From Planctomycetia bacterium (GTDB taxonomy: Bacteria > Planctomycetota > Planctomycetia > Pirellulales > UBA1268): a stretch of 64,000 nt of DNA. Positions 1 through 64,000 of the stretch are shown here, piece after piece. The position numbers were made by a program, and so were the translations under genes. The notes beneath the pieces are model-generated. The model was not told the DNA's origin. It ran no database searches and saw only the letters and a list, made by a program, of their open reading frames with translations. Each line of letters starts with the position of its first letter. Within the stretch, counting starts at the first letter, position 1. The stretch covers positions 1-64,000 of the forward strand of contig JAIOPD010000031.1 in the NCBI GenBank assembly GCA_021414115.1. Direction: 5' to 3'.

Positions 1-110
1 TGCTCTCCACACCCCCTCGCGGGGATGCAGTTTCGATCGGCTACGGGGTTCAAGCCAAACCCCGACAGGGACTCACACCCTGCTGGTTCAGGTCACTCGC
101 AATCGCACGA

Positions 111-140
111 TACCCGTCGCTCGCGCTCCGGGCTTCCTGA
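111..140 (-). repeat. REP-like palindromic unit
   Basis: One unit of the short dispersed palindrome family (core in this orientation: CGTCGCTCGCGCTCCGGGCT). The same unit recurs in both orientations in most longer intergenic gaps of the window. Confidence 0.7.
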
Positions 141-156
141 GACCGAGCGGCCGGCC

Positions 157-288
157 GGGGCTGCCAGTGCCCCGTCGCCGGCGTATGTCGCCAAGCGCAG
201 CCCGGAGGGCGAAGCGCGGGCGGCATCCGAGTGAGCGAAGGGCAGGATGCCCGTAGCGAACGTCCGGCGACGGGGCACTGGCAGCCCC
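157..288 (+). repeat. 132-bp element with 25-bp inverted termini, copy A
   Basis: The left end 157-181 and right end 264-288 are perfect reverse complements over 25 bp, enclosing about 82 bp. Close relatives with the same interior lie at 2489-2619 and 12117-12250. The size, inverted ends and dispersal without a gene are those of a small non-autonomous element (MITE-like); no transposase for it is in the window. It lies just downstream of the hisG stop. Confidence 0.7.
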
Positions 289-293
289 GGCCT

Positions 294-985
294 CTACAGC
301 CGGCAGTTGGCGATCCGCGTCTCGATCACGGCGGAGGCGCCGATCGCCTCCAGCCGCTCCATCACGCCGTGAACGTCGCCCCGCTTCACCATGGCACGCA
401 CCGCACACCATGCCTGATCCTCGAGCGACATCACGGTCGGGGAGTTGAACCCGGGCGTGATCTTCTCGGCCTCGGCAAGCCGGGTGCGGGGCACGTTGTA
501 TTCCAGGAGCGACCAGCTGCGGGCGATCACGATGCCTTCCAGCCGCCGCACGATCCGGTCGGCGAGGGTGGTGTCGGCGAGTCCCGGGTGCTGCACGAGC
601 ACCGTCTCGTAGCGGCCGATTTCGTCAAGCACGTGGAGCCGGTTGGCTGCGAGCGTGCTGCCGGTCTCGACGAGATCGACGATCGCGTCGGCGACGCCCA
701 GGGCGATCATCACCTCGACGCTCCCCGAGAGTTCGACAAAGTGGGCTTCGACGCCGCGGTCGGCCAGCCAAGGTCGATCGCCCCCTCGGCGGTGAGCACC
801 GGAATGTCGTCGGTGCGGAGGAACGTCACCTCCACGGGCATGTCCTTGCACCGTGCGAAGAGGCTGCGCTCCGTGCGGCGAAACGAGAGCCCCGCGTCGG
901 CCAGCAGCTGCGCCGCGAGTTCTGAAAGCCTGCCCTTGCTCGGAATGCCGATCCGCAGCAGCCGTTCCTTGCCGTCGTCGCTCAT
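294..985 (-). pseudogene. hisG: ATP phosphoribosyltransferase, internal deletion and frameshift
   Basis: HisG catalyses the first step of histidine synthesis, joining PRPP and ATP. The reading frame starts at the ATG at 985 and gives a good HisG N-terminus (LRIGIPSKGRLSELA, then TAEGAIDLG) to about position 767. The rest of the protein continues only in another frame, from about 770 down to the stop at 294, with ELSGSVEV, ADAIVDLVETGSTL and the C-terminal regulatory domain of long-form HisG. Compared with known long HisG proteins, roughly 55-60 residues are missing at the junction: the segment between the DLGITG motif and the PRPP-site region. The 692-bp span is not a multiple of three. It overlaps the hisE stop by ATGA, so the two form an operon. 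It is either a true pseudogene or an assembly deletion; no other hisG is in the window. Confidence 0.8.
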
Positions 986-1350
986 GTCGTGGCTCCCTGT
1001 CCGCCGTCCTGCCGTGCCGCCTTCTCCTCGAGCCCCGACACGCCGAACCGCCGGGCCAGCTCGTCCTCGACCCTGGCAAGGGGCACGTTGCGGCAGGCCA
1101 GGAGCACGAGTGTGTGGTAGAGGAGATCGGCCGCTTCGCAGACGACGCGGTCGTCGGTCTCGCCGCGGGCGGCCTCGACGAGCTCGGCGGCCTCTTCGAC
1201 GACCTTGGCACCGGCGGCCTCGGGGCCGCCGGCCAGCAGTTTGGTGGTGTAGGATCGCACGGAGGGGTCGCGCTTTCGCGAGGCGATCACGCCCTCCAGC
1301 GTTTCCAAGACTTCGCCACAGCGGCGGGCCGATGTTCGAGAATCCGACAC
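982..1350 (-). CDS. hisE: Phosphoribosyl-ATP pyrophosphatase
   Basis: HisE hydrolyses phosphoribosyl-ATP to phosphoribosyl-AMP, the second step of histidine synthesis. The protein shows the family core: SYTTKLL, KVVEEAAELVEAA and VVCEAADLLYHTLVLLA, the acidic helices that bind the metal. The stop overlaps the hisG start (ATGA at 982-985), which implies translational coupling. The start is uncertain. GTG 1350 gives 122 residues but overlaps the divergent miaA start at 1332 by 19 bp; TTG 1308 would avoid the overlap and gives a length closer to the usual 95-110. No clear ribosome-binding site decides between them. Confidence 0.88.
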   Translation of the reverse strand: MSDSRTSARRCGEVLETLEGVIASRKRDPSVRSYTTKLLAGGPEAAGAKVVEEAAELVEAARGETDDRVVCEAADLLYHTLVLLACRNVPLARVEDELARRFGVSGLEEKAARQDGGQGATT

Positions 1351-2351
1351 GAGTTCCAACGACTCCCGATGACGCCCCCTCTGGCCGACCGGAAGGCTCC
1401 GGATCGTCGCCCGAGGGATCCACAACTCTAGCATGGCCCGGCGCAGGCTCGTTCCACCCCGCCCCGCCGCTCGGGGAAGACTGCTGGTTTCTGTCGGGCC
1501 CCACCGCCTCCGGAAAATCAGCCCTGGCGGTGCGAATGGCCCACCGGCTCGACGCCGAGATCGTGAGCGTCGATTCGATGGCCGTCTACCGCGGACTCGA
1601 TGTGGGCACGGCCAAGCCCACTCTCGAGCAGCGGCAACTCGTGCCCCACCACCTCGTCGATGTGGCGGCTGCCGCGGCCCCCTACAACGTGGCCACGTGG
1701 CTCGAGGAGGCGACCCGCGTTGTGGCCGACTGCCGAGCACGTGGCCGCGGCATCCTCTTTGTCGGCGGCACCCCGCTCTACCTCCGCGCCCTTCGTGACG
1801 GCCTCGCGTCGCTCCCCCCGGCCGATCCCGCCCTCCGTAGTCGGCTCGTGGCGGAGGCCGACGCCGGTGGTTCGGAGCCCCTGCACCGCCGGCTCGCGGA
1901 GCTCGACCCCGCATCGGCCGCCCGCATCCATCCCCGCGACGCCAAGCGGGTCATCCGGGCACTCGAAGTGGCGGCGACCACCGGCCGGCCCCTGTCGTCG
2001 GCCCTCCAGGCCTCACCGAACCAGCCCTGCGAGGGGCGTCTTCTCTTCGAGCAGCGTCTGCTGATCCTTGATCTGCCCAGGGCCACGCTCCACGAACGGA
2101 TCGACCGCCGTGTAGAGCGGATGTTCGCGGAAGGGCTCGTGGAGGAGACCCAAGCCGCGCTGGCTCTTCCCGGCGGCATCGGCCCGACGGCCCGTCAGGC
2201 CGCCGGCTACAGCGAGGCGATCGACCTCATCGAAGGCCGAATCAACCGCGGCGAGGCCGTCCGCCGCACGCAGCAACGCACCCGGCAACTCGCCAAGCGG
2301 CAGCTCACTTGGCTCCGCAGCTTCAAACAGGCCACGTGGATCGCGGCGTAG
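1332..2351 (+). CDS. miaA: tRNA dimethylallyltransferase
   Basis: MiaA transfers a dimethylallyl group to A37 of tRNAs that read UNN codons. The P-loop GPTASGKS lies near residues 57-64, followed by the family motif SVDSMAVYRGLDVGTAKP and the FVGGTPLYLRAL segment. The C-terminal helices (ARQAAGYSEAI, RRTQQRTRQLAKRQLTWLR) match MiaA. ATG 1332 gives 339 residues with about 48 unconserved residues before the conserved core, and no in-frame ATG or GTG lies closer. The start therefore overlaps the divergent hisE 5' end. Confidence 0.93.
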   Translation: MFENPTRVPTTPDDAPSGRPEGSGSSPEGSTTLAWPGAGSFHPAPPLGEDCWFLSGPTASGKSALAVRMAHRLDAEIVSVDSMAVYRGLDVGTAKPTLEQRQLVPHHLVDVAAAAAPYNVATWLEEATRVVADCRARGRGILFVGGTPLYLRALRDGLASLPPADPALRSRLVAEADAGGSEPLHRRLAELDPASAARIHPRDAKRVIRALEVAATTGRPLSSALQASPNQPCEGRLLFEQRLLILDLPRATLHERIDRRVERMFAEGLVEETQAALALPGGIGPTARQAAGYSEAIDLIEGRINRGEAVRRTQQRTRQLAKRQLTWLRSFKQATWIAA

Positions 2352-2488
2352 CGGCCCGCAGAACCAGAGGGATGGCCCCTGCCATGCCGCCGGGCTTGGC
2401 GGCCAGCGAAGTCAGGATGACGAAGCGCAGCCGGCATGATCGGCATATGAGGTTCGACGTTGCGCAGTTGAGGCACGAGCTCAGCGAG

Positions 2489-2619
2489 GAGCTGCCCGTG
2501 CCCCGGAGCCGGCGTATGCCGTCAAGCGCAGCCACGATGGCGAAACGCAGGCGGCATCCGAGTGAGCGACGGGCAGGATGCCCGACGCGAACGTCCGGCG
2601 ATGGGGCATGGGCAGCTCC
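2489..2619 (+). repeat. 132-bp inverted-repeat element, copy B
   Basis: Same interior as copies at 157-288 and 12117-12250 (shared strings such as GGCGGCATCCGAGTGAGC and GAACGTCCGG). The end repeats are more diverged here, with several unpaired positions, so this looks like an older copy. Confidence 0.65.
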
Positions 2620-2683
2620 GAGCCGTGCAGACCCGGCGACGCCCGAAAAACCCGCCCAGCCCCGAAATCCGACCGCCGGCCGA

Positions 2684-2742
2684 TGCTAGCACCGCCCGTG
2701 CTAGCACTTGATCTTGTGGTGGCACCCCTGCCCGCACCACAA
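2684..2742. promoter_or_regulatory. Two adjacent inverted repeats upstream of the GATase-like gene
   Basis: TGCTAGCAC (2684-2692) is repeated inverted at 2698-2706 with a 5-bp spacer. TTGTGGTG (2714-2721) is repeated inverted at 2735-2742 with a 13-bp loop. They lie about 100-150 bp before the ATG at 2839. The first could be an operator; the second could be a weak terminator for upstream transcription, since an A-rich stretch follows it. Function is inferred from position only. Confidence 0.35.
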
Positions 2743-2838
2743 AATCAGAAAAATCCTTGCAGCTGCCCTTGCCGCCGATACCTTCGCCCCCGTGCCGGCA
2801 GGGAAGCCGGCTGGACCTTCACGGAGGATTGCGTTTCC

Positions 2839-3585
2839 ATGGCAGCCAAGCCCCTCATCGGCATCAACACCGACTACCGCTCCACCCGCAAGGAGCACGC
2901 CGCCCTGTCGTTCGTCGCCGCCGGCTACTACGACGGCATCACCGCCTCGGGCGGCATCCCGGTGATCCTGCCCCCGCTGGCCGACGAGGACGACGTGATC
3001 CGCCTGCTCGACCTGCTCGACGGCGTGGTCATGGTGGGCGGGGCCGACCTCGATCCCCGTCGCGACGGCTACATGCCCCATCCGTCGGTCCGCCCCATGG
3101 ACACCCGCCGTGAGGATTTTGACCGCCTGCTCGCCAAGCACATCTGCGCCCGCCACATGCCGGTCCTCGCGATCGGCAGCGGCATGCAGCTGCTCAACAT
3201 CACCGAGGGCGGCACGCTCTTCCTGCACATCCCCGAAGACCTGCCGAAGGCGATCCCGCACAAGGATCCGACCGACCTCGCCCACCGCCACGCCCTGGTC
3301 GTCGAGCCGGGCTCGGCGATGGAGCGGGTCTACGGCGACGGCGAAATCCGGGTCAACAGCATGCACCACATGGCCATCGACGACGTGGCCGTGAGTTTCC
3401 GCGTCACCGCCCGGGCCCCGGACGGGGTCATCGAGGCGATCGAGAGCGCCGTCGAGAACTGGACGGCGATCGGCGTGCAGTTCCACCCCGAGGCCGAGAC
3501 CGCCTCGGCGCTCGACGTGAAGATCTTCGAAGAGTTCGTGATCGGCATCACGGGCGAGCAGCCCGCCATGAAGCTCGTCGCGTAA
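2839..3585 (+). CDS. GATase1-like (peptidase C26 family) protein lacking the nucleophile Cys
   Basis: The 248-residue protein has the fold signature of gamma-glutamyl-gamma-aminobutyrate hydrolases (PuuD-like class I glutamine amidotransferases): PLIGIN start, GGADLDP near 67-73 and GVQFHPEAE near 212-220, with H216 and E218 in the triad positions. The nucleophile elbow, normally I-C-x-G-x-Q, reads AIGSGMQLLN at 101-110, so the catalytic Cys is Gly103. Hydrolysis by the usual mechanism is therefore unlikely and a binding or regulatory role is possible. The start is ATG 2839 with GGAGG 12 bp upstream. It stands alone between repeat-filled gaps. Confidence 0.8.
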   Translation: MAAKPLIGINTDYRSTRKEHAALSFVAAGYYDGITASGGIPVILPPLADEDDVIRLLDLLDGVVMVGGADLDPRRDGYMPHPSVRPMDTRREDFDRLLAKHICARHMPVLAIGSGMQLLNITEGGTLFLHIPEDLPKAIPHKDPTDLAHRHALVVEPGSAMERVYGDGEIRVNSMHHMAIDDVAVSFRVTARAPDGVIEAIESAVENWTAIGVQFHPEAETASALDVKIFEEFVIGITGEQPAMKLVA

Positions 3586-3674
3586 CCGTTCATCCGTCCG
3601 TCCCGCAGCCCTCGGGTGGATCACCACCCGGGGCCGCGGGGGACGGTGCCGGATGTGTGCGCCGTTTTCGTGCT

Positions 3675-3799
3675 GGTGCCGCCGGGGCCGGGCAAAGCCT
3701 CCTTCGCGGGAATATTTCGCGTTGGCCGTGTGCGGCGGGGCATGGCCTTGGCGAGCGAAATCTTCAACGCTCGTCGGCTTCGCCCGTCCCCGGCTCGCC
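3675..3799 (+). repeat. 125-bp structured repeat, copy 1
   Basis: One of six copies. The left end (GGGCAAAGCC) and right end (GGCTTCGCCC) are complementary apart from one G-T position, so the unit can fold into a long stem or acts as terminal inverted repeats. Other copies are at 6659-6782, 24682-24808 (inverted) and three in tandem at 29573-30174. Confidence 0.7.
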
Positions 3800-3830
3800 A
3801 TTTTCGTGCGAGCGGCGGCCCCGGATCTTC

Positions 3831-3864
3831 GTCAGGAAGCCCCAAGCGCGAGCGCGGGGTAGAC
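3831..3864 (+). repeat. REP-like palindromic unit
   Basis: Short palindrome family unit (GGAAGCCCCAAGCGCGAGCG and following G-run) placed directly after the 125-bp element, between two convergent genes. Confidence 0.7.
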
Positions 3865-3877
3865 GCGTCGCTTCGCG

Positions 3878-4525
3878 TCACGCCGGATGCGTGACCCGGT
3901 AGATGTCGATCTCGGGGCCCGTCGTGATGCCCCGGGGCCGGCGGGGACGTTGCTTCACCACCCCCAGGCCTGCCGCGCGGATGGCCGGTTCGAAGTTGAC
4001 CGCCCGCGCACGGCCGGGATCGGCGACCAGGGCCACGCCGCGCGGGGCGAGCACGCGGGCCACCACGCCCGCGAGTGCCTCGGCATGGTGCTTCTCATAG
4101 AGCACGTCGGCCGCCACCACGAGGTCGAACGTGGGGAGGTCATCGGGCAGGCACCGCCAGTCGAGCAGGAGCGTTTCGAGGCCCTCGGCCCCGTTCCGCT
4201 CGGCGTTGAACCGGACCCCCTCCAGAGCGTCCTCCTCGTAATCACTGGCCACCGCTTGGAAGCCGCGCCGCTGGGCCACCACCGCCGGCAAGGCCAGGCC
4301 GCAGCCGAGTTCCAGAAACCGGCTGCCGCCCCCGTCCATGGTGGCGATGTCCTCCGCAAGCACCATGGCCGACTCCCAGACGTTGGCCCAGTAGGGGATC
4401 CGCTCGTCCCGCTCGAAAGCCTGGACGTCGATGAGCGCATCGAGGTCCGGGGGCAGCCAGAACGTGAGCGTCGTGCCGCAGACGTCGATCACCCGCTCCA
4501 CGGGAGCGAACCGTTCATAGCCCAT
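3878..4525 (-). CDS. Class I SAM-dependent methyltransferase
   Basis: A 215-residue Rossmann methyltransferase. Motif I is [13 protein letters not shown], preceded by [16 protein letters not shown], the arrangement seen in the METTL/lysine-methyltransferase-like family (Methyltransf_16 type). Later motifs are [10 protein letters not shown] (acidic ribose-binding residue) and [15 protein letters not shown]. The substrate cannot be told from sequence; proteins of this type modify proteins or small molecules. ATG 4525 is preferred over ATG 4549 because GGAGG lies 8 bp before it. It is transcribed divergently from glgB with about 136 bp between the starts. Confidence 0.8.
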
Positions 4526-4661
4526 CGTCGCCGGCCTCCATCGTCGCATCCGTCACGACCGACAGCGAACCCGCCGTCGTTCAAATCGCCGGCGGTCGCG
4601 TGAGACACTGCCGTGTGGCACGATTGTACGGTCTCCCCCCGTGCCGTCAGGCTCCCGCACC

Positions 4662-6545
4662 ATGCTTACCGACTACGACCTTCACCTCCTCGGCGAGGGC
4701 CGGCACTGGAGCAGCTACGAAAAACTCGGCGCCCATCTCGAGACGCACGACGGCGTCCGGGGAGTGAACTTCGCCGTCTGGGCTCCCAATGCCGACGGCG
4801 TGTCGATCGTCGGTGACTTCAACGGCTGGGAGGGCTCGGCCCACCGGATGCAGAAGCGGATTCCATCCGGCGTCTGGGAGTTGTTCGTTCCTGGCCTTGC
4901 TGCCGGCACGCTCTACAAATACCGCGTCCACATCGCCGACGGCCACAGCGACCGCACCGACCCCTACGGCTTCGGGGCCGAGGTGCCGCCGCGGACGGCC
5001 TCCCAGGTGATCGACCTCGCCGCCTACCAATGGCATGACGGCGATTGGATGGCCGGGCGTGCCGCCAGCAATTCGCTCACCGCGCCGCTGAACATGTACG
5101 AGGTTCATCTCGGCAGCTGGCGGCGGCCGGGTGACGACCCGCACCGCTGGCTCAGCTATGCCGACCTCGAGCGGGAGCTCGTGCCCTACGTGGTCGAGAT
5201 GGGTTTCACGCACGTCGAGTTCCTGCCGCCCACCGAGCACCCGCTTTCGGCAAGCTGGGGCTACCAGACGATCGGCCTGTTCGCCGCCACCAGCCGATTC
5301 GGCCCGCCCCAGGCGTTGATGTCGTTGATCGACGCCCTCCACCGCGCCGGTGTCGGCGTGATCATCGACTGGGTCCCGGCCCACTTCCCCAAGGACGGCC
5401 ATGGGCTGCGGCAGTTCGACGGCACGGCGCTCTACGAGCACGAGGATCCGCGCAAGGGCGAACACCCCGACTGGGGCACGCTGATCTTCAACTACGGCCG
5501 CAACGAGGTCGCCAACTACCTGATCTCGAGCGCGCTCTTTTGGCTCGACCACTATCACATCGACGGCCTCAGGGTCGACGCCGTGGCCTCGATGCTCTAC
5601 CTCGACTACAGCCGCAAGGAGGGGGAGTGGGAGCCCAACTGCTTCGGCGGCAGGGAAAACCTCGAAGCGATCGAGTTCCTGAAGCAGTTCAATATCCAGG
5701 TCCATGAGCGGTTTCCGGGCACGCTGACGATTGCCGAGGAATCGACCGCCTGGCCGGGCGTCTCACGACCCACGTATCTCGGCGGACTCGGCTTCAGCCT
5801 GAAGTGGAACATGGGATGGATGAACGACACGCTGCGGTACATGCGGCACGAGCCCGTCCATCGCAAATATCACCACGACGAACTCACCTTCAGCCTGATC
5901 TACGCCTTTCATGAGAATTTCGTCCTGCCGCTCTCGCACGACGAGGTCGTCCACGGCAAAGGCTCGATGATCGGCCAGATGCCGGGTGACGACTGGCAGA
6001 AGTTCGCCAACCTCCGCCTCCTCTACGCCTACATGTGGTGTCACCCGGGCAAGAAGCTGCTCTTCATGGGAGACGAGTTCGGGCAGTGGTCCGAATGGGA
6101 CTTCGACTCGAGCCTGCAGTGGCACCTCGTCCAATGGGAGAAGCACAAGGGCCTCGCCCGGTCGGTCGCCGACCTCAACTCGTTGGTTCGGCGGGAGCGG
6201 TCGCTCCACGAGCTCGACTTCGACGGCCGCGGCTTCGAATGGATCGACTGCCACAACTGGCAGGACAGCGTGCTCTCCTTCATCCGCAAGGCGAAGGACC
6301 CGGGCGACTTCGTGATCTCCTGCTCCAACTTCACGCCGGTGCCCCGTGAGGGCTACCGCCTGGGCGTGCCCCACGGCGGCATCTACGACGAGGTCTTCAA
6401 CAGCGATTCCGCCTGGTATGGCGGCGGCAATCTCGGCAACGCCGGCGCCCTCGAAGCGCAGCCGCACCCGCATCACGGCCGCGACTTCTCCGTCACGCTC
6501 ACGCTCCCGCCCCTCGCGACGGTCGTGCTCAAACCACGCCGCTAA
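4662..6545 (+). CDS. glgB: 1,4-alpha-glucan branching enzyme
   Basis: Makes the alpha-1,6 branches of glycogen (GH13). The N-terminal CBM48 domain ([20 protein letters not shown]) is followed by the TIM-barrel motifs: [28 protein letters not shown] with nucleophile D306, the acid Glu in TIAEEST (359/360), and [12 protein letters not shown]. At 627 residues it has only one N-terminal sandwich domain, as in the short bacterial form. ATG 4662 is chosen; ATG 4641 is also in frame. No other glycogen gene lies nearby. Confidence 0.96.
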
Positions 6546-6589
6546 CCGCGCAAGCACTCGATCGCGAACCCTGCACGTCCCGTCAGGAA

Positions 6590-6782
6590 GCCCCAAGCGC
6601 GAGCGCGGGGTATACGGGCAGCATCGAGATGGTGCCGGATTAACTCGCCGGTTTCGCGGTGGTGCCGCCGGGTCCGGGCAAAGCCTCCTTCGCGGGAATA
6701 TTTTGCGTTGGCCGCATGCGGCGGGGCTCGACCGCTGCGAGCGAAATCTTCAACGCTCGTCGGCTTCGCCCGGCCCCGGCTT
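6590..6782 (+). repeat. REP-like unit (6590-6616) plus 125-bp element copy 2 (6659-6782)
   Basis: The gap between glgB and the convergent PPIase-like gene is almost filled by one REP-like palindrome and the second copy of the 125-bp element. The ends of this copy (GTCCGGGCAAAGCC and GGCTTCGCCCGGCC) still pair, with one G-T. Confidence 0.7.
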
Positions 6783-6812
6783 GTCGTCAGAAAATCCCAA
6801 CCTCCGGCCGAC

Positions 6813-8987
6813 CTACCGCAACTCGGGGCCGCCGGGCTCACGCTTCCACGAGACGGCGTGCCGCTCTTCGATCGCCTTCATCCAGCGGTTATAGACCTCG
6901 CGGGTGTCGTCTTCGGCGACCGTCGCGAGGCGACGCGGATCCTGCGAGGCGGCCAGGAAGAGCTCCTCGAGTTGGGATTGCTCGGGCTCGAGCGCCGTGA
7001 GGCGAACAACGTAGCAGACCGTCTTTGGCTCGTTGAAGGCGACCGCCGTCCGGCCGGGCTCGAGCGCGAACACCGTCTTCATGATCTCTTCGCCCGGCAT
7101 CGCGAGGCCGTCGGGCTGTGAGAGCACCGGCGCCGAGCCGAACGGGGCGGTACCCCGCGTCAGCCAGGTGAACGGGCCGACCTTTTCCACCTCGAGTGAA
7201 CCACGGGCCTTGGCGACGTCTTCGAGCGTCTTCGCGCTCCCGGCCTCCGCGGCAATCTCCTCCGCCGCCTTCCGCGCCAGCGGACGGGCCTCGACGATTC
7301 GCCAGGCGCGGAGCACGTCCTCACGGGCCGACTGAAACGACGGCGTGAACTCCGGCTGGTCTTCGGTCTTCCACGAGAGGTAGCGGTTGCCTTCGACGTC
7401 GCGGGACGTGACCGCCTGCAGCATGGGAGCGCCCGGACCGAAGATCATGTCGATCCAGCGCTGCTGCCGCATGCCGAACTCGCGGGAGAGAGCGAACTCG
7501 AAGCTCCCGCCGATGCCACCCGCGGCGAAGGCCTGTGTGGCATTGACCAGGTCGGATCGGCCGCCTTCGAGGCCCTGCACCTCGGCCATCTTCTTCACGT
7601 CTGGCCCCACGGGAGCGGGTCCGGCCCCGTCGCCCGCAACCTGCCAGAGGGCGAGCGACTCGCCATACCTGGCGACGTCGGTCTTGGCGGCATCGAAGAT
7701 CGCCGTGATCCGTTTATCGACGGCCTCGTCGGTGAGCCGCTTGCGGATGTCGTCCTGCACCTTGTCGAGCGGCTCGAACTCAGCCGCAGCAGGCTTTTGG
7801 TCGGCGGGCTTTTCTTCGGCGGGCTTGGCGGCGGCTTCGCCTGCCGGAGCGGATGCAGCGGGCTTTGTTTCCTCGGGCTTCGCCTCCGGCTTGGCTCCCT
7901 CCGCGGTCGGCTGCCGGAATGCCACCTGCCGCATTGAACCACGGCTCACTGAGGCACCGGCGGGCTTCTCCGTGGGCTTCTCGGTTCCCTTGTCGGCAGG
8001 TGCTGGCTCGGCTGTCTTGGCCGGCGTTTGCGGAGCTGACTCTGCGGCCGCGGTCTTCGGCTCGTTCTTGGTCTCCCCCGACGCGGCCGCGTCGGGGGCT
8101 GGCTTTTCGGCGGCTGGCTCGGCCGGCTTCGCCTTGTAGAGGGCTGCCTTCCGCTCTTCGTAGAAGGCCTTGATCTGGTCGGTGGTGATCTTCTTCTCTT
8201 CTTCCTCGCGAAACACGCCCGCCTTGGCGACGAGATAGTCATATCGCGCCCGATGGGGCTGCCGGAATCCCGGCTCGGCGCTGCGAGCTTCGGGCAGTTC
8301 ATCCTTGTAGGTCTCGTAGAAGGATCGCAGCGCGGCCTCCGACGGCTCGGGGAGTTTGTCGATGAACGTCTCCACCACCACCGGCACGGCCTCGATCGTC
8401 GCTCCCTGTTCGAGCCGTCGGTAGTAGTCCCACCGCATGCCCGGGGTTGTGCCCTCGAAACCGACACCGCCGAGCAGCAGCGTCTCCATCCGCCGGGCCA
8501 TCAGCACGGTTCGCAGAGCCTCGAAGACGTCCTGCTGCGAGATGCCCATGCGGCCGCCGATCCGCGACACGATCTCGTCGAACTGGTCGGGCCGAACGAG
8601 GTCGTTGGTCCACTCGGAGAGAAACTGATTGATCGCGGAATTGCTCACCACTATCCCGTTCGCCTCGGCCTCTTTCGCGAGCAGGATCGTGTCGACCACG
8701 TCCTTTTCATCGTCGGCGAGCCTCATCCGCGACGGGTCCTGTCCGGCCGCCGCCATCGTCTCGACAAGAAACTGATTCATCACTTTCCGCATGATGACGG
8801 CCCGCTGGAGGCCGCTTTCGCGGAGGCCGCCCCCCGTCCACGACACCGCCAGCGGGTCGGCACCTCCCGCCCCCGCACCCATCTGCAGGATCGGGGGCAG
8901 CACGAAAAAGGCGAGCATCGCCATGATCGCCAGACCAGCCAGTGCGACCTTTTCGTACTGGCGAAAGATTCCGAATGAGCCGGCCAT
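6813..8987 (-). CDS. PpiD/SurA-like membrane-anchored peptidyl-prolyl isomerase or chaperone
   Basis: A 724-residue protein with one N-terminal membrane anchor (about residues 14-34, ALAGLAIMAMLAFFVLPPIL) and the rest outside the cytoplasm. The region after the anchor (LLAKEAEANGIVVSNSAINQFL and following helices) resembles the SurA/PpiD N-terminal chaperone domain. Residues about 282-403 are a Pro/Ala/Glu/Lys-rich low-complexity linker. The C-terminal part (GPFTWLTRGTAPFG, IMKTVFALEPGRTAVAF) resembles a parvulin-like domain. It probably helps fold exported proteins. The isomerase activity is inferred, not shown. ATG 8987 is chosen because the anchor begins just after it. It is divergent from topA. 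Confidence 0.75.
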   Translation of the reverse strand: MAGSFGIFRQYEKVALAGLAIMAMLAFFVLPPILQMGAGAGGADPLAVSWTGGGLRESGLQRAVIMRKVMNQFLVETMAAAGQDPSRMRLADDEKDVVDTILLAKEAEANGIVVSNSAINQFLSEWTNDLVRPDQFDEIVSRIGGRMGISQQDVFEALRTVLMARRMETLLLGGVGFEGTTPGMRWDYYRRLEQGATIEAVPVVVETFIDKLPEPSEAALRSFYETYKDELPEARSAEPGFRQPHRARYDYLVAKAGVFREEEEKKITTDQIKAFYEERKAALYKAKPAEPAAEKPAPDAAASGETKNEPKTAAAESAPQTPAKTAEPAPADKGTEKPTEKPAGASVSRGSMRQVAFRQPTAEGAKPEAKPEETKPAASAPAGEAAAKPAEEKPADQKPAAAEFEPLDKVQDDIRKRLTDEAVDKRITAIFDAAKTDVARYGESLALWQVAGDGAGPAPVGPDVKKMAEVQGLEGGRSDLVNATQAFAAGGIGGSFEFALSREFGMRQQRWIDMIFGPGAPMLQAVTSRDVEGNRYLSWKTEDQPEFTPSFQSAREDVLRAWRIVEARPLARKAAEEIAAEAGSAKTLEDVAKARGSLEVEKVGPFTWLTRGTAPFGSAPVLSQPDGLAMPGEEIMKTVFALEPGRTAVAFNEPKTVCYVVRLTALEPEQSQLEELFLAASQDPRRLATVAEDDTREVYNRWMKAIEERHAVSWKREPGGPELR

Positions 8988-9186
8988 GGCACCGCCTGTA
9001 GGCTGTTTGCCTGACGGCGAAACCGCCGAGGCTTGACAAGGAAAGAGCGCGGAGGGTAACGCTGGGTGGCCGCGGATGGAGCGGCAGCAGGTCGCCGATT
9101 GTAGCGCTGGGGCCTCCTGCGCCAATCCCGATGTGCCCTTCGCGTCACCACGAACCGCTTCCGCCGCCCCCCTGCGAACCCCCTCC

Positions 9187-11970
9187 ATGGCCAAGAAGAC
9201 GTCCAAGCGAGCAACGACGCGCCGCGGCTCCACCCCCAAGGGATCGGACAGCCCCCGGGGCTCCGCCGTGCCGAAGGGGGACTACCAGCTGGTGATCGTC
9301 GAGAGCCCGGCCAAGGCCAAGACCATCGAGAAGTACCTGGGCCCTGGGTTCGTGGTCAAGGCCTCGATCGGCCACATCCGCGACCTCCCGAGCAAGGCCC
9401 CCAAGGGCTCGAGGCAGCCCGTGCCGGGCGTCGACATCGATCACGATTTCGCCCCCACCTACGAGATCGACGGCGACAAGACGAAGACGGTCACCGAACT
9501 CCGCCGCCTGGCGAAAGCCGCGAGCGACATCTGGTTCGCGACCGACTTGGATCGCGAGGGGGAGGCGATCGCCTGGCACCTCACGCAGGTGCTCGGCGTC
9601 GACCCGACGTACGCCAAGCGGGTGACGTTCGATGCGATCACGAAGTCGGAGGTCCAGCGGGCCTTCCAGTCGCCCCGGGCGATCAACATGCCCCGGGTCG
9701 AGGCCCAGCAGGCCCGACGCATCGTCGACCGCATCGTCGGCTACCAGGTGTCGCCGATTCTCTGGAAGAAGGTGGCGGGCGGCCTGAGCGCGGGCCGCGT
9801 TCAGAGCGTGGCCACCCGGATCGTGGTCGATCGGGAGCAGGAGATCCGGGCCTTTACGCCGGCGGAATCCTGGGAGATCTCGGCCTGCATGGCGTTCGAC
9901 GTCGGCGGCGCCGCCGCACTCCACAAGGAGTGGACGAGCTTCATGGCCCGCCGTGACGAGCGGGGAAGGCCGCCGCTCGTTCGCGACCGCATGGCATGGC
10001 TCGCGGACCATCGTTCGCTCGCCTGCGACCTCGTCGAGGTCGGCGGCAAATCGTTCAAGATCGAGGCGGAAAACACCTCCACGGTCGACCTGTCAGGGAG
10101 CGTGCAGGCCGCGGCCGAGGCGGCGGGCCTGCTCGATGTCGCGATCGCCCGCGAGACCGACGATTCGGGCAAGGGCCGGGGCAGAAACGTGATCCGCCTC
10201 ACGGGCCGCCCCGACCCAAAGGCCCGCTACACCGTCGAGTCGATCGACGTGACGCGGACGCGGTCGAAGCCCTATCCGCCGTTCATCACCAGCACGCTCC
10301 AGCAGGCCGCGAGCAGCCGGCTCGGCATGTCGACCGACCGCACGATGCGGATCGCCCAGCAGCTCTACGAGGGCATCGACCTGCCCGACGAGGGCCGCGT
10401 GGGCCTGATCACCTACATGCGAACCGACTCGACCAATCTCTCCCGCGAAGCCGTCGAGATGGCCCGCGGCTACCTGAAAAAGCGGCTCGGCGACGCCTAC
10501 GTTCCGGAGAAGCCGCGGTCGTACACGAGTTCCAACGAGAGCGCCCAGGAGGCCCACGAGGCGATTCGGCCCACCGACGCCTCCCGTGATCCCGACAGCA
10601 TCGCCTCGGCGCTCAGCGACGAGCAGCTCAAGGTCTACCGGCTGATCTGGCAGTGCTTCGTGGCCTGCCAGGCGGCCGACGCCGAGTGGGATTCGACGAG
10701 CGTCCGCATGCGGCGGAGCGACCGCGACACGGGCGCCGTCTTCAAGACCAACGGCCGCGTGCTGCGATTCGACGGCTTCTATGCGATCAGCGGCACGCCC
10801 AAGGACGACGGCGAGCAGGTGCTCCCCGACTTCGACAAGGGCACGCAACTTGCCCCGTTCGACATCGAGCCCCGGCAGAAGTTCCAGGCGGCTCCGCCAC
10901 GATACACCGAGGCCACGCTCGTCAAAAAAATGGAAGAGGAGGGCATCGGCCGTCCTTCGACCTACGCCAGCATCATCAACGTCATCGAGAACCGGGGCTA
11001 CGTCGTCCAACAGGACCGGCGGTTCCACGCCACCGCCATCGGCGAAGCCGTGACCGGCTTCCTCAAGCGGGGGTTTCACGACCAGTTCATCGAGATCGGT
11101 TACACGCGGGAGATCGAGCGGGAACTCGACCAGGTGGCGCAGGGCACCAAGAAGTGGACCGACATGCTCCACGAGTTTCACGATGAGCTCTCGCCCAAGC
11201 TCGAGACCGCTCTCGAAGAGCCGCACGAGAAGGCCAAGTCGGAGCCGTCACCGTACGCCTGCCCCGAGTGCGGCCGCCGGCTCGAGTATCGCCTCGGCGG
11301 CAAGGGGGAGTTTCTCTCCTGCAGCGGCTACAACGAGAAGATCATCGAGGAGCCGCCGGTGCCGGCGAAGACCGCCAAGGGCAAAAAGCCTAAGCGGGTC
11401 GCCAAGCCGAAGGAGCGTCCGGCCTGCACCTATGCGATGCCCGTCGACCGCCAGCGGCGGCCCCTGCTTCCCGAGCAGATCGACCTCCTCTCGCCGGCAG
11501 GCGTGCCGATGGTGAAGCGAACGGGCCGGTTCGGCGACTTCCTCGTCGAGGACAAGCCGCGGCCCGTCAAGCCGAAGGGCAAGAAGGCGAAGGAGGCCGC
11601 GGCCGCTGAGCCGCCGCCGTTCATCCTCAACCTCGACCGCAAGGGCAACCTCAAGTTTCCGTCGCCGCCGCCGCTGGTCACCGACATCGCCTGCCCCAAG
11701 TGCGGCGACCTGATGAACCTCCGCGACGGCAAGCGGGGCCCATGGCTCGGCTGTCGTGCCTTTCCCAAGTGCCGCGGCCGTGAGGCCTTCACGAAACTCC
11801 CCGAAGACCGTCAGACCGCCTTCCAAAAAGACCTCGAGCAGCACCTCAGGGGTCAAACCAAGCTTGCCCTCACCCGGCGTGACGGTGTGACACCCGTTCC
11901 GGAAGGAACGCCCCTCGCCCAACTCACGCTCCCCGGCGGCGTCGCGGAACTGCAGAAGTTCGAGGGCTGA
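9187..11970 (+). CDS. topA: DNA topoisomerase I
   Basis: Type IA topoisomerase that relaxes negative supercoils. Order: a basic Lys/Arg/Ser-rich N-terminal tail of about 30 residues, the Toprim domain (LVIVESPAKAKTIEKYLG, then FATDLDREGEAIAWHL), the gate domain, and the active-site Tyr410 in ITYMRTDSTNLS. The C-terminus carries Cys4-type zinc fingers (CPECGRRL, and CPKCGDLMNLRDGKRGPWLG with CRAFPKC) separated by Lys-rich segments. The product is 927 residues, a normal length for the family. It is a single gene with no obvious operon partner. Confidence 0.97.
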   Translation: MAKKTSKRATTRRGSTPKGSDSPRGSAVPKGDYQLVIVESPAKAKTIEKYLGPGFVVKASIGHIRDLPSKAPKGSRQPVPGVDIDHDFAPTYEIDGDKTKTVTELRRLAKAASDIWFATDLDREGEAIAWHLTQVLGVDPTYAKRVTFDAITKSEVQRAFQSPRAINMPRVEAQQARRIVDRIVGYQVSPILWKKVAGGLSAGRVQSVATRIVVDREQEIRAFTPAESWEISACMAFDVGGAAALHKEWTSFMARRDERGRPPLVRDRMAWLADHRSLACDLVEVGGKSFKIEAENTSTVDLSGSVQAAAEAAGLLDVAIARETDDSGKGRGRNVIRLTGRPDPKARYTVESIDVTRTRSKPYPPFITSTLQQAASSRLGMSTDRTMRIAQQLYEGIDLPDEGRVGLITYMRTDSTNLSREAVEMARGYLKKRLGDAYVPEKPRSYTSSNESAQEAHEAIRPTDASRDPDSIASALSDEQLKVYRLIWQCFVACQAADAEWDSTSVRMRRSDRDTGAVFKTNGRVLRFDGFYAISGTPKDDGEQVLPDFDKGTQLAPFDIEPRQKFQAAPPRYTEATLVKKMEEEGIGRPSTYASIINVIENRGYVVQQDRRFHATAIGEAVTGFLKRGFHDQFIEIGYTREIERELDQVAQGTKKWTDMLHEFHDELSPKLETALEEPHEKAKSEPSPYACPECGRRLEYRLGGKGEFLSCSGYNEKIIEEPPVPAKTAKGKKPKRVAKPKERPACTYAMPVDRQRRPLLPEQIDLLSPAGVPMVKRTGRFGDFLVEDKPRPVKPKGKKAKEAAAAEPPPFILNLDRKGNLKFPSPPPLVTDIACPKCGDLMNLRDGKRGPWLGCRAFPKCRGREAFTKLPEDRQTAFQKDLEQHLRGQTKLALTRRDGVTPVPEGTPLAQLTLPGGVAELQKFEG

Positions 11971-11977
11971 TCGCCTC

Positions 11978-12087
11978 CCACTTGAGCCTCGCGCGAGCGC
12001 GGGGAATACGGGTTGCCGTATCGTTCGGTTCTGCGCTGCCAACGAGGTCGCCGCCCGTCTACCCGTCGCTCGCGCTCCGGGCTTCCC
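11978..12087. repeat. REP pair with conserved linker
   Basis: Plus-oriented unit 11978-12010 and minus-oriented unit 12060-12087 joined by about 50 bp. The linker and the second unit reappear as the reverse complement at about 16093-16170, so the whole composite, not only the palindrome, has been copied (BIME-like). Confidence 0.65.
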
Positions 12088-12116
12088 CGGCAACGAACAC
12101 ACTCGACAACCCGCGA

Positions 12117-12250
12117 GGGGCTGCCCGTGCCCCGAGAGCCGGCGTATGCCGCCAAGCGCAGCCAGGATGGCGAAGCGCAGGCGGCATCCGAGTGAGCTGC
12201 GGGCAGGATGCCCGCAGCGAACGTCCGGCCCTCGGGGCACGGGCAGCCCC
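12117..12250 (+). repeat. 132-bp inverted-repeat element, copy C
   Basis: The left arm 12117-12142 and right arm 12225-12250 are complementary with a single mismatch. Same orientation and interior as copies A and B. Confidence 0.7.
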
Positions 12251-12318
12251 GACCCACCACTCGAGCCCCCGTCAGGCGACCCAACAAACCCGGAATGCGC
12301 TCTACGCCGGAATGCGGT

Positions 12319-12738
12319 CTACAGCCAAGGCATGTCGGTCGTGAACGTGCTCGGCGTCTCGTCGAGCGCCACCGCATAGGCCGTGGCATGGGATCGGCAA
12401 TGGGAGATGCTGACGAGGATGCACCGGATGCCCATCTTGTCCGCCATCTCCTCCGTGCCTCCCTTGAGGACGGCCTGCGGCCTTCCGCCGGCGCCGTTGG
12501 TCACCTCGATGTCGCGCCAACTGATGCCCCGCCTCCACCCGGTGCCGAGCGCCTTGAGCACCGCCTCCTTCGCTGCCCAGCGGCCGGCGAAGTGTTGCGT
12601 CGCCATCTTGCGGGAACGGCAGTATTCGATCTCGAGCGGCGTATAGACGCGGCCGACGAAGAGCTCGCCGTGCCGCTCGATCATCTGCGCGATGCGGAGC
12701 ACCTCGGTGATGTCGGTACCGATCCCCAGGACGTTCAT
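12319..12738 (-). CDS. acpS: Holo-[acyl-carrier-protein] synthase
   Basis: Transfers 4'-phosphopantetheine from CoA to acyl carrier protein. Both family motifs are present: [10 protein letters not shown] at the N-terminus with the metal-binding Asp, and [18 protein letters not shown] with the metal-binding Glu. The length of 139 residues is normal. The ATG (12736-12738) overlaps the trpS stop as ATGA, making it the last gene of pyrD-trpS-acpS. Confidence 0.95.
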
Positions 12739-13811
12739 GCCGGCTTTCCTTTCACCGCGTTCGCCGAACGTGCCACGACCTCGCCGCGTGACAGCCCGCA
12801 GGCCCGCTTCGCCCGGGCCAGCACGTCGCCCGCCCGGGCCCGGGCCTTCGCCGCACCGGCGGCAAGGATCGCCTCGATCCGGCCCGGGTCCGACTCGAGC
12901 GTCGCCCGCCGGTCCCGGGCGGCGGCAAAGTAGGCCGTCGACGCCTCGACCAGCGCCTTCTTCACCTCGCCGTAGCCAAAGCCACCGCGGCGGTAGAGAT
13001 CGGCCATCCGCCCGCAATCGGCTTCCGAGGCCATGAGCGAGTAGAGTTCGAAGAGGTGATCACCGAGGGGATCCTTGGGCGATTCCATGGGCCGCGAATC
13101 GGTCGTGATCCGCATGATCTTCTTCTTCTGTGCGACCGGGTCCTCGAAGACCTCGATCGTGTTCTCGTAGCTCTTGCTCATCTTCTGGCCATCGGTGCCG
13201 GGCACCTTCGCGCCTCCCTCGACGAGCCGGGGCTTCGGAAGCGTGAAGACCTCGCCGTAGAGGTGGTTGAACGTACCGGCGAGGTCGCGACACACCTCGA
13301 TGTGCTGCACCTGGTCTTCACCAACGGGCACGACCGTGGCGTCATAGGCGAGGATGTCGGCGGCCATCAGCACCGGATAGGTGAACAGGCCCGCGTCGGC
13401 CGGGAGGCCGCGGGTCTTCTTGTCCTTGTAGGCATGGCACCGCTCGAGCAGGCCCATGGGCGTGACCGTCATGAGGAGCCAGGAAAGTTCTGTCACCTCG
13501 GGCACGTCCGACTGGACGAAGAGCACGGCCCGCTCGGGATCGAGGCCCAGCGCGACGAGATCGACAGCCGCCGCGTGAACCAGAGACCGCAGGCGGTCCG
13601 GGTCGCGAACCGTCGTCAAGGCATGCAGGTCGGCGATGAAGTAGTAGGCCTCGTCGGCTGCCTGATCGCGTCCCTTCTGGCCTGCGGCCGCGGCGGGTTG
13701 CAGATCGATGTACTGCCGGATCGCTCCGAAATAGTTGCCCCAGTGAAAGCGGCCGGTGGGTTGGATGCCCGACAGCGCACGGGTCGGCAGAAACTTGGCA
13801 TCAGGTGGCAT
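12735..13811 (-). CDS. trpS: Tryptophanyl-tRNA synthetase
   Basis: Class Ic aminoacyl-tRNA synthetase. It has [13 protein letters not shown] (HIGH-type motif), [16 protein letters not shown], the active-site loop [10 protein letters not shown] (KMSKS) and ADILAYDA, for 358 residues. ATG 13811 lies inside the 3' end of pyrD (11-bp overlap) and the stop overlaps acpS, so the three genes are co-transcribed. Confidence 0.96.
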
Positions 13812-14793
13812 GGCCGGAGCTCGCAGGGGAGGGCTGACAGGCGGCAGGAGCGGCGGGCAGTTGGAGCGTGCCGATGATCTCGCGGAGGCTCGCGGCACCG
13901 AGCTCGGCGACGACCGAAGGGAGTTCGTCGAGCAGCCTCGCCGACACGATCGGCTCGGCGAAGCTGGCCGTGCCGATCTGAACGGCCGAAGCGCCCGTGA
14001 CGAAAAACTCCATGCAGTCGTCGATCGTCATGATGCCGCCGACGCCGATGATCGGGATGTCCACGGCCCGCCGGATCTGGTGGACACACCGCAGCGCGAT
14101 CGGCTTGATCGCCGGACCGCTCAAGCCTCCGATGACGTTGCCGAGCAGCGGACGGCGGCGACGCCAATCCACCGCCATGCCCTGACAGGTGTTGATCACG
14201 GTCACCGCATCGGCCCCGCCATCGTGGGCGGCCCGGGCCACGGCCACGATGTCGGTCACGTTGGGCGTGAGCTTGGCGAGCACCGGCAGCGTTGTGGCCC
14301 CGCGGACGGCCGCCACCACCCGCCGGCACATGACGGGGTCGCTGCCCATGTCGACGCCGTGGCTCACGTTGGGACAGGAGATGTTGAGCTCGAGCGCGGC
14401 GATCCCGGGCACGGCCTCGAGCCGGCGGGCAAGCGACTCGAAGTCGTCGAGCGTCGCACCGGCGATGCTCACGATCACCGGGGCGCCGCAGTCGAGCAGC
14501 CAGGGCAGTTGTTTGGCGAGAAAAGAATCGACGCCGTCGTTGTCGAGGCCGATCGAGTTGAGCAGTCCCGACGACGTCTCCACGGTCCGCCACGGCGCGT
14601 TGCCCTTGCGGGGCTGCGGCGTGATCGTCTTGGGTACGATGCCGCCGAGTCGCTTGAGGTCGACCATTCCGGCCATTTCACGGCCGTAGCCGAACGTGCC
14701 CGAGGCCACGAGGATCGGGTTGGGCAGCCTGAGCCTGCCGAGCGTCACGGACAGATCGGGCGGCGACGACGGAAGCCCGACAGGGTGCGACAT
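13801..14793 (-). CDS. pyrD: Dihydroorotate dehydrogenase, class 1
   Basis: Oxidises dihydroorotate to orotate in pyrimidine synthesis with FMN. The motif [16 protein letters not shown] contains the catalytic Cys of class 1 enzymes, rather than the Ser of class 2. Other signals are [23 protein letters not shown] and the phosphate-binding [10 protein letters not shown] class 1B enzyme normally partners with PyrK, which is not in the window. ATG 14793 gives 330 residues. First gene of pyrD-trpS-acpS. Confidence 0.93.
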
Positions 14794-15131
14794 GAAGCTG
14801 AGAGCATGTATGAGACGGTCGGCGGAACGCGATGGAGTGTAGTGGGTTTTCCCAGAGCCCCAAGCCTCGCTGCCCCCCTCCTCGGAGCCGCGGCAGCGAC
14901 GAAAAGCCCGCCGGATGCTCCCGTTTTTGGACCGGTCCGATTGTGTCAAGTTTGGCGATTATGCCGCCGATAATGAGAGTGAGCAGGGACTTCTGTACCG
15001 GCGAGCCTCGGTGGCCGCTGGTTGACATTAGTGCTTGTCAGCCATAGGCTTCGGACGAGTTTTCCTCCCCGTTTCCGGTCCCCTTCAGCCCCGTGCTGAG
15101 CGGCCGGCTTCGCGGTCGGAGCGTCTGAGCC
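14794..15131. other. Divergent intergenic region between pyrD and the HU-like gene
   Basis: No gene. It contains a near-palindrome ATTAT-N7-ATAAT at 14958-14974 and, close to the HU-like gene, a consensus -35 hexamer TTGACA at 15022-15027. Another TTGACA lies on the minus strand near 14943-14948 and could serve pyrD, although no good -10 follows it. Confidence 0.45.
15022..15050 (+). promoter_or_regulatory. Putative promoter of the HU-like gene
   Basis: TTGACA at 15022-15027, 17 bp spacer, then TAGGCT at 15045-15050 (half of the -10 consensus). About 80 bp upstream of the GTG start. The -35 match is perfect; the -10 is weak. Confidence 0.4.
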
Positions 15132-15506
15132 GTGACCAAGAAAGACATCGTCCGGACGATCGCCGAACAGATCGATCTCCCCCAGCTTCGCACGAAAGAA
15201 CTGGTTCAGCGGACGTTCGACGCGCTGATCGAAGCGCTCGTCCGAGAGGGGCGGATCGAACTGCGGAACTTCGGGGTCTTCCAGATCAAGCGTCGCGAGG
15301 CGCGGGTGGCACGCAACCCGCGGACTGGGGAACGGGTGACCGTCCAGGCCAAGAGCGTGGTGACGTTCAAACCAGGCAAGGAGATGGAGGCACGGGTCAG
15401 GGATCTCGATCGGCAACAGGCTGCCGCAGCGCCCCAGGCCCAGCAACCTTCCCCCACACCGAATACGACCGAGACGAGCCAGCCCGACCAGCCAAGCCAA
15501 GGATAA
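15132..15506 (+). CDS. HU/IHF family DNA-binding protein
   Basis: A histone-like DNA-bending protein. The core matches HU: MTKKDIVRTIAEQIDLPQLRT, ALVREGRIELRNFGVFQIKRRE and the arm ARNPRTGERVTVQAKSVVTF, then FKPGKEM. After about residue 90 it has a Gln/Pro/Ala/Thr-rich tail of about 30 residues that HU proteins usually lack. The start is GTG 15132, since no ATG fits. It probably binds DNA as a dimer. The tail may mediate protein contacts. Confidence 0.93.
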   Translation: MTKKDIVRTIAEQIDLPQLRTKELVQRTFDALIEALVREGRIELRNFGVFQIKRREARVARNPRTGERVTVQAKSVVTFKPGKEMEARVRDLDRQQAAAAPQAQQPSPTPNTTETSQPDQPSQG

Positions 15507-15688
15507 GGCGAAGACTGGGCAGACCTGGCAACCAAGGGGCCCACCGGCCCCGCACAACGGCGAGAGTCAGTATCGCACCACTGGAATCGATCGAGTATTT
15601 CCGCCTCCTGAAAGGGAGACACCCTCGAGCGGTCCGACATGCGATCGGAATCAGGGATGATTCAAACGAGGGTCAGGAGGACCATGCG
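15507..15688 (+). other. Short gap with a GC-rich hairpin
   Basis: GGGGCC and GGCCCC flank a 4-base loop shortly after the HU-like stop. There is no T-run after it, so it is at best a weak terminator. CAGGAGG at 15674-15680 is the ribosome-binding site of the next gene. Confidence 0.3.
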
Positions 15689-15907
15689 ATGAGGAAGGCT
15701 TGCTGGCTGATGTGTGCTGCGGCGCTTCTGGCGACCAGCACAGGCTGCCTCATCCCGATGTATTCCGGCGATCCGGTCCGCCGCGCCCAGCAGTTGATCT
15801 ACACGTCGGAAGATCTGCGGGCAATCACCGATGAGTGGGAGCGGATCTGGTTTCTCGACCAGCCGTCTCACATGACGCCCTGGCGGACGCACGGCGGGAT
15901 CCTGTAA
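15689..15907 (+). CDS. Short conserved lipoprotein
   Basis: A 72-residue protein with a signal peptide ending in a lipobox (LLATSTGC, Cys21), so it should be lipidated and membrane-attached. The mature part (VRRAQQLIYTSEDLRAITDEW, then RIWFLDQPSHMTPWRTHGGI) matches my recollection of a short protein common in planctomycetes; its function is unknown. ATG 15689 has a strong CAGGAGG 8 bp upstream. An out-of-frame ATG at 15684 is ignored. Confidence 0.8.
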   Translation: MRKACWLMCAAALLATSTGCLIPMYSGDPVRRAQQLIYTSEDLRAITDEWERIWFLDQPSHMTPWRTHGGIL

Positions 15908-16282
15908 GGCGCTCCGGCTTCCTGCGCACCCGAGGCATCGCCCCTCCGTCAGGAAGCCCCAAGCGCGAGCGCGGGGTATACGCCCGCCACGCCGGCCGGC
16001 TTCCCGCCATCAACACGCCCGCCATCCGTTTACCCGTCGCTCGCGCTCCGGGCTTTCCGGGCACCCGAGGCATCGCCCCTCCGTCAGGAGGCCCGGAGCG
16101 CGAGCGACGGGTAGACGGGCGGCGACCTCGATGGCAGCGCGGAACCGAACGAGACGGCAACCCGTATACCCCGCGCTCGCGCTTGGGGCTTCCCGACCGG
16201 AGGCAACGCAGAGGGGCATGACGTCACCGTCTCGAGGCAGTCCGTATTCCCCGCTCTCGCGCGAGGCTCAAGTGGGGACCGC
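15908..16282. repeat. Array of five REP-like units in alternating orientation
   Basis: Units at 15947-15984 (+), 16031-16059 (-), 16081-16116 (+), 16163-16197 (-) and 16243-16277 (-). The composite 16093-16170 is the inverse of 12007-12080. No gene lies here. This is the densest REP cluster in the window and lies between two convergent genes. Confidence 0.7.
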
Positions 16283-16708
16283 TCAGATCCTGATCTTCGA
16301 GGCCTGCTCCACGATTCGTTCGAGGGGCACGAGATTGCCCTTGTTGCAGCCCGGGCAGGCCTCGGCGGCCTCGGCCCACGCCGCGGGGCTCGAGAGATTC
16401 GAGTCCCAAAAAGGCCATGTGCGGCACTGCCGCGGCCGGTCCTCGTAGGCGGTGCACTTCCTCGTCGTCTCGTCGAGGAGCACGCAGTCGCCCCCGGACC
16501 GTTCCTTGAGCGACCGCCGCACGCCGACCCGCTTCACGTAGGCAGCCTCGAAGTCTACGGTCGTCATCCCCTTCCGCGCGGCCATCGCGTCGATCTCTGC
16601 CTGGTTGACCCACACGTAGCCTTCGGCGCCGGAGCAGCAGTCGCCGCACTGCGTGCACTCGAACCGCAGCCCGCCGGCATACCAGACGTCTTTGGGAATC
16701 CCTGCCAT
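16283..16708 (-). CDS. YkgJ family cysteine cluster protein
   Basis: A 141-residue protein with the characteristic Cys cluster FECTQCGDCCSGAEGYVW and a second set (CTAYEDRPRQCRTWPFW, ACPGCNKGN). The family is thought to bind a metal or Fe-S cluster, but the reaction is unknown. ATG 16708 has GGAGG 5 bp upstream; the GTG at 16714 is less well placed. It starts 51 bp after the aminotransferase-fold gene on the same strand and may be the last gene of the Moco run. Confidence 0.85.
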   Translation of the reverse strand: MAGIPKDVWYAGGLRFECTQCGDCCSGAEGYVWVNQAEIDAMAARKGMTTVDFEAAYVKRVGVRRSLKERSGGDCVLLDETTRKCTAYEDRPRQCRTWPFWDSNLSSPAAWAEAAEACPGCNKGNLVPLERIVEQASKIRI

Positions 16709-16759
16709 CGTCACCTCCCTGACTCGCCCGAATCCTCGACACCTGAACCTTCGCTCCTG

Positions 16760-17911
16760 TCACCCGACGATCGAGCCGACCGCCGCCACGAGCGCATCGA
16801 CGTCATCCGCCACGTTGAAGGGCCCGAAGGCCGCCCGCACCGTGCCGCCGTCCCGGGTGCCGAGACATTCGTGGACCAGCGCCGCACAGTGGTGGCCTGA
16901 CCGTGTCTGCGCCCCCGCAATCTGCTCGACGAGCACGGCGACTTCGGCGGGAGCATAGTCCTCGACCGTGAAACTCACAATCGGCGCACCCGCTTCCGCC
17001 GCGATCGCCCGCACGCCACGCACGTCGCGCAGGCCCGCCGCACAGGCCGCCGCCAGCCCACGGCAGCCATGGCCGACCGCGGCCACCGACCGCTCCTCGA
17101 GCCAGGCGGCGGCGGCGGCGAGGGCGGCCAGCGCCGGCACATCGGGCGTGCCGGCCTCCATTCGTTCGACAAATCGCTCGGGCATGTCGAGCGAATCACT
17201 CGCGGAGCCCGTGCCTCCCTGGATGAAAGCGTCGGGCTCGATCCCCTCCCGGGCCCAGAGGATCGCGGCGCCGCCGGTGCCGAGCAGCCACTTGTGAGCC
17301 GGCGCCGCGACCACGTCGGCCCCGAAGCCGGCCGTATCGCAGGGCAGCTGGCCGAGTGATTGGGCCGCGTCAAGCAGAAATACACCGCCGCGCTCCCGCA
17401 CCACGCCACCGATCGCCGCCACCTCCTGCACCGCACCGGAGACGTTCGACGCATGGCTCATGACGACCAGCCGCGTCGCGGGCCGCCACGCCGCGGCAAT
17501 CCCGGCAGGATCGACGCGACCGAGGCCGTCGCAGGGCACGATCGAAAGGGTGATCACGCCGCGACGTTCGAGCGCGTGCAGCGGCCGTAGCGTGGCGTTG
17601 TGATCGGCGGCCGTCGCGATCACGTGATCGCCGGGCTTCACGAGCCCGTGGATCGCCATGTTGAGGGCCAGCGTGCAGCCCGCCGGCAAGGCCACGCGCT
17701 GCGGATCGACGCCGCCCAGCAGCCGTGCTGCTGCGGCGCGGGCCCGCTCGCGGATCGTATCGGCCTCGACCGCATCCCGGTAGGCAGCGCGGCCCGCCGT
17801 GGCCCCCACGCGGACCGCGGCATCGCTCCACGCGGCATGCACGGATTCCGGCTTCGGCCACGACGTGGCCGCATTGTCGAGATAGCGACGGCTCGGCGAT
17901 CCGTCCGACAC
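16760..17911 (-). CDS. Cysteine-desulfurase-like class V aminotransferase-fold enzyme
   Basis: A PLP enzyme of 383 residues close to the SufS/NifS type: YLDNAATSWPKP at the N-terminus, the PLP Lys207 in APAHKWLLGTGG and Cys342 in TRSGHHCAALV, the place of the persulfide-forming Cys. It should strip sulfur from cysteine. It starts (GTG 17911) 2 bp after the moaA stop, so the sulfur may feed MoaD thiocarboxylation. That assignment rests on context. Confidence 0.85.
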   Translation of the reverse strand: MSDGSPSRRYLDNAATSWPKPESVHAAWSDAAVRVGATAGRAAYRDAVEADTIRERARAAAARLLGGVDPQRVALPAGCTLALNMAIHGLVKPGDHVIATAADHNATLRPLHALERRGVITLSIVPCDGLGRVDPAGIAAAWRPATRLVVMSHASNVSGAVQEVAAIGGVVRERGGVFLLDAAQSLGQLPCDTAGFGADVVAAPAHKWLLGTGGAAILWAREGIEPDAFIQGGTGSASDSLDMPERFVERMEAGTPDVPALAALAAAAAWLEERSVAAVGHGCRGLAAACAAGLRDVRGVRAIAAEAGAPIVSFTVEDYAPAEVAVLVEQIAGAQTRSGHHCAALVHECLGTRDGGTVRAAFGPFNVADDVDALVAAVGSIVG

Positions 17912-17913
17912 GC

Positions 17914-18912
17914 TCAGCCTCCGATCTGGTACATCGCGCGGGCAGGACGCTCGAACGCGGGCGTATCGATGCCATGCGCGGCCCGCTTCGCCACCACGCA
18001 CGACCGCAGCAGCGACGCGATTTCGGCATCGTCGCCCGAGCGGCGGAGCACACTGCGGACGTCCCACTCGACCGTGGAGAAGAGGCAGTTGCGAAACTGA
18101 CCGTCGGCCGTCAGCCGCAGGCGGTCGCAGCGGTCACAGAAGGGCCGGCTCACGGGGTCGATGAAACCCACCCGGCCGACGCCGTCACCCCAGCGATAAT
18201 CGACCGCCGGCTGGCCGGCGTCGGCCGACGCCGCCGCCACGAGCGGGCCGACCTGCGCCTCCAGGATCGCCCGCACGTCGGTCCCCGACAACACCTGCGA
18301 CTTCTCCCAGGCCTCCTCCGCATCGAGCGGCATGAACTCGATGAACCGGAGGTGAAATCCCTCGGCGCGGCAGAATCGCGCCAGCGGCACGATCTCGTCT
18401 TCGGTAAGTCCCTTGATCGAGACGGCGTTGATGCGAATGTCGTCGAAGCCCTCGTGCCTGGCCGCCGCGAGCCCCGCCAGCACCCGATCGACCCCGGACC
18501 GCCTGGCGATTCGTTCGAAAACGTCCTCGCGCAGACTATCGAGGCTCACGTTGAGCCGGGACAGCCCCGCCCGCCGGAGCGATCCGGCCTGGTCGGCGAG
18601 CAGGAGGCCATTCGTCGTCAGCGCCACCTCCGTGATCCCCGGCACCGCCACCAGCTGCCGCACCAGCTGAGCGAGGTCGCGCCGCAAGAGCGGTTCGCCG
18701 CCGGTGAGCCGAATCGTGCGAATGCCCAGCCCCGCCGCCACGCAAGCCACCCGAGTGATTTCCTCGTAGCTGAGCAGTTCCTCCCGGGGTTTGAAGGTCA
18801 CCTCCAGCGGCATGCAGTAGGTGCACCGCAGATTGCAGCGGTCGGTGACGCTGATCCGCAGGTCGGTGTGGATCCGTCCAAACCCATCGACGAGCGTGTC
18901 GGAACGACTCAT
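17914..18912 (-). CDS. moaA: GTP 3',8-cyclase, molybdenum cofactor synthesis
   Basis: A radical-SAM enzyme that starts pterin synthesis from GTP. The SAM cluster CNLRCTYC (Cys26, 30, 33) is intact, as is the second cluster (FCDRCDRLRLT with a downstream NCL). The protein ends in GG, the C-terminal motif required for MoaA function. It has 332 residues. The ATG overlaps the moaE stop as ATGA. Confidence 0.96.
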   Translation of the reverse strand: MSRSDTLVDGFGRIHTDLRISVTDRCNLRCTYCMPLEVTFKPREELLSYEEITRVACVAAGLGIRTIRLTGGEPLLRRDLAQLVRQLVAVPGITEVALTTNGLLLADQAGSLRRAGLSRLNVSLDSLREDVFERIARRSGVDRVLAGLAAARHEGFDDIRINAVSIKGLTEDEIVPLARFCRAEGFHLRFIEFMPLDAEEAWEKSQVLSGTDVRAILEAQVGPLVAAASADAGQPAVDYRWGDGVGRVGFIDPVSRPFCDRCDRLRLTADGQFRNCLFSTVEWDVRSVLRRSGDDAEIASLLRSCVVAKRAAHGIDTPAFERPARAMYQIGG

Positions 18913-19388
18913 GCCGCACCTCCCGGCCGCGCCGTTGCAACGGGATGCACCCACACGCGGCCGCCATCGTCCCGCTCCTCGGATTTCCAGATCGGTACGT
19001 CCGCCTTGATCCGCTCCATGAGCCATTCGGCCGCGGCGAAGGCCTCGCGGCGGTGCGGCGCGCTCGCGGCGATCGCTACGCTCGCCTCGCCGGCCGCGAC
19101 CGGCCCCAGCCGGTGCACGATGCCGCAGGCCGTGAGCGAGAACCTCGCGAGGGCCTGCAGCCGTAAGGCCTCCAGCGTCTTCCTCGCCAGCGGCTCATGC
19201 GCTTCGTAGGCCAACGACTTCGTGATCACGCCGTCGGTGACGCCCCGCGCCGTGCCCACGAAAAGCACGTTGCCCCCGGCAGCGACGTCTGCCACCGCAG
19301 CCAACAGGGTCGCGGTGTCGATCGGCGTGCGCTGGATCACGATGCCACCCGGCGGATCGTCTGCACACTCGGCGGGATGCGTCGCCAC
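18909..19388 (-). CDS. moaE: Molybdopterin synthase catalytic subunit
   Basis: With thiocarboxylated MoaD it converts the cyclic precursor to molybdopterin. The active-site segment reads MERIKADVPIWKSEE, keeping both lysines of the family. APHRREAFAAAEW and the N-terminal FVGTARG also match. The start is GTG 19388, one base after the moaD stop. It has 159 residues. Confidence 0.94.
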   Translation of the reverse strand: MATHPAECADDPPGGIVIQRTPIDTATLLAAVADVAAGGNVLFVGTARGVTDGVITKSLAYEAHEPLARKTLEALRLQALARFSLTACGIVHRLGPVAAGEASVAIAASAPHRREAFAAAEWLMERIKADVPIWKSEERDDGGRVWVHPVATARPGGAA

Positions 19389-19389
19389 G

Positions 19390-19662
19390 TCAGCCTCCGC
19401 TCACCGGCGGAATCATCGCGACGTCGTCGCCGACGACGATTGCCGCGTCGTCGCCCACGTAGCGGCTGCCGACCGCGAACGCGCTGCGATCGAGCAGGGC
19501 CGTCAGTGCCGGATAGGCCGCGCGAACGAGCCGCCGCGCGTCGGCCACGGTGCCGCCGTCCCACGGCAGTTCGATGTGTCGCCTCCCGGCGATCTCCGCC
19601 ATGCCGGCAAAGACGGCGATCCGCAAGGTCGCGATGTCCGGCACAGGGAGGTTGTCGTGCAT
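19390..19662 (-). CDS. moaD: Molybdopterin synthase sulfur carrier subunit
   Basis: A 90-residue ubiquitin-fold protein ending in PVSGG; the terminal Gly-Gly is adenylated and thiocarboxylated. LRIAVFAGMAEIAGRR and DDVAMIPPVSGG are typical of MoaD. It is coupled to moaE and starts 30 bp after the FAD/Fe-S gene. Confidence 0.93.
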   Translation of the reverse strand: MHDNLPVPDIATLRIAVFAGMAEIAGRRHIELPWDGGTVADARRLVRAAYPALTALLDRSAFAVGSRYVGDDAAIVVGDDVAMIPPVSGG

Positions 19663-19692
19663 CGGGTCGCTGGCGCTTCGCGGCGTGAGGTG

Positions 19693-22680
19693 TCAGGTGG
19701 TCGTCAGCCGGCCGCTCGTCGCGGAGAGCAGACCATCGAGGCCGTGCGGGCCCGGCCCGTCGAGCAGCCCGTAACCCCGGGCCAGCAGTTTCACCGGGTG
19801 CACGACCGGCTTCGTCGTGCCCTGCTCCATTTGTATCCGGCAGGAGCTGCACTCGGTAGCACCCGCCTCCACGCCGCCGCCGCGCATCGCCGACACAAGC
19901 CCGAGCCCCACGCGGAGGCTCGTCCGATAGTGCTCCCGCGAGAGGCCGAACATGCCCGCCATGCCCGAGCAGCCCCGGTCGGCGGCCTCGAGGGCGAGCC
20001 CCGGGATGAGCCTCAGCAGATGCTCGGCCGGCGTCATGCCGGCGCCGATCCGCGAATGACACGGCGCGTGGTAGAGGAGCCGCGACGCGACGGGCCTGAA
20101 GTCGAGCCGGAGTTTGCCCTCGCGGTGGAGCTCCCAGAGAAACGTCATGGCGTCGCACGTCGCGGCCGCCACTCGGGGCATGTCCTCGTCATCGAGCAGC
20201 AGCGGATAGTCGTGCGTGATGCAGGTCACGGTCGATGGCTCGGTGCACACGATGCGATACCCGAGCCGTACGGCCTCGGCGAGGATGCGGACGTTGCGGC
20301 GCGCCAGCCGGCGGGCACCATCGACGTCTCCCTCCGACACCAGCGGCATGCCGGAGGCCACCTGCCGCGGATCGACGAACACGCCGATCCCATTCCGCTC
20401 GAGCACGCTCACGAACGACTGCGCAAGGAGTGGATCGTGCCACCGGGCGTAGGTGTCGAGAAAATAGAGCACCCGTGGGCCGCTGCGGCGGCTGGGCCGC
20501 GTGATTCCACGGCGGACGGCCCACTTCATGAACTGCCGTCCCGAGAAGGGGGGCAGTTTGCGGCCGCGGGCGATGCCGAGGGTCTTCTCGAGGATCCACC
20601 GCGCCTCCGGATTGGCGATCGCCCAGTTGGCCAGCGGCTTGATCCGTCCGGCCGTGGCGGAGAGCCCGTCGACCCGCGACAGCAGCCAGCGACCGAGGTC
20701 GATGCTGTTGGCCGCATGATGGGCGGCCTTGAGTTCCATGACGAGCGCCGGAATGTCGATGCCCGCCGCGCAGTCGGTGCGACACTGGTGACAGTTGAAG
20801 CAGGTGTCGGCCAGGCTCCGCGCGGCCTCCGAGGAGAGCGTCTTCGGATCGAGCGCGCCGGACAGCATCGCGGCGAGGACGTTGGCCTTCGCCCGCGGCG
20901 ACGCCTCCTCACGGGGATTCTCCCGGTATCGCGGACAGGTTCGAGACGAGGACGACAGGCTGCGGCAACTCCCGCAGCCGTTGCAGGCGTCGGTCTCGAC
21001 GGCGAGCCGCGCAGCATCCCACGAGAGCACGGGCAGCGGCATCACGCTGGGCACAGGGTCGCCCTCCACCGCACCGGCCGCCGCCTCAGGCAGCACGACC
21101 GCAGGACGAAACGCCGCCCACGAATCGCCACCGACCGCGGCGTCGATCGCCGGCGCCAGCCGGCCGGGATTGAGGATCCCGGCCGGATCGAAGAGCCGCT
21201 TGACCGCACCGAACACGCCGCTGAGCTCGGGAAACATCCGGTGGAAGAACGGCGTTCGCGAGAGCCCGAGCCCCTGCTCGCCGCCGATCGTTCCGCCGAC
21301 GGCGACGACCTCCGCGTAGACGGCCTCGGCGAGGGCCTCGAGCCGCCCGCGCTCTCCCGGTTTGCGGGGCTCCGCGTGCGGCCGCAGGTGGAGTTGTCCC
21401 TGCCCCGCATGGCCGAAGAGCATCGCGGTGGCCTGCTCCCGCTTGAGCACTTCCTGCAGCCGTCGCAGGAAGTCGGGCAACGCCGCCGGCGGCACGACGA
21501 TGTCTTCCAGGAACGGGACGGGCCGCATCCCGGCCCGCACTCCGTGGAGCGTTGAGACGTTGTTGCGGGACAGTTCCCAGAAAAACGCGGCGTCGAACGC
21601 ATCCTCCGCCCGTCGCATGTCGATGCAGCCGGGGCGGCCGCGCTGGGCGAACGCCATCGCCTGGTCGAGCCGCTCGTTGCAGACGGCTGGCTCGTCGCTC
21701 GTAAACTCCAGGAGCAGTCCGGCCTCCGCGACGGAAGGGATGAGCAGTTCGAACGACGGCTTCGTACCCCGGGCAAGCGCCAGGTGCCGCCGGTCGAAGA
21801 GGTCGCAGGCGCTGGGATCGAGCGGCAAGAGGCTGACCGCTGCCTCGGCGGCCACCTCGAGCGAGTCGAAGAGGAGCAACCCGACCGCTATCGACTCGTT
21901 CGCAGGCAACGTCCGCAGCGTCGCAGCCGTCACGATCCCGAGCGTGCCCTCCGCGCCACAGATCAGCCGCGGCAGATCGATACAGCCGTCGTGCTCGAGG
22001 TCGTGGAGACGGTAGCCGCCGTGCGTGGCCCGCGTCTTTGGCTGAAACCGCGCGATCGTGCCACGTGACTCCTCCAGGATCACGGTCATGCCGGCGGCGA
22101 GCGCCGCGACCGCACCGGCAGGCTCACCGTCGGTCACGGCGGCGGTAGGGGCGAGCTCCACGATCGAGCCGTCGGCCAGGACGACCTCGACGCTCGCAAG
22201 GCGGCCGCGGACGGCGCCATGACGCAAGAACCGACTCCCCGAACCATCGCGGCCGATCATGCCGCCGACGGTCGTGGTCACCGCATTGGCGGGATCGGGG
22301 CCGAACATCCGGCGGCGACGGGCGAGATGCTCGTCCAACTGCGAAGCGACGACGCCAGGCTGCACCCGCACGGTGTCGTCGCGAGTCTCGATGATCCGCC
22401 GCATGAACCGCGAGCAGTCGATGACGACGCCCGGCCCGAGCGGGCCGCCCGCGACGCTGGAGCCCGCACCCCGAGCATGCACCGGCACGCCCCGCTCCGC
22501 GGCCCAACGGACGGTCGCGGCCACGTCATCGACCGAGCGGGGGCGAACGACGGCGAGCGGCCAGACCTCGAACAGGCTGCCGTCGCTGGCGTAGAGACCG
22601 CGACCGACGTCGTCGCAGAGCACGTCGCCCGAGACGACGCCCTTGAGATCCTCCTCGATCCTTTTCCGCTCGAGATCCAT
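19693..22680 (-). CDS. Fused FAD-linked and Fe-S oxidoreductase (D-lactate dehydrogenase/glycolate oxidase type)
   Basis: A 995-residue fusion. Residues about 35-175 are an FAD_binding_4 domain (VPVHARGAGSSVAGG, TVGGMIGRDGSG). A FAD-oxidase C-terminal domain follows to about 520 (FGHAGQGQLHLRP, GGTIGGEQGLGLSRTPFF, LFDPAGILNPGR). Next are two 4Fe-4S sites (CNGCGSC near 561, CFNCHQCRTDC near 627) and a GlpC-like CCG region (CHSRIGAGM, CSGMAGMFG, CSSCRIQME). Such fusions oxidise D-2-hydroxyacids such as D-lactate and pass electrons to the quinone pool. The substrate cannot be read from sequence. It sits in the folE-to-moa run. Confidence 0.88.
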   Translation of the reverse strand: MDLERKRIEEDLKGVVSGDVLCDDVGRGLYASDGSLFEVWPLAVVRPRSVDDVAATVRWAAERGVPVHARGAGSSVAGGPLGPGVVIDCSRFMRRIIETRDDTVRVQPGVVASQLDEHLARRRRMFGPDPANAVTTTVGGMIGRDGSGSRFLRHGAVRGRLASVEVVLADGSIVELAPTAAVTDGEPAGAVAALAAGMTVILEESRGTIARFQPKTRATHGGYRLHDLEHDGCIDLPRLICGAEGTLGIVTAATLRTLPANESIAVGLLLFDSLEVAAEAAVSLLPLDPSACDLFDRRHLALARGTKPSFELLIPSVAEAGLLLEFTSDEPAVCNERLDQAMAFAQRGRPGCIDMRRAEDAFDAAFFWELSRNNVSTLHGVRAGMRPVPFLEDIVVPPAALPDFLRRLQEVLKREQATAMLFGHAGQGQLHLRPHAEPRKPGERGRLEALAEAVYAEVVAVGGTIGGEQGLGLSRTPFFHRMFPELSGVFGAVKRLFDPAGILNPGRLAPAIDAAVGGDSWAAFRPAVVLPEAAAGAVEGDPVPSVMPLPVLSWDAARLAVETDACNGCGSCRSLSSSSRTCPRYRENPREEASPRAKANVLAAMLSGALDPKTLSSEAARSLADTCFNCHQCRTDCAAGIDIPALVMELKAAHHAANSIDLGRWLLSRVDGLSATAGRIKPLANWAIANPEARWILEKTLGIARGRKLPPFSGRQFMKWAVRRGITRPSRRSGPRVLYFLDTYARWHDPLLAQSFVSVLERNGIGVFVDPRQVASGMPLVSEGDVDGARRLARRNVRILAEAVRLGYRIVCTEPSTVTCITHDYPLLLDDEDMPRVAAATCDAMTFLWELHREGKLRLDFRPVASRLLYHAPCHSRIGAGMTPAEHLLRLIPGLALEAADRGCSGMAGMFGLSREHYRTSLRVGLGLVSAMRGGGVEAGATECSSCRIQMEQGTTKPVVHPVKLLARGYGLLDGPGPHGLDGLLSATSGRLTTT

Positions 22681-22698
22681 GCGGTCGTTTCGCCCGCG

Positions 22699-23229
22699 TC
22701 AGGAGACTGGGGAGGCCGGCGGCCGGCCCGGGGCCGTTCGCTGCGAGAGACGGATTCGCTGCTGCCGATGCTTCTCGTGGGTCTCGAGGTCGAAGCCTCC
22801 GAACGGGCCGCCGGCGCCGCGGTATCGTGCCCCACAGCGATAACAGGTCAGGCACTCCGGCATCAGCAGGTAGAGGACGACATCGACGAGCGCCGTTCCG
22901 AACAGGATCGCGAACGTCGGCACCAGCAGCCGCCAGGCCCAGGTCACGCAACTCGCCGCGAGCCCGGCCACGACGATGCCCACGCCGAGCCGCTGTGGAA
23001 AATCCTTCCGCGTGAAGAGTTCCGTCGAGGGACACACCATGCAACGCCGCAGCCGCGGTGCGCCGGCGCCGGCCGCGACAGGCTCCCCGCCGGGGCCGCT
23101 CCAGCCGATCGCATCACTCGGCACCTCGACCGCCGCCGCACATCGCGGACAAACGAGCGTTGGCTTCGTCTCGACCTCGTCGATCGTGACGGTGTCCTCG
23201 CAGGCGGGACAGGCATAGGTGATGCGCAT
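22699..23229 (-). CDS. Zinc-ribbon membrane protein of unknown function
   Basis: A 176-residue protein. The N-terminus has CPACEDTVTIDE and CPRC, a zinc ribbon. The middle has RRCMVCPSTELFTRKDFP, followed by two hydrophobic segments (VGIVVAGLAASCVTWAW, LVPTFAILFGTALVDVVLYL) and another Cys pair (CLTCYRCGARY). It looks like a small membrane protein with metal-binding loops. I do not know its function. It is 4 bp from the upstream gene and 18 bp from the downstream one, so it is part of the operon. Confidence 0.8.
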   Translation of the reverse strand: MRITYACPACEDTVTIDEVETKPTLVCPRCAAAVEVPSDAIGWSGPGGEPVAAGAGAPRLRRCMVCPSTELFTRKDFPQRLGVGIVVAGLAASCVTWAWRLLVPTFAILFGTALVDVVLYLLMPECLTCYRCGARYRGAGGPFGGFDLETHEKHRQQRIRLSQRTAPGRPPASPVS

Positions 23230-23233
23230 CGTG

Positions 23234-23953
23234 TCAAGCGGCCCGAAGGAGTTGCGCCGTCAGTTCACCGAGGATCGCGGCGAGACAGGCGACGTACAGG
23301 ATACCCGTGGCGCTCTGCGTGTTGGGAATATCGAGCGTCTTGCGGCTCATGAACAGAAGCACCGGAAGCCCCACCAGGCCGGCGAGCCAGCGGAGCGAAA
23401 GCAGGGCCCCGGTCGTGGTGCCACCGGCCACGCCCCAGCCCCCGGCCGCCGCAACGCCGGCGAGCGACAGCGCCAACTGCACGCCCCAAGCCAGGAGCGC
23501 GACGTCGATCATCCGCCGCAGCGCGTCGACCCGCATGCCGGGCGCGTTGAGATACCAGTGGCCCAGCAGCATCGCATGCACGGTGAGCCCGACGACGAGC
23601 CCCGAGACGAGCGCCTCGCCGGCGGCGGCGACACCGGGCCGATCCTGCACGAGCAGCGTCGCGGCCGCCAGCAGCCCCGCACACAGCACGCAGCAGGCGA
23701 GTCCCACCCGCACCCGCTCACCGAACCAGGCCACGCTGCCAATCCACGCGGTCACTGCCGCGGCGGCGGCGAGGCCCCAGGCGATCCCCGGCACCTCCAC
23801 CCGGGCGAGAAAGGCCGCCACGCTCGCGAGCCCGAGCACCACGAGCAGGTTCACCCGATAGAAGCCTGCCGGCACGAGCGACGCCGGCGTCGCCGCCAGG
23901 GCCGCCGCCAGGCCCCAGCCAAACCGGCACAGAAAGTCGACGAGCAGCCTCAT
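23234..23953 (-). CDS. Multi-pass membrane protein of unknown function
   Basis: A 239-residue, very hydrophobic protein with about seven or eight predicted membrane segments and few charged residues. A conserved-looking loop is LGHWYLNAPGMRVDALRRMI and the C-terminal part has RKTLDIPNTQSATGILY. The loop may bind something, but no named family is assigned. The start is ATG 23953 (MRLLVDFLCRFGWG); a longer frame reaches into folE. It is operon-linked with the zinc-ribbon gene. Confidence 0.75.
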   Translation of the reverse strand: MRLLVDFLCRFGWGLAAALAATPASLVPAGFYRVNLLVVLGLASVAAFLARVEVPGIAWGLAAAAAVTAWIGSVAWFGERVRVGLACCVLCAGLLAAATLLVQDRPGVAAAGEALVSGLVVGLTVHAMLLGHWYLNAPGMRVDALRRMIDVALLAWGVQLALSLAGVAAAGGWGVAGGTTTGALLSLRWLAGLVGLPVLLFMSRKTLDIPNTQSATGILYVACLAAILGELTAQLLRAA

Positions 23954-23999
23954 GCCCTCTCCCTTGCGGACGTCGCCCGCAGCCGGTGCGGCTCCCGCC

Positions 24000-24587
24000 T
24001 CACTGCCGGCGACCGCCATAGATGAGCGACATGACCTCGGCCCTGCTCGAGACGTTGGCGCGGAACACGCCCTTCATCGCCGAGGTCACACACAGGCTGC
24101 CGGGCTTGCGCACGCCACGGATCGTCATGCAGGTGTGGGTCGCCTCCACGACGACGGCCACACCCTTGGCTCCCAGATCGTTTTCCAACAGGTCGGCGAT
24201 CTGTTCGGTCATCCGCTCCTGCACCTGCGGCCGGTGCGACACGGCCTCGACCACGCGAGCCAGCTTGCTCAGGCCCAGCACACGGCCGTCGGGCATGTAG
24301 CCGATGTGAGCATGGCCCATGAACGGCAGCAGGTGGTGTTCGCACACACTATTGAAGGCGATGTCACGCACCAGCACGATCTCGTCATACTTCTCGTTGA
24401 AGGCTTTCTTCAGGTGCACCCGCGGATCCTCATGCAGGCCGCTGAACATCTCGGCATACATCCGAGCCACGCGGGCGGGCGTTTCGAGCAGCCCCTCGCG
24501 GTCGGGATCCTCACCGACGGCGGCGAGAATCTCGCGAACGGCCCGCTCGATGCGGGCGTGATCAACATGATGGTGGGAAGCGCTCAT
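24000..24587 (-). CDS. folE: GTP cyclohydrolase I
   Basis: Converts GTP to dihydroneopterin triphosphate, the first step of folate or pterin synthesis. Zinc ligands are visible in [12 protein letters not shown] and HTCMTIRGV. Other family motifs are [37 protein letters not shown] and [13 protein letters not shown]. The length is 195 residues. It heads a minus-strand run that continues into the Moco genes, so two GTP-using pterin routes share one transcription unit if the operon is real. Confidence 0.96.
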
Positions 24588-24859
24588 ATCGTCTCACTGT
24601 ACCAAGCAAAATCGCCACATACAGGAGACCACACGACGCCCGGCCGACGCGCGAACGAAACCGGCCCCACGATCGCGAAACCGGCGAGCCGAGGTCGGGC
24701 GAAGCCGACGAGCGTTGAAGATTTCGCCCACCACGGCCATGCCCCGCCCCACACGGCCAACGCGAAATATTCCCGCGAAGGAGGCTTTGCCCGACCTCGG
24801 CGGCACCACCACGGACCCCGGCGGGCACTACCACGAACCCCAGTGCTTCGCCGCGCCGC
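24588..24859. other. Intergenic region with inverted 125-bp element
   Basis: Upstream of folE and downstream of the LON-domain gene. The main content is copy 3 of the 125-bp element at 24682-24808. No coding signal. Confidence 0.6.
24682..24808 (-). repeat. 125-bp structured repeat, copy 3
   Basis: The inverse of the other copies. The end segments GGTCGGGCAAAGCC and GGCTTCGCCCGACC pair along 14 bases with one G-T. Confidence 0.7.
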
Positions 24860-25549
24860 TCAGTTCATGCTGAAGTCGGGTGGAAACGTCCGCGAGGCAC
24901 CGCCGGCGGGACGCGAGGCGATCGCTCCGAGGAGGATCCGAGCCCGCTCGAAGACGTCGCACTCGGCGAGCAGCCGGAGCTTCGTCTCGAGGTCGAGATC
25001 GATCGTGTAGGCGACGATGTCGGTGAGCATCCCGAGCGTGATCTGGCTGCCGAGCAGCTGGTCGAGTTGCTCGTGGGCGTTCGGCACGCGGGGCATCGAT
25101 CCCTTGAAGGCGTCGAGCAACTGCCGCTGGAGGACCGCCGCGCCGGTGCCGGCGTCGTCCGGCTCGACGTCGTCGATGATCTGCGACTCGACCACGCGAA
25201 AGAGTTTTTTCGGAGGGAGTTCCCGGAGTAACTGGAGCCGCCGTACGCCGAGCACCAGCACGTTGTAGGTACCTTCGCTCGTTCGCTGATGGGTGGCGAT
25301 TCGACACAGGCAGGCATGCGGCCGCAGTGGCGGCCGGCCCTCGTAGTTTTCCTCCCAGCCTGGAGCCAGCGAACCGAGCGCCACGAGCCGGTCGTCCTCG
25401 ATCGCCTCCTCGAAGAGCGCCCGGTATCTCGGCTCGAACACGTGCAACGCCTGCATCACGTGCGGGAACATCACCAGATTCGGCAGCGGGAAGAGACGCG
25501 CGTGCCCTGAGAACTGGTCGGGTGAGAAAGCGAGTGGCTCGTCGGACAT
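24860..25549 (-). CDS. LON peptidase substrate-binding domain protein
   Basis: A 229-residue stand-alone LON N-terminal domain without ATPase or protease parts. Start region: LFPLPNLVMFPHVMQALHVFEPRYR, the hallmark of the domain. RPHACLCRIATHQRTSEGTYNV and LLGSQITLGMLTDIVAY follow. It may recognise unfolded or tagged proteins; no function is established for most stand-alone forms. The downstream DUF309 gene lies on the same strand just upstream in transcription (32 bp). Confidence 0.88.
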   Translation of the reverse strand: MSDEPLAFSPDQFSGHARLFPLPNLVMFPHVMQALHVFEPRYRALFEEAIEDDRLVALGSLAPGWEENYEGRPPLRPHACLCRIATHQRTSEGTYNVLVLGVRRLQLLRELPPKKLFRVVESQIIDDVEPDDAGTGAAVLQRQLLDAFKGSMPRVPNAHEQLDQLLGSQITLGMLTDIVAYTIDLDLETKLRLLAECDVFERARILLGAIASRPAGGASRTFPPDFSMN

Positions 25550-25581
25550 GGAGGTCTTTCCCGGTGCGGCAGGGCGTCGCG

Positions 25582-25980
25582 TCAGGCCGCCGGAGGCGGA
25601 TCGAGATGGATTTCAGGGAGCAGGTCGGGGTTCAGCTGGATCTCGGGAAAGGCATCGGTACTGGCGGCGACCTCGGCGAGGCACACGTCGAACTCCTGGA
25701 GAAACCTGGTCAGATCGAGCCCCAGGTGATGCGGGGCGTAGGGTTCGAGGTATGCATGCACGCTCCCGTGAAGCTTGCGGGCCCCACGAATGTTGCCATT
25801 TCCAAAATGGTAGAGCGCCACGGCCGCCTGGATGAGTCCCTGGTAGAACTTCCGCGAGGGGCCGCGATATTCAGTCCAGAGTTCCTCCCAGATCTCATGG
25901 CTTTCGTAATAATCGCACTCGTTGAACTTCTCGATGCCAGCGAGATAGAGCCCGTCGTAGTGGTCGCCCGCCGTCGTCAT
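25582..25980 (-). CDS. DUF309 domain protein
   Basis: A 132-residue helical protein with the family signature: FNECDYYESHEIWEELWTEY, then KFYQGLIQAAVALYHF and GARKLHGSVHAYLEPY. The conserved His and Glu suggest a metal or ligand site, but the function of DUF309 is unknown. ATG 25980 is chosen; a longer frame exists. It is likely co-transcribed with the LON-domain gene. Confidence 0.85.
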   Translation of the reverse strand: MTTAGDHYDGLYLAGIEKFNECDYYESHEIWEELWTEYRGPSRKFYQGLIQAAVALYHFGNGNIRGARKLHGSVHAYLEPYAPHHLGLDLTRFLQEFDVCLAEVAASTDAFPEIQLNPDLLPEIHLDPPPAA

Positions 25981-26048
25981 ACCCAGCCTTCCTTCCTCGC
26001 ATCGTCCCCCGCGACGAGTCGCCATGGCCGCAGGCCGGGAGGATCACC

Positions 26049-26771
26049 CTGAATCGTAGCAGCAAGGGACTCGCTGGGCAGTCGAAGCCGCCACGCGTCG
26101 GCCGCCGTGAGTCCAAGGCGGCACGATCCGCCCGCGCGACGGCGATCGCCCAGACCCTGGCCAAGGCCTACCCGCAGGCCGGCTGCTCGCTCGACTTCGC
26201 ATCGCCTTTCCAACTTGTGATTGCGACGATTCTCTCGGCCCAGTGCACCGACAAACGGGTCAACATGGTCACGCCGACGCTCTTTGGCCGCTGGCCCGAT
26301 CCGGCCTCCCTCGCCGCGGCACCGCCCCGCGAACTGGAAGCCGTCATCCGCAGCACGGGCTTCTTCCGGGCCAAGGCGAAGAGCCTGCTGGGCTGCGCCC
26401 GGGCGTTGGTCGAACGTCACGGCTGCGAGGTGCCGCGGACACTCGAGGAACTCGTGCATCTCCCCGGAGTAGGCCGCAAGACCGCCAACGTCGTGATGGG
26501 CTCGGCCTTCGGGATCGCATCGGGTGTCGTCGTCGATACCCACGTGGGCCGGATTTCCCGCCGGCTCGGGCTGACCCGACATACCGACGCCGTCCGCGCC
26601 GAACGCGATCTCTCCGCCGTCGTCCCCAAAAACCACTGGATCGCCTTCAGCCACCGGCTCATCGAACACGGCCGCATGGTCTGCGCGGCCCGGGTGCCCC
26701 GCTGCGGCGAGTGTCCGCTGGCCGACCTCTGTCCCCGGCTCGGGGTGAAGCCGCCGCGGCCAAGACCCTGA
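26049..26771 (+). CDS. nth: Endonuclease III, apparent CTG start
   Basis: A DNA glycosylase/AP lyase that removes oxidised pyrimidines. It has the helix-hairpin-helix and catalytic region LPGVGRKTANVVMGSAFG, the catalytic Asp in VVVDTHVGR, and the 4Fe-4S set beginning CAARVPRCGECPLADLC. Homology clearly begins upstream of the first GTG (26217): AQTLAKAYPQ, then LDFASPFQLVIATILSAQ. No in-frame ATG, GTG or TTG precedes that region. CTG 26049, with GGGAGG 6 bp before it, gives 240 residues and is the best start. The start is therefore non-canonical, or a sequencing error hides it. Confidence 0.88.
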   Translation: MNRSSKGLAGQSKPPRVGRRESKAARSARATAIAQTLAKAYPQAGCSLDFASPFQLVIATILSAQCTDKRVNMVTPTLFGRWPDPASLAAAPPRELEAVIRSTGFFRAKAKSLLGCARALVERHGCEVPRTLEELVHLPGVGRKTANVVMGSAFGIASGVVVDTHVGRISRRLGLTRHTDAVRAERDLSAVVPKNHWIAFSHRLIEHGRMVCAARVPRCGECPLADLCPRLGVKPPRPRP

Positions 26772-26886
26772 GTTCTCGCGGTCGCCACGGCGACCCATGG
26801 GCAGGAATGCGGCGGGCCGCATACACTCGTCGAACGTCGCCCGTTCGTTCGTGCCGTCTGCCCTTCGCCACCGTACGGGAGCCCCC

Positions 26887-27501
26887 ATGATCCTCTCCGG
26901 CAACGAGATTCGGCAACAAATCGGCCGCAACGTCGTCATCGAGCCGTTCGACGAGAGCCGGCTGAACCCCAACAGCTACAACCTCTCACTCCACGACGAA
27001 CTGCTCGTCTACGAGGAGGTCGTGCTCGACATGCGGAAGAGCAACCGCGTCGAGCGAATCTCGATTCCCGAGGACGGGCTCGTTCTCACGCCCAATCAGC
27101 TCTACCTTGGCCGCACGGTCGAACGGACCGAGACACACAACCTCGTGCCGATGATCGAGGGCCGCAGTTCGATCGGCCGGCTGGGCCTGTTCGTCCACGT
27201 CACCGCGGGCTTTGGCGACGTCGGCTTCTGCGGCTACTGGACGCTCGAGATGTTCGCCGTGCAGCCGGTGAAGATCTATCCGGGCGTGCCGATTTGCCAG
27301 ATCTTCTTTCACCAGATCCACGGCGACATCACCGAGTATTCCAGCGAGAAATACCAGCACAACCGCGACATCCAGCCGAGCATGCTGTTCCGTGAACTGG
27401 GCCGCGACGCCGACGCCGCGCAGCAGATGCATCTGGAGTTTGGGGGCGACGCGGCAGCGGCCCGGGCCGCTGCGCTGGCGGCCCCGCGGGTCGCAAGGTA
27501 G
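26887..27501 (+). CDS. dcd: dCTP deaminase
   Basis: Deaminates dCTP to dUTP for thymidylate synthesis. Conserved pieces include MILSGNEIRQQI, LNPNSYNLSLHDEL, MIEGRSSIGRLGLFVHVTAG with the catalytic Glu later in GYWTLEMFAVQP, and KYQHNRDIQPS. It has 204 residues with a short Ala-rich tail. Some enzymes of this family also hydrolyse dUTP; that cannot be decided here. It is followed within 10 bp by a small membrane gene. Confidence 0.95.
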   Translation: MILSGNEIRQQIGRNVVIEPFDESRLNPNSYNLSLHDELLVYEEVVLDMRKSNRVERISIPEDGLVLTPNQLYLGRTVERTETHNLVPMIEGRSSIGRLGLFVHVTAGFGDVGFCGYWTLEMFAVQPVKIYPGVPICQIFFHQIHGDITEYSSEKYQHNRDIQPSMLFRELGRDADAAQQMHLEFGGDAAAARAAALAAPRVAR

Positions 27502-27510
27502 ATTCCCGCC

Positions 27511-27714
27511 ATGCTTCCCAAAGTGCTCGCCTGGTCGTCGCTCGGCATGTCGCTGCTGTTCGCGATCCTGGTGATGGCGGCCATCTTCGCAGGCGACTCG
27601 CTGGGAGATTCGGCTCCGCTCTTGGTTTACTGGGGAGCGATTCCTCTCCTCGCGACCGCGATCCTCCTGGCGGTCGTCCTCCTCGTCATGTCAGCATTCT
27701 CCTCCGATTCCTAG
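27511..27714 (+). CDS. Small two-pass membrane protein
   Basis: A 67-residue protein with two hydrophobic segments (LGMSLLFAILVMAAIFAG and ATAILLAVVLLVMSAF). The codon usage fits its neighbours and it lies 9 bp after dcd and 64 bp before aspS on the same strand. I do not recognise a family; the function is unknown. Confidence 0.6.
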   Translation: MLPKVLAWSSLGMSLLFAILVMAAIFAGDSLGDSAPLLVYWGAIPLLATAILLAVVLLVMSAFSSDS

Positions 27715-27778
27715 TTTCGAGGCCCTGTGCCGCCCGCGGGAGCCGGCGGGGCCGGGCCTCGCGGAAAGGCGCACACCC

Positions 27779-29554
<1,776 letters not shown>

Positions 29555-30303
29555 CGGTGCCGCCGGTTTCGCGTTGGTGCCGCCTGAGGTCGGGCAAAGC
29601 CTCCTTCGCGGGAATATTTCGCGTTGGCCGTGTGGGGCGGGGCATGGCCGCGGTGGGCGAAATCTTCAACGCTCGTCGGCTTCGCCCGACCCCGGCTCGC
29701 CGTTTCGGTTCGCTTCTCCGCCTGGCCTCTCCGTCAGGAAGCCCCAAGCGCCAGCGCGGGGTATCCGGATCGCACTGAGATGATGCCGGAGTGGCTCGCC
29801 GGTTTCGCGCTGGTGCCGCCTGAGGTCGGGCAAAGCCTCCTTCGCGGGAATATTTCGCGTTGGCCGTGTGCGGCGGGGCTTGGCCGCGGTGGGCGAAATC
29901 TTCAACGCTCGTCGGCTTCGCCCGGCCTCGGCTCGCCGTTTCGGTTCGCTTCTCCGCCTGGCCTCTCCGTCAGGAAGCCCCAAGCGCCAGCGCGGGGTAT
30001 CCGGGTCGCACTGAGATGATGCCGGATTGGCTCGCCGGTTTCGCGCTGGTGCCGCCTGAGGTCGGGCAAAGCCTCCTTCGCGGGAATATTTCGCGTTGGC
30101 CGTGTGGGGCGGGGCATGGCCGCGGTGGGCGAAATCTTCAACGCTCGTCGGCTTCGCCCGACCCCGGCTCGCCGGTTTCGTTCGCGCAGCGGCCGGACCC
30201 ATCCGTCAGGAAGCCACGGGGACCCGGGCGTTGCAGTGAAACGGTGCCGGATTGGTTCACCGAAAGTGGCATGCTCGGCACCGGGGTATACTCCGCTCCA
30301 CCC
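29555..30303 (+). repeat. 236-bp tandem repeat block containing three 125-bp elements and two REP units
   Basis: Equivalent points at 29585, 29821 and 30057 show a period of exactly 236 bp. Each period holds one 125-bp element (29573-29702, 29810-29938, 30046-30174) and, in the first two, a REP-like unit (29733-29766, 29969-30003) plus spacer. The third copy is cut off after the element. It lies between aspS and tRNA-Val. The copies are nearly identical, so the duplication looks recent. Confidence 0.8.
30287..30292 (+). promoter_or_regulatory. -10 box of tRNA-Val
   Basis: TATACT, five of six matches to consensus, 11 bp before the tRNA 5' end. The -35 at the usual distance (AAGTGG) is poor. 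Confidence 0.45.
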
Positions 30304-30377
30304 GGGCGACTAGCTCAATTGGTCAGAGCACCTCGTTTACACCGAGGGGGTTGGGGGTTCGAGTCCCTCGTCGCCCA
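30304..30377 (+). tRNA. tRNA-Val (anticodon UAC)
   Basis: A 74-nt cloverleaf. Acceptor GGGCGAC pairs with GTCGCCC at 30370-30376, then discriminator A. D arm GCTC-N-GAGC, anticodon stem CCTCG/CGAGG with loop TTTACAC giving anticodon TAC, and T arm with GTTCGAGTC. No CCA is encoded. The last 21 bases and the two following bases are repeated directly at 32390-32412, bounding the inserted segment downstream. Confidence 0.95.
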
Positions 30378-30379
30378 CT
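30357..30379 (+). repeat. Direct repeat at tRNA-Val 3' end (att-like, left)
   Basis: 23 bp covering the T arm and 3' acceptor strand of tRNA-Val plus two bases, identical to 32390-32412. The position is typical of a tyrosine-recombinase attachment site. Confidence 0.8.
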
Positions 30380-30518
30380 CAAACGTTTTGCCGCGGGCTG
30401 CAGCGAGGACCAGCCGCGCAGACTGGTGGCGGAACTGGGTCGGCATGGGTGCGCAAGTTGGTTGGAGTCGTCGCCCCCCCTGCCTGCCACATGGCATCGA
30501 CGGAGCGTCGTTCGCCTT

Positions 30519-31419
30519 CTACGCTCCACTTTGTCGTGTCGCCCGGACGATGGTGGCAGAGGGCGGCTCGCCAAATCGCTGCCGGTAGGCTTGCGAGAAA
30601 CGCCCGAGGTGGGCGAGTCCGACCTTGATAGCAACTCCGGCGACCGAGACGTCTTTCGTGGCCCGCGAGAGAAGTTCGTAGGCGCGGTCGAGCTGGACGC
30701 CCCGCATAAAATCAATAACGCCTCAGTGAGGCTTCGATCGAGATCTGCGCCGTCACGGACCCAACCGGCGGAGCTGGAAAGCGGGCGCAAGTGGCAGCCG
30801 TGGCGAGGGCCTCGATCAGTTGCTTCTCCGCCTGTTGGAAGGATCGCGGCAGGAGGCGGCGCCGGTCCATCTCCGACCGTAACTGGAGCGTCCCGACTCG
30901 TCGGCTACGGTCGACCATCCTCGCGAGTCCGACCGTTTGGGCCGCGACAGCATCGGCGTCGTCGTTGCGCAGAATCGAGTGACCGATGGCTGGTTTCGCG
31001 AGCCGTTCGCCGACGGCTTCCCGCAACCTGGCCGCTGGCAAATCGACCATCAGGCACCGGGTCGGCGTGGCCTCGAATCGACGGATCATCGCCGGTGCCC
31101 GAAGGAGCGGCGTTCCAGGAGCGGCCCGGTATGTTCCGGTCCCAGTATCGATTTTGACGCATCCTGTCAGCGGCAAGATGAGGCATGCCTCTTCGCTCGG
31201 CTCCCGCGGCATAACGATCAGCCGCGCAGTGCAGGCGACGAAAGTGATCGCGATGTCGCCCAGGAGGACACGATTGATCGTCACCGCATACGGATCGGGA
31301 CCGATGACGTGGCTCTGGTGCGATGGCCAGAATCGACTTGTCTCCCGACGCGCGACGGAGAGGTCCGTCGTGTCGACGAGGTGAAACCGGTGGAGCAACG
31401 TCTTTGGAATGCGCGGCAT
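30519..31419 (-). pseudogene. AraC-family transcriptional regulator, internal deletion
   Basis: From ATG 31419 (GAGGA 4-5 bp upstream) a frame encodes an AraC-type sensor domain (TRFEATP-like cupin region, LRAPAMIRRFEATPTRCLMVDLP) and stops at 30712 after AQISIEASLRRY. The C-terminal HTH domain resumes in another frame at about 30707: MRGVQLDRAYELL, then VAIKVGLAHLGRFSQAYRQRF. Against intact relatives, the first HTH helices, roughly 20-30 residues, are missing at the junction. DNA binding should be lost. It faces the PEP-CTERM gene divergently and may once have controlled it. Confidence 0.75.
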
Positions 31420-31631
31420 GGCGTCCTCAGAGCATACGCACAGGTCGCCGCTGAGGGCGATCGCTCCGTCACCTTCCCGCAAGTTCACGCGGCACAAGGG
31501 GCGACCGCCAAGGGGCGTGTCGTTTTATGGATAGTAGTTGCATGGCCGATCACCCCGCTCTTAAATTACTCAGCGGCTAAGGAATCCTTTCGAGCCTGTT
31601 ATCGCTGCCCGTTATCGAGGCCATTGATCCC
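31420..31631. other. Divergent intergenic region inside the insertion
   Basis: Less GC-rich than its surroundings, especially from 31,520 on. It would hold promoters for both the araC remnant and the PEP-CTERM gene; no clear consensus pair is seen. Confidence 0.4.
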
Positions 31632-32276
31632 ATGCGTACCCGAGCTTGCAAGGCAGTGTTTGCGACCGTTTTCACGGTTGCCCTCTTCGGTATCTCGCCT
31701 TGCCGCTCGGCCACCATTTACGACACGACGCCTCCAGCGACTTCCCTCGACTTCGACGTCTCGCCGACGGTCAAGCAGGCCACGATGTTTCACACCACTG
31801 CGTCTGATTTTGTCGTCACGAGCATGGCTTTCGACTTCCGCAAGGATTCAGAAGATCCCGCCACCGGTTTTCTCAACTGGCTGATCTACACCGACAACAG
31901 CGGACTGCCCGGCCTGCCGATCGCGGGTAACCCCATCTACAACATGAACGTCGCCGGACTCACCACTTCTTACTCAACGGTTTCAACCGGTGCGCTGAAT
32001 GTCTCGCTGTCGCCATCGACGACTTACTGGCTGGTCTTCAACGGCGAGTCCCTCAGTTCAGGAGTTCTCCAACTTCTGGAATCCGTGGGACCCAGTGGCG
32101 TCGGCGGCCCCTTTAAGGCCGCTTCGTATCAGTCCAGCGGCCCTTGGTCTGGAAATTCGGCTGTTGCACCAAGCGGCGTCATCACCGCCGTCCCCGAACC
32201 CTCCACCTGTGCCATGGCCCTCGCCGGTCTGGCCTGTGGCGGATACTCGATGTGGCGGCGGCGGAAGCGGGCCTGA
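31632..32276 (+). CDS. PEP-CTERM sorted secreted protein
   Basis: A 214-residue secreted protein. It has an N-terminal signal peptide (AVFATVFTVALFGISPCRSA), a beta-rich body (TTYWLVFNGESLSSGVLQLL) resembling choice-of-anchor domains, and a C-terminal PEP-CTERM signal: VPEPSTCAMALAGLACGGYS then a basic WRRRKR end. It should be processed by an exosortase and exposed on the surface; no exosortase is in the window. It is the only intact gene in the tRNA-bounded insertion. Confidence 0.88.
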   Translation: MRTRACKAVFATVFTVALFGISPCRSATIYDTTPPATSLDFDVSPTVKQATMFHTTASDFVVTSMAFDFRKDSEDPATGFLNWLIYTDNSGLPGLPIAGNPIYNMNVAGLTTSYSTVSTGALNVSLSPSTTYWLVFNGESLSSGVLQLLESVGPSGVGGPFKAASYQSSGPWSGNSAVAPSGVITAVPEPSTCAMALAGLACGGYSMWRRRKRA

Positions 32277-32389
32277 CGCACAACTGACGCTGCCCGGACT
32301 CGGCCACACAGGCGGGAAGTGCAGCGGTTGCACACAAATGTGCACACTCGTTGATCGGCGCAGCGGTTTTCTGGGGGTGAAACGAGGTT

Positions 32390-32412
32390 GTTCGAGTCCC
32401 TCGTCGCCCACT
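32390..32412 (+). repeat. Direct repeat of tRNA-Val 3' end (att-like, right)
   Basis: 23 bp identical to 30357-30379; only the 3' part of the tRNA is present, so this is not a second tRNA gene. Confidence 0.8.
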
Positions 32413-32436
32413 GTCATCCCGTGCGGAGCCTGCTGG

Positions 32437-32442
32437 TAGAAT
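32437..32442 (+). promoter_or_regulatory. Possible -10 box just before the amidohydrolase start
   Basis: TAGAAT lies 8 bp before ATG 32451. If used, transcription would start at about the ATG, giving a leaderless mRNA. No convincing -35 is visible. Confidence 0.2.
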
Positions 32443-32450
32443 CCGGCGGC

Positions 32451-33776
32451 ATGCACGCTCACACGGTACACACGCTGGCGGCCGCCGCCACTCTCGCCCT
32501 GTTCGCCGCCGCCGCACCGGCTCAGGAACACCCGCTCGCGTTCGTGGGTGCCGACGTGCTGCCGATCTCGGGGCCGCCGATCCCGGGGGGCGTCGTCGTC
32601 GTGGCTGAGGGAAAGATCGTCGCCGTGGGGCCGGCCGAATCGACGCCGATCCCCGCCGACGCCGAGCGGCTCGACTGCGCCGGCAAGGTGATCATGCCCG
32701 GCCTCGTCGATACCCACAGCCATGTGGGGGGCGGCTGGGGAGGCGACGCGAGCGGTCCGATGCAGGCCGACGTCCGGATTCTCGACTCGATCAACGTCCG
32801 TGACGCCGGATTCCGCAAGGCCCGCGCCGGCGGCCTGACCACCCTCAACCTCATGCCCGGATCGGGCCACCTGCTCAGCGGACAGACGATCTACGCCAAG
32901 CTGCGGAAGGCCTCGACGATCGATGATTTCTTCATGAAGGATGCCGCCGGCAGGCCGCTCGGCGGCATGAAGATGGCCAACGGCACCAACTCCCAGAAGG
33001 AGCCGCCGTTCCCCGGCACGAGGTCGAAGTCGGCGGCGATCGTGCGGCAGAAGTTCCTCAAGGCCCAAGACTACCGGCGGAAGGTCGCCGAGGCGAAGGA
33101 CGAGCCTGCCAAAATGCCCGACCGCGATCTCGAGATGGAGGGGCTGCTCGACGTGCTCGACGGCCGCGTGGTGGTGCATCACCACGCGCATCGTGCCGAC
33201 GATCTGATGACGGTGCTGCGACTCCGAGACGAGTTCGGCTTCAAGGTCGTGCTCCACCACGCCAGCGAGGCCTGGAAGATCGCCGACCAGTTGGCGAAGT
33301 CGGGGGCGTCCTGCTCCGTGATCGTGGTCGACAGCCCGGGGGGAAAAATCGAAGCGATGGACATGTCGCTGGCGACCGGGGCGATCCTCGAGAAGGCGGG
33401 CGTGCCATGTGCGATCCACACCGACGATCCCGTCACCGATTCCCGGCTCTTCCTGCGGACGGCAGGACTGGCCGTGCGGGCGGGCATGTCACCGGCGAAG
33501 GCGCTCGAGGCCCTGACCCTCGCCGGCGCGAAGATGCTCGAACTCGACGGTCGGATCGGCTCGCTCGACGTCGGCAAGGATGCCGACCTGATCGTGCTCT
33601 CCGGCGACCCTCTGAGCGTGAAGACCAAGGTGCTGCAGACATGGATCGAGGGGGACAAGGTCTTCGATCGCGCCGACCCCGACGATCGGCTCTTCGCCGT
33701 GGGCGGTTACGGCGCCGGCCGCGACCAGAAGGCCCACGCCTGCTGCACCGACGAGCGGATCTCCGAGACGAAATGA
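32451..33776 (+). CDS. Secreted amidohydrolase with intact metal site
   Basis: A 441-residue exported amidohydrolase (imidazolonepropionase/dihydroorotase-like superfamily). A signal peptide (LAAAATLALFAAAAPAQ) is followed by the beta-sandwich and TIM barrel. Metal ligands visible are HSH in MPGLVDTHSHVG, the His-rich VVVHHHAHRADD, KVVLHHASEAW, and the Asp in CAIHTDDPVTDSR. The C-terminal LGxDAD-type segment is DVGKDADLIVLSGDP. The substrate is unknown; cyclic amides or peptides are usual. The stop overlaps the next gene as ATGA. Confidence 0.88.
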   Translation: MHAHTVHTLAAAATLALFAAAAPAQEHPLAFVGADVLPISGPPIPGGVVVVAEGKIVAVGPAESTPIPADAERLDCAGKVIMPGLVDTHSHVGGGWGGDASGPMQADVRILDSINVRDAGFRKARAGGLTTLNLMPGSGHLLSGQTIYAKLRKASTIDDFFMKDAAGRPLGGMKMANGTNSQKEPPFPGTRSKSAAIVRQKFLKAQDYRRKVAEAKDEPAKMPDRDLEMEGLLDVLDGRVVVHHHAHRADDLMTVLRLRDEFGFKVVLHHASEAWKIADQLAKSGASCSVIVVDSPGGKIEAMDMSLATGAILEKAGVPCAIHTDDPVTDSRLFLRTAGLAVRAGMSPAKALEALTLAGAKMLELDGRIGSLDVGKDADLIVLSGDPLSVKTKVLQTWIEGDKVFDRADPDDRLFAVGGYGAGRDQKAHACCTDERISETK

Positions 33777-35017
33777 TGTCCTTGAACTGCCATGCCCTGC
33801 CGATCCTTGTCGCGGCCGTGACGTTGCTCGCGACGGCCGCTGTTCAGGCCGCCGACCGACCGCTCGCGATCCTCGGCGACACCGTCCATACGATGGTCGG
33901 GCCGCCGATCGAGAAGGGGGTCGTGCTGATCGAAAACGGCAAGGTGATCCTCGTGGGAGCGGCGGTCGACATCCCCATCCCACCCGCTGCTCGGATCCTG
34001 AAGGGCAGGGTGGTTACCCCCGGCCTCATCGACGCCCATACCGTCGTCGGACTCACCGGGTTTCTCAACCAAGAGCAGGATCAGGACCAGCTCGATCCGG
34101 GGGAGCCGATCCAGCCCGAACTGCGGGCCATCGACTCCTACAATCCCCGGGAGCGGCTCATCGAATGGATCCGCGGCTTCGGCATCACCACGATCCACAC
34201 CGGCCACGCCCCGGGCGCCCTCGTGTCGGGCCAGACGATGGTCGTGAAGACCGTCGGCGCGACGGTCGAGGAGGCCGCGCTCAAGCCCGTGGCGATGGTC
34301 GCCGTGACCCTGGGCGACGACGCGCGGCCCGGCGATGACAAGAAGTCGCCAGGCACGCGGAGCAAGGCGGTGGCGATGCTGCGGGCCGAACTCGTCAAGG
34401 CACAGGACTACCTCCGCAAGCAGGATCTCGCCGACGCCGAGAAGCGCCCCGACCGCGACCTCCGCCGCGAGGTCTTCGCCGACGTGCTTCGCGGCAGGCT
34501 CCCGCTGCTCGTGACGGTCAATCGGGCCACCGACATCGACGCCGCCCTGAGAATCGCCGCCGAGTTCGGCATCAAGGTCGTGCTTGACTCGGCAGCCGAG
34601 GCCTATCTCTCCGCGGACCAAATCAAGGCGGCGGGCGTTCCGGTGATCGTGCATCCCTCGATGCGGCGCAGCGGCATGGGTGAGACGGAAAACATCAGTT
34701 TCGAGACCGCGGCCACACTTCGCGCCCAGGGCATTCCCATCGCTCTCCAGAGCGGCTTCGAGGGCTACGTGCCCAAGACCCGCGTGGCCCTCTTCGAGGC
34801 TGCGATCGCCGCGGCCAACGGTCTCACCACCGAGCAGGCCCTTGCCGCGATCACCGTGGACGCCGCGACCATCCTCGGCGTTGCCGATCGCGTCGGCTCG
34901 CTCCGCCCCGGCCTCGACGGCGACGTCGCGATCTTTGACGGCGACCCCTTCGAATACACGACGCATTGCACGGGCGTCGTCATCGACGGCCGCGTCGTGA
35001 CCGACGAGGCCCGGTAG
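33773..35017 (+). CDS. Amidohydrolase paralogue lacking metal ligands
   Basis: A 414-residue secreted paralogue of the preceding gene, alignable throughout (KSPGTRSKAVAMLRAELVKAQDYLRK matches the first protein's GTRSKSAAIVRQKFLKAQDY). At each metal position the ligands are gone: HSH becomes HTV (LIDAHTVVG), HHHAH becomes TVNRA, LHHAS becomes LDSAA and HTDD becomes QSGF. It should not hydrolyse by the usual mechanism. A structural or regulatory partner of the active subunit is likely, because translation is coupled by ATGA. Signal peptide: LPILVAAVTLLATAAVQAA. Confidence 0.82.
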   Translation: MMSLNCHALPILVAAVTLLATAAVQAADRPLAILGDTVHTMVGPPIEKGVVLIENGKVILVGAAVDIPIPPAARILKGRVVTPGLIDAHTVVGLTGFLNQEQDQDQLDPGEPIQPELRAIDSYNPRERLIEWIRGFGITTIHTGHAPGALVSGQTMVVKTVGATVEEAALKPVAMVAVTLGDDARPGDDKKSPGTRSKAVAMLRAELVKAQDYLRKQDLADAEKRPDRDLRREVFADVLRGRLPLLVTVNRATDIDAALRIAAEFGIKVVLDSAAEAYLSADQIKAAGVPVIVHPSMRRSGMGETENISFETAATLRAQGIPIALQSGFEGYVPKTRVALFEAAIAAANGLTTEQALAAITVDAATILGVADRVGSLRPGLDGDVAIFDGDPFEYTTHCTGVVIDGRVVTDEAR

Positions 35018-35056
35018 GAGTCGCCTCGCGTCGCTCGCGCACGGCCTTTTCGCTCG

Positions 35057-36130
35057 ATGACTGCTTCCGCACACTCCTGGCTGATCTACGGCGCCAACGG
35101 GTACACCGCCCGCCTCGTAGCCCGCCGCGCGGTCGAACGAGGACACATGCCGATCCTCGCGGGCCGTCGTGCGGCGGCAGTCGAGTCGGCCGCCGCGATT
35201 CACGGCCTGCCCACCCGGATCTTCGACCTCGCCGATCCGGCGCAGGTTCGCGATGCACTCGCGGGCGTCGCCGTGGTGGCCCACTGCGCCGGACCCTTCT
35301 CTGCCACCAGTCGGCCGATGCTCGACGGCTGCCTGGCTACGGGCACGCACTACGTCGACATCACGGGTGAGATCGCCGTGTTCGAGGCGGCCCATGCCCG
35401 TGACGCAGAGGCGCGAACCGCCGGCGTCGTGGTCTGCCCAGGCGTGGGCTTCGACGTCATGCCCACCGACTGCGTGGCCGCGGCTCTGCACGAGGCCGTT
35501 CCTGGTGCCAGCCATCTCGCGCTCGGCTTCGACACGGCAAGTGGGCTGTCGGCGGGCACGGCGAAGACCTCGGTCGAAGCGCTGAAGATCGGCGGCCAGA
35601 TCCTCCGGCACGGTCGCCTGATCCACGCTCCCCTGGGCAGCCTGTGTCGCACGATCGACTTCGGCCGCGGCGTGAAGCACTCGGTCGCGATCCCCTGGGG
35701 CGACCTCGCCACCGCTCGATTCACGACGGGGATTCCCGACATCGAGGTCTACGTGCCGATGCCGCGGGCCGTCGCCCTGGCCTTGCGGCTGACGGATCCA
35801 CTTCGTCCGCTTCTCGAATCGGAGATCGTGCAGCGCTGGCTGAAGGCAGCGATCGCGCGGCGGGTGGCGGGGCCGTCTGCCTCGGCCCGTGTCGCGGCGC
35901 CCACCTGGGTCTGGGGCGAGGCGACTGGCCCCGACGGCCGATCGGCCGTGGCGCGGGTGCGAACGGCGAATGCCTACGACGTGACCGCGGCGGGCGTCGT
36001 GGTCGCGGTGGAGCATCTCCTTGCTCGCGGCGGCGGCGGGGGCTTCTTCACGCCGTCGCAGCTGCTGGGGCCGAGATGCGTGGAGCAGCTTCCCGGCAGC
36101 AGCCGGATCGAGATCACGGAGGGCGACTGA
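35057..36130 (+). CDS. Saccharopine-dehydrogenase-like NAD(P) enzyme (trans-acting enoyl reductase type)
   Basis: A 357-residue Rossmann enzyme. N-terminal LIYGANGYTARLVARRAVERGH and AGRRAAAVES bind the cofactor. HYVDITGEIAVFEAAH and VVCPGVGFDVMPTDCVAA are typical of the group that includes mycobacterial trans-acting enoyl reductases acting on lipids. The substrate is not known here. The stop overlaps the sulfotransferase start (TGATG), so the two are coupled. Confidence 0.82.
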   Translation: MTASAHSWLIYGANGYTARLVARRAVERGHMPILAGRRAAAVESAAAIHGLPTRIFDLADPAQVRDALAGVAVVAHCAGPFSATSRPMLDGCLATGTHYVDITGEIAVFEAAHARDAEARTAGVVVCPGVGFDVMPTDCVAAALHEAVPGASHLALGFDTASGLSAGTAKTSVEALKIGGQILRHGRLIHAPLGSLCRTIDFGRGVKHSVAIPWGDLATARFTTGIPDIEVYVPMPRAVALALRLTDPLRPLLESEIVQRWLKAAIARRVAGPSASARVAAPTWVWGEATGPDGRSAVARVRTANAYDVTAAGVVVAVEHLLARGGGGGFFTPSQLLGPRCVEQLPGSSRIEITEGD

Positions 36131-37239
36131 TGGGGCGGCAACGCTTCACACTCCCGATGTGGACGGGCGTGCGATTCGTGCCGTGGCTGCGGGTGCTCGC
36201 CAGGCATGGGTTTCGCGTTTCGCCCGAGCGGATCCCACGGGCGGTCGGAATCACCGCCGCGAGCCTCGGCAACGAGGTGCTCACCGCCATCCAGTGGTCG
36301 ATCTGGGGACGCGGCCTGAAGGCCGCCCGACTCGAGGCCGATCCGATCGTGATCCTCGGCCACTGGCGGAGCGGCACCACATTGCTTCACGAGCTCCTCG
36401 CCCGCGATCCGCGGCTCGTGGCCCCCAACACCCTCCAGTGTGCGGTGCCGAGCCACTTCGTGCTCTCCGAGGAGTTCGCCCGCGACCGGCTGGGCTGGCT
36501 GTTGCCCGAACGGCGGCCGATGGACGCGATGCGGCTTGGCTTCAGCCGCCCCCAGGAGGATGAGCTCGCCCTCTGCAACCTGGGGATGCCGAGCCCGTGG
36601 TGGACCGTCGCCTTTCCCAACGAGCCTCCCCCCGATCCGCTCTACGAGGATCTCGAAAGCCTGCCCGACCGGGACCGCGATCGCTGGCTCGCGACCTGGC
36701 TGGGATTCCTGCGGGCGGTGCAGTTCGAGCATCGCGGCCGGCTGGTGCTCAAGAACCCGCTGCACACCTACCGCGTGCCGGTGATCCGCGGGGTGTTCCC
36801 TGAGGCCGACTTCATTCACATCGTCCGCGACCCGGCGGAAATGGTCCCGTCCTGCCTCCATTTCTGGCAGCGGATCTCCGAGGCGCACGGCCTCCAGCGG
36901 CCGAAGGCGGCCGGGCTCGAAGACCGGGTCTTCGCATCGATTCTGCGGATGGACCAGCGGCTGCATGCCACGTGGGACGCCATCCCCGCGCGGCACCGTC
37001 ACCGCACCCGCTACGAGGATCTCGTCGCCGACCCGATCGGGGTGCTGCGGAGCATCTACGACCACTTCGGCTGGCCCGGCGCCGACGCCGCCGAGCCCCA
37101 CTGGCGACGGCACCTCGCCGACGAGCGTGCCTACCGCCGCAACGACCTCCCGGCCGACGAGCCGCTCCGCCGGCGAATCGCCGCGGACCTCGCCGAGGTG
37201 CTCACGCGGTATGGCTACCAGCCGTCTCTTCTTCCCTGA
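36130..37239 (+). CDS. Sulfotransferase family protein
   Basis: A 369-residue PAPS-dependent sulfotransferase (Sulfotransfer_3 type). The 5'-PSB loop is GHWRSGTTLLHELL near residues 76-89 and the 3'-phosphate site is FIHIVRDPAEMVPSCL. It would add sulfate to a hydroxyl of a lipid, sugar or small molecule. Coupling to the enoyl-reductase-like gene points towards a lipid. The 3' end overlaps the convergent epimerase gene by 38 bp. Confidence 0.9.
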   Translation: MGRQRFTLPMWTGVRFVPWLRVLARHGFRVSPERIPRAVGITAASLGNEVLTAIQWSIWGRGLKAARLEADPIVILGHWRSGTTLLHELLARDPRLVAPNTLQCAVPSHFVLSEEFARDRLGWLLPERRPMDAMRLGFSRPQEDELALCNLGMPSPWWTVAFPNEPPPDPLYEDLESLPDRDRDRWLATWLGFLRAVQFEHRGRLVLKNPLHTYRVPVIRGVFPEADFIHIVRDPAEMVPSCLHFWQRISEAHGLQRPKAAGLEDRVFASILRMDQRLHATWDAIPARHRHRTRYEDLVADPIGVLRSIYDHFGWPGADAAEPHWRRHLADERAYRRNDLPADEPLRRRIAADLAEVLTRYGYQPSLLP

Positions 37240-38182
37240 CGAGCAGTTCGCGAAACGATTCTGCACTCGAATACTCGAACTCGAAGCCGAGTTCCCGCTC
37301 GAGCCGCTCCGAGCTCATCACCCACGGGTACCGCGAATAACTGACGAGCCCCGGGGGCGTGGTGAACCACGGCAGCCGCAGCGTCCACCAGAGACGGCTC
37401 ATGCCCGCGAGGAGGAAAAACGGCATCGGCACCGCCGCCACGCCGCGCAGGTCCGCAATCTGGCGATGGGTGACCACGTCGGCCGGCGCCACGTTGAATG
37501 CTCCGCGGGCCGACGCCGTCAGGATCGCGAGCGTGGCCCGGGCCAGATCGTCCCTATGCACGAACTGCAGCGGCGTGTCGTTGCCGTCGGGCAGGAACAT
37601 GACCGGCATGTTGAGAAAGATGTCGCTGAGGAAGTTTTTCACGCCGGGGCCACAGATGATCGTCGGTCGCGTCCAGCTCACGGCGATCTCGGGGAATGTC
37701 GCCGCGAACTCCTGCACGAGCCGCTCCACGTGCCCCTTGTGCTCCGAGTAGTAGTAGTCGGGCCGCGGCCGCACCGGCGTCGACTCGTCGCACCGTGGCG
37801 GGTTGTCGGGCCACGCCCCGTAGACCGTGGCGCTGCTGGCGACGAGCACCCGTCGCGCGGCGTGGGAGGCGGCCGCGTCGAGCAGCCGTCGCGTGCCATC
37901 GACATTGGCGGCCCACATCGCTCTCATGTCACGACCCGGCTGCACGGCGTAGGCCAGATGAATCACCGTGTCGGGGCGGAAGCCGCCGATCGCGTCGGCC
38001 ATTCGGGAATTGCAGATGTCCCCCTGCCAAAACTCGTCGGGTTCGTCCTCCGTGGCGGCGCGGCAGTCGATCCCGAGGATGGAGGCAGCGGGCAGGCTGC
38101 GACGAATCTCACGGACGAGCGACCGGCCGTAGAGTCCGGACGAGCCGGTGATCGCGATCCGGGCGGGAGCGGGGGATGTCAT
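37202..38182 (-). CDS. NAD-dependent epimerase/dehydratase family protein
   Basis: A 326-residue extended SDR. Cofactor motif ITGSSGLYGRSLV, then the SSATVYG segment and the catalytic YYYSEHKG (Tyr-x3-Lys). FVHRDDLARATLAIL and FNVAPADVVTHRQ follow. The family covers sugar-nucleotide epimerases and lipid ketoreductases; the sequence alone does not choose. It is third in a likely operon with the hydrolase and FMO genes (10-bp gap). Confidence 0.85.
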   Translation of the reverse strand: MTSPAPARIAITGSSGLYGRSLVREIRRSLPAASILGIDCRAATEDEPDEFWQGDICNSRMADAIGGFRPDTVIHLAYAVQPGRDMRAMWAANVDGTRRLLDAAASHAARRVLVASSATVYGAWPDNPPRCDESTPVRPRPDYYYSEHKGHVERLVQEFAATFPEIAVSWTRPTIICGPGVKNFLSDIFLNMPVMFLPDGNDTPLQFVHRDDLARATLAILTASARGAFNVAPADVVTHRQIADLRGVAAVPMPFFLLAGMSRLWWTLRLPWFTTPPGLVSYSRYPWVMSSERLERELGFEFEYSSAESFRELLVREEETAGSHTA

Positions 38183-38192
38183 GGCCTGCGCG

Positions 38193-39563
38193 TCATCCCG
38201 GTATGAGCCAGCCACGGCCACGGCGACGCTCGCGCCGCACCAGCGCGCGGTAGGCATGGAAGTCGACCTGGATCGTGTGTCGGGGAGACTTCACGTAGCG
38301 GCGGCGGATCGCCGCGATATCGTCGTCGATCGCCCGCTGCATCGCCGCGCGGTCGGGCAGCCGGCAGCGGCCCTGGATCAGGTCGCCGACCCAGGCCGAC
38401 TGGGCTTCGGCGAGCGGAAAGATCGCGCCCCACGGCTGGATCAGGCCGATGAAAAACAGCCCCGGCACGTCGGGATGAACCACGTGCCGGTAGAGACGCA
38501 CCTGATTCTCCTCGGGAGCGATGATCGTCGCGTCGAGGAAGGGAAACACGATCTTGTAGCCCGTCGCCAGGATCAGCGTGTCGACCGGTTCGCGAGTGCC
38601 GTCGACGAATCGCACGCCGTCGCCGTCGAGCCGCTCGATGTCGGGCTTGATCACGACCCGCTGCTCGCGGACCAGGCTCGGCAGATCGCTCGAGATCGTG
38701 GGGTGTTCCTGCAGCACCTTATGACCCGGTCGCGGCAGACCGTAGAGACCAAGCGTCCCTCGGTTCATCCACACCACCGTGCTGAATGCGGGACGGAAGA
38801 GCCACATCGGCGCGAATCGCCAGATGAACTCGGGACACACGGTGTCGAGGGGAATACCGAACAGATACTTCGGGATCACGTGGGCGCCGCGGCGGGTCGA
38901 GAGCAGCGTGCGATCAGCCACCCTCGCGAGGTCGCAGGCGATGTCGCAGCCCGAGTTGCCCATTCCCACGACGAGCACCCGCTGGCCCCCGAAACCATCG
39001 GGAGTGCGGTAGTCGTGGACGTGAAGCATGCGGCCGGTGAACGTGCCGGGCAGATCGGGCATTCGTGGCAGCCAGTGATGGCCGCTGGCCACGAGCACAT
39101 TGCGAACGATACGGGTCTCGGGCTCGTCATCCACGGTGCGGAACGTCACGGCGAACGTGCCGTCGGCCTGCGGCACGACCCGCTCCACCGTGGTGCGAAA
39201 CCGGATCCGGTCACGGAAGCCGAAGTGGTCGACATAGTCGTCGAGATACCCGCAGATCTGTTCGTGCCGCGGAAAGTGCGGATAGTCCTCCGGCATCGGG
39301 TGATCGGCGAACGACGTCATGGTGCGCGACGTGTTGATCTGCAGCGACTTGTAGATCGCCGACATGCCGTTGTCGTTGTCGTACCGCCAGAGACCGCCGA
39401 CGCCCGAGCCACGCTCGAAGCAGACGAAGGTCAGGCCGCGGTCGTGGAGGGCCTTGGCGGCGGCAAGCCCGGAGCCGCCGGCGCCGATGACGCAGGCGTC
39501 AAGCACGTCCGGCAGGGGCGTCCGCAACATGGTGGTGGCTTCCGCTCGAGGTTCGGTGGTCAT
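38193..39563 (-). CDS. Flavin-containing monooxygenase
   Basis: An NAD(P)H-dependent FAD monooxygenase of 456 residues. First Rossmann motif ACVIGAGGSGLAAAKAL, second RVLVVGMGNSGCDIACDLA, and the FMO fingerprint FTGRMLHVHDYRTP. FMOs oxygenate soft nucleophiles; Baeyer-Villiger activity also occurs in relatives. ATG 39563 is chosen, with ATG 39530 as an alternative. It is in one transcription unit with the alpha/beta hydrolase and epimerase. Confidence 0.9.
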   Translation of the reverse strand: MTTEPRAEATTMLRTPLPDVLDACVIGAGGSGLAAAKALHDRGLTFVCFERGSGVGGLWRYDNDNGMSAIYKSLQINTSRTMTSFADHPMPEDYPHFPRHEQICGYLDDYVDHFGFRDRIRFRTTVERVVPQADGTFAVTFRTVDDEPETRIVRNVLVASGHHWLPRMPDLPGTFTGRMLHVHDYRTPDGFGGQRVLVVGMGNSGCDIACDLARVADRTLLSTRRGAHVIPKYLFGIPLDTVCPEFIWRFAPMWLFRPAFSTVVWMNRGTLGLYGLPRPGHKVLQEHPTISSDLPSLVREQRVVIKPDIERLDGDGVRFVDGTREPVDTLILATGYKIVFPFLDATIIAPEENQVRLYRHVVHPDVPGLFFIGLIQPWGAIFPLAEAQSAWVGDLIQGRCRLPDRAAMQRAIDDDIAAIRRRYVKSPRHTIQVDFHAYRALVRRERRRGRGWLIPG

Positions 39564-39599
39564 CCGCAGGCGACGGCAGGGTCGGTATCGTAACAACTC

Positions 39600-40508
39600 C
39601 TACGAGGGGGGACCGCAGCCCTCCGCGGACTCGGATCCCACGGCGGCGAGGCCACGTCGCCACGCCGCGAAATCCTCGCGAACACCGGGCCATTCGCTGA
39701 AGAAGAGGTGCCCCCCCGAGTCGTACACCCGCAGTTGGGCGCCGGCGATGCCGTTCGCCAGTCGCACGGTCTCCGTGAAGGGGATCACCGGATCGAGGCC
39801 GCCACATGCGATCCAGGCGGGCACACGGACGTCGCCCAGACGATCGCCGATATCGAGCTCGTGAACAGCGGCAAGCATCACCGCGAGCGCCGCGGGATCA
39901 TGGTGACGGAAGTCCGCGCGCATGCGGTCTATCACCGCTTTCGGCGCCGCCGCCGCGGCCGCTCGATCGGCGGCACACGAACGGATGATCGCGTCATGGA
40001 GAGGCGGCAGGCGGCTTGCCGCCCAGACCCCGGCCCGCAGGCAGGCGCTGCCGACGCCCCCCCTCGCCAGCCACTGCAGCCAGCCGATCGAACCGGTGAC
40101 CCGACCGCCGGCAAAGCCCGCCAGGCTCGCGACGGCGGCCACACGACGCGGCCGATGGATCGCGAGGTTGATGGCCGCAAACCCCCCGGTGGACCAGCCG
40201 GCCGCAATCACCGGCCGATCGCCGACGAGTCGCGTCAGCGCCGCATCGGCGAGTGCGGCGAACAACTCGGCATCGACGGCCTTCCGCGAGAGCCCGGCGG
40301 GAAACGCCCCCGGATGATGCCCCGGCAGGCTGAGCGCGATCCACGATTCCGACTCCGCATCGACGAAGAGTTCGCTCGCGACGGCCAGCGAAGTCATGAG
40401 TCCGTGGAAAAACACGACCGGCGGCCGCAGATCGTCCCGGAGATGCACATCGGCCGCGACCACATGGCCGTCGATCGGCAGCAGCACTCGTTTCGGTGTC
40501 TGTTGCAT
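39600..40508 (-). CDS. Alpha/beta hydrolase
   Basis: A 302-residue serine hydrolase. Oxyanion region VVFFHGLMTSL, nucleophile elbow AAGWSTGGFAAI, Asp in ACGGLDPVIPF and His in YDSGGHLFFSEWPG complete the triad. It is probably an esterase, lipase or thioesterase. The start is ATG 40508 and it is divergent from the SDR gene with 53 bp between starts. First gene of the hydrolase-FMO-epimerase unit. Confidence 0.87.
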   Translation of the reverse strand: MQQTPKRVLLPIDGHVVAADVHLRDDLRPPVVFFHGLMTSLAVASELFVDAESESWIALSLPGHHPGAFPAGLSRKAVDAELFAALADAALTRLVGDRPVIAAGWSTGGFAAINLAIHRPRRVAAVASLAGFAGGRVTGSIGWLQWLARGGVGSACLRAGVWAASRLPPLHDAIIRSCAADRAAAAAAPKAVIDRMRADFRHHDPAALAVMLAAVHELDIGDRLGDVRVPAWIACGGLDPVIPFTETVRLANGIAGAQLRVYDSGGHLFFSEWPGVREDFAAWRRGLAAVGSESAEGCGPPS

Positions 40509-40561
40509 TTCAGGCAGAAACCCCGTCAGATGCCCCGAGGTCGATACGCGGGATAACGACG

Positions 40562-41353
40562 ATGATTTCACGAACATTCTGGCAGGGCAAATCGGTTCTG
40601 GTCACCGGCGGCTCGAGCGGCATCGGCCGGGAGGCATGCCGCGCCGCGGCGGCGGCCGGAGCCCGGATCGGGATCATCGCCCGTCGGCAGCCACCTCTCG
40701 ACGCCACCTGCTCGCTGCTAAGTGCCACAGGGGCGGTCGTCGAGACGGTTTCCTGCGACGTCGTCGACGGTCCGGCCCTGCGGGCCGCCGTGGCGACACT
40801 CGAAGATCGGCTCGGCCCGTGCGACGTGGCGATCGCCTGCGCCGGCATCCACCGCACCTCGTGGCCGCTCGACGCGGAGGCCGCCAACACGGTGATCGAC
40901 GTCAACGTGAAGGGCGGCATCAACTTCATTTCGACCGTGCTCCCCGGGATGCTCGCGCGGCGGCATGGTCACGTCTGCGGCGTCGCGAGCATCGCCGCGG
41001 TCGTCGGCCTGCCGGGCAACGCGGCCTACTGCGCGAGCAAGGCCGGACTGGTGGCGTTTCTCGAGAGCCTCCGACTCGACTGCGGCCCACGTGGCGTCCG
41101 CCTCTCCACCGCCTGCCCGGGCGTGGTCGATACCCCGATGGTGACCGACGGGGAACGCACGGCGGGCCGACTGATGACCGCAGAGGCGGCGGCGGCGATC
41201 ATCCTGCGGGCGATCGAGCGAGGCCGCGCCGAGGTCTGGTTTCCAAGACGGACCTGGCTCGCGGCCAGACTCGCCCGGTCGCTGCCGACCACCGTCCGCG
41301 ACTGGATCCTGCGGAGCCAGCCCCGCCTGGAACAGGCTCCATCCGACGCGTGA
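40562..41353 (+). CDS. Short-chain dehydrogenase/reductase
   Basis: A classical SDR of 263 residues: cofactor motif VLVTGGSSGIGREA, NAG-equivalent IACAGIH, and the catalytic Y156-x3-K160 in AAYCASKAG. The length and position beside an AONS/SPT-like gene would suit a 3-ketolipid reductase, but that is inference. ATG 40562. The C-terminal segment is basic and partly hydrophobic and may touch the membrane. Confidence 0.88.
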   Translation: MISRTFWQGKSVLVTGGSSGIGREACRAAAAAGARIGIIARRQPPLDATCSLLSATGAVVETVSCDVVDGPALRAAVATLEDRLGPCDVAIACAGIHRTSWPLDAEAANTVIDVNVKGGINFISTVLPGMLARRHGHVCGVASIAAVVGLPGNAAYCASKAGLVAFLESLRLDCGPRGVRLSTACPGVVDTPMVTDGERTAGRLMTAEAAAAIILRAIERGRAEVWFPRRTWLAARLARSLPTTVRDWILRSQPRLEQAPSDA

Positions 41354-41482
41354 GGGCTGCTCGTGCCCCGACCCTCGGCCAGCCAATCCCACGCCACCAA
41401 AAGGCAACCCGTATTCCCCGCGCTCGCGATTGGGGCTTCCTGACGACAAACACGGGCCAGCACCGAGAAGCTGATGGACCTC
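41354..41482. repeat. Convergent gap with one REP-like unit
   Basis: A minus-oriented REP-like palindrome at 41409-41444 lies between the SDR and the AONS-like gene, which converge here. Nothing else is seen. Confidence 0.6.
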
Positions 41483-42823
41483 CTATCGGGTGACCGCCCT
41501 GCCACGCCGCGGCAGCCGTGATTCCTGCCAGACGTCGGCGAGGGCGTTGAGCAACCCGTCGATCGCCTCCAGCGGATGGTTGGCGTTGATCTGCACGCGG
41601 AGCATGCCGGCGTGGATCGGCACCGCCGGGTAGGTCGCCGACTGCGCGTAGAAACCGCGATCGAAGAGGTTGCGACCCGCATGGAATGTTTTCTCGAGGT
41701 CGCCCACCACGAGCGAGACGATCGCCGAATCGCCACCGTGATGTTCGATGCCGAGCGTGTCGAGCCCATCGGTGAACCGACGAATACGGGCATGGAGCGC
41801 GGCGAGCAGAAGGTCGTATTCAGGCGACATCATGATGTCGCACACCGCCGAGACAGCCGCGAGATACGGGGGCGGCACCGGCCCGCCGAAAATGAACGTG
41901 CTCGACCGGATCTTGAGCACGGTCTTGAGTTCGGGAGTGCAGGTGACGAACCCGCCCAGACAGGAGAACGCCTTGGAGAGCGAACCCACCATGAGCACGT
42001 TATCGAGCGAGCCGAGCGCTGCCGCGGCCGCACCCCGGCCCCGCGGCCCCACGACGCCGGTGCCGTGGGCATCGTCGACATACATGATCCCACCGAGCCT
42101 GCGAATCGTGGCGTCGAGCTCCGCCAGCGGCGGCGTGCGGCCCGACATGCTGTAGACGCCGTCGATCGCGAGCACGACGCCGCCGCGACACCCCGACTGC
42201 GCCACGAGTTTCTCGAGCGCTCGCGGCTCGGGAGTCGCCAACACCTCGAGCCGCGCTCCGGCAGCGGCGGCCAGCTTGGCGCCCTGATGCACGCTATCGT
42301 GCGACTCACGGTCGACGACGAGCAGGTCTCCCGGCTGCGTGACCGCCGGGAGGAGACCGATATTCGCGAGCGTGACGCTGGGGAAGATGAAGGTGTCGGG
42401 CACACCCAGCCAGCGGGCGAGTTTCTCCTCCGCCTCGTCCACGAGCACAGGACTGGAAAAGGCTCGCGAGGCGCCGTTGTGGGCCCCCCACTCCGGCAGC
42501 GCATCACGGATCGCGTCGTGCACACGTGGATGCCGGTCGAGGCCCAGGAAGCTATCGGAGCCGAAGTTCCACACGGTGTGGCCGTCGATGACGACGCGGC
42601 GGTCGTCGGTCGCCGCGTCGAGGAGCAGGTCCTTGAGGTGCAGGCCCGCGTTGGCATCGAGGAAGGAGAGTGCGATCCGCGTGACCTTGTGTTGAGACAG
42701 CCGCTCCGTCAGCGGATCAAGCCCGGCGGTCGGGAAGCCCGGCGGAGCAGCGTCGCGACGCCGGCCCGCGCCGGACAACCGCCCCATCAACGAACCGACT
42801 GTCATCTGTCCTATCTTGGTCAT
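41483..42823 (-). CDS. AONS/SPT-family PLP-dependent acyltransferase
   Basis: An alpha-oxoamine synthase of 446 residues that should condense an amino acid with an acyl thioester. The PLP Lys284 is in VGSLSKAFSCLGGF. DDAHGTGVVGPRGRG and TFIFGGPVPPPYL are also typical, and NFGSDSFLGL marks the N-terminal core. Relatives make 8-amino-7-oxononanoate, 3-ketosphinganine, cysteate-derived sulfonolipid precursors or CAI-1. With no biotin genes nearby, a lipid or signal role is more likely than biotin. ATG 42823 is the first reasonable start. Confidence 0.85.
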   Translation of the reverse strand: MTKIGQMTVGSLMGRLSGAGRRRDAAPPGFPTAGLDPLTERLSQHKVTRIALSFLDANAGLHLKDLLLDAATDDRRVVIDGHTVWNFGSDSFLGLDRHPRVHDAIRDALPEWGAHNGASRAFSSPVLVDEAEEKLARWLGVPDTFIFPSVTLANIGLLPAVTQPGDLLVVDRESHDSVHQGAKLAAAAGARLEVLATPEPRALEKLVAQSGCRGGVVLAIDGVYSMSGRTPPLAELDATIRRLGGIMYVDDAHGTGVVGPRGRGAAAAALGSLDNVLMVGSLSKAFSCLGGFVTCTPELKTVLKIRSSTFIFGGPVPPPYLAAVSAVCDIMMSPEYDLLLAALHARIRRFTDGLDTLGIEHHGGDSAIVSLVVGDLEKTFHAGRNLFDRGFYAQSATYPAVPIHAGMLRVQINANHPLEAIDGLLNALADVWQESRLPRRGRAVTR

Positions 42824-43013
42824 TTGGCCAATCCATGACGTGAGAAACCGTTCGCAAAGGAGCACGCCACACCGGCTCAACCGGGCCGCCTGCGCAGCAA
42901 GGTAGCACAGGCCCCCAGGGCAGACCACTCCGGGGGGGGTGCGACGCGGCATCCCTGCCCGACCGCACCATCGCACCGGGCTGCCGGGCCGGGCCGCAGC
43001 CGCGGAGCCGCCC

Positions 43014-43265
43014 TCAGAAGCAGTCGTTGCGGACCTCCTGCGAGATCAGTTCCCTGAGCCGCTGGATCGCCTGCTGCTCCATGGCTTTTGCGTCACGCCA
43101 AAACTGCCGCAGATCGTCCCGCCACTCGGCGTTGGCGATGTACTGGTCATATCGCCAGAGGGCGTCGAGCCGCCGGCTGAGTTCGTGAACCAGGTCGTGG
43201 TCGTGATCGGAGCATCCGGCCGTTTCGCCCATGTGGGCCAGTTCCCGTTCGGCAGCAAGCGTCAT
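43014..43265 (-). CDS. Small protein of unknown function
   Basis: An 83-residue, mostly helical, charged protein (LSRRLDALWRYDQYIANAEW, then QAIQRLRELISQEV). Composition and codon use look coding. No family is recognised and no signal peptide or membrane segment is seen. It stands alone, convergent with nothing and divergent from the FHA gene. Confidence 0.6.
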   Translation of the reverse strand: MTLAAERELAHMGETAGCSDHDHDLVHELSRRLDALWRYDQYIANAEWRDDLRQFWRDAKAMEQQAIQRLRELISQEVRNDCF

Positions 43266-43526
43266 CGTCAGGGTCTCCTCGAGGGTCAGGGCCGCCCTCT
43301 GTCGGCGGCCATGAAGGGAAGCGGGTCCGACTCCTGCCCTGGAGTACTGCGTCGCGAATCGTGCGATCGTCCCGGCAAACAGTTGTCGTTCCCCGGAGCG
43401 AGGTCAAACGACGTCCGGGAATACGCCCCCGGCACCGCCGGACACGTCGCTCCGTCAGTCAGCCCTTCGTCCGTCGTCTGCGGTCGGATAAGATAGGGAG
43501 TGTTCGGGGCACACGGACGCCAATTC
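43266..43526. other. Divergent gap upstream of the FHA gene
   Basis: About 260 bp without a supported gene. GATAAGATAGGG near 43,485-43,495 could provide a -10 (TAAGAT) for the FHA gene; no good -35 is seen. Confidence 0.35.
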
Positions 43527-44270
43527 ATGTCTGGATCCGACCAGCATCCTGTCGCGGTTCGAGGCTCAGACCCGCAGCCCCGTATCGAATCGTTCGACGA
43601 TTGGGCTCATCTTCTGCGGCCGGTGTCCGCTGCAGGGGTGTCTGTGCCGCCGCCTGAGTCGCCCCCTTTCCGTCCCCTACTTCGTCGGTCGATGGCCTTG
43701 CTCCATGTCATCGATGACGGCCGCGAGGATGGCGAAAAGGTCCGGATGCGGGGCGATCGCCTCGTCATCGGCAGGAGCGAGGGCGACGTACTCGTGCCGC
43801 ACGACATCTCCATGTCTCCTCGGCATGCCTCGATCGAGCGGCTCGCCGATGCGGCGTGGGAACTCTCCGACCTTGGCAGCGCCGGCGGCACGTTCGTGCG
43901 GGTGACAACCGCCCGACTCAAGGATGGCGGCATGCTTCGGCTCGGCGGCAGCGTGCTGCGGTTTCACGCGGTCGACATGACCGAAGCATGGCTCGTGGAC
44001 GTGACGCAGGCCGGCCGCGGCCGCCGGCACGAATGCCACGCACCGTCGACCACGGTGGGCAGGGCTGGGAGCGGGTGCGCAGTCTGCCTGGACGATCCCT
44101 TCGTGAGCCCGCTGCACGCGGAGATGCACCGCACGTCGCGCGGGTGGCGCATCGACAACGCCGGTGCCAACGGGCTCTGGGTGCGAATCGACGCGCCGGT
44201 GCGGATGGTGGCGACCTCGCAGTTCATGTGCGGCGAACAGCGGTTCGTGTTCGAGCCACTGACGGAGTGA
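43527..44270 (+). CDS. Tandem FHA-domain protein
   Basis: A 247-residue protein with two forkhead-associated domains after a Pro-rich N-terminus. The first (LVIGRSEGDVLVPHDISMSPRHA, GSAGGTFVRV) keeps the Arg, Ser and His used to bind phosphothreonine. The second (TTVGRAGSGCAVCLDDPFVS, PLHAEMH) also keeps most of them. It probably reads Thr phosphorylation, for example by the kinase at 48.9-51.1 kb. ATG 43527 is chosen; GTG 43500 would add nine residues. Confidence 0.85.
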   Translation: MSGSDQHPVAVRGSDPQPRIESFDDWAHLLRPVSAAGVSVPPPESPPFRPLLRRSMALLHVIDDGREDGEKVRMRGDRLVIGRSEGDVLVPHDISMSPRHASIERLADAAWELSDLGSAGGTFVRVTTARLKDGGMLRLGGSVLRFHAVDMTEAWLVDVTQAGRGRRHECHAPSTTVGRAGSGCAVCLDDPFVSPLHAEMHRTSRGWRIDNAGANGLWVRIDAPVRMVATSQFMCGEQRFVFEPLTE

Positions 44271-44292
44271 GTCCGCCGCGATCCGCGGTGCG

Positions 44293-44676
44293 TCATTCCA
44301 GCATCCAATCGGGCAGCCGCCGGACCCTGCCCTCCCGATCCACGCAGACGACCGTGGTCGATCCGGTGACGAGGATCTGGGTGCCGCGAATCACCTCGTA
44401 GGCATGCTTGATGTGGGCCGCGCCGATCTTCTCCACCCGCGTCCGGAGCAGGAGCAGGTCGTCGTAGTCCACCGGCGCGCGATACGCGACATGCGCCTCC
44501 GACACCACCATGAAGAGTCCGTCGTCCTCGAACTGCCGGTAGGTGTGGCCGTGTGCCCGGAGCATCTCGGTGCGGCCCATCTCGAAATAGGTGAGGAAGT
44601 TGGCGTGATGCACACGACGCTGGCCGTCGGTCTCCTGGTAGCGGACGCGGATCTCGATCTCGTGGACGGCGGACAT
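44293..44676 (-). CDS. Hotdog-fold acyl-CoA thioesterase (YbgC/FadM type)
   Basis: A 127-residue single hotdog domain. The signature VRYQETDGQRRVHHANFLTYFE carries the catalytic Asp17. AHVAYRAPVDYDDLLLL and the C-terminal strands fit the 4-hydroxybenzoyl-CoA thioesterase group. It hydrolyses acyl-CoAs; chain length is unknown. It is convergent with the FHA gene (22 bp). Confidence 0.9.
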   Translation of the reverse strand: MSAVHEIEIRVRYQETDGQRRVHHANFLTYFEMGRTEMLRAHGHTYRQFEDDGLFMVVSEAHVAYRAPVDYDDLLLLRTRVEKIGAAHIKHAYEVIRGTQILVTGSTTVVCVDREGRVRRLPDWMLE

Positions 44677-44867
44677 GGTGGCTCCTGCGACGGGCGCTGA
44701 CGGTCGGGGCGGGGTCCGCCACCGGGAGGAATGCGGGCCGTTCGTTGACCGGACCGCGGACGAGACTCTATCCTTCCCACGTCGAGGGCAGCAAAACCCC
44801 GCAGGGGGCGACCCCGGTCGGGCCAGGCCGTCCCCGAGGGTTTCGATCCACAAGCGGAGGATCCACC

Positions 44868-45368
44868 GTGAGTCACGGCGACGCTGGCGAGAATGCGGGA
44901 ATCGGGTTTGCAACTGCCCGCGGCCGCAACTGGCCGACGCTCCGGCAGTTCACCGTGTTCCTGGAAAACCGTGTCGGGCAACTGCTCGAGGTGGTCCGCC
45001 GATTCGAGGGCTCCCGGGTACGGATCGTCGCGCTCTCGATCAATGACTCCGGCGAGTGTGCGTTCGCGCGGTTTCTGCTCAGTCATCCGGAGCAGGGTCG
45101 GGAGATTCTCGAACGTGCCGGACTCGCGATCATCGAGAGCGATCTGATCGGCGTCGAACTGCCCGACGACCACCAACCGTTGCTCCGCATCTGCACGGCG
45201 CTCTTGCAGGCCGAGGTGAACATCATCCAGGCCTACCCCATCCTCGTGCGGCCCCGGGGCCGGCCGGCGGTGGCTCTCATGGTCGACAACACCGAGATGG
45301 GACAGGAAACCCTGAGCAACAAAGGGTTCACGATGATCACCGAGGGTGATCTCGGCGAGGAAGAGTGA
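44868..45368 (+). CDS. ACT-domain protein
   Basis: A 166-residue protein with two ACT-like halves (FTVFLENRVGQLLEVVRRFE, then ICTALLQAEVNIIQAYPIL). ACT domains bind amino acids and regulate enzymes. There is no attached catalytic domain, so it is probably a stand-alone sensor or regulatory subunit. GTG 44868 is used, with GCGGAGG 7 bp upstream. Confidence 0.85.
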   Translation: MSHGDAGENAGIGFATARGRNWPTLRQFTVFLENRVGQLLEVVRRFEGSRVRIVALSINDSGECAFARFLLSHPEQGREILERAGLAIIESDLIGVELPDDHQPLLRICTALLQAEVNIIQAYPILVRPRGRPAVALMVDNTEMGQETLSNKGFTMITEGDLGEEE

Positions 45369-45384
45369 CTGCGGTACGCCGCGG

Positions 45385-46146
45385 TCATTCGAACATGTCG
45401 CCGGGCACGGCCGACAGATGCCGCACCACGATCCGCTGCACCGTTTCCCAGGCCACGGCAGTGAGCGTCACCGTGCCATCGGCAGCCTGGCTGGCAAACA
45501 GGCCGTGACTTCCTCCCGACCAGCGCGCCGCGAACTCCTCCGGAAGGATCACGCTGCCGCCCGTGAGATGGATCTCGACGATGCCACCGTGCTCCCGCTC
45601 CGCCCATAGCCTGGCCAGAAGCCGGGCCATGGGATTGGCGCCGTCACCGCCGACCGGACCGGCTTCAGGCGCGGAGTGCGACCAGGCCGCCTCGTCCATC
45701 GCAGGGCCGGTGGCAGGCCGGGCAGGTTGATCGATTCCCGAGATGAAGTTCCACTCGCCCTCGTCGGCGGCCTCGGGGGCCGATGACGCAGCCGGAGGCG
45801 ACGCAGGCAGAGCGGTTGGCGGAGGCGTTTCGGCCACCGCCTCGAATGCGGGCATGGCGGGCGGGCTCTCGGCCTCGGGCTCCGACACCGGCTCGGGCAC
45901 CGACGGTTGGGCCTCCGCAGCGAGGTCGGGAATCTGCAGCGGCACGCCGCACTTGCTGCACTTCCCCCGTTTTCCCGCCTGCGTCTGCGGCACGATGAGC
46001 CTGTGGCCGGCGGAGCAATGAAAGATGATGCGTCCGTTCTCGACTCGCGGTTCCGGCAACTCCCGCTGCGGCTGGACCGCCGTGGCGGGGAGAATCCGCG
46101 TGGATGCTTCCTCAGCACCGAGGATGCGGGTCTTGTCGTCGTCCAT
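45385..46146 (-). CDS. Zinc-ribbon protein of unknown function
   Basis: A 253-residue protein. Residues about 35-75 carry a treble-clef ribbon (IIFHCSAGHRLIVPQ, KCSKCGVPLQIP). A Pro/Ala/Glu-rich linker follows, then a folded C-terminal part (RLLARLWAEREHGGIVEIHL, GGSHGLFASQAADGTVTLTA). It is probably cytoplasmic. It converges tail to tail with the ACT gene (16 bp) and diverges from the membrane zinc-ribbon gene. Confidence 0.75.
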   Translation of the reverse strand: MDDDKTRILGAEEASTRILPATAVQPQRELPEPRVENGRIIFHCSAGHRLIVPQTQAGKRGKCSKCGVPLQIPDLAAEAQPSVPEPVSEPEAESPPAMPAFEAVAETPPPTALPASPPAASSAPEAADEGEWNFISGIDQPARPATGPAMDEAAWSHSAPEAGPVGGDGANPMARLLARLWAEREHGGIVEIHLTGGSVILPEEFAARWSGGSHGLFASQAADGTVTLTAVAWETVQRIVVRHLSAVPGDMFE

Positions 46147-46220
46147 GCTGGTTCGGGTCCTGAAAGCGACGCTGCGGCCTTTGCCCACCGGGGCCTTGTT
46201 CGAACGTTCATAGTGTAACC

Positions 46221-46976
46221 ATGGCCCCGTCCCTTGACGCAGCCCCGGCCCCGTCTGAAACTGCCGCCTCCAACGCCGTCGTCCGCCTGCGGCCGGAATC
46301 CAGCATGCCTATTCCCGTCCTCTGCCCCGGTTGCAAGTCACGCTTCGCGGTCAGCGATCAGTTCGCCGGCCGGACGGGCCCCTGCCCCAAGTGCAAGCAG
46401 CCGATCAAAATCCCCGCACTCGCCGTCAAGGCGGTGACGATCCACGAGCCGGAAGCACCCGTCGCGTCGTCGACGGCAACCGGCCGCGCGCCCACGGCAC
46501 CCATTCGTCGCATCGAGAGGCCGATCCCGCCCCTGGCCTTCGTGGCCACCGCCGGTGCGGCGGTCGCACTGGCCGCCGTAGCCTTTGTCACGGGCCGCGT
46601 GTTCCAGCCCGAGTCTCCGCCGTCGTGGCTGCTGTTGTCAGCGGCGTTTCTCGTGGCCATCCCATGCGTGATGCTCGGCTACGTGGCCGTCCGCGACCGC
46701 GAGCTCGAGGCCTACCGGGGCCGATCGTTTTTCCTGCGATCGTTGATCTGTGCGGCCGTATACGCGGGGTTGTGGGCGGTCAAGGGACTGCTGCCTGCCG
46801 AGGCGACGGCAGAGATGTGGCAGTGGGTCTATCTGGGACCAATGTTCGTGGTGGCGGGCGCCATCGCCGCCCTGGCCACGTTTGACCTCGATTGGGGCAC
46901 GGCCGTGGCCCACTTCTCCTGCTACGCGATGTTCACGGCGTTCCTTCGCTGGCTGCTGGGCCTGCCTCCGCTCTGA
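46221..46976 (+). CDS. Zinc-ribbon membrane protein
   Basis: An N-terminal ribbon (VLCPGCKSRFAVSDQFAG, CPKCKQPIKIP) is followed by about four hydrophobic segments from residue 110 on. The ribbon closely resembles that of the divergent neighbour at 45385-46146, so the two may share a ligand or origin. ATG 46221 gives 251 residues; ATG 46305 (MPIPVLCPGC) is an equally plausible start. Function unknown. Confidence 0.75.
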   Translation: MAPSLDAAPAPSETAASNAVVRLRPESSMPIPVLCPGCKSRFAVSDQFAGRTGPCPKCKQPIKIPALAVKAVTIHEPEAPVASSTATGRAPTAPIRRIERPIPPLAFVATAGAAVALAAVAFVTGRVFQPESPPSWLLLSAAFLVAIPCVMLGYVAVRDRELEAYRGRSFFLRSLICAAVYAGLWAVKGLLPAEATAEMWQWVYLGPMFVVAGAIAALATFDLDWGTAVAHFSCYAMFTAFLRWLLGLPPL

Positions 46977-46995
46977 CAGCCCAAAGGCCGATGCG

Positions 46996-48357
46996 ATGTC
47001 GCTCTCCAGCCTTCCGGAACTCGCCGCACTCGACTCGACGAGCGAGGGCATTCGCATTCCCCCGGACGACACGGCCCCGATCACCCCTCGCGTGCGGGCG
47101 ATCCTCGACACCGCGGGCATGCGGCGGCTCGCCGGCGTGTCGCAGCTCGGGCTTGTTTCCCTCGTCTACCCTGGGGCGGTGCACTCGCGGTTCGAGCACT
47201 CGCTCGGAGTCTACCGGCTGGCGGTCGAGTTCCTGCGGCGACTGCGAAACGATCCGCGCTTCACAGCCGTGGTCGACGGCGACGACGCCTCCGCATTCCT
47301 GGCCGCCGCGCTCGTGCATGACATCGGCCACTGGGCCTACTGTCACCCCGTCGAAGACATGGGCCTTCCCGAGGTGCCGCGGCACGAATCGCTCGTCCAC
47401 GAGCTGATCTCGACCGGGCCGATCGCCGAGGTGCTCGCAACGCGGTGGAGGATCTCCCCGGCCCGGATCGCCGCATTGATCACCGGCTCGGCAACCGACC
47501 CCGCGGGCCGCATCCTCCACTCGCTGCTCTCCGGCCCCATCGACGTCGACAAGATGGACTACCTGGCCCGCGACAGCCTGCATGCCGGCGTTCCCTATGG
47601 CCGCAACTTCGACCAGCCGCGACTGCTCGCGAGCCTGTGCGTGGACGAACGAGGCGAATCGCTGGCCATCACCGACAAGGGGCGGACAGCTGCGGAGCTC
47701 ATGGTTTTTGCCCGCTACGTCATGTTCAGCGAGGTCTACTGGCACCACGCCGTCCGGGCCGCCACCGGCATGTTGCAGCGGGCAGTGTGGCTGGTGCGAT
47801 CCACGATCGATCCCCCGCGGCTCGTCCGCTGCGGCGACGCGGCCTTCGTGTCCTGGCTCTGCGGGGCGGCCGAAGGCACGGCCGCGGCACCGCTGGTCGC
47901 CGGGCTCTTCGGTCTGGAGCGACGGCTCTTCAAGCGGGTCGCGACGTTCGACGCGGCGCATCAGTCCACGATCCACGCGGCGCTGGCCGGCAGAAGCTAC
48001 GCGGAGATGGTGGCGGTTTCGGCCCGGCTCGCGGAGCGGATGTCGCGGCGCATCGGCCGCCGCGTCGATCCGGACCTCGTGCTCGTCGACGCTCCCCCGG
48101 CCGAACGCGAGGTCGAGTTCCGACTGCAGGTCCGCGAGCGTGCCGCACGTCATGCCGCCGACGCGCCGCACCGCTGGCGGCAGCTCGAGGACATGTCGCC
48201 CGTGGTCCGGAGTCTGGCCCACGAACAGTTCGACGACCTCGTGAAGCGCGTTCGCATCTTCGCGCCCCCGGACGCGGCGGCGGAGATCGCCGGTTGCGAG
48301 GACTTCGAGACGCTGCTTCTGTCGGCCATCGACGACGCGGGCTTTACCGTCCGCTGA
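46996..48357 (+). CDS. HD-domain phosphohydrolase
   Basis: A 453-residue HD-superfamily protein of the dNTPase/SAMHD1-like branch. Metal ligands lie in HSRFEHSLGVYRLA, AALVHDIGHWAYCHPVED and DVDKMDYLARDSLHAGV. It probably cleaves dNTPs or another nucleotide, but substrate residues are not distinctive. ATG 46996 is used. It starts 19 bp after the zinc-ribbon membrane gene, on the same strand. Confidence 0.88.
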   Translation: MSLSSLPELAALDSTSEGIRIPPDDTAPITPRVRAILDTAGMRRLAGVSQLGLVSLVYPGAVHSRFEHSLGVYRLAVEFLRRLRNDPRFTAVVDGDDASAFLAAALVHDIGHWAYCHPVEDMGLPEVPRHESLVHELISTGPIAEVLATRWRISPARIAALITGSATDPAGRILHSLLSGPIDVDKMDYLARDSLHAGVPYGRNFDQPRLLASLCVDERGESLAITDKGRTAAELMVFARYVMFSEVYWHHAVRAATGMLQRAVWLVRSTIDPPRLVRCGDAAFVSWLCGAAEGTAAAPLVAGLFGLERRLFKRVATFDAAHQSTIHAALAGRSYAEMVAVSARLAERMSRRIGRRVDPDLVLVDAPPAEREVEFRLQVRERAARHAADAPHRWRQLEDMSPVVRSLAHEQFDDLVKRVRIFAPPDAAAEIAGCEDFETLLLSAIDDAGFTVR

Positions 48358-48393
48358 CGCGGACGGGGCTCCTCAGACAAGGCATGCGGGGTA

Positions 48394-48780
48394 TCACTGC
48401 GGGTCGCCGCCAGGCAGCTTGCCTTCCTCGATGAGCTTTCCAAACGTCGGGGCATCGGCCTTGGCGGGATCACTCGACAGGGCAGCGACCTCCTCGAGGG
48501 CCTTCTTGATCTTCTCGACGTTCTTGGCGTCTTCCTTCTTGTCGAGCCGCTCGGCGAGCGCCTCGCCGTAGGCATTGCGCTCCTTCTTGCTCTTGCCCAT
48601 GTGGCAGACGTTGCACTTCGCGGTCTCGACGGCGGCCGCCAGAGGAGTGCCCTCCTTGACGTACATGGCCTTGAACTCCTCGGCGAACTGCTTGATCGCG
48701 AATGCGTCGCGGGCAGAGCCCCCGGCGACCATTGCCATCCCAACGCCGACCAGCCACGCATGCCTGCTTTTGCGGATCAT
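48394..48780 (-). CDS. Secreted cytochrome-c-like protein
   Basis: A 128-residue exported protein with a signal peptide (HAWLVGVGMAMVAGGSARDAFA) and one heme-binding CNVCH motif (AKCNVCHMGKSKKERNAYG). A Lys/Glu-rich helical C-terminus follows. It should bind one heme c in the periplasm. Partners are not evident from context; the kinase gene lies upstream on the same strand. Confidence 0.82.
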   Translation of the reverse strand: MIRKSRHAWLVGVGMAMVAGGSARDAFAIKQFAEEFKAMYVKEGTPLAAAVETAKCNVCHMGKSKKERNAYGEALAERLDKKEDAKNVEKIKKALEEVAALSSDPAKADAPTFGKLIEEGKLPGGDPQ

Positions 48781-48919
48781 CGAAACACTCCGGGAGGATC
48801 GCTGGCTGGATGTCCTCGGGCGGACAAACCACACTCCAGCGGAAATACTAGACAACGCGGCATCGCCAGCGTCAAGCAATCGTCCGTCGTGGCACGGCAC
48901 AATGTGGCACGCAACCCGT

Positions 48920-51139
48920 TCAACTCCCCCAACCGTTCCACGCGGCCGGGTCGGGCGGCCGCCCTGCACGCGGCTCATGCACCAGCGTCGGTTCGACGGC
49001 GGGAAAATCGATGTCGACCCGCCCGTCGGCCGCGTCGATGCGTTGAAACACGCCGGCCCCCTCGTACCGGCCCTGCTCGTCGAGCCAGACGCACGCGGCC
49101 CGGTAGCCGTCGGCGTCGCCGCCACCCATCTGCTCGATGAACGGCTGAGTGTCGCCCACGACGAACCTGCAGTCGCTCGCCCGAAACTCGAGCCGCGGCG
49201 CGACCGGGCGCGTCGGCGAATCGCGAAGCGCCACCACTCCTTCACCGCACGCCACGGCGACGTCGGCGAGATCGCAGGCGATGTCGAGGCCTGCACCGCT
49301 TCGGGCCCCCTCGGCGACGAGCAACCGGCGCGGAGTGACCAGCGCGCCCCCTGACCACCGCAGCACGATCCTGCCGGCCTCCTCGGCTGCGGCGTCGAGC
49401 AGGACCGCATCCCCGGCGGCACGGCAACTTCCCAACACCACCGCGCACGCGGCTCCGGGAGGACCTCCGGCCAAGGAAACCGCGACGAACGCATTCCGCC
49501 CCCGGCGAACCATGGTGCCACCGGCCTCCGCAGATCCGGGCATGCGAAGCACGACGTCGTCGCAGACGAGCCTGCCGGAACCGACCGCGAAGAGGGCCGA
49601 CGGCATGCCGTCAGCCGGTTCGCCGACCAACCTCAGCGAGACGCCGCTGACCGTCAGTTCGCCGTCGCCGACCGTGCAGGCCGCCAGCCAGCCGCCATCC
49701 GCGGGCTGGACGCCGGTGAAGGTGACGATCGGCCTGACGCCAGCCGCGGCGCGAATCGTGAGCCGCTTTCGCTGGAGCGACACCGGCGGCTCCCGCCGCT
49801 CGCCGTCATCCGCCAACTCGATCAGTCCGCCATCGGCGACCAGACGGATCGCCTCGCCGAGCGTGGCCACGTCGTTGGGGGAGGATGGCACCGCGACCAC
49901 CCGCACGATGTCTGCGGCGGCCGGAGCATCGGCGGTTTGCCGCTCGGGCGCGTCGCCCTGTGCGGCCCGATACCGATCGGCCGAGGCCCGCATCCACATC
50001 AGCCCCACCACCGCGGCCAGGCCCGCGAGAGGCAACAACCACGCCACCGAGTTCAGTCGGGCGTCGAGCGGCCGCGACGCCGGCAGAGCCACTGCCTGGG
50101 CAGGCCGCGGCTGGGCGAGCGCGAGCCGGTGGTCGTCGGCGAAGGCGACGAGGTCGGCGACGAGCACGGCCGGCCGCTGGTAGCGATCGAGCGGATCCTT
50201 CTCCATCAGCCGCGACACGATGTCGGCGAACTGCTGCGGCACATCGGGCCGGATTTCCCTCAGCGGCGGCGGCGCCGCCTGCTGATGCTGGAGGAGTTTC
50301 TGCACCATGGTGCCCTCGGCGAACGGAGGACGGCCGACAAGCATGTAAAAGATCGTGCAGCCGAGCGAGTAGAGATCGCTCCGCACATCCGCAGCGCGGG
50401 GATCGCGGGCCTGCTCGGGGGAGATGTAATCGAATGTTCCCAGCGTCATGCCACTGACCGTGAGATCGCGGTCGTCCGCCACATGATGCAGACGCGCCAA
50501 TCCCATGTCCACGATCCGCGCACGGCCGGTCGGGGTGATCACGATATTGGATGGCTTGATGTCGCGGTGCACCACGTCACGCTCGGAGGCGTGTTCGAGT
50601 GCATCGGCGACCTGGATCGCCACGTCCACGGCTCGCGCCAGGTCAAATGGCCCCTCCTCGCGGACGAGGTCGCGGAGATTGGTGCCTTCGATGAACTCGA
50701 AGACGATGTAGTGCCAGCCCCCGGTGCTGCCGACCGCGTGCACCCGCCCGATGTTTTCGTGGTCGAGCCGGGCCGCCGACTGGGCCTCGTTTCGAAACCG
50801 CTTCAGCATCTCCTCGTCATCGCCCTGGCGACCAGCAAGGACCTTGACGGCGACGATCCGATCGAGCGTGGTGTCGAGGGCCTGAAACACGGCTCCCATT
50901 CCGCCGCCGCCGATGAATCGATCGAGCCGGTAGGGCCCGAGCATCGATCCCTCGAGGGACCGGCCGATCTCGGTAGTGGAGGCGGGCCCGCCGGCGAGCG
51001 GACTGGCCGAGCCGCTCCAGGATGCGGCCGCCGGCTCGCCGCGAGAGATCACGGTCGCGTCGTCGGCATCGTTCCGCCCACGCGCGGAAGGACCGGCAGA
51101 CCGTGAATCCGTCCCGGATGAGTCGTTGAAATCAGCCAT
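48920..51139 (-). CDS. Ser/Thr protein kinase with membrane anchor and C-terminal sensor-like region
   Basis: A 739-residue Hanks-type kinase. ATP loop IGGGGMGAVF (76-85), Lys99 in VAVKV, catalytic HRDIKPSN (191-198), and DMG at 211-213 in place of DFG. TFDYISPEQA follows. A single membrane segment lies at about 365-383. Some 350 residues after it form a beta-rich, Gly-rich region, probably outside the cytoplasm, with no recognised enzyme motif. The first 65 residues are disordered. It may phosphorylate targets read by the FHA protein at 43.5 kb. Confidence 0.9.
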   Translation of the reverse strand: MADFNDSSGTDSRSAGPSARGRNDADDATVISRGEPAAASWSGSASPLAGGPASTTEIGRSLEGSMLGPYRLDRFIGGGGMGAVFQALDTTLDRIVAVKVLAGRQGDDEEMLKRFRNEAQSAARLDHENIGRVHAVGSTGGWHYIVFEFIEGTNLRDLVREEGPFDLARAVDVAIQVADALEHASERDVVHRDIKPSNIVITPTGRARIVDMGLARLHHVADDRDLTVSGMTLGTFDYISPEQARDPRAADVRSDLYSLGCTIFYMLVGRPPFAEGTMVQKLLQHQQAAPPPLREIRPDVPQQFADIVSRLMEKDPLDRYQRPAVLVADLVAFADDHRLALAQPRPAQAVALPASRPLDARLNSVAWLLPLAGLAAVVGLMWMRASADRYRAAQGDAPERQTADAPAAADIVRVVAVPSSPNDVATLGEAIRLVADGGLIELADDGERREPPVSLQRKRLTIRAAAGVRPIVTFTGVQPADGGWLAACTVGDGELTVSGVSLRLVGEPADGMPSALFAVGSGRLVCDDVVLRMPGSAEAGGTMVRRGRNAFVAVSLAGGPPGAACAVVLGSCRAAGDAVLLDAAAEEAGRIVLRWSGGALVTPRRLLVAEGARSGAGLDIACDLADVAVACGEGVVALRDSPTRPVAPRLEFRASDCRFVVGDTQPFIEQMGGGDADGYRAACVWLDEQGRYEGAGVFQRIDAADGRVDIDFPAVEPTLVHEPRAGRPPDPAAWNGWGS

Positions 51140-51211
51140 GGAGTCGACCCTAACACCGCCGCGCGCGGCAGGTCAATCGCCGTTACCCTGTGCCATCTCG
51201 GTCCGCGCACG

Positions 51212-51246
51212 AAAAACCCCGCCCCTCGCATGAACGAGGGGCGGGG
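51212..51246 (-). terminator. Intrinsic terminator
   Basis: Perfect 12-bp stem (51217-51228 with 51235-51246), 6-base loop, and a run of five T on the minus strand (51212-51216). It lies 30 bp after the stop of the PEP-CTERM gene at 51276, so it ends that transcript before the kinase gene. Confidence 0.9.
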
Positions 51247-51275
51247 CTCGGTTTCTTCAGTCGCTCAGGCGGCGA

Positions 51276-52532
51276 TCACGAGGCGATCGTCTGGGCCAGG
51301 GCGGCCTGCTGAGCGGTGGCCTTCCGCTTGCGACGCTTCATCCAGTCGAGGCCCGCCAGGCTCACGATTCCCACTCCAGCGAGAGCGATCGTGGCCGGCT
51401 CCGGGACGGCTGCGACTCGGAAGCCGATCGAGTCAGAGTACGAGTCGGTGAAGTAACTGTTGGAGGCCGTGTTGGACGTCCAGTTCACGGCCGCCCCCGT
51501 CCCGAGCCGCCAGCTTGAACCGAGCAGCATTACCCGGTCGGCGGGGAAGGACGGACTGGCGGTCTCGGTGAACTCACCGGCGTTGCCGAAGACGTCGTAG
51601 AGGCCGTACCACGAGCTTGCAGCGGTGTAGAGGCCGACATCGGTCAGGCCGGTCGTCTTGCCCTGTGCCAAGCCGTAGTTGGCGACGTTGTTCCCCAGGA
51701 TCCCGGTGCCCGACGTGACGGCGGTGGGAGCCGTGCCGCCGCCGAGGTACGGGTACTGACGGTAGTTGGTAGTGGTACCGTTGTAGAAAGTGGCCTTGGT
51801 CCATTCGTTGGAGTTCGGCAGGAAGACGACAGCACCGGGATTACGGGCCACAGCCGACCCGGAGACCAGATTGTTGAGCGTGTAGGCACCGGTCTCCATC
51901 GAGGCGGCACTCGCCTGCTGCCCGTTGTTGAGCCAGTTGGCGAACCGGGCCGCGGAGAACCAGCTTACGAACGTCACGGCCTTATTCGAAGCGCCCCCGC
52001 TCACCGCATACTTCGCCCCGGACGATCCGCCCGCGTTGAAAGTGATCGGATTGAAGACAGTCGACCCGCTGATGACGGCGTTTGCCTGGTAGATGGAGTT
52101 GGGGTTGGTGCCCGCAGCGTCCACGCTATTGAGGAAGGCGGCGTACTGGGAATTCGTCGTCTCATACTTCGCGATGTTGAAAACGCTCGAGACGGCCCCC
52201 AGACCCGTGAGCGGATTGGCGGCGTTGCCCACGTTGTTGACCGTTTTGTAGTCGATCGTCACGGCAAGCACGCTGGCCGAGACACTCGCGAGGGCGACGG
52301 CAAGACAGCCCGCAAACGCCCTCACGTTCTGCATCCGGGCTCCGCGGCCGCTGCCCCACGTCCATCGCTTGCTGCGGCGGCAGTGCATGCCATTCACCCG
52401 GGCCGGGGCGTTGCCCGTGCGGCGGTATTCGGGGAACCGGCTTCGCTTCTTCGCTGGCTCGCGATCTCGACTGAAGTCGACCGCGTAGCTCACGTCCGTG
52501 TCGTCACGGTAGGAATCCACAACTGCGCTCAT
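51276..52532 (-). CDS. PEP-CTERM protein with formylglycine-enzyme fold
   Basis: A secreted protein whose body matches the FGE-sulfatase/SUMF1 fold: KYETTNSQYAAFLN, AVTFVSWFSAARFANWL, LPNSNEWTKATFYNG, YGLYDVFGNAGEFTET and LLGSSWRLG. The conversion-enzyme cysteines are absent, so it is likely a binding variant. It ends in a PEP-CTERM signal (VPEPATIALAGVGIVSLAGLD, then KRRKRK). ATG 52532 is preceded by AAGGAG at 7 bp, but the signal peptide only begins at Met67 (ATG 52334), leaving an Arg-rich 66-residue extension. Either start may be used; 352 or 418 residues. Confidence 0.85.
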   Translation of the reverse strand: MSAVVDSYRDDTDVSYAVDFSRDREPAKKRSRFPEYRRTGNAPARVNGMHCRRSKRWTWGSGRGARMQNVRAFAGCLAVALASVSASVLAVTIDYKTVNNVGNAANPLTGLGAVSSVFNIAKYETTNSQYAAFLNSVDAAGTNPNSIYQANAVISGSTVFNPITFNAGGSSGAKYAVSGGASNKAVTFVSWFSAARFANWLNNGQQASAASMETGAYTLNNLVSGSAVARNPGAVVFLPNSNEWTKATFYNGTTTNYRQYPYLGGGTAPTAVTSGTGILGNNVANYGLAQGKTTGLTDVGLYTAASSWYGLYDVFGNAGEFTETASPSFPADRVMLLGSSWRLGTGAAVNWTSNTASNSYFTDSYSDSIGFRVAAVPEPATIALAGVGIVSLAGLDWMKRRKRKATAQQAALAQTIAS

Positions 52533-52676
52533 GACACTGCTCCTTCGCATTTGAGCCCCGAGGGGCGTTTGATGACTTCCGATTCACATTCGTCCGCCGA
52601 CCGAACGGCCAGAAACGGACACTTGATTCACTCACTCACGAATCGCTGGCAGACCGAGGCGGCCCGCGATCGATCC

Positions 52677-53162
52677 TCAGACGTACTGACTGACACCCCG
52701 ACGCTCGGCCACGCGGCGGGCCTCCGAGAACAGCGACATGAGGGCGTCGCCACCCGAGACACCCGGCAGATAGACCCAGGCACCGAGCTGACGGGCCCAG
52801 AGTTCCTCATCGACGCTGTCGTCGGATCCGCAGACCACCAGCAGCGTGCCGGGCCTGCCGGCGAACTCCTCGGCGATCTCGACCGTGTCGCTGACGCGAT
52901 CACCCAACGGGCGGGCGATATCGACGATCACAAGCCGGTAATCCCCATCGATGACCGACCTGAGGTCGGAAGCATCTGCGGGCATGTCGCAGGCGGAAAA
53001 GCCACCCAGCTCGGACATCGTGCCGAGCCGGCCGCGGAGGCCGACGTCGCCAGACACCACGAGGCTCTTCAGAACCGGACCACGCGTGGAACGAATCGCG
53101 GGGGACTGGCTGGCCAGTGACCGCACTTCCTCAGTCGTGATCCCAACGGCAACAACCATCAT
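52677..53162 (-). CDS. Receiver-like protein of unknown function
   Basis: A 161-residue protein with receiver-like alternation (KSLVVSGDVGLRGRLGTM, YRLVIVDIARPLGDRV, GTLLVVCGSDDSV). The N-terminal acidic pair and the Lys near the end of real receivers are not evident, so phosphorylation is doubtful. There is no output domain. Translation should be strong: AAGGAGG 6 bp before ATG 53162. It lies upstream of the PEP-CTERM gene on the same strand. Confidence 0.65.
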   Translation of the reverse strand: MMVVAVGITTEEVRSLASQSPAIRSTRGPVLKSLVVSGDVGLRGRLGTMSELGGFSACDMPADASDLRSVIDGDYRLVIVDIARPLGDRVSDTVEIAEEFAGRPGTLLVVCGSDDSVDEELWARQLGAWVYLPGVSGGDALMSLFSEARRVAERRGVSQYV

Positions 53163-53768
53163 TTCACACCTCCTTTTGTCCGACGGGACGAACACGGTCG
53201 ATCTCGTGATGCGCGGCTTTCACCGTCAGGCATCCGCGATCGCTCGCGACGAGAAGGCGGAAATGCAGTCCGCGTGCCAAATCCCCGCACGAGACGAATC
53301 GCCCCAAAAAGCAGCCAGAAATGCCGAAGAAAACCGCGAAAAGTTTTTTTCGCCTCCCTGGTTCGAAGAGCGGGGAGCCTCACCACACTGGTGACCGAAG
53401 GACCTCAGCGGACCTGGTCTCACCGTCGCAAAACACTGCTTTTCAGCCTGCTTCACGCCCTTTCACCGCCCTGGTGAGGCCGTCACCATGCCGGTGACGC
53501 ACGCCAAGCCCTGCGACACCCGACTGGACGCGTCGTGCCCCTCCGTCGGGAAGCCCCAAGCGTCAGCGCGGGGAATACGCTCCCCACCACAACAACGGTC
53601 GCCACCCGAATACCCGTCGCTCGCGCTCCGGGCTTCTTGAAGGCACCGGCGTGGCGCCGAAACGTGACGCACATCCCGACGGGAAGCCCCAATCGCGAGC
53701 GCGGGGAATACGGGTCGCACTCGAGACGGTGCCTGAACCGGCCCGCTACCGATGGTGGCCCCGGCTTC
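53163..53768. other. 600-bp intergenic region: A/T-rich tract and REP array
   Basis: 53,290-53,350 is unusually A-rich with a T7 run (CGAAAAGTTTTTTTCGCCTC), possibly the upstream region of the receiver-like gene. 53,380-53,500 has several short CACC-N-GGTG inverted repeats. 53542-53714 holds three REP-like units (53542-53579 +, 53611-53640 -, 53676-53714 +). No convincing gene; a 67-codon frame at 53274 has no support. Confidence 0.5.
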
Positions 53769-54626
53769 TCAGCCGGCAGGCCAAGCGAGTGCCGCCGCGA
53801 GTTCTTCGGCCGAACGTCGCGCGGTCAGCAGATAGTTTCGACCGCGATCTCCCGCGGCCGCGGCGGCAGCGCCGTCAACGTCGAGAACGGTACCGGCCGC
53901 TTCGTCGATCGCGAAGCAGCGGTAGCCGACGGGGAGCATTGCCCGCGACTGGTCGAGCGCCGCACGGGAGTTGGCCTCGAGGAGGATCTCCGTCCCGCCG
54001 GCCGCGAGGATTCCGGGCATGCCGGCCAAAACCTCGGGCTCCGCCCCTTCGACATCGATCTTGATGAGATCGGGCAGCGGCACAGAAAGCCGATCCGGCA
54101 GCGAGTCGAGGGCGACCCCCTCGACCGTCACCGGCTCCCCGTTTCTCTTTGCCGTGGAATGCACGGAGGAAAGAATGCCGTCGGCCGCATACCTTTCGTA
54201 GAGCACCGTCGTGCCGGTGGCCCGGGCGGCCACGGCGTGCACGCAGGCGATTCGCGGCTCCAGGCCGTTGAGTGCCACGTTGCGGGCGAGCCGCGCGTGG
54301 TTGCGGCCGCATCCTTCGATGCAGACCACCTGACAGCGGTCCGAACTCGTCGCGGCGAGCAGACCGTAGATGCCCGTATAGGCACCCACGTCGAACGCCT
54401 GCCTGGCCTCGGCGGCGAGGGCCGACCAGAGCCGCAGCGACGTGGGCTCCCAACCGGAAAAGAACCCGGCCCAGTGCAGGGTTTTCACGACGGTGTCGTC
54501 GTTTTCCGAGTGCATGACGAACGGCCGGTGTCGGCACGGCAGCACGATGGGGATCGCGCCGTGCAACGGATGGGCGTCCCAGAAAGCCAGCCGCTGCCGC
54601 AGCGTGAACGCCGCATTGAAATCCAT
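53769..54626 (-). CDS. FkbM-family methyltransferase
   Basis: A 285-residue SAM methyltransferase of the FkbM type, often found in polysaccharide clusters where it O-methylates sugars. Motifs: QAFDVGAYTGIYGLLAA (SAM site), VVCIEGCGRNHARLARNV and LIKIDVEGAEPEVLAGM. The start is ATG 54626; upstream ATG codons would add about 35 residues without clear conservation. It is divergent from the glycosyltransferase at 54744. Confidence 0.88.
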   Translation of the reverse strand: MDFNAAFTLRQRLAFWDAHPLHGAIPIVLPCRHRPFVMHSENDDTVVKTLHWAGFFSGWEPTSLRLWSALAAEARQAFDVGAYTGIYGLLAATSSDRCQVVCIEGCGRNHARLARNVALNGLEPRIACVHAVAARATGTTVLYERYAADGILSSVHSTAKRNGEPVTVEGVALDSLPDRLSVPLPDLIKIDVEGAEPEVLAGMPGILAAGGTEILLEANSRAALDQSRAMLPVGYRCFAIDEAAGTVLDVDGAAAAAAGDRGRNYLLTARRSAEELAAALAWPAG

Positions 54627-54743
54627 GAGGGCTCCCAACTGGCCGTGCTCGAAGAAGCCGCCACCAACGCGACCTTGAAGCAACGGTGCGCGGCCCCCTA
54701 TTCTTCCCATGATGATGGGCAACGCAAGCACGCGGAACCGGAC

Positions 54744-55448
54744 ATGAAGCTCGGCATTCTCTCAGGGCACTATCCGGGGGTCCGGTTCAACTCCCAGATC
54801 AACCACAAGTGCTACGCCGACAGCCATGGCTATCACTCCATCTTCAACGGTTCCCCCGAGCGGGATCGGCGGCGGTACTTCAGCAAGATCGAGACGATCC
54901 TCCGCTACCTGCGGCTGTTCGACTGGATTTTCTGGATCGACGACGACGCCTACTTCACCGATTTTCGCATCCCCCTGACCCGCTTCCTGGATGCGGCCCC
55001 GGGTGCCGAGTTCGTGATCTGCAAGAGCCCGGCGACAAAGACGCTGTTTACGAAATTCTCCTCGGGACAATTTCTTCTGCAGAACACGCCGCGGGCCCAC
55101 GAGTTCCTGCATGCGGTGCTGGCGGTCGATCTCGCGGTCGTGAAGGCGGCCTGGCGGGACGATCTGGGCTACTTCACCCGCGGCGACCAGGACGCGATGG
55201 TGCACCTCGTCGAAACCGACCCGCGATTCAGCGGCGGGTTTTGCCGAATCCTCGACCACAACTGCTTCAACAACCGGGATTTCGAGTACGTCCACTCGCT
55301 CGACGAGCACTTCCTGGTGCATTTCACCGGCCGCACCAAGCGGCAGTCGATGCGGGAGTTTGGCGAGCGACTCGGCGTGAACCGCTACCTGACGCCGGAT
55401 TCCGCGCTTGCCGAGCTGAGGATCGACGACTCCGACGAGCCTGCGTGA
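54744..55448 (+). CDS. Galactosyltransferase-like protein (GT34/GMA12-type)
   Basis: A 234-residue protein. FDWIFWIDDDAYFTDFRIP contains D66-D67-D68, the metal-binding motif of GT-A folds, placed as in GT34-like enzymes. FSSGQFLLQNTPRAHEFL and YFTRGDQDAMVHL fit acceptor-side motifs. It probably adds a sugar to a surface glycan. It begins the plus-strand polysaccharide run, divergent from the FkbM gene. Confidence 0.75.
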   Translation: MKLGILSGHYPGVRFNSQINHKCYADSHGYHSIFNGSPERDRRRYFSKIETILRYLRLFDWIFWIDDDAYFTDFRIPLTRFLDAAPGAEFVICKSPATKTLFTKFSSGQFLLQNTPRAHEFLHAVLAVDLAVVKAAWRDDLGYFTRGDQDAMVHLVETDPRFSGGFCRILDHNCFNNRDFEYVHSLDEHFLVHFTGRTKRQSMREFGERLGVNRYLTPDSALAELRIDDSDEPA

Positions 55449-55478
55449 GCGGGATTTGCCCCGCCGCCGGGCACCACG

Positions 55479-57713
55479 ATGACTCCCTTCCCTCGAGCAC
55501 TGCCGCGTCCGACTGCCGGAGGCACGATCTCCGTTTCGGGTGTCGTGCCGGCCTGCGAGCACCTCTTCAATCCGACCGTCTTCCGCTCCTCCACCGGTCT
55601 CGTCTCCCTGTTCCGAGGCGTGTCGGCCGACGGAGTGCGGCGGGTGTTTCGTTGCGGACTCGCGGAGGACTTTCGGCCCACCGAACCGCCCGCCGACTGG
55701 ACGGCCGAACTGGCGGCCCGTGGCGAAGCGCCGCCCTGGGTGGCCGATCCGCGGACGTTTTCCTTTCAGGGGAGGCGGTTCGTCACGTTCAACACCGGCC
55801 ACAGCCGACGGCCCAACGACCTGTTCGTGGCCGAGGTCGACGAGGCGGGCCGGCCAACGGCGGCCCCGATCGCCGCGCATCTGACGACAGGCCGGAGGAT
55901 GATCGAAAAAAACTGGGGCTTCTTTCCCTGCGGCGACCAGCTGTTCGCGATCTACGCGCTCGATCCGCTGCTGATCCTCGCCTGCACGTTCGACGGTGAC
56001 CGTCTCATCTGCGAGCCCGCCTGGCGGCACGACTGGCTGGCCGACCACCTCCGCGCCGCCTTTGGTCCGTTGCATGGCGGCACGTGCCCGATGACGATCG
56101 GCGAGCGGCTCGTGACCGTGTTCCAGAGCCGGTGGCGTGCCGCGGACGGGTTCGAATACGCCGGCAACATGCTCGAGTTGCAGCCCGAGCCGCCGTTCGC
56201 CCCGCTGTCCGTCGGGCCCTGGCCGCTCTTCACGCTCGACGAACGCGAACGGGAGATCCAGCCCTCCCGGCGGCTCAACTCCCGCGTGGCGCACTGCCTC
56301 TATCCGGCCGGGCTCATCGCTGGCCCGGGGGACGGCCGCCTCTCCATTACCTACGGCATCAATGACGCGGCCTGCGGCTATCGCAGCTACGACGCCGCGG
56401 ATGTGCTCGCTCGACTCGTACCGCTCACCCGAATCGCCGGCGTTCGAACGCTGCACACGCTCCCCTCCGCCTCCGCCTCCGCCTCACCAACCGCTCCCGC
56501 TTCCAGATCGGCTGCGGTGCGGACGTTTCACTGGCGGCCACGCGCGGCCCTCTTCGGCACCCCTGCGGAGCTCGCATCTGGTCGATTCATGTTTGGCAAC
56601 GTGGGCGACTCGCTCCAGCGGCATCTCACCGCCGCCCTGTTCGGCATGCGAACGCTCCATGCCGAGCATGCCGAACCGGGCACGACGCCCCGACTCCTCG
56701 GCGCCGGCTCGATCGCCCACCGAGCCCGGGGGGGCGACGTGATCTGGGGCAGCGGCTTCAAGGATCAACCGCTCTCGCTGACCAGCGCGGAGAAGGCGGC
56801 GATCGAGGTCCGTGCGGTCCGTGGCCCACTGACGGCGGAATACCTCGCGAGAAATGGCGTGGCCGTGCCGCCCGACGTTTCCTTCTTCGACCCGGGCCTG
56901 CTCGTGGCGGAGATCCTCCCCGACGAGATCGCCGCCTGCCGGCGGTCGTCCGCCTCGCCCAGCGGGCTGCTGCTCGTGCCGCACTACAAAGACACCGCTG
57001 TGTGGCTCGACCGTTTCGCCGCGGCCGGTCACCGCCTCCGCACGGTTGACTGCGATCTGTACGTGATGCTCCGCGAGATCCTCGCCGCCGAACTGGTCGT
57101 GTCCAGTTCACTGCACGGCATCATTCTGGCCGAGGCCTTGGGCGTGCCGGCGCTGCTCATGCGGCCTCCGGCAACGGAGCCGTTCGCCAAGTTCGAGGAC
57201 TACTATCTCGGGACCGGCCGGACCGCGTTTCCCGTGATCGATGATCCCGGCGAGGCGGCGCGGGTGCGGCCCGCGGAGCCTGCGAAGCCCCCTCAGGACT
57301 GGCGGCGTTCCGTCCCCACCATCCACGATCTCGAATCCGGTGGGTTTACGGTTCCCATCCTCGCTCTCGACGCCCCCATCAGCTGCCCGGCGGGCATGGC
57401 CCAGGGGCTGGTCGAGATCGGCAGGTTCGCCGGCGGCCGATTCGACATCCGGGCGACACTCGCCGGACCGGGTGCCGCGCGGCTCGTGTTTTCCATCGAG
57501 GGAGATCTCCTTCAGGACGTTGCGTTGTCGACGGAGACCGCGACCCTGACTTTCGACGGCCGTCTCCTGGAGGAACGAGGCGGCCTCGTGCTGCTCACGG
57601 CCACGCCGGCCGGCGGCAATGCGTTACGAATCCTGCTCACCCCGGAGTTTCCGGCGGACGAGCGGTCTGCGGCTGCAGGCGGCGGTGCGGTTTCAGGGCC
57701 GGCGCTGTCATAA
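55479..57713 (+). CDS. GH130-like beta-propeller fused to polysaccharide pyruvyltransferase domain
   Basis: A 744-residue multidomain protein. Residues about 15-325 resemble the five-bladed propeller of GH130-type mannoside phosphorylases (HLFNPTVFRSSTGLVSLFRG, HCLYPAGLIAG with LSITYGINDAACG). After a Ser/Ala/Pro linker, residues about 365-600 are a PS_pyruv_trans domain (GNVGDSLQRHL, DVIWGSGF, VRAVRGPLTAEYL, VSSSLHGIILAEALGVPALL). The last 120 residues form a beta-rich module. It could trim and pyruvylate the same glycan. I know of no standard protein with this architecture, but I could not search. Confidence 0.75.
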   Translation: MTPFPRALPRPTAGGTISVSGVVPACEHLFNPTVFRSSTGLVSLFRGVSADGVRRVFRCGLAEDFRPTEPPADWTAELAARGEAPPWVADPRTFSFQGRRFVTFNTGHSRRPNDLFVAEVDEAGRPTAAPIAAHLTTGRRMIEKNWGFFPCGDQLFAIYALDPLLILACTFDGDRLICEPAWRHDWLADHLRAAFGPLHGGTCPMTIGERLVTVFQSRWRAADGFEYAGNMLELQPEPPFAPLSVGPWPLFTLDEREREIQPSRRLNSRVAHCLYPAGLIAGPGDGRLSITYGINDAACGYRSYDAADVLARLVPLTRIAGVRTLHTLPSASASASPTAPASRSAAVRTFHWRPRAALFGTPAELASGRFMFGNVGDSLQRHLTAALFGMRTLHAEHAEPGTTPRLLGAGSIAHRARGGDVIWGSGFKDQPLSLTSAEKAAIEVRAVRGPLTAEYLARNGVAVPPDVSFFDPGLLVAEILPDEIAACRRSSASPSGLLLVPHYKDTAVWLDRFAAAGHRLRTVDCDLYVMLREILAAELVVSSSLHGIILAEALGVPALLMRPPATEPFAKFEDYYLGTGRTAFPVIDDPGEAARVRPAEPAKPPQDWRRSVPTIHDLESGGFTVPILALDAPISCPAGMAQGLVEIGRFAGGRFDIRATLAGPGAARLVFSIEGDLLQDVALSTETATLTFDGRLLEERGGLVLLTATPAGGNALRILLTPEFPADERSAAAGGGAVSGPALS

Positions 57714-57756
57714 TCAACGCCTTGCCGACCGCCGCTGGCTTCGCCCTGGAACGAGC

Positions 57757-58575
57757 ATGCGCATCGTCGCCCTCATCGCCGTCTTCAACGAACGCCGCTT
57801 CATCGCCGGTTGCCTCGAGCACCTCTTCGCGCAGGGGGTGGAAGCCTATGTCATCGACAACGGCTCGACCGACGACACCGCGGCGATCGCCCGCCGCTAT
57901 CTGGGCCATGGCCTCGTCGGCATGGAGTTTCTTCCGCGCACGGAGTACTTCACCCTCCAGCGGGTCCTCGCCAGAAAGCAGGAACTGGCCGCGACGCTCG
58001 CTGCCGATTGGTTCATCCATCACGACACCGACGAGATTCGCACCGCCGCACAGCCCGGCCTGACGCTGGCCGCGGCGATCGCCGCGGCCGATGCCGCCGG
58101 ATCCAACGCGGTCAATTTCCTCGAGTTCACGTTCACGCCCACCATCGAGTCGCCCGACCACGACCATCCCCGGTTCCGCGACACGATGCGGTGGTACTAC
58201 CCGTTCCTGCCCCAGTTCCCCCATCGCCTCAACGCCTGGAAGCGACAGGACTCCCCCGTCAATCTCGTCGATCATGCGGGCCACCGCGTCGACTTCCCTG
58301 GCCTCCGCATGCATCCGGAGTCGCTCCATCTCGCGCACTACATGTTCCTGAGCCCTGCTCACGCCGTCGAGAAGTTCATCGAGACTCGGAAGTACGATCC
58401 AGCGATGGTTGCGCGGGGCTGGCATCGCTGGCGGTCGCGGCTCACGCCGGATGACATCCGCCTCCCGATGGCGGCCGAAGTCAAAGAGCGTCGGCCCGGC
58501 GAGCCCCTCTGCCCGACCAATCCGCGGACGAAGCACGTCATCGATCCGGCGGCCAGAGTGGGCGGCGCATCATGA
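57757..58575 (+). CDS. GT2-fold glycosyltransferase
   Basis: A 272-residue GT-A enzyme. N-terminal RIVALIAVFNERRFIAGCLE and VIDNGSTDDTAAIA bind the nucleotide sugar, and D90-T-D92 in FIHHDTDEIR is the metal-binding DxD. It also contains HYMFLSPAHAVEKFIETRKY. Sugar and acceptor are unknown. The stop overlaps the next start (ATGA). Confidence 0.85.
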   Translation: MRIVALIAVFNERRFIAGCLEHLFAQGVEAYVIDNGSTDDTAAIARRYLGHGLVGMEFLPRTEYFTLQRVLARKQELAATLAADWFIHHDTDEIRTAAQPGLTLAAAIAAADAAGSNAVNFLEFTFTPTIESPDHDHPRFRDTMRWYYPFLPQFPHRLNAWKRQDSPVNLVDHAGHRVDFPGLRMHPESLHLAHYMFLSPAHAVEKFIETRKYDPAMVARGWHRWRSRLTPDDIRLPMAAEVKERRPGEPLCPTNPRTKHVIDPAARVGGAS

Positions 58576-59606
58576 CAACGGCCACGACGGGCGGACGCTC
58601 GGGAGTCCGGATCGCGCTGGCTCCGCTCGAGGTACGGGCCAACACCTTCGTGCGCGCGTTCACCGAGAGCCTGCGTGTCGGCGGATTCGACGTGGTGTCA
58701 TATGGCTACGAGCCGGAACTACCCCCGGGTACCCGAGTCGTGATCCTGCACTGGCCCAACCGGTTCTTCGCGCCCGCTTCGACCGGTGCAGCAGAAGCGG
58801 CGGAGCAACTCCTTGCCGCATGGCGATCGGCCCGCGCCGCGGGCACGCGGTTTCTCTGGGTGGCTCACAACGTGCATCCGCACGACTCCGCACCAGAGCA
58901 CCACGCCCTCGCCCGCGGCTTCATCGAGTGCCTCGACGGCATCATCCATCTGTCGCACGAGTCGCCCGCAGCGATTCATGCCGCCCATCGACCCTCTGTC
59001 GCACGGGAGTTGATCACCCGGCACGGCCACTACCGTGAACTCTGCGCGACCCCGATCCGCCCGTGGACGGCTCGCGAGGATGGCATCCGGCTGGGGTACG
59101 TGGGCCGAGTGCGGCCCTACAAGAACCTGGAGAGCCTGCTCGTCTCCTCGGCCGAGGCCGCCGTGCCCGGGCTGGAGGTGTCGCTGGCCGGCTTCCGACA
59201 CGACGAGCCCTATGCGGCTCGGATCGAGGCGTTGGCGGCAGGCCGCGCCGACATCCGCCTCGATCTTCGCAGTAGCTTTCTTTCCGAATCCGAACTCGAG
59301 GCCGCGATCGACGACTGCCACGCACTCGTCCTGCCATATCGATGCATCCTCAACAGCGGCACGGCGCTGCTCGCCCTCTCCCGCGACCGGCCGGTTTTGG
59401 CGCCGCGGCTCGGCGGCCTCGAGGAACTCCAGGACCGCGTCGGCGGCCGCTGGCTGCGGCTCTATGACGGCGACCTGACCGCAGCCACCCTGCGGTCGTT
59501 CGTCGACCTTCTGCGGAGGCACGATGGTGGCCGGTGCGACCTGTCCGCCTATGACTGGGGGCCGATCGCCGCTGAGTTGTGTTCCTTCATCGACGAGGTC
59601 GTGTGA
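58572..59606 (+). CDS. GT4-like glycosyltransferase
   Basis: A 344-residue GT-B enzyme. IRLGYVGRVRPYKNLESLL and VLPYRCILNSGTALLALSRDRPVLAPRLGGLEEL are the donor-binding parts of GT4-type transferases; WVAHNVHPHDSAPEHH is near the acceptor side. It is coupled to the GT2 gene by ATGA and followed 2 bp later by the pyruvyltransferase gene. Confidence 0.85.
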   Translation: MTTATTGGRSGVRIALAPLEVRANTFVRAFTESLRVGGFDVVSYGYEPELPPGTRVVILHWPNRFFAPASTGAAEAAEQLLAAWRSARAAGTRFLWVAHNVHPHDSAPEHHALARGFIECLDGIIHLSHESPAAIHAAHRPSVARELITRHGHYRELCATPIRPWTAREDGIRLGYVGRVRPYKNLESLLVSSAEAAVPGLEVSLAGFRHDEPYAARIEALAAGRADIRLDLRSSFLSESELEAAIDDCHALVLPYRCILNSGTALLALSRDRPVLAPRLGGLEELQDRVGGRWLRLYDGDLTAATLRSFVDLLRRHDGGRCDLSAYDWGPIAAELCSFIDEVV

Positions 59607-59608
59607 CG

Positions 59609-60655
59609 ATGCAGCCACCGGATGTGGCCCGCGCCACCTTTCATCCCGTGCGGTACTGGCGGCAGGAACACGCCACCGGCCCGCAGAACTTCGGCGACTT
59701 CCTCGCGGAGCTGTTCCTCGACGAACTCTTCGTGCTCCCGTCGTGGCCCGCCGACGCCTACTACTTGGTCGGCAGCGTCATCCGCGACCAGCGGATCCGC
59801 CGGACGCTGAGCGAGCTGCATGTCGAACCCACCAGGGGCTGCGTCGCATTCTGGGGATGCGGCCTCCGCGGCCCCGAGGGTCTGTCGGCAGAGGGACGCG
59901 CTCGGGCGGCCTTCTTCGGTGTCCGCGGACCGCTCACCCGCGACGCGCTCGCACTCCCTGCCGACACCGTCATCGGTGATCCGGGGCTGCTGCTGCCCCT
60001 GCTCGTCGAGAAGCCGGTCGCCGGCCACGGGCGAACGCTCTGTGTCACCCATTTCCATGAGCCGCGGCAGCCCGACGACATCAAGTCACAGACCGGCGTC
60101 GATGATGTCCTCTCGGCAGCCATGCCGCCGTCGCTACCGCACCTTCGCGAGATGGTCCGGCTGATCGCCGGTGCCGAATTCGTGCTCAGCGGTTCGTTGC
60201 ATGCCGCCATCGCCGCCTGTGCCTACGGCGTGCCCTTCGCATTTTTTGACTCGGGGTACGTCGACATCCCCTTCAAATGGAGCGACTTCGCAGCCTCCGT
60301 CTGCATCCCGCCGCTGTTTGCCCGCACCCTCGCCGAGGGCCGGGCGATCCATCGCGACGGGCTTGCGGCAACGTGCCGACCCCCGGCCCTCTCCCCGCTC
60401 CTGCATGCCGCACCGTTTCAGGTCCTCCCCGATGTGCTCCTGCGGGCACTCGTGCACGATGGCTGGTGTGACGCAGCGGCCATCGCCGAGGCACGGCGAC
60501 GGCTGGCGGCATCGGCGGCCGCCGCCACACTCGAGCCGCGTGAGGCCCAGCGACGCTGGCTCGAACGCGAGCAACGAGCGTTCGAGGCCCGCCGCGCCGC
60601 AGCGGCTCTCCAAACCCCACGTCAGGCGATGCAGAAGCCGAGCGACTCGACGTAG
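59609..60655 (+). CDS. Polysaccharide pyruvyltransferase family protein
   Basis: A 348-residue PS_pyruv_trans protein that would add pyruvate ketals to a sugar. Typical parts are PQNFGDFLAELFLDELF, CVAFWGCGLRGPEGLS, FFGVRGPLTRDAL, GDPGLLLPLL and FVLSGSLHAAIAACAYGVPFAFF. A helical Arg/Ala-rich C-terminus follows. Start ATG 59609 lies 2 bp after the GT4 stop. Its 3' end overlaps the convergent sulfotransferase by 34 bp. Confidence 0.85.
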   Translation: MQPPDVARATFHPVRYWRQEHATGPQNFGDFLAELFLDELFVLPSWPADAYYLVGSVIRDQRIRRTLSELHVEPTRGCVAFWGCGLRGPEGLSAEGRARAAFFGVRGPLTRDALALPADTVIGDPGLLLPLLVEKPVAGHGRTLCVTHFHEPRQPDDIKSQTGVDDVLSAAMPPSLPHLREMVRLIAGAEFVLSGSLHAAIAACAYGVPFAFFDSGYVDIPFKWSDFAASVCIPPLFARTLAEGRAIHRDGLAATCRPPALSPLLHAAPFQVLPDVLLRALVHDGWCDAAAIAEARRRLAASAAAATLEPREAQRRWLEREQRAFEARRAAAALQTPRQAMQKPSDST

Positions 60656-61524
60656 GCGACGTCATCGGGATCGAAGTGAGCGAGGCCATGCTCGCGGAAG
60701 CGGCCGATCGACTCGGGCGATTGGGCGAGCGCGATCAGACCGGCGGAGGGTTCTCCTGAGAGGCCCAGAAACTCGTACAGCGAGAGGAGCCCGGCGGCAG
60801 GTCGGCCGCAAAACGCTTCGAGCCGGATGAAGTGGAATCGCACCGGCACGGCGGCAGCGGCGGCGAGCACACGACGGTGCGCGGCAACCCAAAAACTGAG
60901 CATGTAACGGGGCGTGGGCTCGAACGGACGTCCTAGGTAGGCCTCGCCCCATCGCATCGCCTGATTCGTGTTGGCGCTGTAAGCCATGTCGAGCCCGCTG
61001 CGACTCACGAAGACATACCGCATCCGCGGCAGCGCGCGGGCGAGCCGCGGCAGGACGACATGCGTATTGGGCTCCTTCCAGCCCCATCGGCCTCCGGGCG
61101 GTGGGCCGATCCGTGGGGCGAGCAGCGTGCCGGCTCGTTCCCGCATCCAGTCGGCTGAGTGCGGTGGATTGTCGTGTTGCGCCAGCGCCTCGATGAGTGC
61201 GACATCCGCCGGATCGAACTGTGCGTCACCCACCATCCGGTTCACCAGGATGCCGAGCAGACGATGGAACTCCTCGTCGGGGCAATGCTGGATGCCGGGC
61301 CTGTTAAAGAGGAGGCTGAACCAGCGGTTGTCGAGGGCCGCATTCAGATCGTCGCCGATGAAGTATCCGGATTCCCGGAGGATTGCGGCGATCAGTCGCG
61401 TGCCGCTGCCCCCCACGCCGCCGACGACGACCGGCTCGTCGTGGTTTCCCGGCAGGGCCGTCAGGCCTGTTGCTTCGTCTTCCCGCACGGCTCTCGCCCT
61501 TCCATTCGTCACCCGTGCCCACAT
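60622..61524 (-). CDS. Sulfotransferase family protein
   Basis: A 300-residue sulfotransferase with PAPS loop VVVGGVGGSGTRLIAAILRE (residues 33-50) and the later YVFVSRSGLDMAYSANT site. It is the only minus-strand gene in the right part of the cluster. ATG 61524 is chosen over GTG 61557. It probably sulfates the surface glycan. Confidence 0.83.
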   Translation of the reverse strand: MWARVTNGRARAVREDEATGLTALPGNHDEPVVVGGVGGSGTRLIAAILRESGYFIGDDLNAALDNRWFSLLFNRPGIQHCPDEEFHRLLGILVNRMVGDAQFDPADVALIEALAQHDNPPHSADWMRERAGTLLAPRIGPPPGGRWGWKEPNTHVVLPRLARALPRMRYVFVSRSGLDMAYSANTNQAMRWGEAYLGRPFEPTPRYMLSFWVAAHRRVLAAAAAVPVRFHFIRLEAFCGRPAAGLLSLYEFLGLSGEPSAGLIALAQSPESIGRFREHGLAHFDPDDVAYVESLGFCIA

Positions 61525-61636
61525 TCTCGCCACATCCGTAGCGGAAGATGCTATCACACGTTTCGCAGGATCAGCTCGAGCGATCCGCCACGTCGCACGA
61601 GCAATCCTTCCGCCGCCCTGTCCGAGGAGACCGCTT

Positions 61637-62563
61637 GTGTCCGTGCGTTTCGTATTTCACGTCGGCCCGCACAAGACCGGCACGACCAGCGCGCAGGTGA
61701 CGCTGCACGCTCACCGCGATCGGCTGCTCAGGGAAGGCGTGCTCTATCCGGCTTCACCCGCCGACGCCGAGCATCCCACCAGCCACGCAGCCCTCACGAG
61801 GCTGCTCGCCCGCGGACAGACGGGCGAGTTTTGGGAGTGGCTCCAGGAGGCGCGCCGGACTGCGGAGGATCGGGGCTGTCACACGGTCTTCCTGTCGAGC
61901 GAGGGCTTTTCGGCGAAGCGGGCCTGGAAGCCCTTGGCGCAGGTCGTCTCTCGCATTCGCCGTGGTTTACGGAGCGAATGCCGACTGATCTACATGAAGC
62001 GCGACCTGACTGCGGCGACCTATTCGATGATGGTGCAGCGGCTTCATAACCAGGCCGGCTTTCTGCATGGCTTCGAACACGACCTGCGGGCCTGGGCCCG
62101 TCAGTTTGCGGCCCAGAAACAGGGGGAGGAGCGGTTCTTCCAGCGATTGGGGGCGATCATGCCGCAGCTGGAGACGGTGCCGCGATCCGAACTGACGGCG
62201 CGGCTGCTGCGACTTGGAACCGACCGCGGTTTTCCGGACATCGTCACGGGCGAGGAGGGCGTTTCCGTGGCGAAGTTCGCCGGCACGCCGGCGGTGCTGC
62301 TGTCGTACCCGCTGCGCGTCATGGAAATCATCGCTCACGGGGGCACCATGGCTTCCCCGAAAACGCACCTCGCGGCGATTTCCCTGATCGCGTCGGTCAC
62401 GCTCGATGAAGAGGCTTTTGCCGCGCTGCTGCGTGACTTCGAAGTGGCCGCCCGCCGCGAGATCGCCCTCGGCATCGAGGATCACGCGCGAGTGACGAAC
62501 CTGGACTGTCTGCTCGATCGCCTCAAACGGGCCTTTCGGATTCTCATCCCGCCCTCCACATGA
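61637..62563 (+). CDS. Sulfotransferase-like protein
   Basis: A 308-residue protein with a PAPS-type P-loop at the N-terminus (FHVGPHKTGTTSAQVTLHAH) and the YMKRDLTAATYSMMVQRLHNQ segment where the 3'-phosphate site lies. The rest is diverged from standard families. The start is GTG 61637 with GAGGAGA upstream. It diverges from the minus-strand sulfotransferase. Confidence 0.78.
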   Translation: MSVRFVFHVGPHKTGTTSAQVTLHAHRDRLLREGVLYPASPADAEHPTSHAALTRLLARGQTGEFWEWLQEARRTAEDRGCHTVFLSSEGFSAKRAWKPLAQVVSRIRRGLRSECRLIYMKRDLTAATYSMMVQRLHNQAGFLHGFEHDLRAWARQFAAQKQGEERFFQRLGAIMPQLETVPRSELTARLLRLGTDRGFPDIVTGEEGVSVAKFAGTPAVLLSYPLRVMEIIAHGGTMASPKTHLAAISLIASVTLDEEAFAALLRDFEVAARREIALGIEDHARVTNLDCLLDRLKRAFRILIPPST

Positions 62564-62653
62564 GTTTCAGTCGAGGGCCGCGTTGCTCGCGGCCGTCTGC
62601 GACGGATACCATGCCGGGAGTCGCGGGCGGGCAGCGCCCCGAAGGAAGGGCTC

Positions 62654-63589
62654 ATGCAACACCCCCGCTTGTCGATCATCGTCAACTTTCACGACATGGC
62701 CCGCGAGGCGGCCCGCACGCTCCACACACTCTCCTGCCGTTACCAACGGGGTGTTGCGGAAGATACCTACGAGGTGATCGCGATCGACCACGGTTCGTCC
62801 ACGCCGCTCGATCCGGCGATGGTCCGCTCCTACGGCCCCACCTTCCGGCTCGTAAGGCATGCCCCGGGCACCGTCCCGGCCTCGCCGGCGGCCGCGATCA
62901 ACGCTGCGGTCGCTGACTCGACCGGCGAGGCCGTCGCGGTCTGCATCGACGGAGCCCGGATGCTGAGCCCTGGCATCGTGCGGCTCATGCTCGCGGCATT
63001 CGATGCCTTCAGCGACCCGGTGGTGGCCACGCTCGGCTGGCACCTCGGTCCTGCGCTCCAAAACCGGTCGATGCTCGCGGGCTACGATCAGACGGTCGAA
63101 GACCGCCTGCTCGAGTCGATCGACTGGCGGCACGACGGCTACGAACTGTTCACGGTGTCGTGCCTGGCGGGATCGAGTGCGGCCGGCTGGTTCCGGCCGA
63201 TCGCGGAAAGCAACTGCCTGGCGCTGCGTCGCGGCACGTACGAGCGGCTCGGAGGTTTCGACGAGCGATTTCGCGAGGCGGGGGGAGGTCTCGTGGCGCT
63301 CGACTTGTATCGACGGGCCTGCGCGGCCGCCAGCGACCTCGTACTGCTCCTCGGCGAGGGCACGTTTCACCAGTATCACGGCGGCGTGGCGACCAACGTT
63401 CCGGAGGACCGCCATCCCTACGAGCGTTTCCACGACGAATACGTCCGCCTCCGTGGCGCGGCATACACGCCGCCGTCGACGCGGGCATGCTATCTCGGCA
63501 CGGTGCCGCCGCAGTGTCTGCCTTTTCTCGCGTCCTCGGTGGAGCGGGCGCTGGCGGCAAAGACAGCCGACATCGGAAACGCCCCGTGA
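62654..63589 (+). CDS. GT2 family glycosyltransferase
   Basis: A 311-residue GT-A enzyme: RLSIIVNFHDMAREAARTL, YEVIAIDHGSSTPLD, then AVAVCIDGARMLSPG in the DxD position (DGA, so the second acid is missing), and ERLGGFDERFREAGGGLVALDL. The altered DxD suggests a variant metal site. The stop overlaps the next gene (GTGA). Confidence 0.82.
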   Translation: MQHPRLSIIVNFHDMAREAARTLHTLSCRYQRGVAEDTYEVIAIDHGSSTPLDPAMVRSYGPTFRLVRHAPGTVPASPAAAINAAVADSTGEAVAVCIDGARMLSPGIVRLMLAAFDAFSDPVVATLGWHLGPALQNRSMLAGYDQTVEDRLLESIDWRHDGYELFTVSCLAGSSAAGWFRPIAESNCLALRRGTYERLGGFDERFREAGGGLVALDLYRRACAAASDLVLLLGEGTFHQYHGGVATNVPEDRHPYERFHDEYVRLRGAAYTPPSTRACYLGTVPPQCLPFLASSVERALAAKTADIGNAP

Positions 63590-64000
63590 CACGCCATGCC
63601 CTTCTTGTCCTGGGCATGCACCGCAGCGGTACGTCCGCGTTAACGCGGGTGCTCGGTCTCATGGGCGCCGCGCTGCCCCACGAACCGATGCCGCCGACGG
63701 CGGACAATCCTCAGGGCTACTGGGAATCCCGACGCATCGCCCGCCTCAACAATCGGCTCCTGGAGTCGGCCGGAACCAGTTGGAGTGACGACGCGGCGAT
63801 CTCGCCCGAATGGTTCGCCGACCCAGGGCGCGGCGGCGACCGCGAGGAGGCGGTCGCCCTGCTTGCCGAAGAGTTCGCCGCAGCCCCCGCGATCGTGCTC
63901 AAGGATCCCCGCATCTGCCGGCTCGTCCCGTTCTGGAAAGCGGTGCTCGACGCCGCCGGTCTGGAGACGCGGGCGGTGCTCGCGCTCCGCGATCCGCTCG
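63586..64000 (+). CDS. Sulfotransferase family protein, cut by the window edge
   Basis: The first 138 codons are visible. GTG 63586 overlaps the stop of the preceding gene. The start region LLVLGMHRSGTSALTRVLGL is a sulfotransferase P-loop, followed by PQGYWESRRIARLNNRLL and IVLKDPRICRLVPFW, typical of the Sulfotransfer_3-like group. The rest lies outside the window. It is the third sulfotransferase in the polysaccharide cluster. Confidence 0.85.
   Translation, partial: MTRHALLVLGMHRSGTSALTRVLGLMGAALPHEPMPPTADNPQGYWESRRIARLNNRLLESAGTSWSDDAAISPEWFADPGRGGDREEAVALLAEEFAAAPAIVLKDPRICRLVPFWKAVLDAAGLETRAVLALRDPL

Follow-up and report, generated by a model that had tools for sequence, protein, structure and literature searches.

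Positions 30380-32412 of the window (the whole stretch of 64,000 nucleotides that was analysed, from a draft genome of a freshwater Planctomycetia bacterium) are a real insertion at the gene for tRNA-Val(UAC), and very probably represent the att-bounded, integrase-deleted remnant of a tyrosine-integrase island of this tRNA, resembling the cis-mobilizable elements (CIMEs) described in streptococci. The genome that carries the window (G000) is 95% complete, in 144 contigs; the relatives named below are metagenome-assembled genomes of Planctomycetota/Pirellulales, many of them apparently from lakes. The insertion and its surroundings comprise the following features:

27779..29554, forward strand: aspS, upstream of the integration site; this flank is conserved, and in sister genomes the gene is collinear ahead of tRNA-Val.
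30304..30378, forward strand: tRNA-Val(UAC), the integration target, intact (ARAGORN).
30357..30379, forward strand: attL core, the 3' end of tRNA-Val (exact 23-bp repeat).
30379..30406, reverse strand: left-end vestige of a tyrosine-integrase gene from the tRNA-Val family, comprising its final ~9 codons, RCSPRQNV-stop (left-end model; integrase-frame alignment).
30519..30707, reverse strand: C-terminal HTH fragment of a broken AraC-family regulator (Pfam HTH_18; alignment with intact homologues).
30712..31497, reverse strand: N-terminal AraC_binding_2 fragment of the same broken regulator (Pfam; homologues in five other congeners; alignment).
31632..32276, forward strand: intact PEP-CTERM protein of 214 aa with a signal peptide-like start (PF07589 over cut-off).
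32291..32389, forward strand: conserved right end of the island family (right-end model; identity to three relatives).
32293-32337, reverse strand: a small, conserved ORF pointing inward, represented by its first ~15 codons (MCATAALPACVAESG; alignment).
32330-32346: palindrome GCACACAAATGTGCACA in the right end.
32390..32412, forward strand: attR core, the displaced copy of the tRNA-Val 3' end (exact repeat).
32451..33776, forward strand: amidohydrolase-like gene, the conserved downstream flank, found directly after tRNA-Val in empty sites.

The repeat that bounds the segment, GTTCGAGTCCCTCGTCGCCCACT, is exact over 23 bp (30357-30379 and 32390-32412, spacing 2033 bp); given the tRNA bounds called by ARAGORN (30304-30378), its first copy consists of the last 22 bases of the tRNA plus one. 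By chance one would expect about 6e-9 copies in the window and 4e-7 genome-wide, and no third exact copy occurs in the whole 4.35-Mb assembly, where these two places are the sole matches. The tRNA itself is identical in four relatives (G015, G017, G019, G020). In G017, the closest relative among those searched (AspS 95% identical), the site is empty and the amidohydrolase gene (86% identity) starts 39 bp after tRNA-Val; in the window it starts 38 bp past the second repeat copy. Two further empty sites are seen in G015, with the amidohydrolase (81% identity) 21 bp after the tRNA, and in G018, where it follows directly. The whole insert is absent from all 24 relatives searched, whose partial DNA matches to it fall mostly in PEP-CTERM coding sequences or their tails and in right-end fragments; the empty sites and the merely partial matches thus identify the segment as a lineage-specific insertion. 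The first-pass annotation had proposed a tRNA-targeted insertion between two copies of the tRNA-Val 3' end, lacking an integrase, and had suggested looking in close relatives for an empty site; the exact repeat, the intact tRNA and the empty sites in congeners all bear this out. It had also named two observations that would speak against the proposal: the same genes at the same place across the clade, where none of the 24 relatives searched has the whole insert, and a repeat that is widespread and unrelated to tRNA-Val, which its two exact copies genome-wide contradict.

Both ends of the segment are homologous to the ends of tRNA-Val islands in sister species, several of which carry an integrase; these relatives were found for the ends alone, and no direct parent of this island was found in the genomes searched. 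At the left end, the att is followed in G020, G012, G001, G003, G013, G009 and, twice, in G002 by a block, GTTTTCTTCGGGTCGCAGCGATTCGCATC.TTTCGCACGATC, which constitutes the integrase gene's 3' end and contains three CGCA-type repeats about 10 bp apart; these could be integrase arm sites. The window keeps about the first 27 bp of this block, including the first CGCA-type repeat, and lacks the two others, which the units of G013 and G002 retain. Read in the integrase frame, it gives RCSPRQNV-stop, versus RCDPKKTALVGDEGLEP in G020 and RCNPRQNAVVGGEGLEP in G012. A left-end model built without the window matches 30358-30406 with E=7e-10, the att itself supplying about 18-19 of the 41 bits (judged from matches of 24-29 nt in G005 and G021); since the vestige is short, its homology leans on the adjoining att. 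By frame and alignment, the left end is what remains of an integrase gene, the greater part of which would have been removed by deletion. Somewhat further inward, about 33 bp (GCGGAACTGGGTCGGCATGGGTGCG-like; 30429-30462) recur at G000:C15:17523-17555 and G015:C153:5619-5652, neither of them at an att.

At the right end, a model built without the window matches 32291-32410 with E=4e-19, its sole match in G000. Outside the att, this end is 64-68% identical to those of three relatives, where shuffled sequences reach at most 41%; the conserved part covers about 100 bp before the att in G002, G008:C39 and G009:C4, and G020:C303 matches as well. A small inward ORF (MCATSEIPAFVAESGRLAAWDELPEELRRRLASLTPEVLAALHALFNG-like) starts within the palindrome GCACACAAATGTGCACA at five loci (the window, G008:C39, G009:C4, G002:C31 and G020:C303), and beyond it three genomes (G002, G008, G020) have a GIY-YIG-like gene; the ORF possibly encodes a recombination helper, for which we regard it as a candidate. 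Longer elements carry the same palindrome at their left side too, in the integrase tail and about 110-130 bp in from the end.

A single integrase family overlaps tRNA-Val(UAC) in G019, G006, L104 and G022, the last from another genus; further members end at the same att at a contig end (G013:C49) or overlap tRNA-Val(GAC) (G003). These tRNA-Val integrases are 55-84% identical to the first, and in all six, when aligned, the frame runs into the att and ends inside the tRNA where the contig allows (GDEGLEPPTPSV and variants). The layout is complete in G019: its 7-kb island has a tyrosine integrase of 451 aa next to attL and, at the far end, a second att copy of 22 bp. Other members of the family lie at or near tRNA-Val(CAC), tRNA-Met, tRNA-Ser, tRNA-Glu and tmRNA. 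Within the segment, in agreement with the first-pass annotation, there is no integrase: none of the Phage_integrase (PF00589) matches listed for the genome falls inside it. That annotation had further supposed a dependence on an integrase elsewhere in the genome, which is not supported: G000 has only two integrases of the family, neither of them at tRNA-Val. One (G000:C137:35648-36961; L085) has a frame that runs into the tmRNA gene, which was recognised by eye, ARAGORN having made no call in the stretch examined; the other (C102) has a frame that ends about 0.6 kb short of a tRNA-Asn gene. No integrase of the valine-tRNA site was found in G000, of which the draft is 95% complete in 144 contigs, so that a helper integrase could be missing from the assembly. 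Integrase frames of 494 aa and of the same tmRNA type as that of C137 occur in G002, G008 and G010.

The anatomy of the segment, the empty sites and the homologous islands show how it arose: a tyrosine integrase recombined an integrative island into the 3' end of tRNA-Val(UAC), by which the tRNA was rebuilt and the displaced 23-bp copy was left at the far end. In the parent island family the integrase gene adjoins attL, and its frame continues across it into the tRNA; in the window this gene would have been deleted, presumably after integration, except for the last codons that remain as the vestige. The interior would have been reduced as well; besides the conserved right end, what is left is the AraC regulator, now broken, and a single PEP-CTERM gene that is intact. 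The remnant keeps attL and attR, and it might leave through a related integrase acting in trans or through a new adjacent island, and seemingly in no other way; its shortened left end makes even such mobilisation doubtful, and the remnant island is probably immobile today.

The DNA that follows this tRNA-Val differs in almost every congener, marking the site as a hotspot. In G020 the left and right ends of an island lie on two contigs, the right one adjoining a deaminase gene, and in G011 the deaminase directly follows the empty tRNA. Integrase-less, att-bounded segments of 1.4-2.0 kb are found at tRNA-Val in three other relatives, so that the pattern is a recurring one, although broken contigs favour the detection of complete short islands, whose share is thus overestimated. 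The first, in G002 (C31; L043), is 1.37 kb long and holds a GIY-YIG gene and a probable DUF433/DUF5615 toxin-antitoxin pair, all named by eye; immediately after it comes another unit, whose left end is nearly identical but whose interior differs. The second (L118, 10922-12700 of JAGWVR010000056.1) spans 1.76 kb, has an att copy with 3 mismatches and carries a nucleotidyltransferase-like gene. The third, from another genus (L124, 4512-6570 of PKCL01000113.1), measures 2.04 kb from tRNA-Val to an att copy that has 1 mismatch, and holds a single gene, for a 340-aa Tat-type phosphoesterase-like protein, and no integrase.

These segments are a reason to consider that the window segment might be a true non-autonomous satellite or mini-island, with conserved ends and cargo, which regularly borrows the integrase of full-size tRNA-Val islands. 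Their unrelated cargo, the near-identical left ends and different interiors of the two adjacent G002 units, and the left ends of G013 and both G002 units, which break off at nearly the same place behind three CGCA repeats, would all fit this reading. The window, however, keeps only the first of these three repeats, its genome has no matching integrase and one of its cargo genes is broken; moreover, no cargo is common to any two of the mini-islands, and each left end can be read as the 3' part of an integrase gene, so that simple deletion explains it. We consider a satellite unlikely, and it is equally doubtful that freshwater and marine Pirellulales harbour a class of mini-islands of 1.4-2 kb that move between valine-tRNA genes by borrowed integrases, with the window segment as one of them. 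Because the family integrases of G000 sit at tmRNA and near tRNA-Asn and the left end is an integrase vestige, the segment is better read as a decayed island than as a dedicated satellite. The valine-tRNA hotspot of these uncultured freshwater Pirellulales shows integrase-bearing, truncated-integrase, tandem and tiny integrase-less forms in closely related genomes; it gives a clear series for the decay of islands into fixed cargo and offers a place to test the mobilisation of remnants in trans.

By gene content and Pfam matches, the cargo is what the first-pass annotation had listed, a broken AraC regulator and an intact PEP-CTERM protein and nothing else. Compared with intact homologues, the AraC gene is frameshifted and about 55 residues are missing from it, including the first HTH; it is, as judged from this alignment, a real but dead gene. 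That this cargo should be unusual was not borne out: the genome has 31 PEP-CTERM matches, which rules out this protein as a special cargo, and the regulator is broken. PEP-CTERM genes are also seen near tRNA-Val islands in G012 and G002. Nor did the deviation in GC content and k-mers that the annotation had proposed to look for appear, the segment having a GC content of 62.4% (genome 66.2 +/- 3.4%; 8th percentile) and an average 4-mer distance; composition thus lends no support to a foreign origin.

This ordinary composition, together with a PEP-CTERM paralogue elsewhere in the genome (G000:C140, 52% amino acid identity), is what could be said for a repeat that arose by chance or duplication, a piece of the tRNA having been duplicated downstream by a process other than site-specific integration, with native genes in between; the empty sites in three congeners contradict this, as do the very low chance expectation of the repeat (about 6e-9 in the window) and the homology of both ends to integrative islands at the same tRNA, and we regard it as extremely improbable. 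An assembly artefact of the metagenome bin, in which att-bearing sequences of different strains were joined at the repeat, hardly deserves more credit: the draft is split into 144 contigs, and in relatives breaks between contigs are indeed seen at att copies (G013:C49), but the segment lies inside a 77-kb contig and both the upstream aspS-tRNA pair and the downstream amidohydrolase genes are normal neighbours in G017.

Between aspS and tRNA-Val, the window also has three tandem copies of a GC-rich unit of 236 bp (29561-30268), which recurs at 3660-3861, 24676-24823 and 6646-6787 and has 57 full or partial matches genome-wide, many of them hitting a short core around unit positions 165-207; on the distribution of its matches, it is a dispersed repeat family.

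In its layout, the insertion corresponds to the tRNA and tmRNA islands recognised by Islander, in which a tyrosine integrase targets the 3' end of the tRNA, the tRNA is regenerated and the displaced fragment lies at the far end; Islander, however, requires an integrase gene in the island (PMC4383910), and the window segment has none, only about nine codons of an integrase tail being left. The ssrA islands of Dehalococcoides, some of which have an integration module against attL while others (15 reported) have none, likewise comprise several islands at one RNA gene with repeats of about 20 bp of its 3' end, but involve a serine recombinase and tmRNA, where the window has a tyrosine integrase, tRNA-Val and other cargo (PMC3146451). 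The small genomic island for microcin H47 in E. coli excises and integrates using host functions, its own recombinase gene being absent, and thus demonstrates that recombinase-less islands can still move; it shares with the window segment the bounding repeats and the lack of a recombinase gene of its own, but it has 13 kb and imperfect repeats of about 145 bp and is experimentally mobile (PMC3191183). The closest likeness is to CIMEs, remnants derived from ICEs or IMEs in streptococci that have lost the integration and transfer genes and kept attL and attR (PMC5704250). The window segment, too, keeps attL and attR, with the left end shortened; has no integration or transfer genes, only the AraC fragment pair and the PEP-CTERM gene; derives from an integrase-bearing island of the same site, as the integrase-tail vestige and the shared right end indicate; and belongs to a site where related islands lie side by side (G002, G009). 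It differs in being much smaller (2 kb) and in that all that is known of its parent points to a tRNA island with a tyrosine integrase, not to an ICE or IME, so that the assignment stops at 'CIME-like'. The integrase-less, att-bounded remnant is a known kind of element, here traced to a family of larger islands at the same site in related species.
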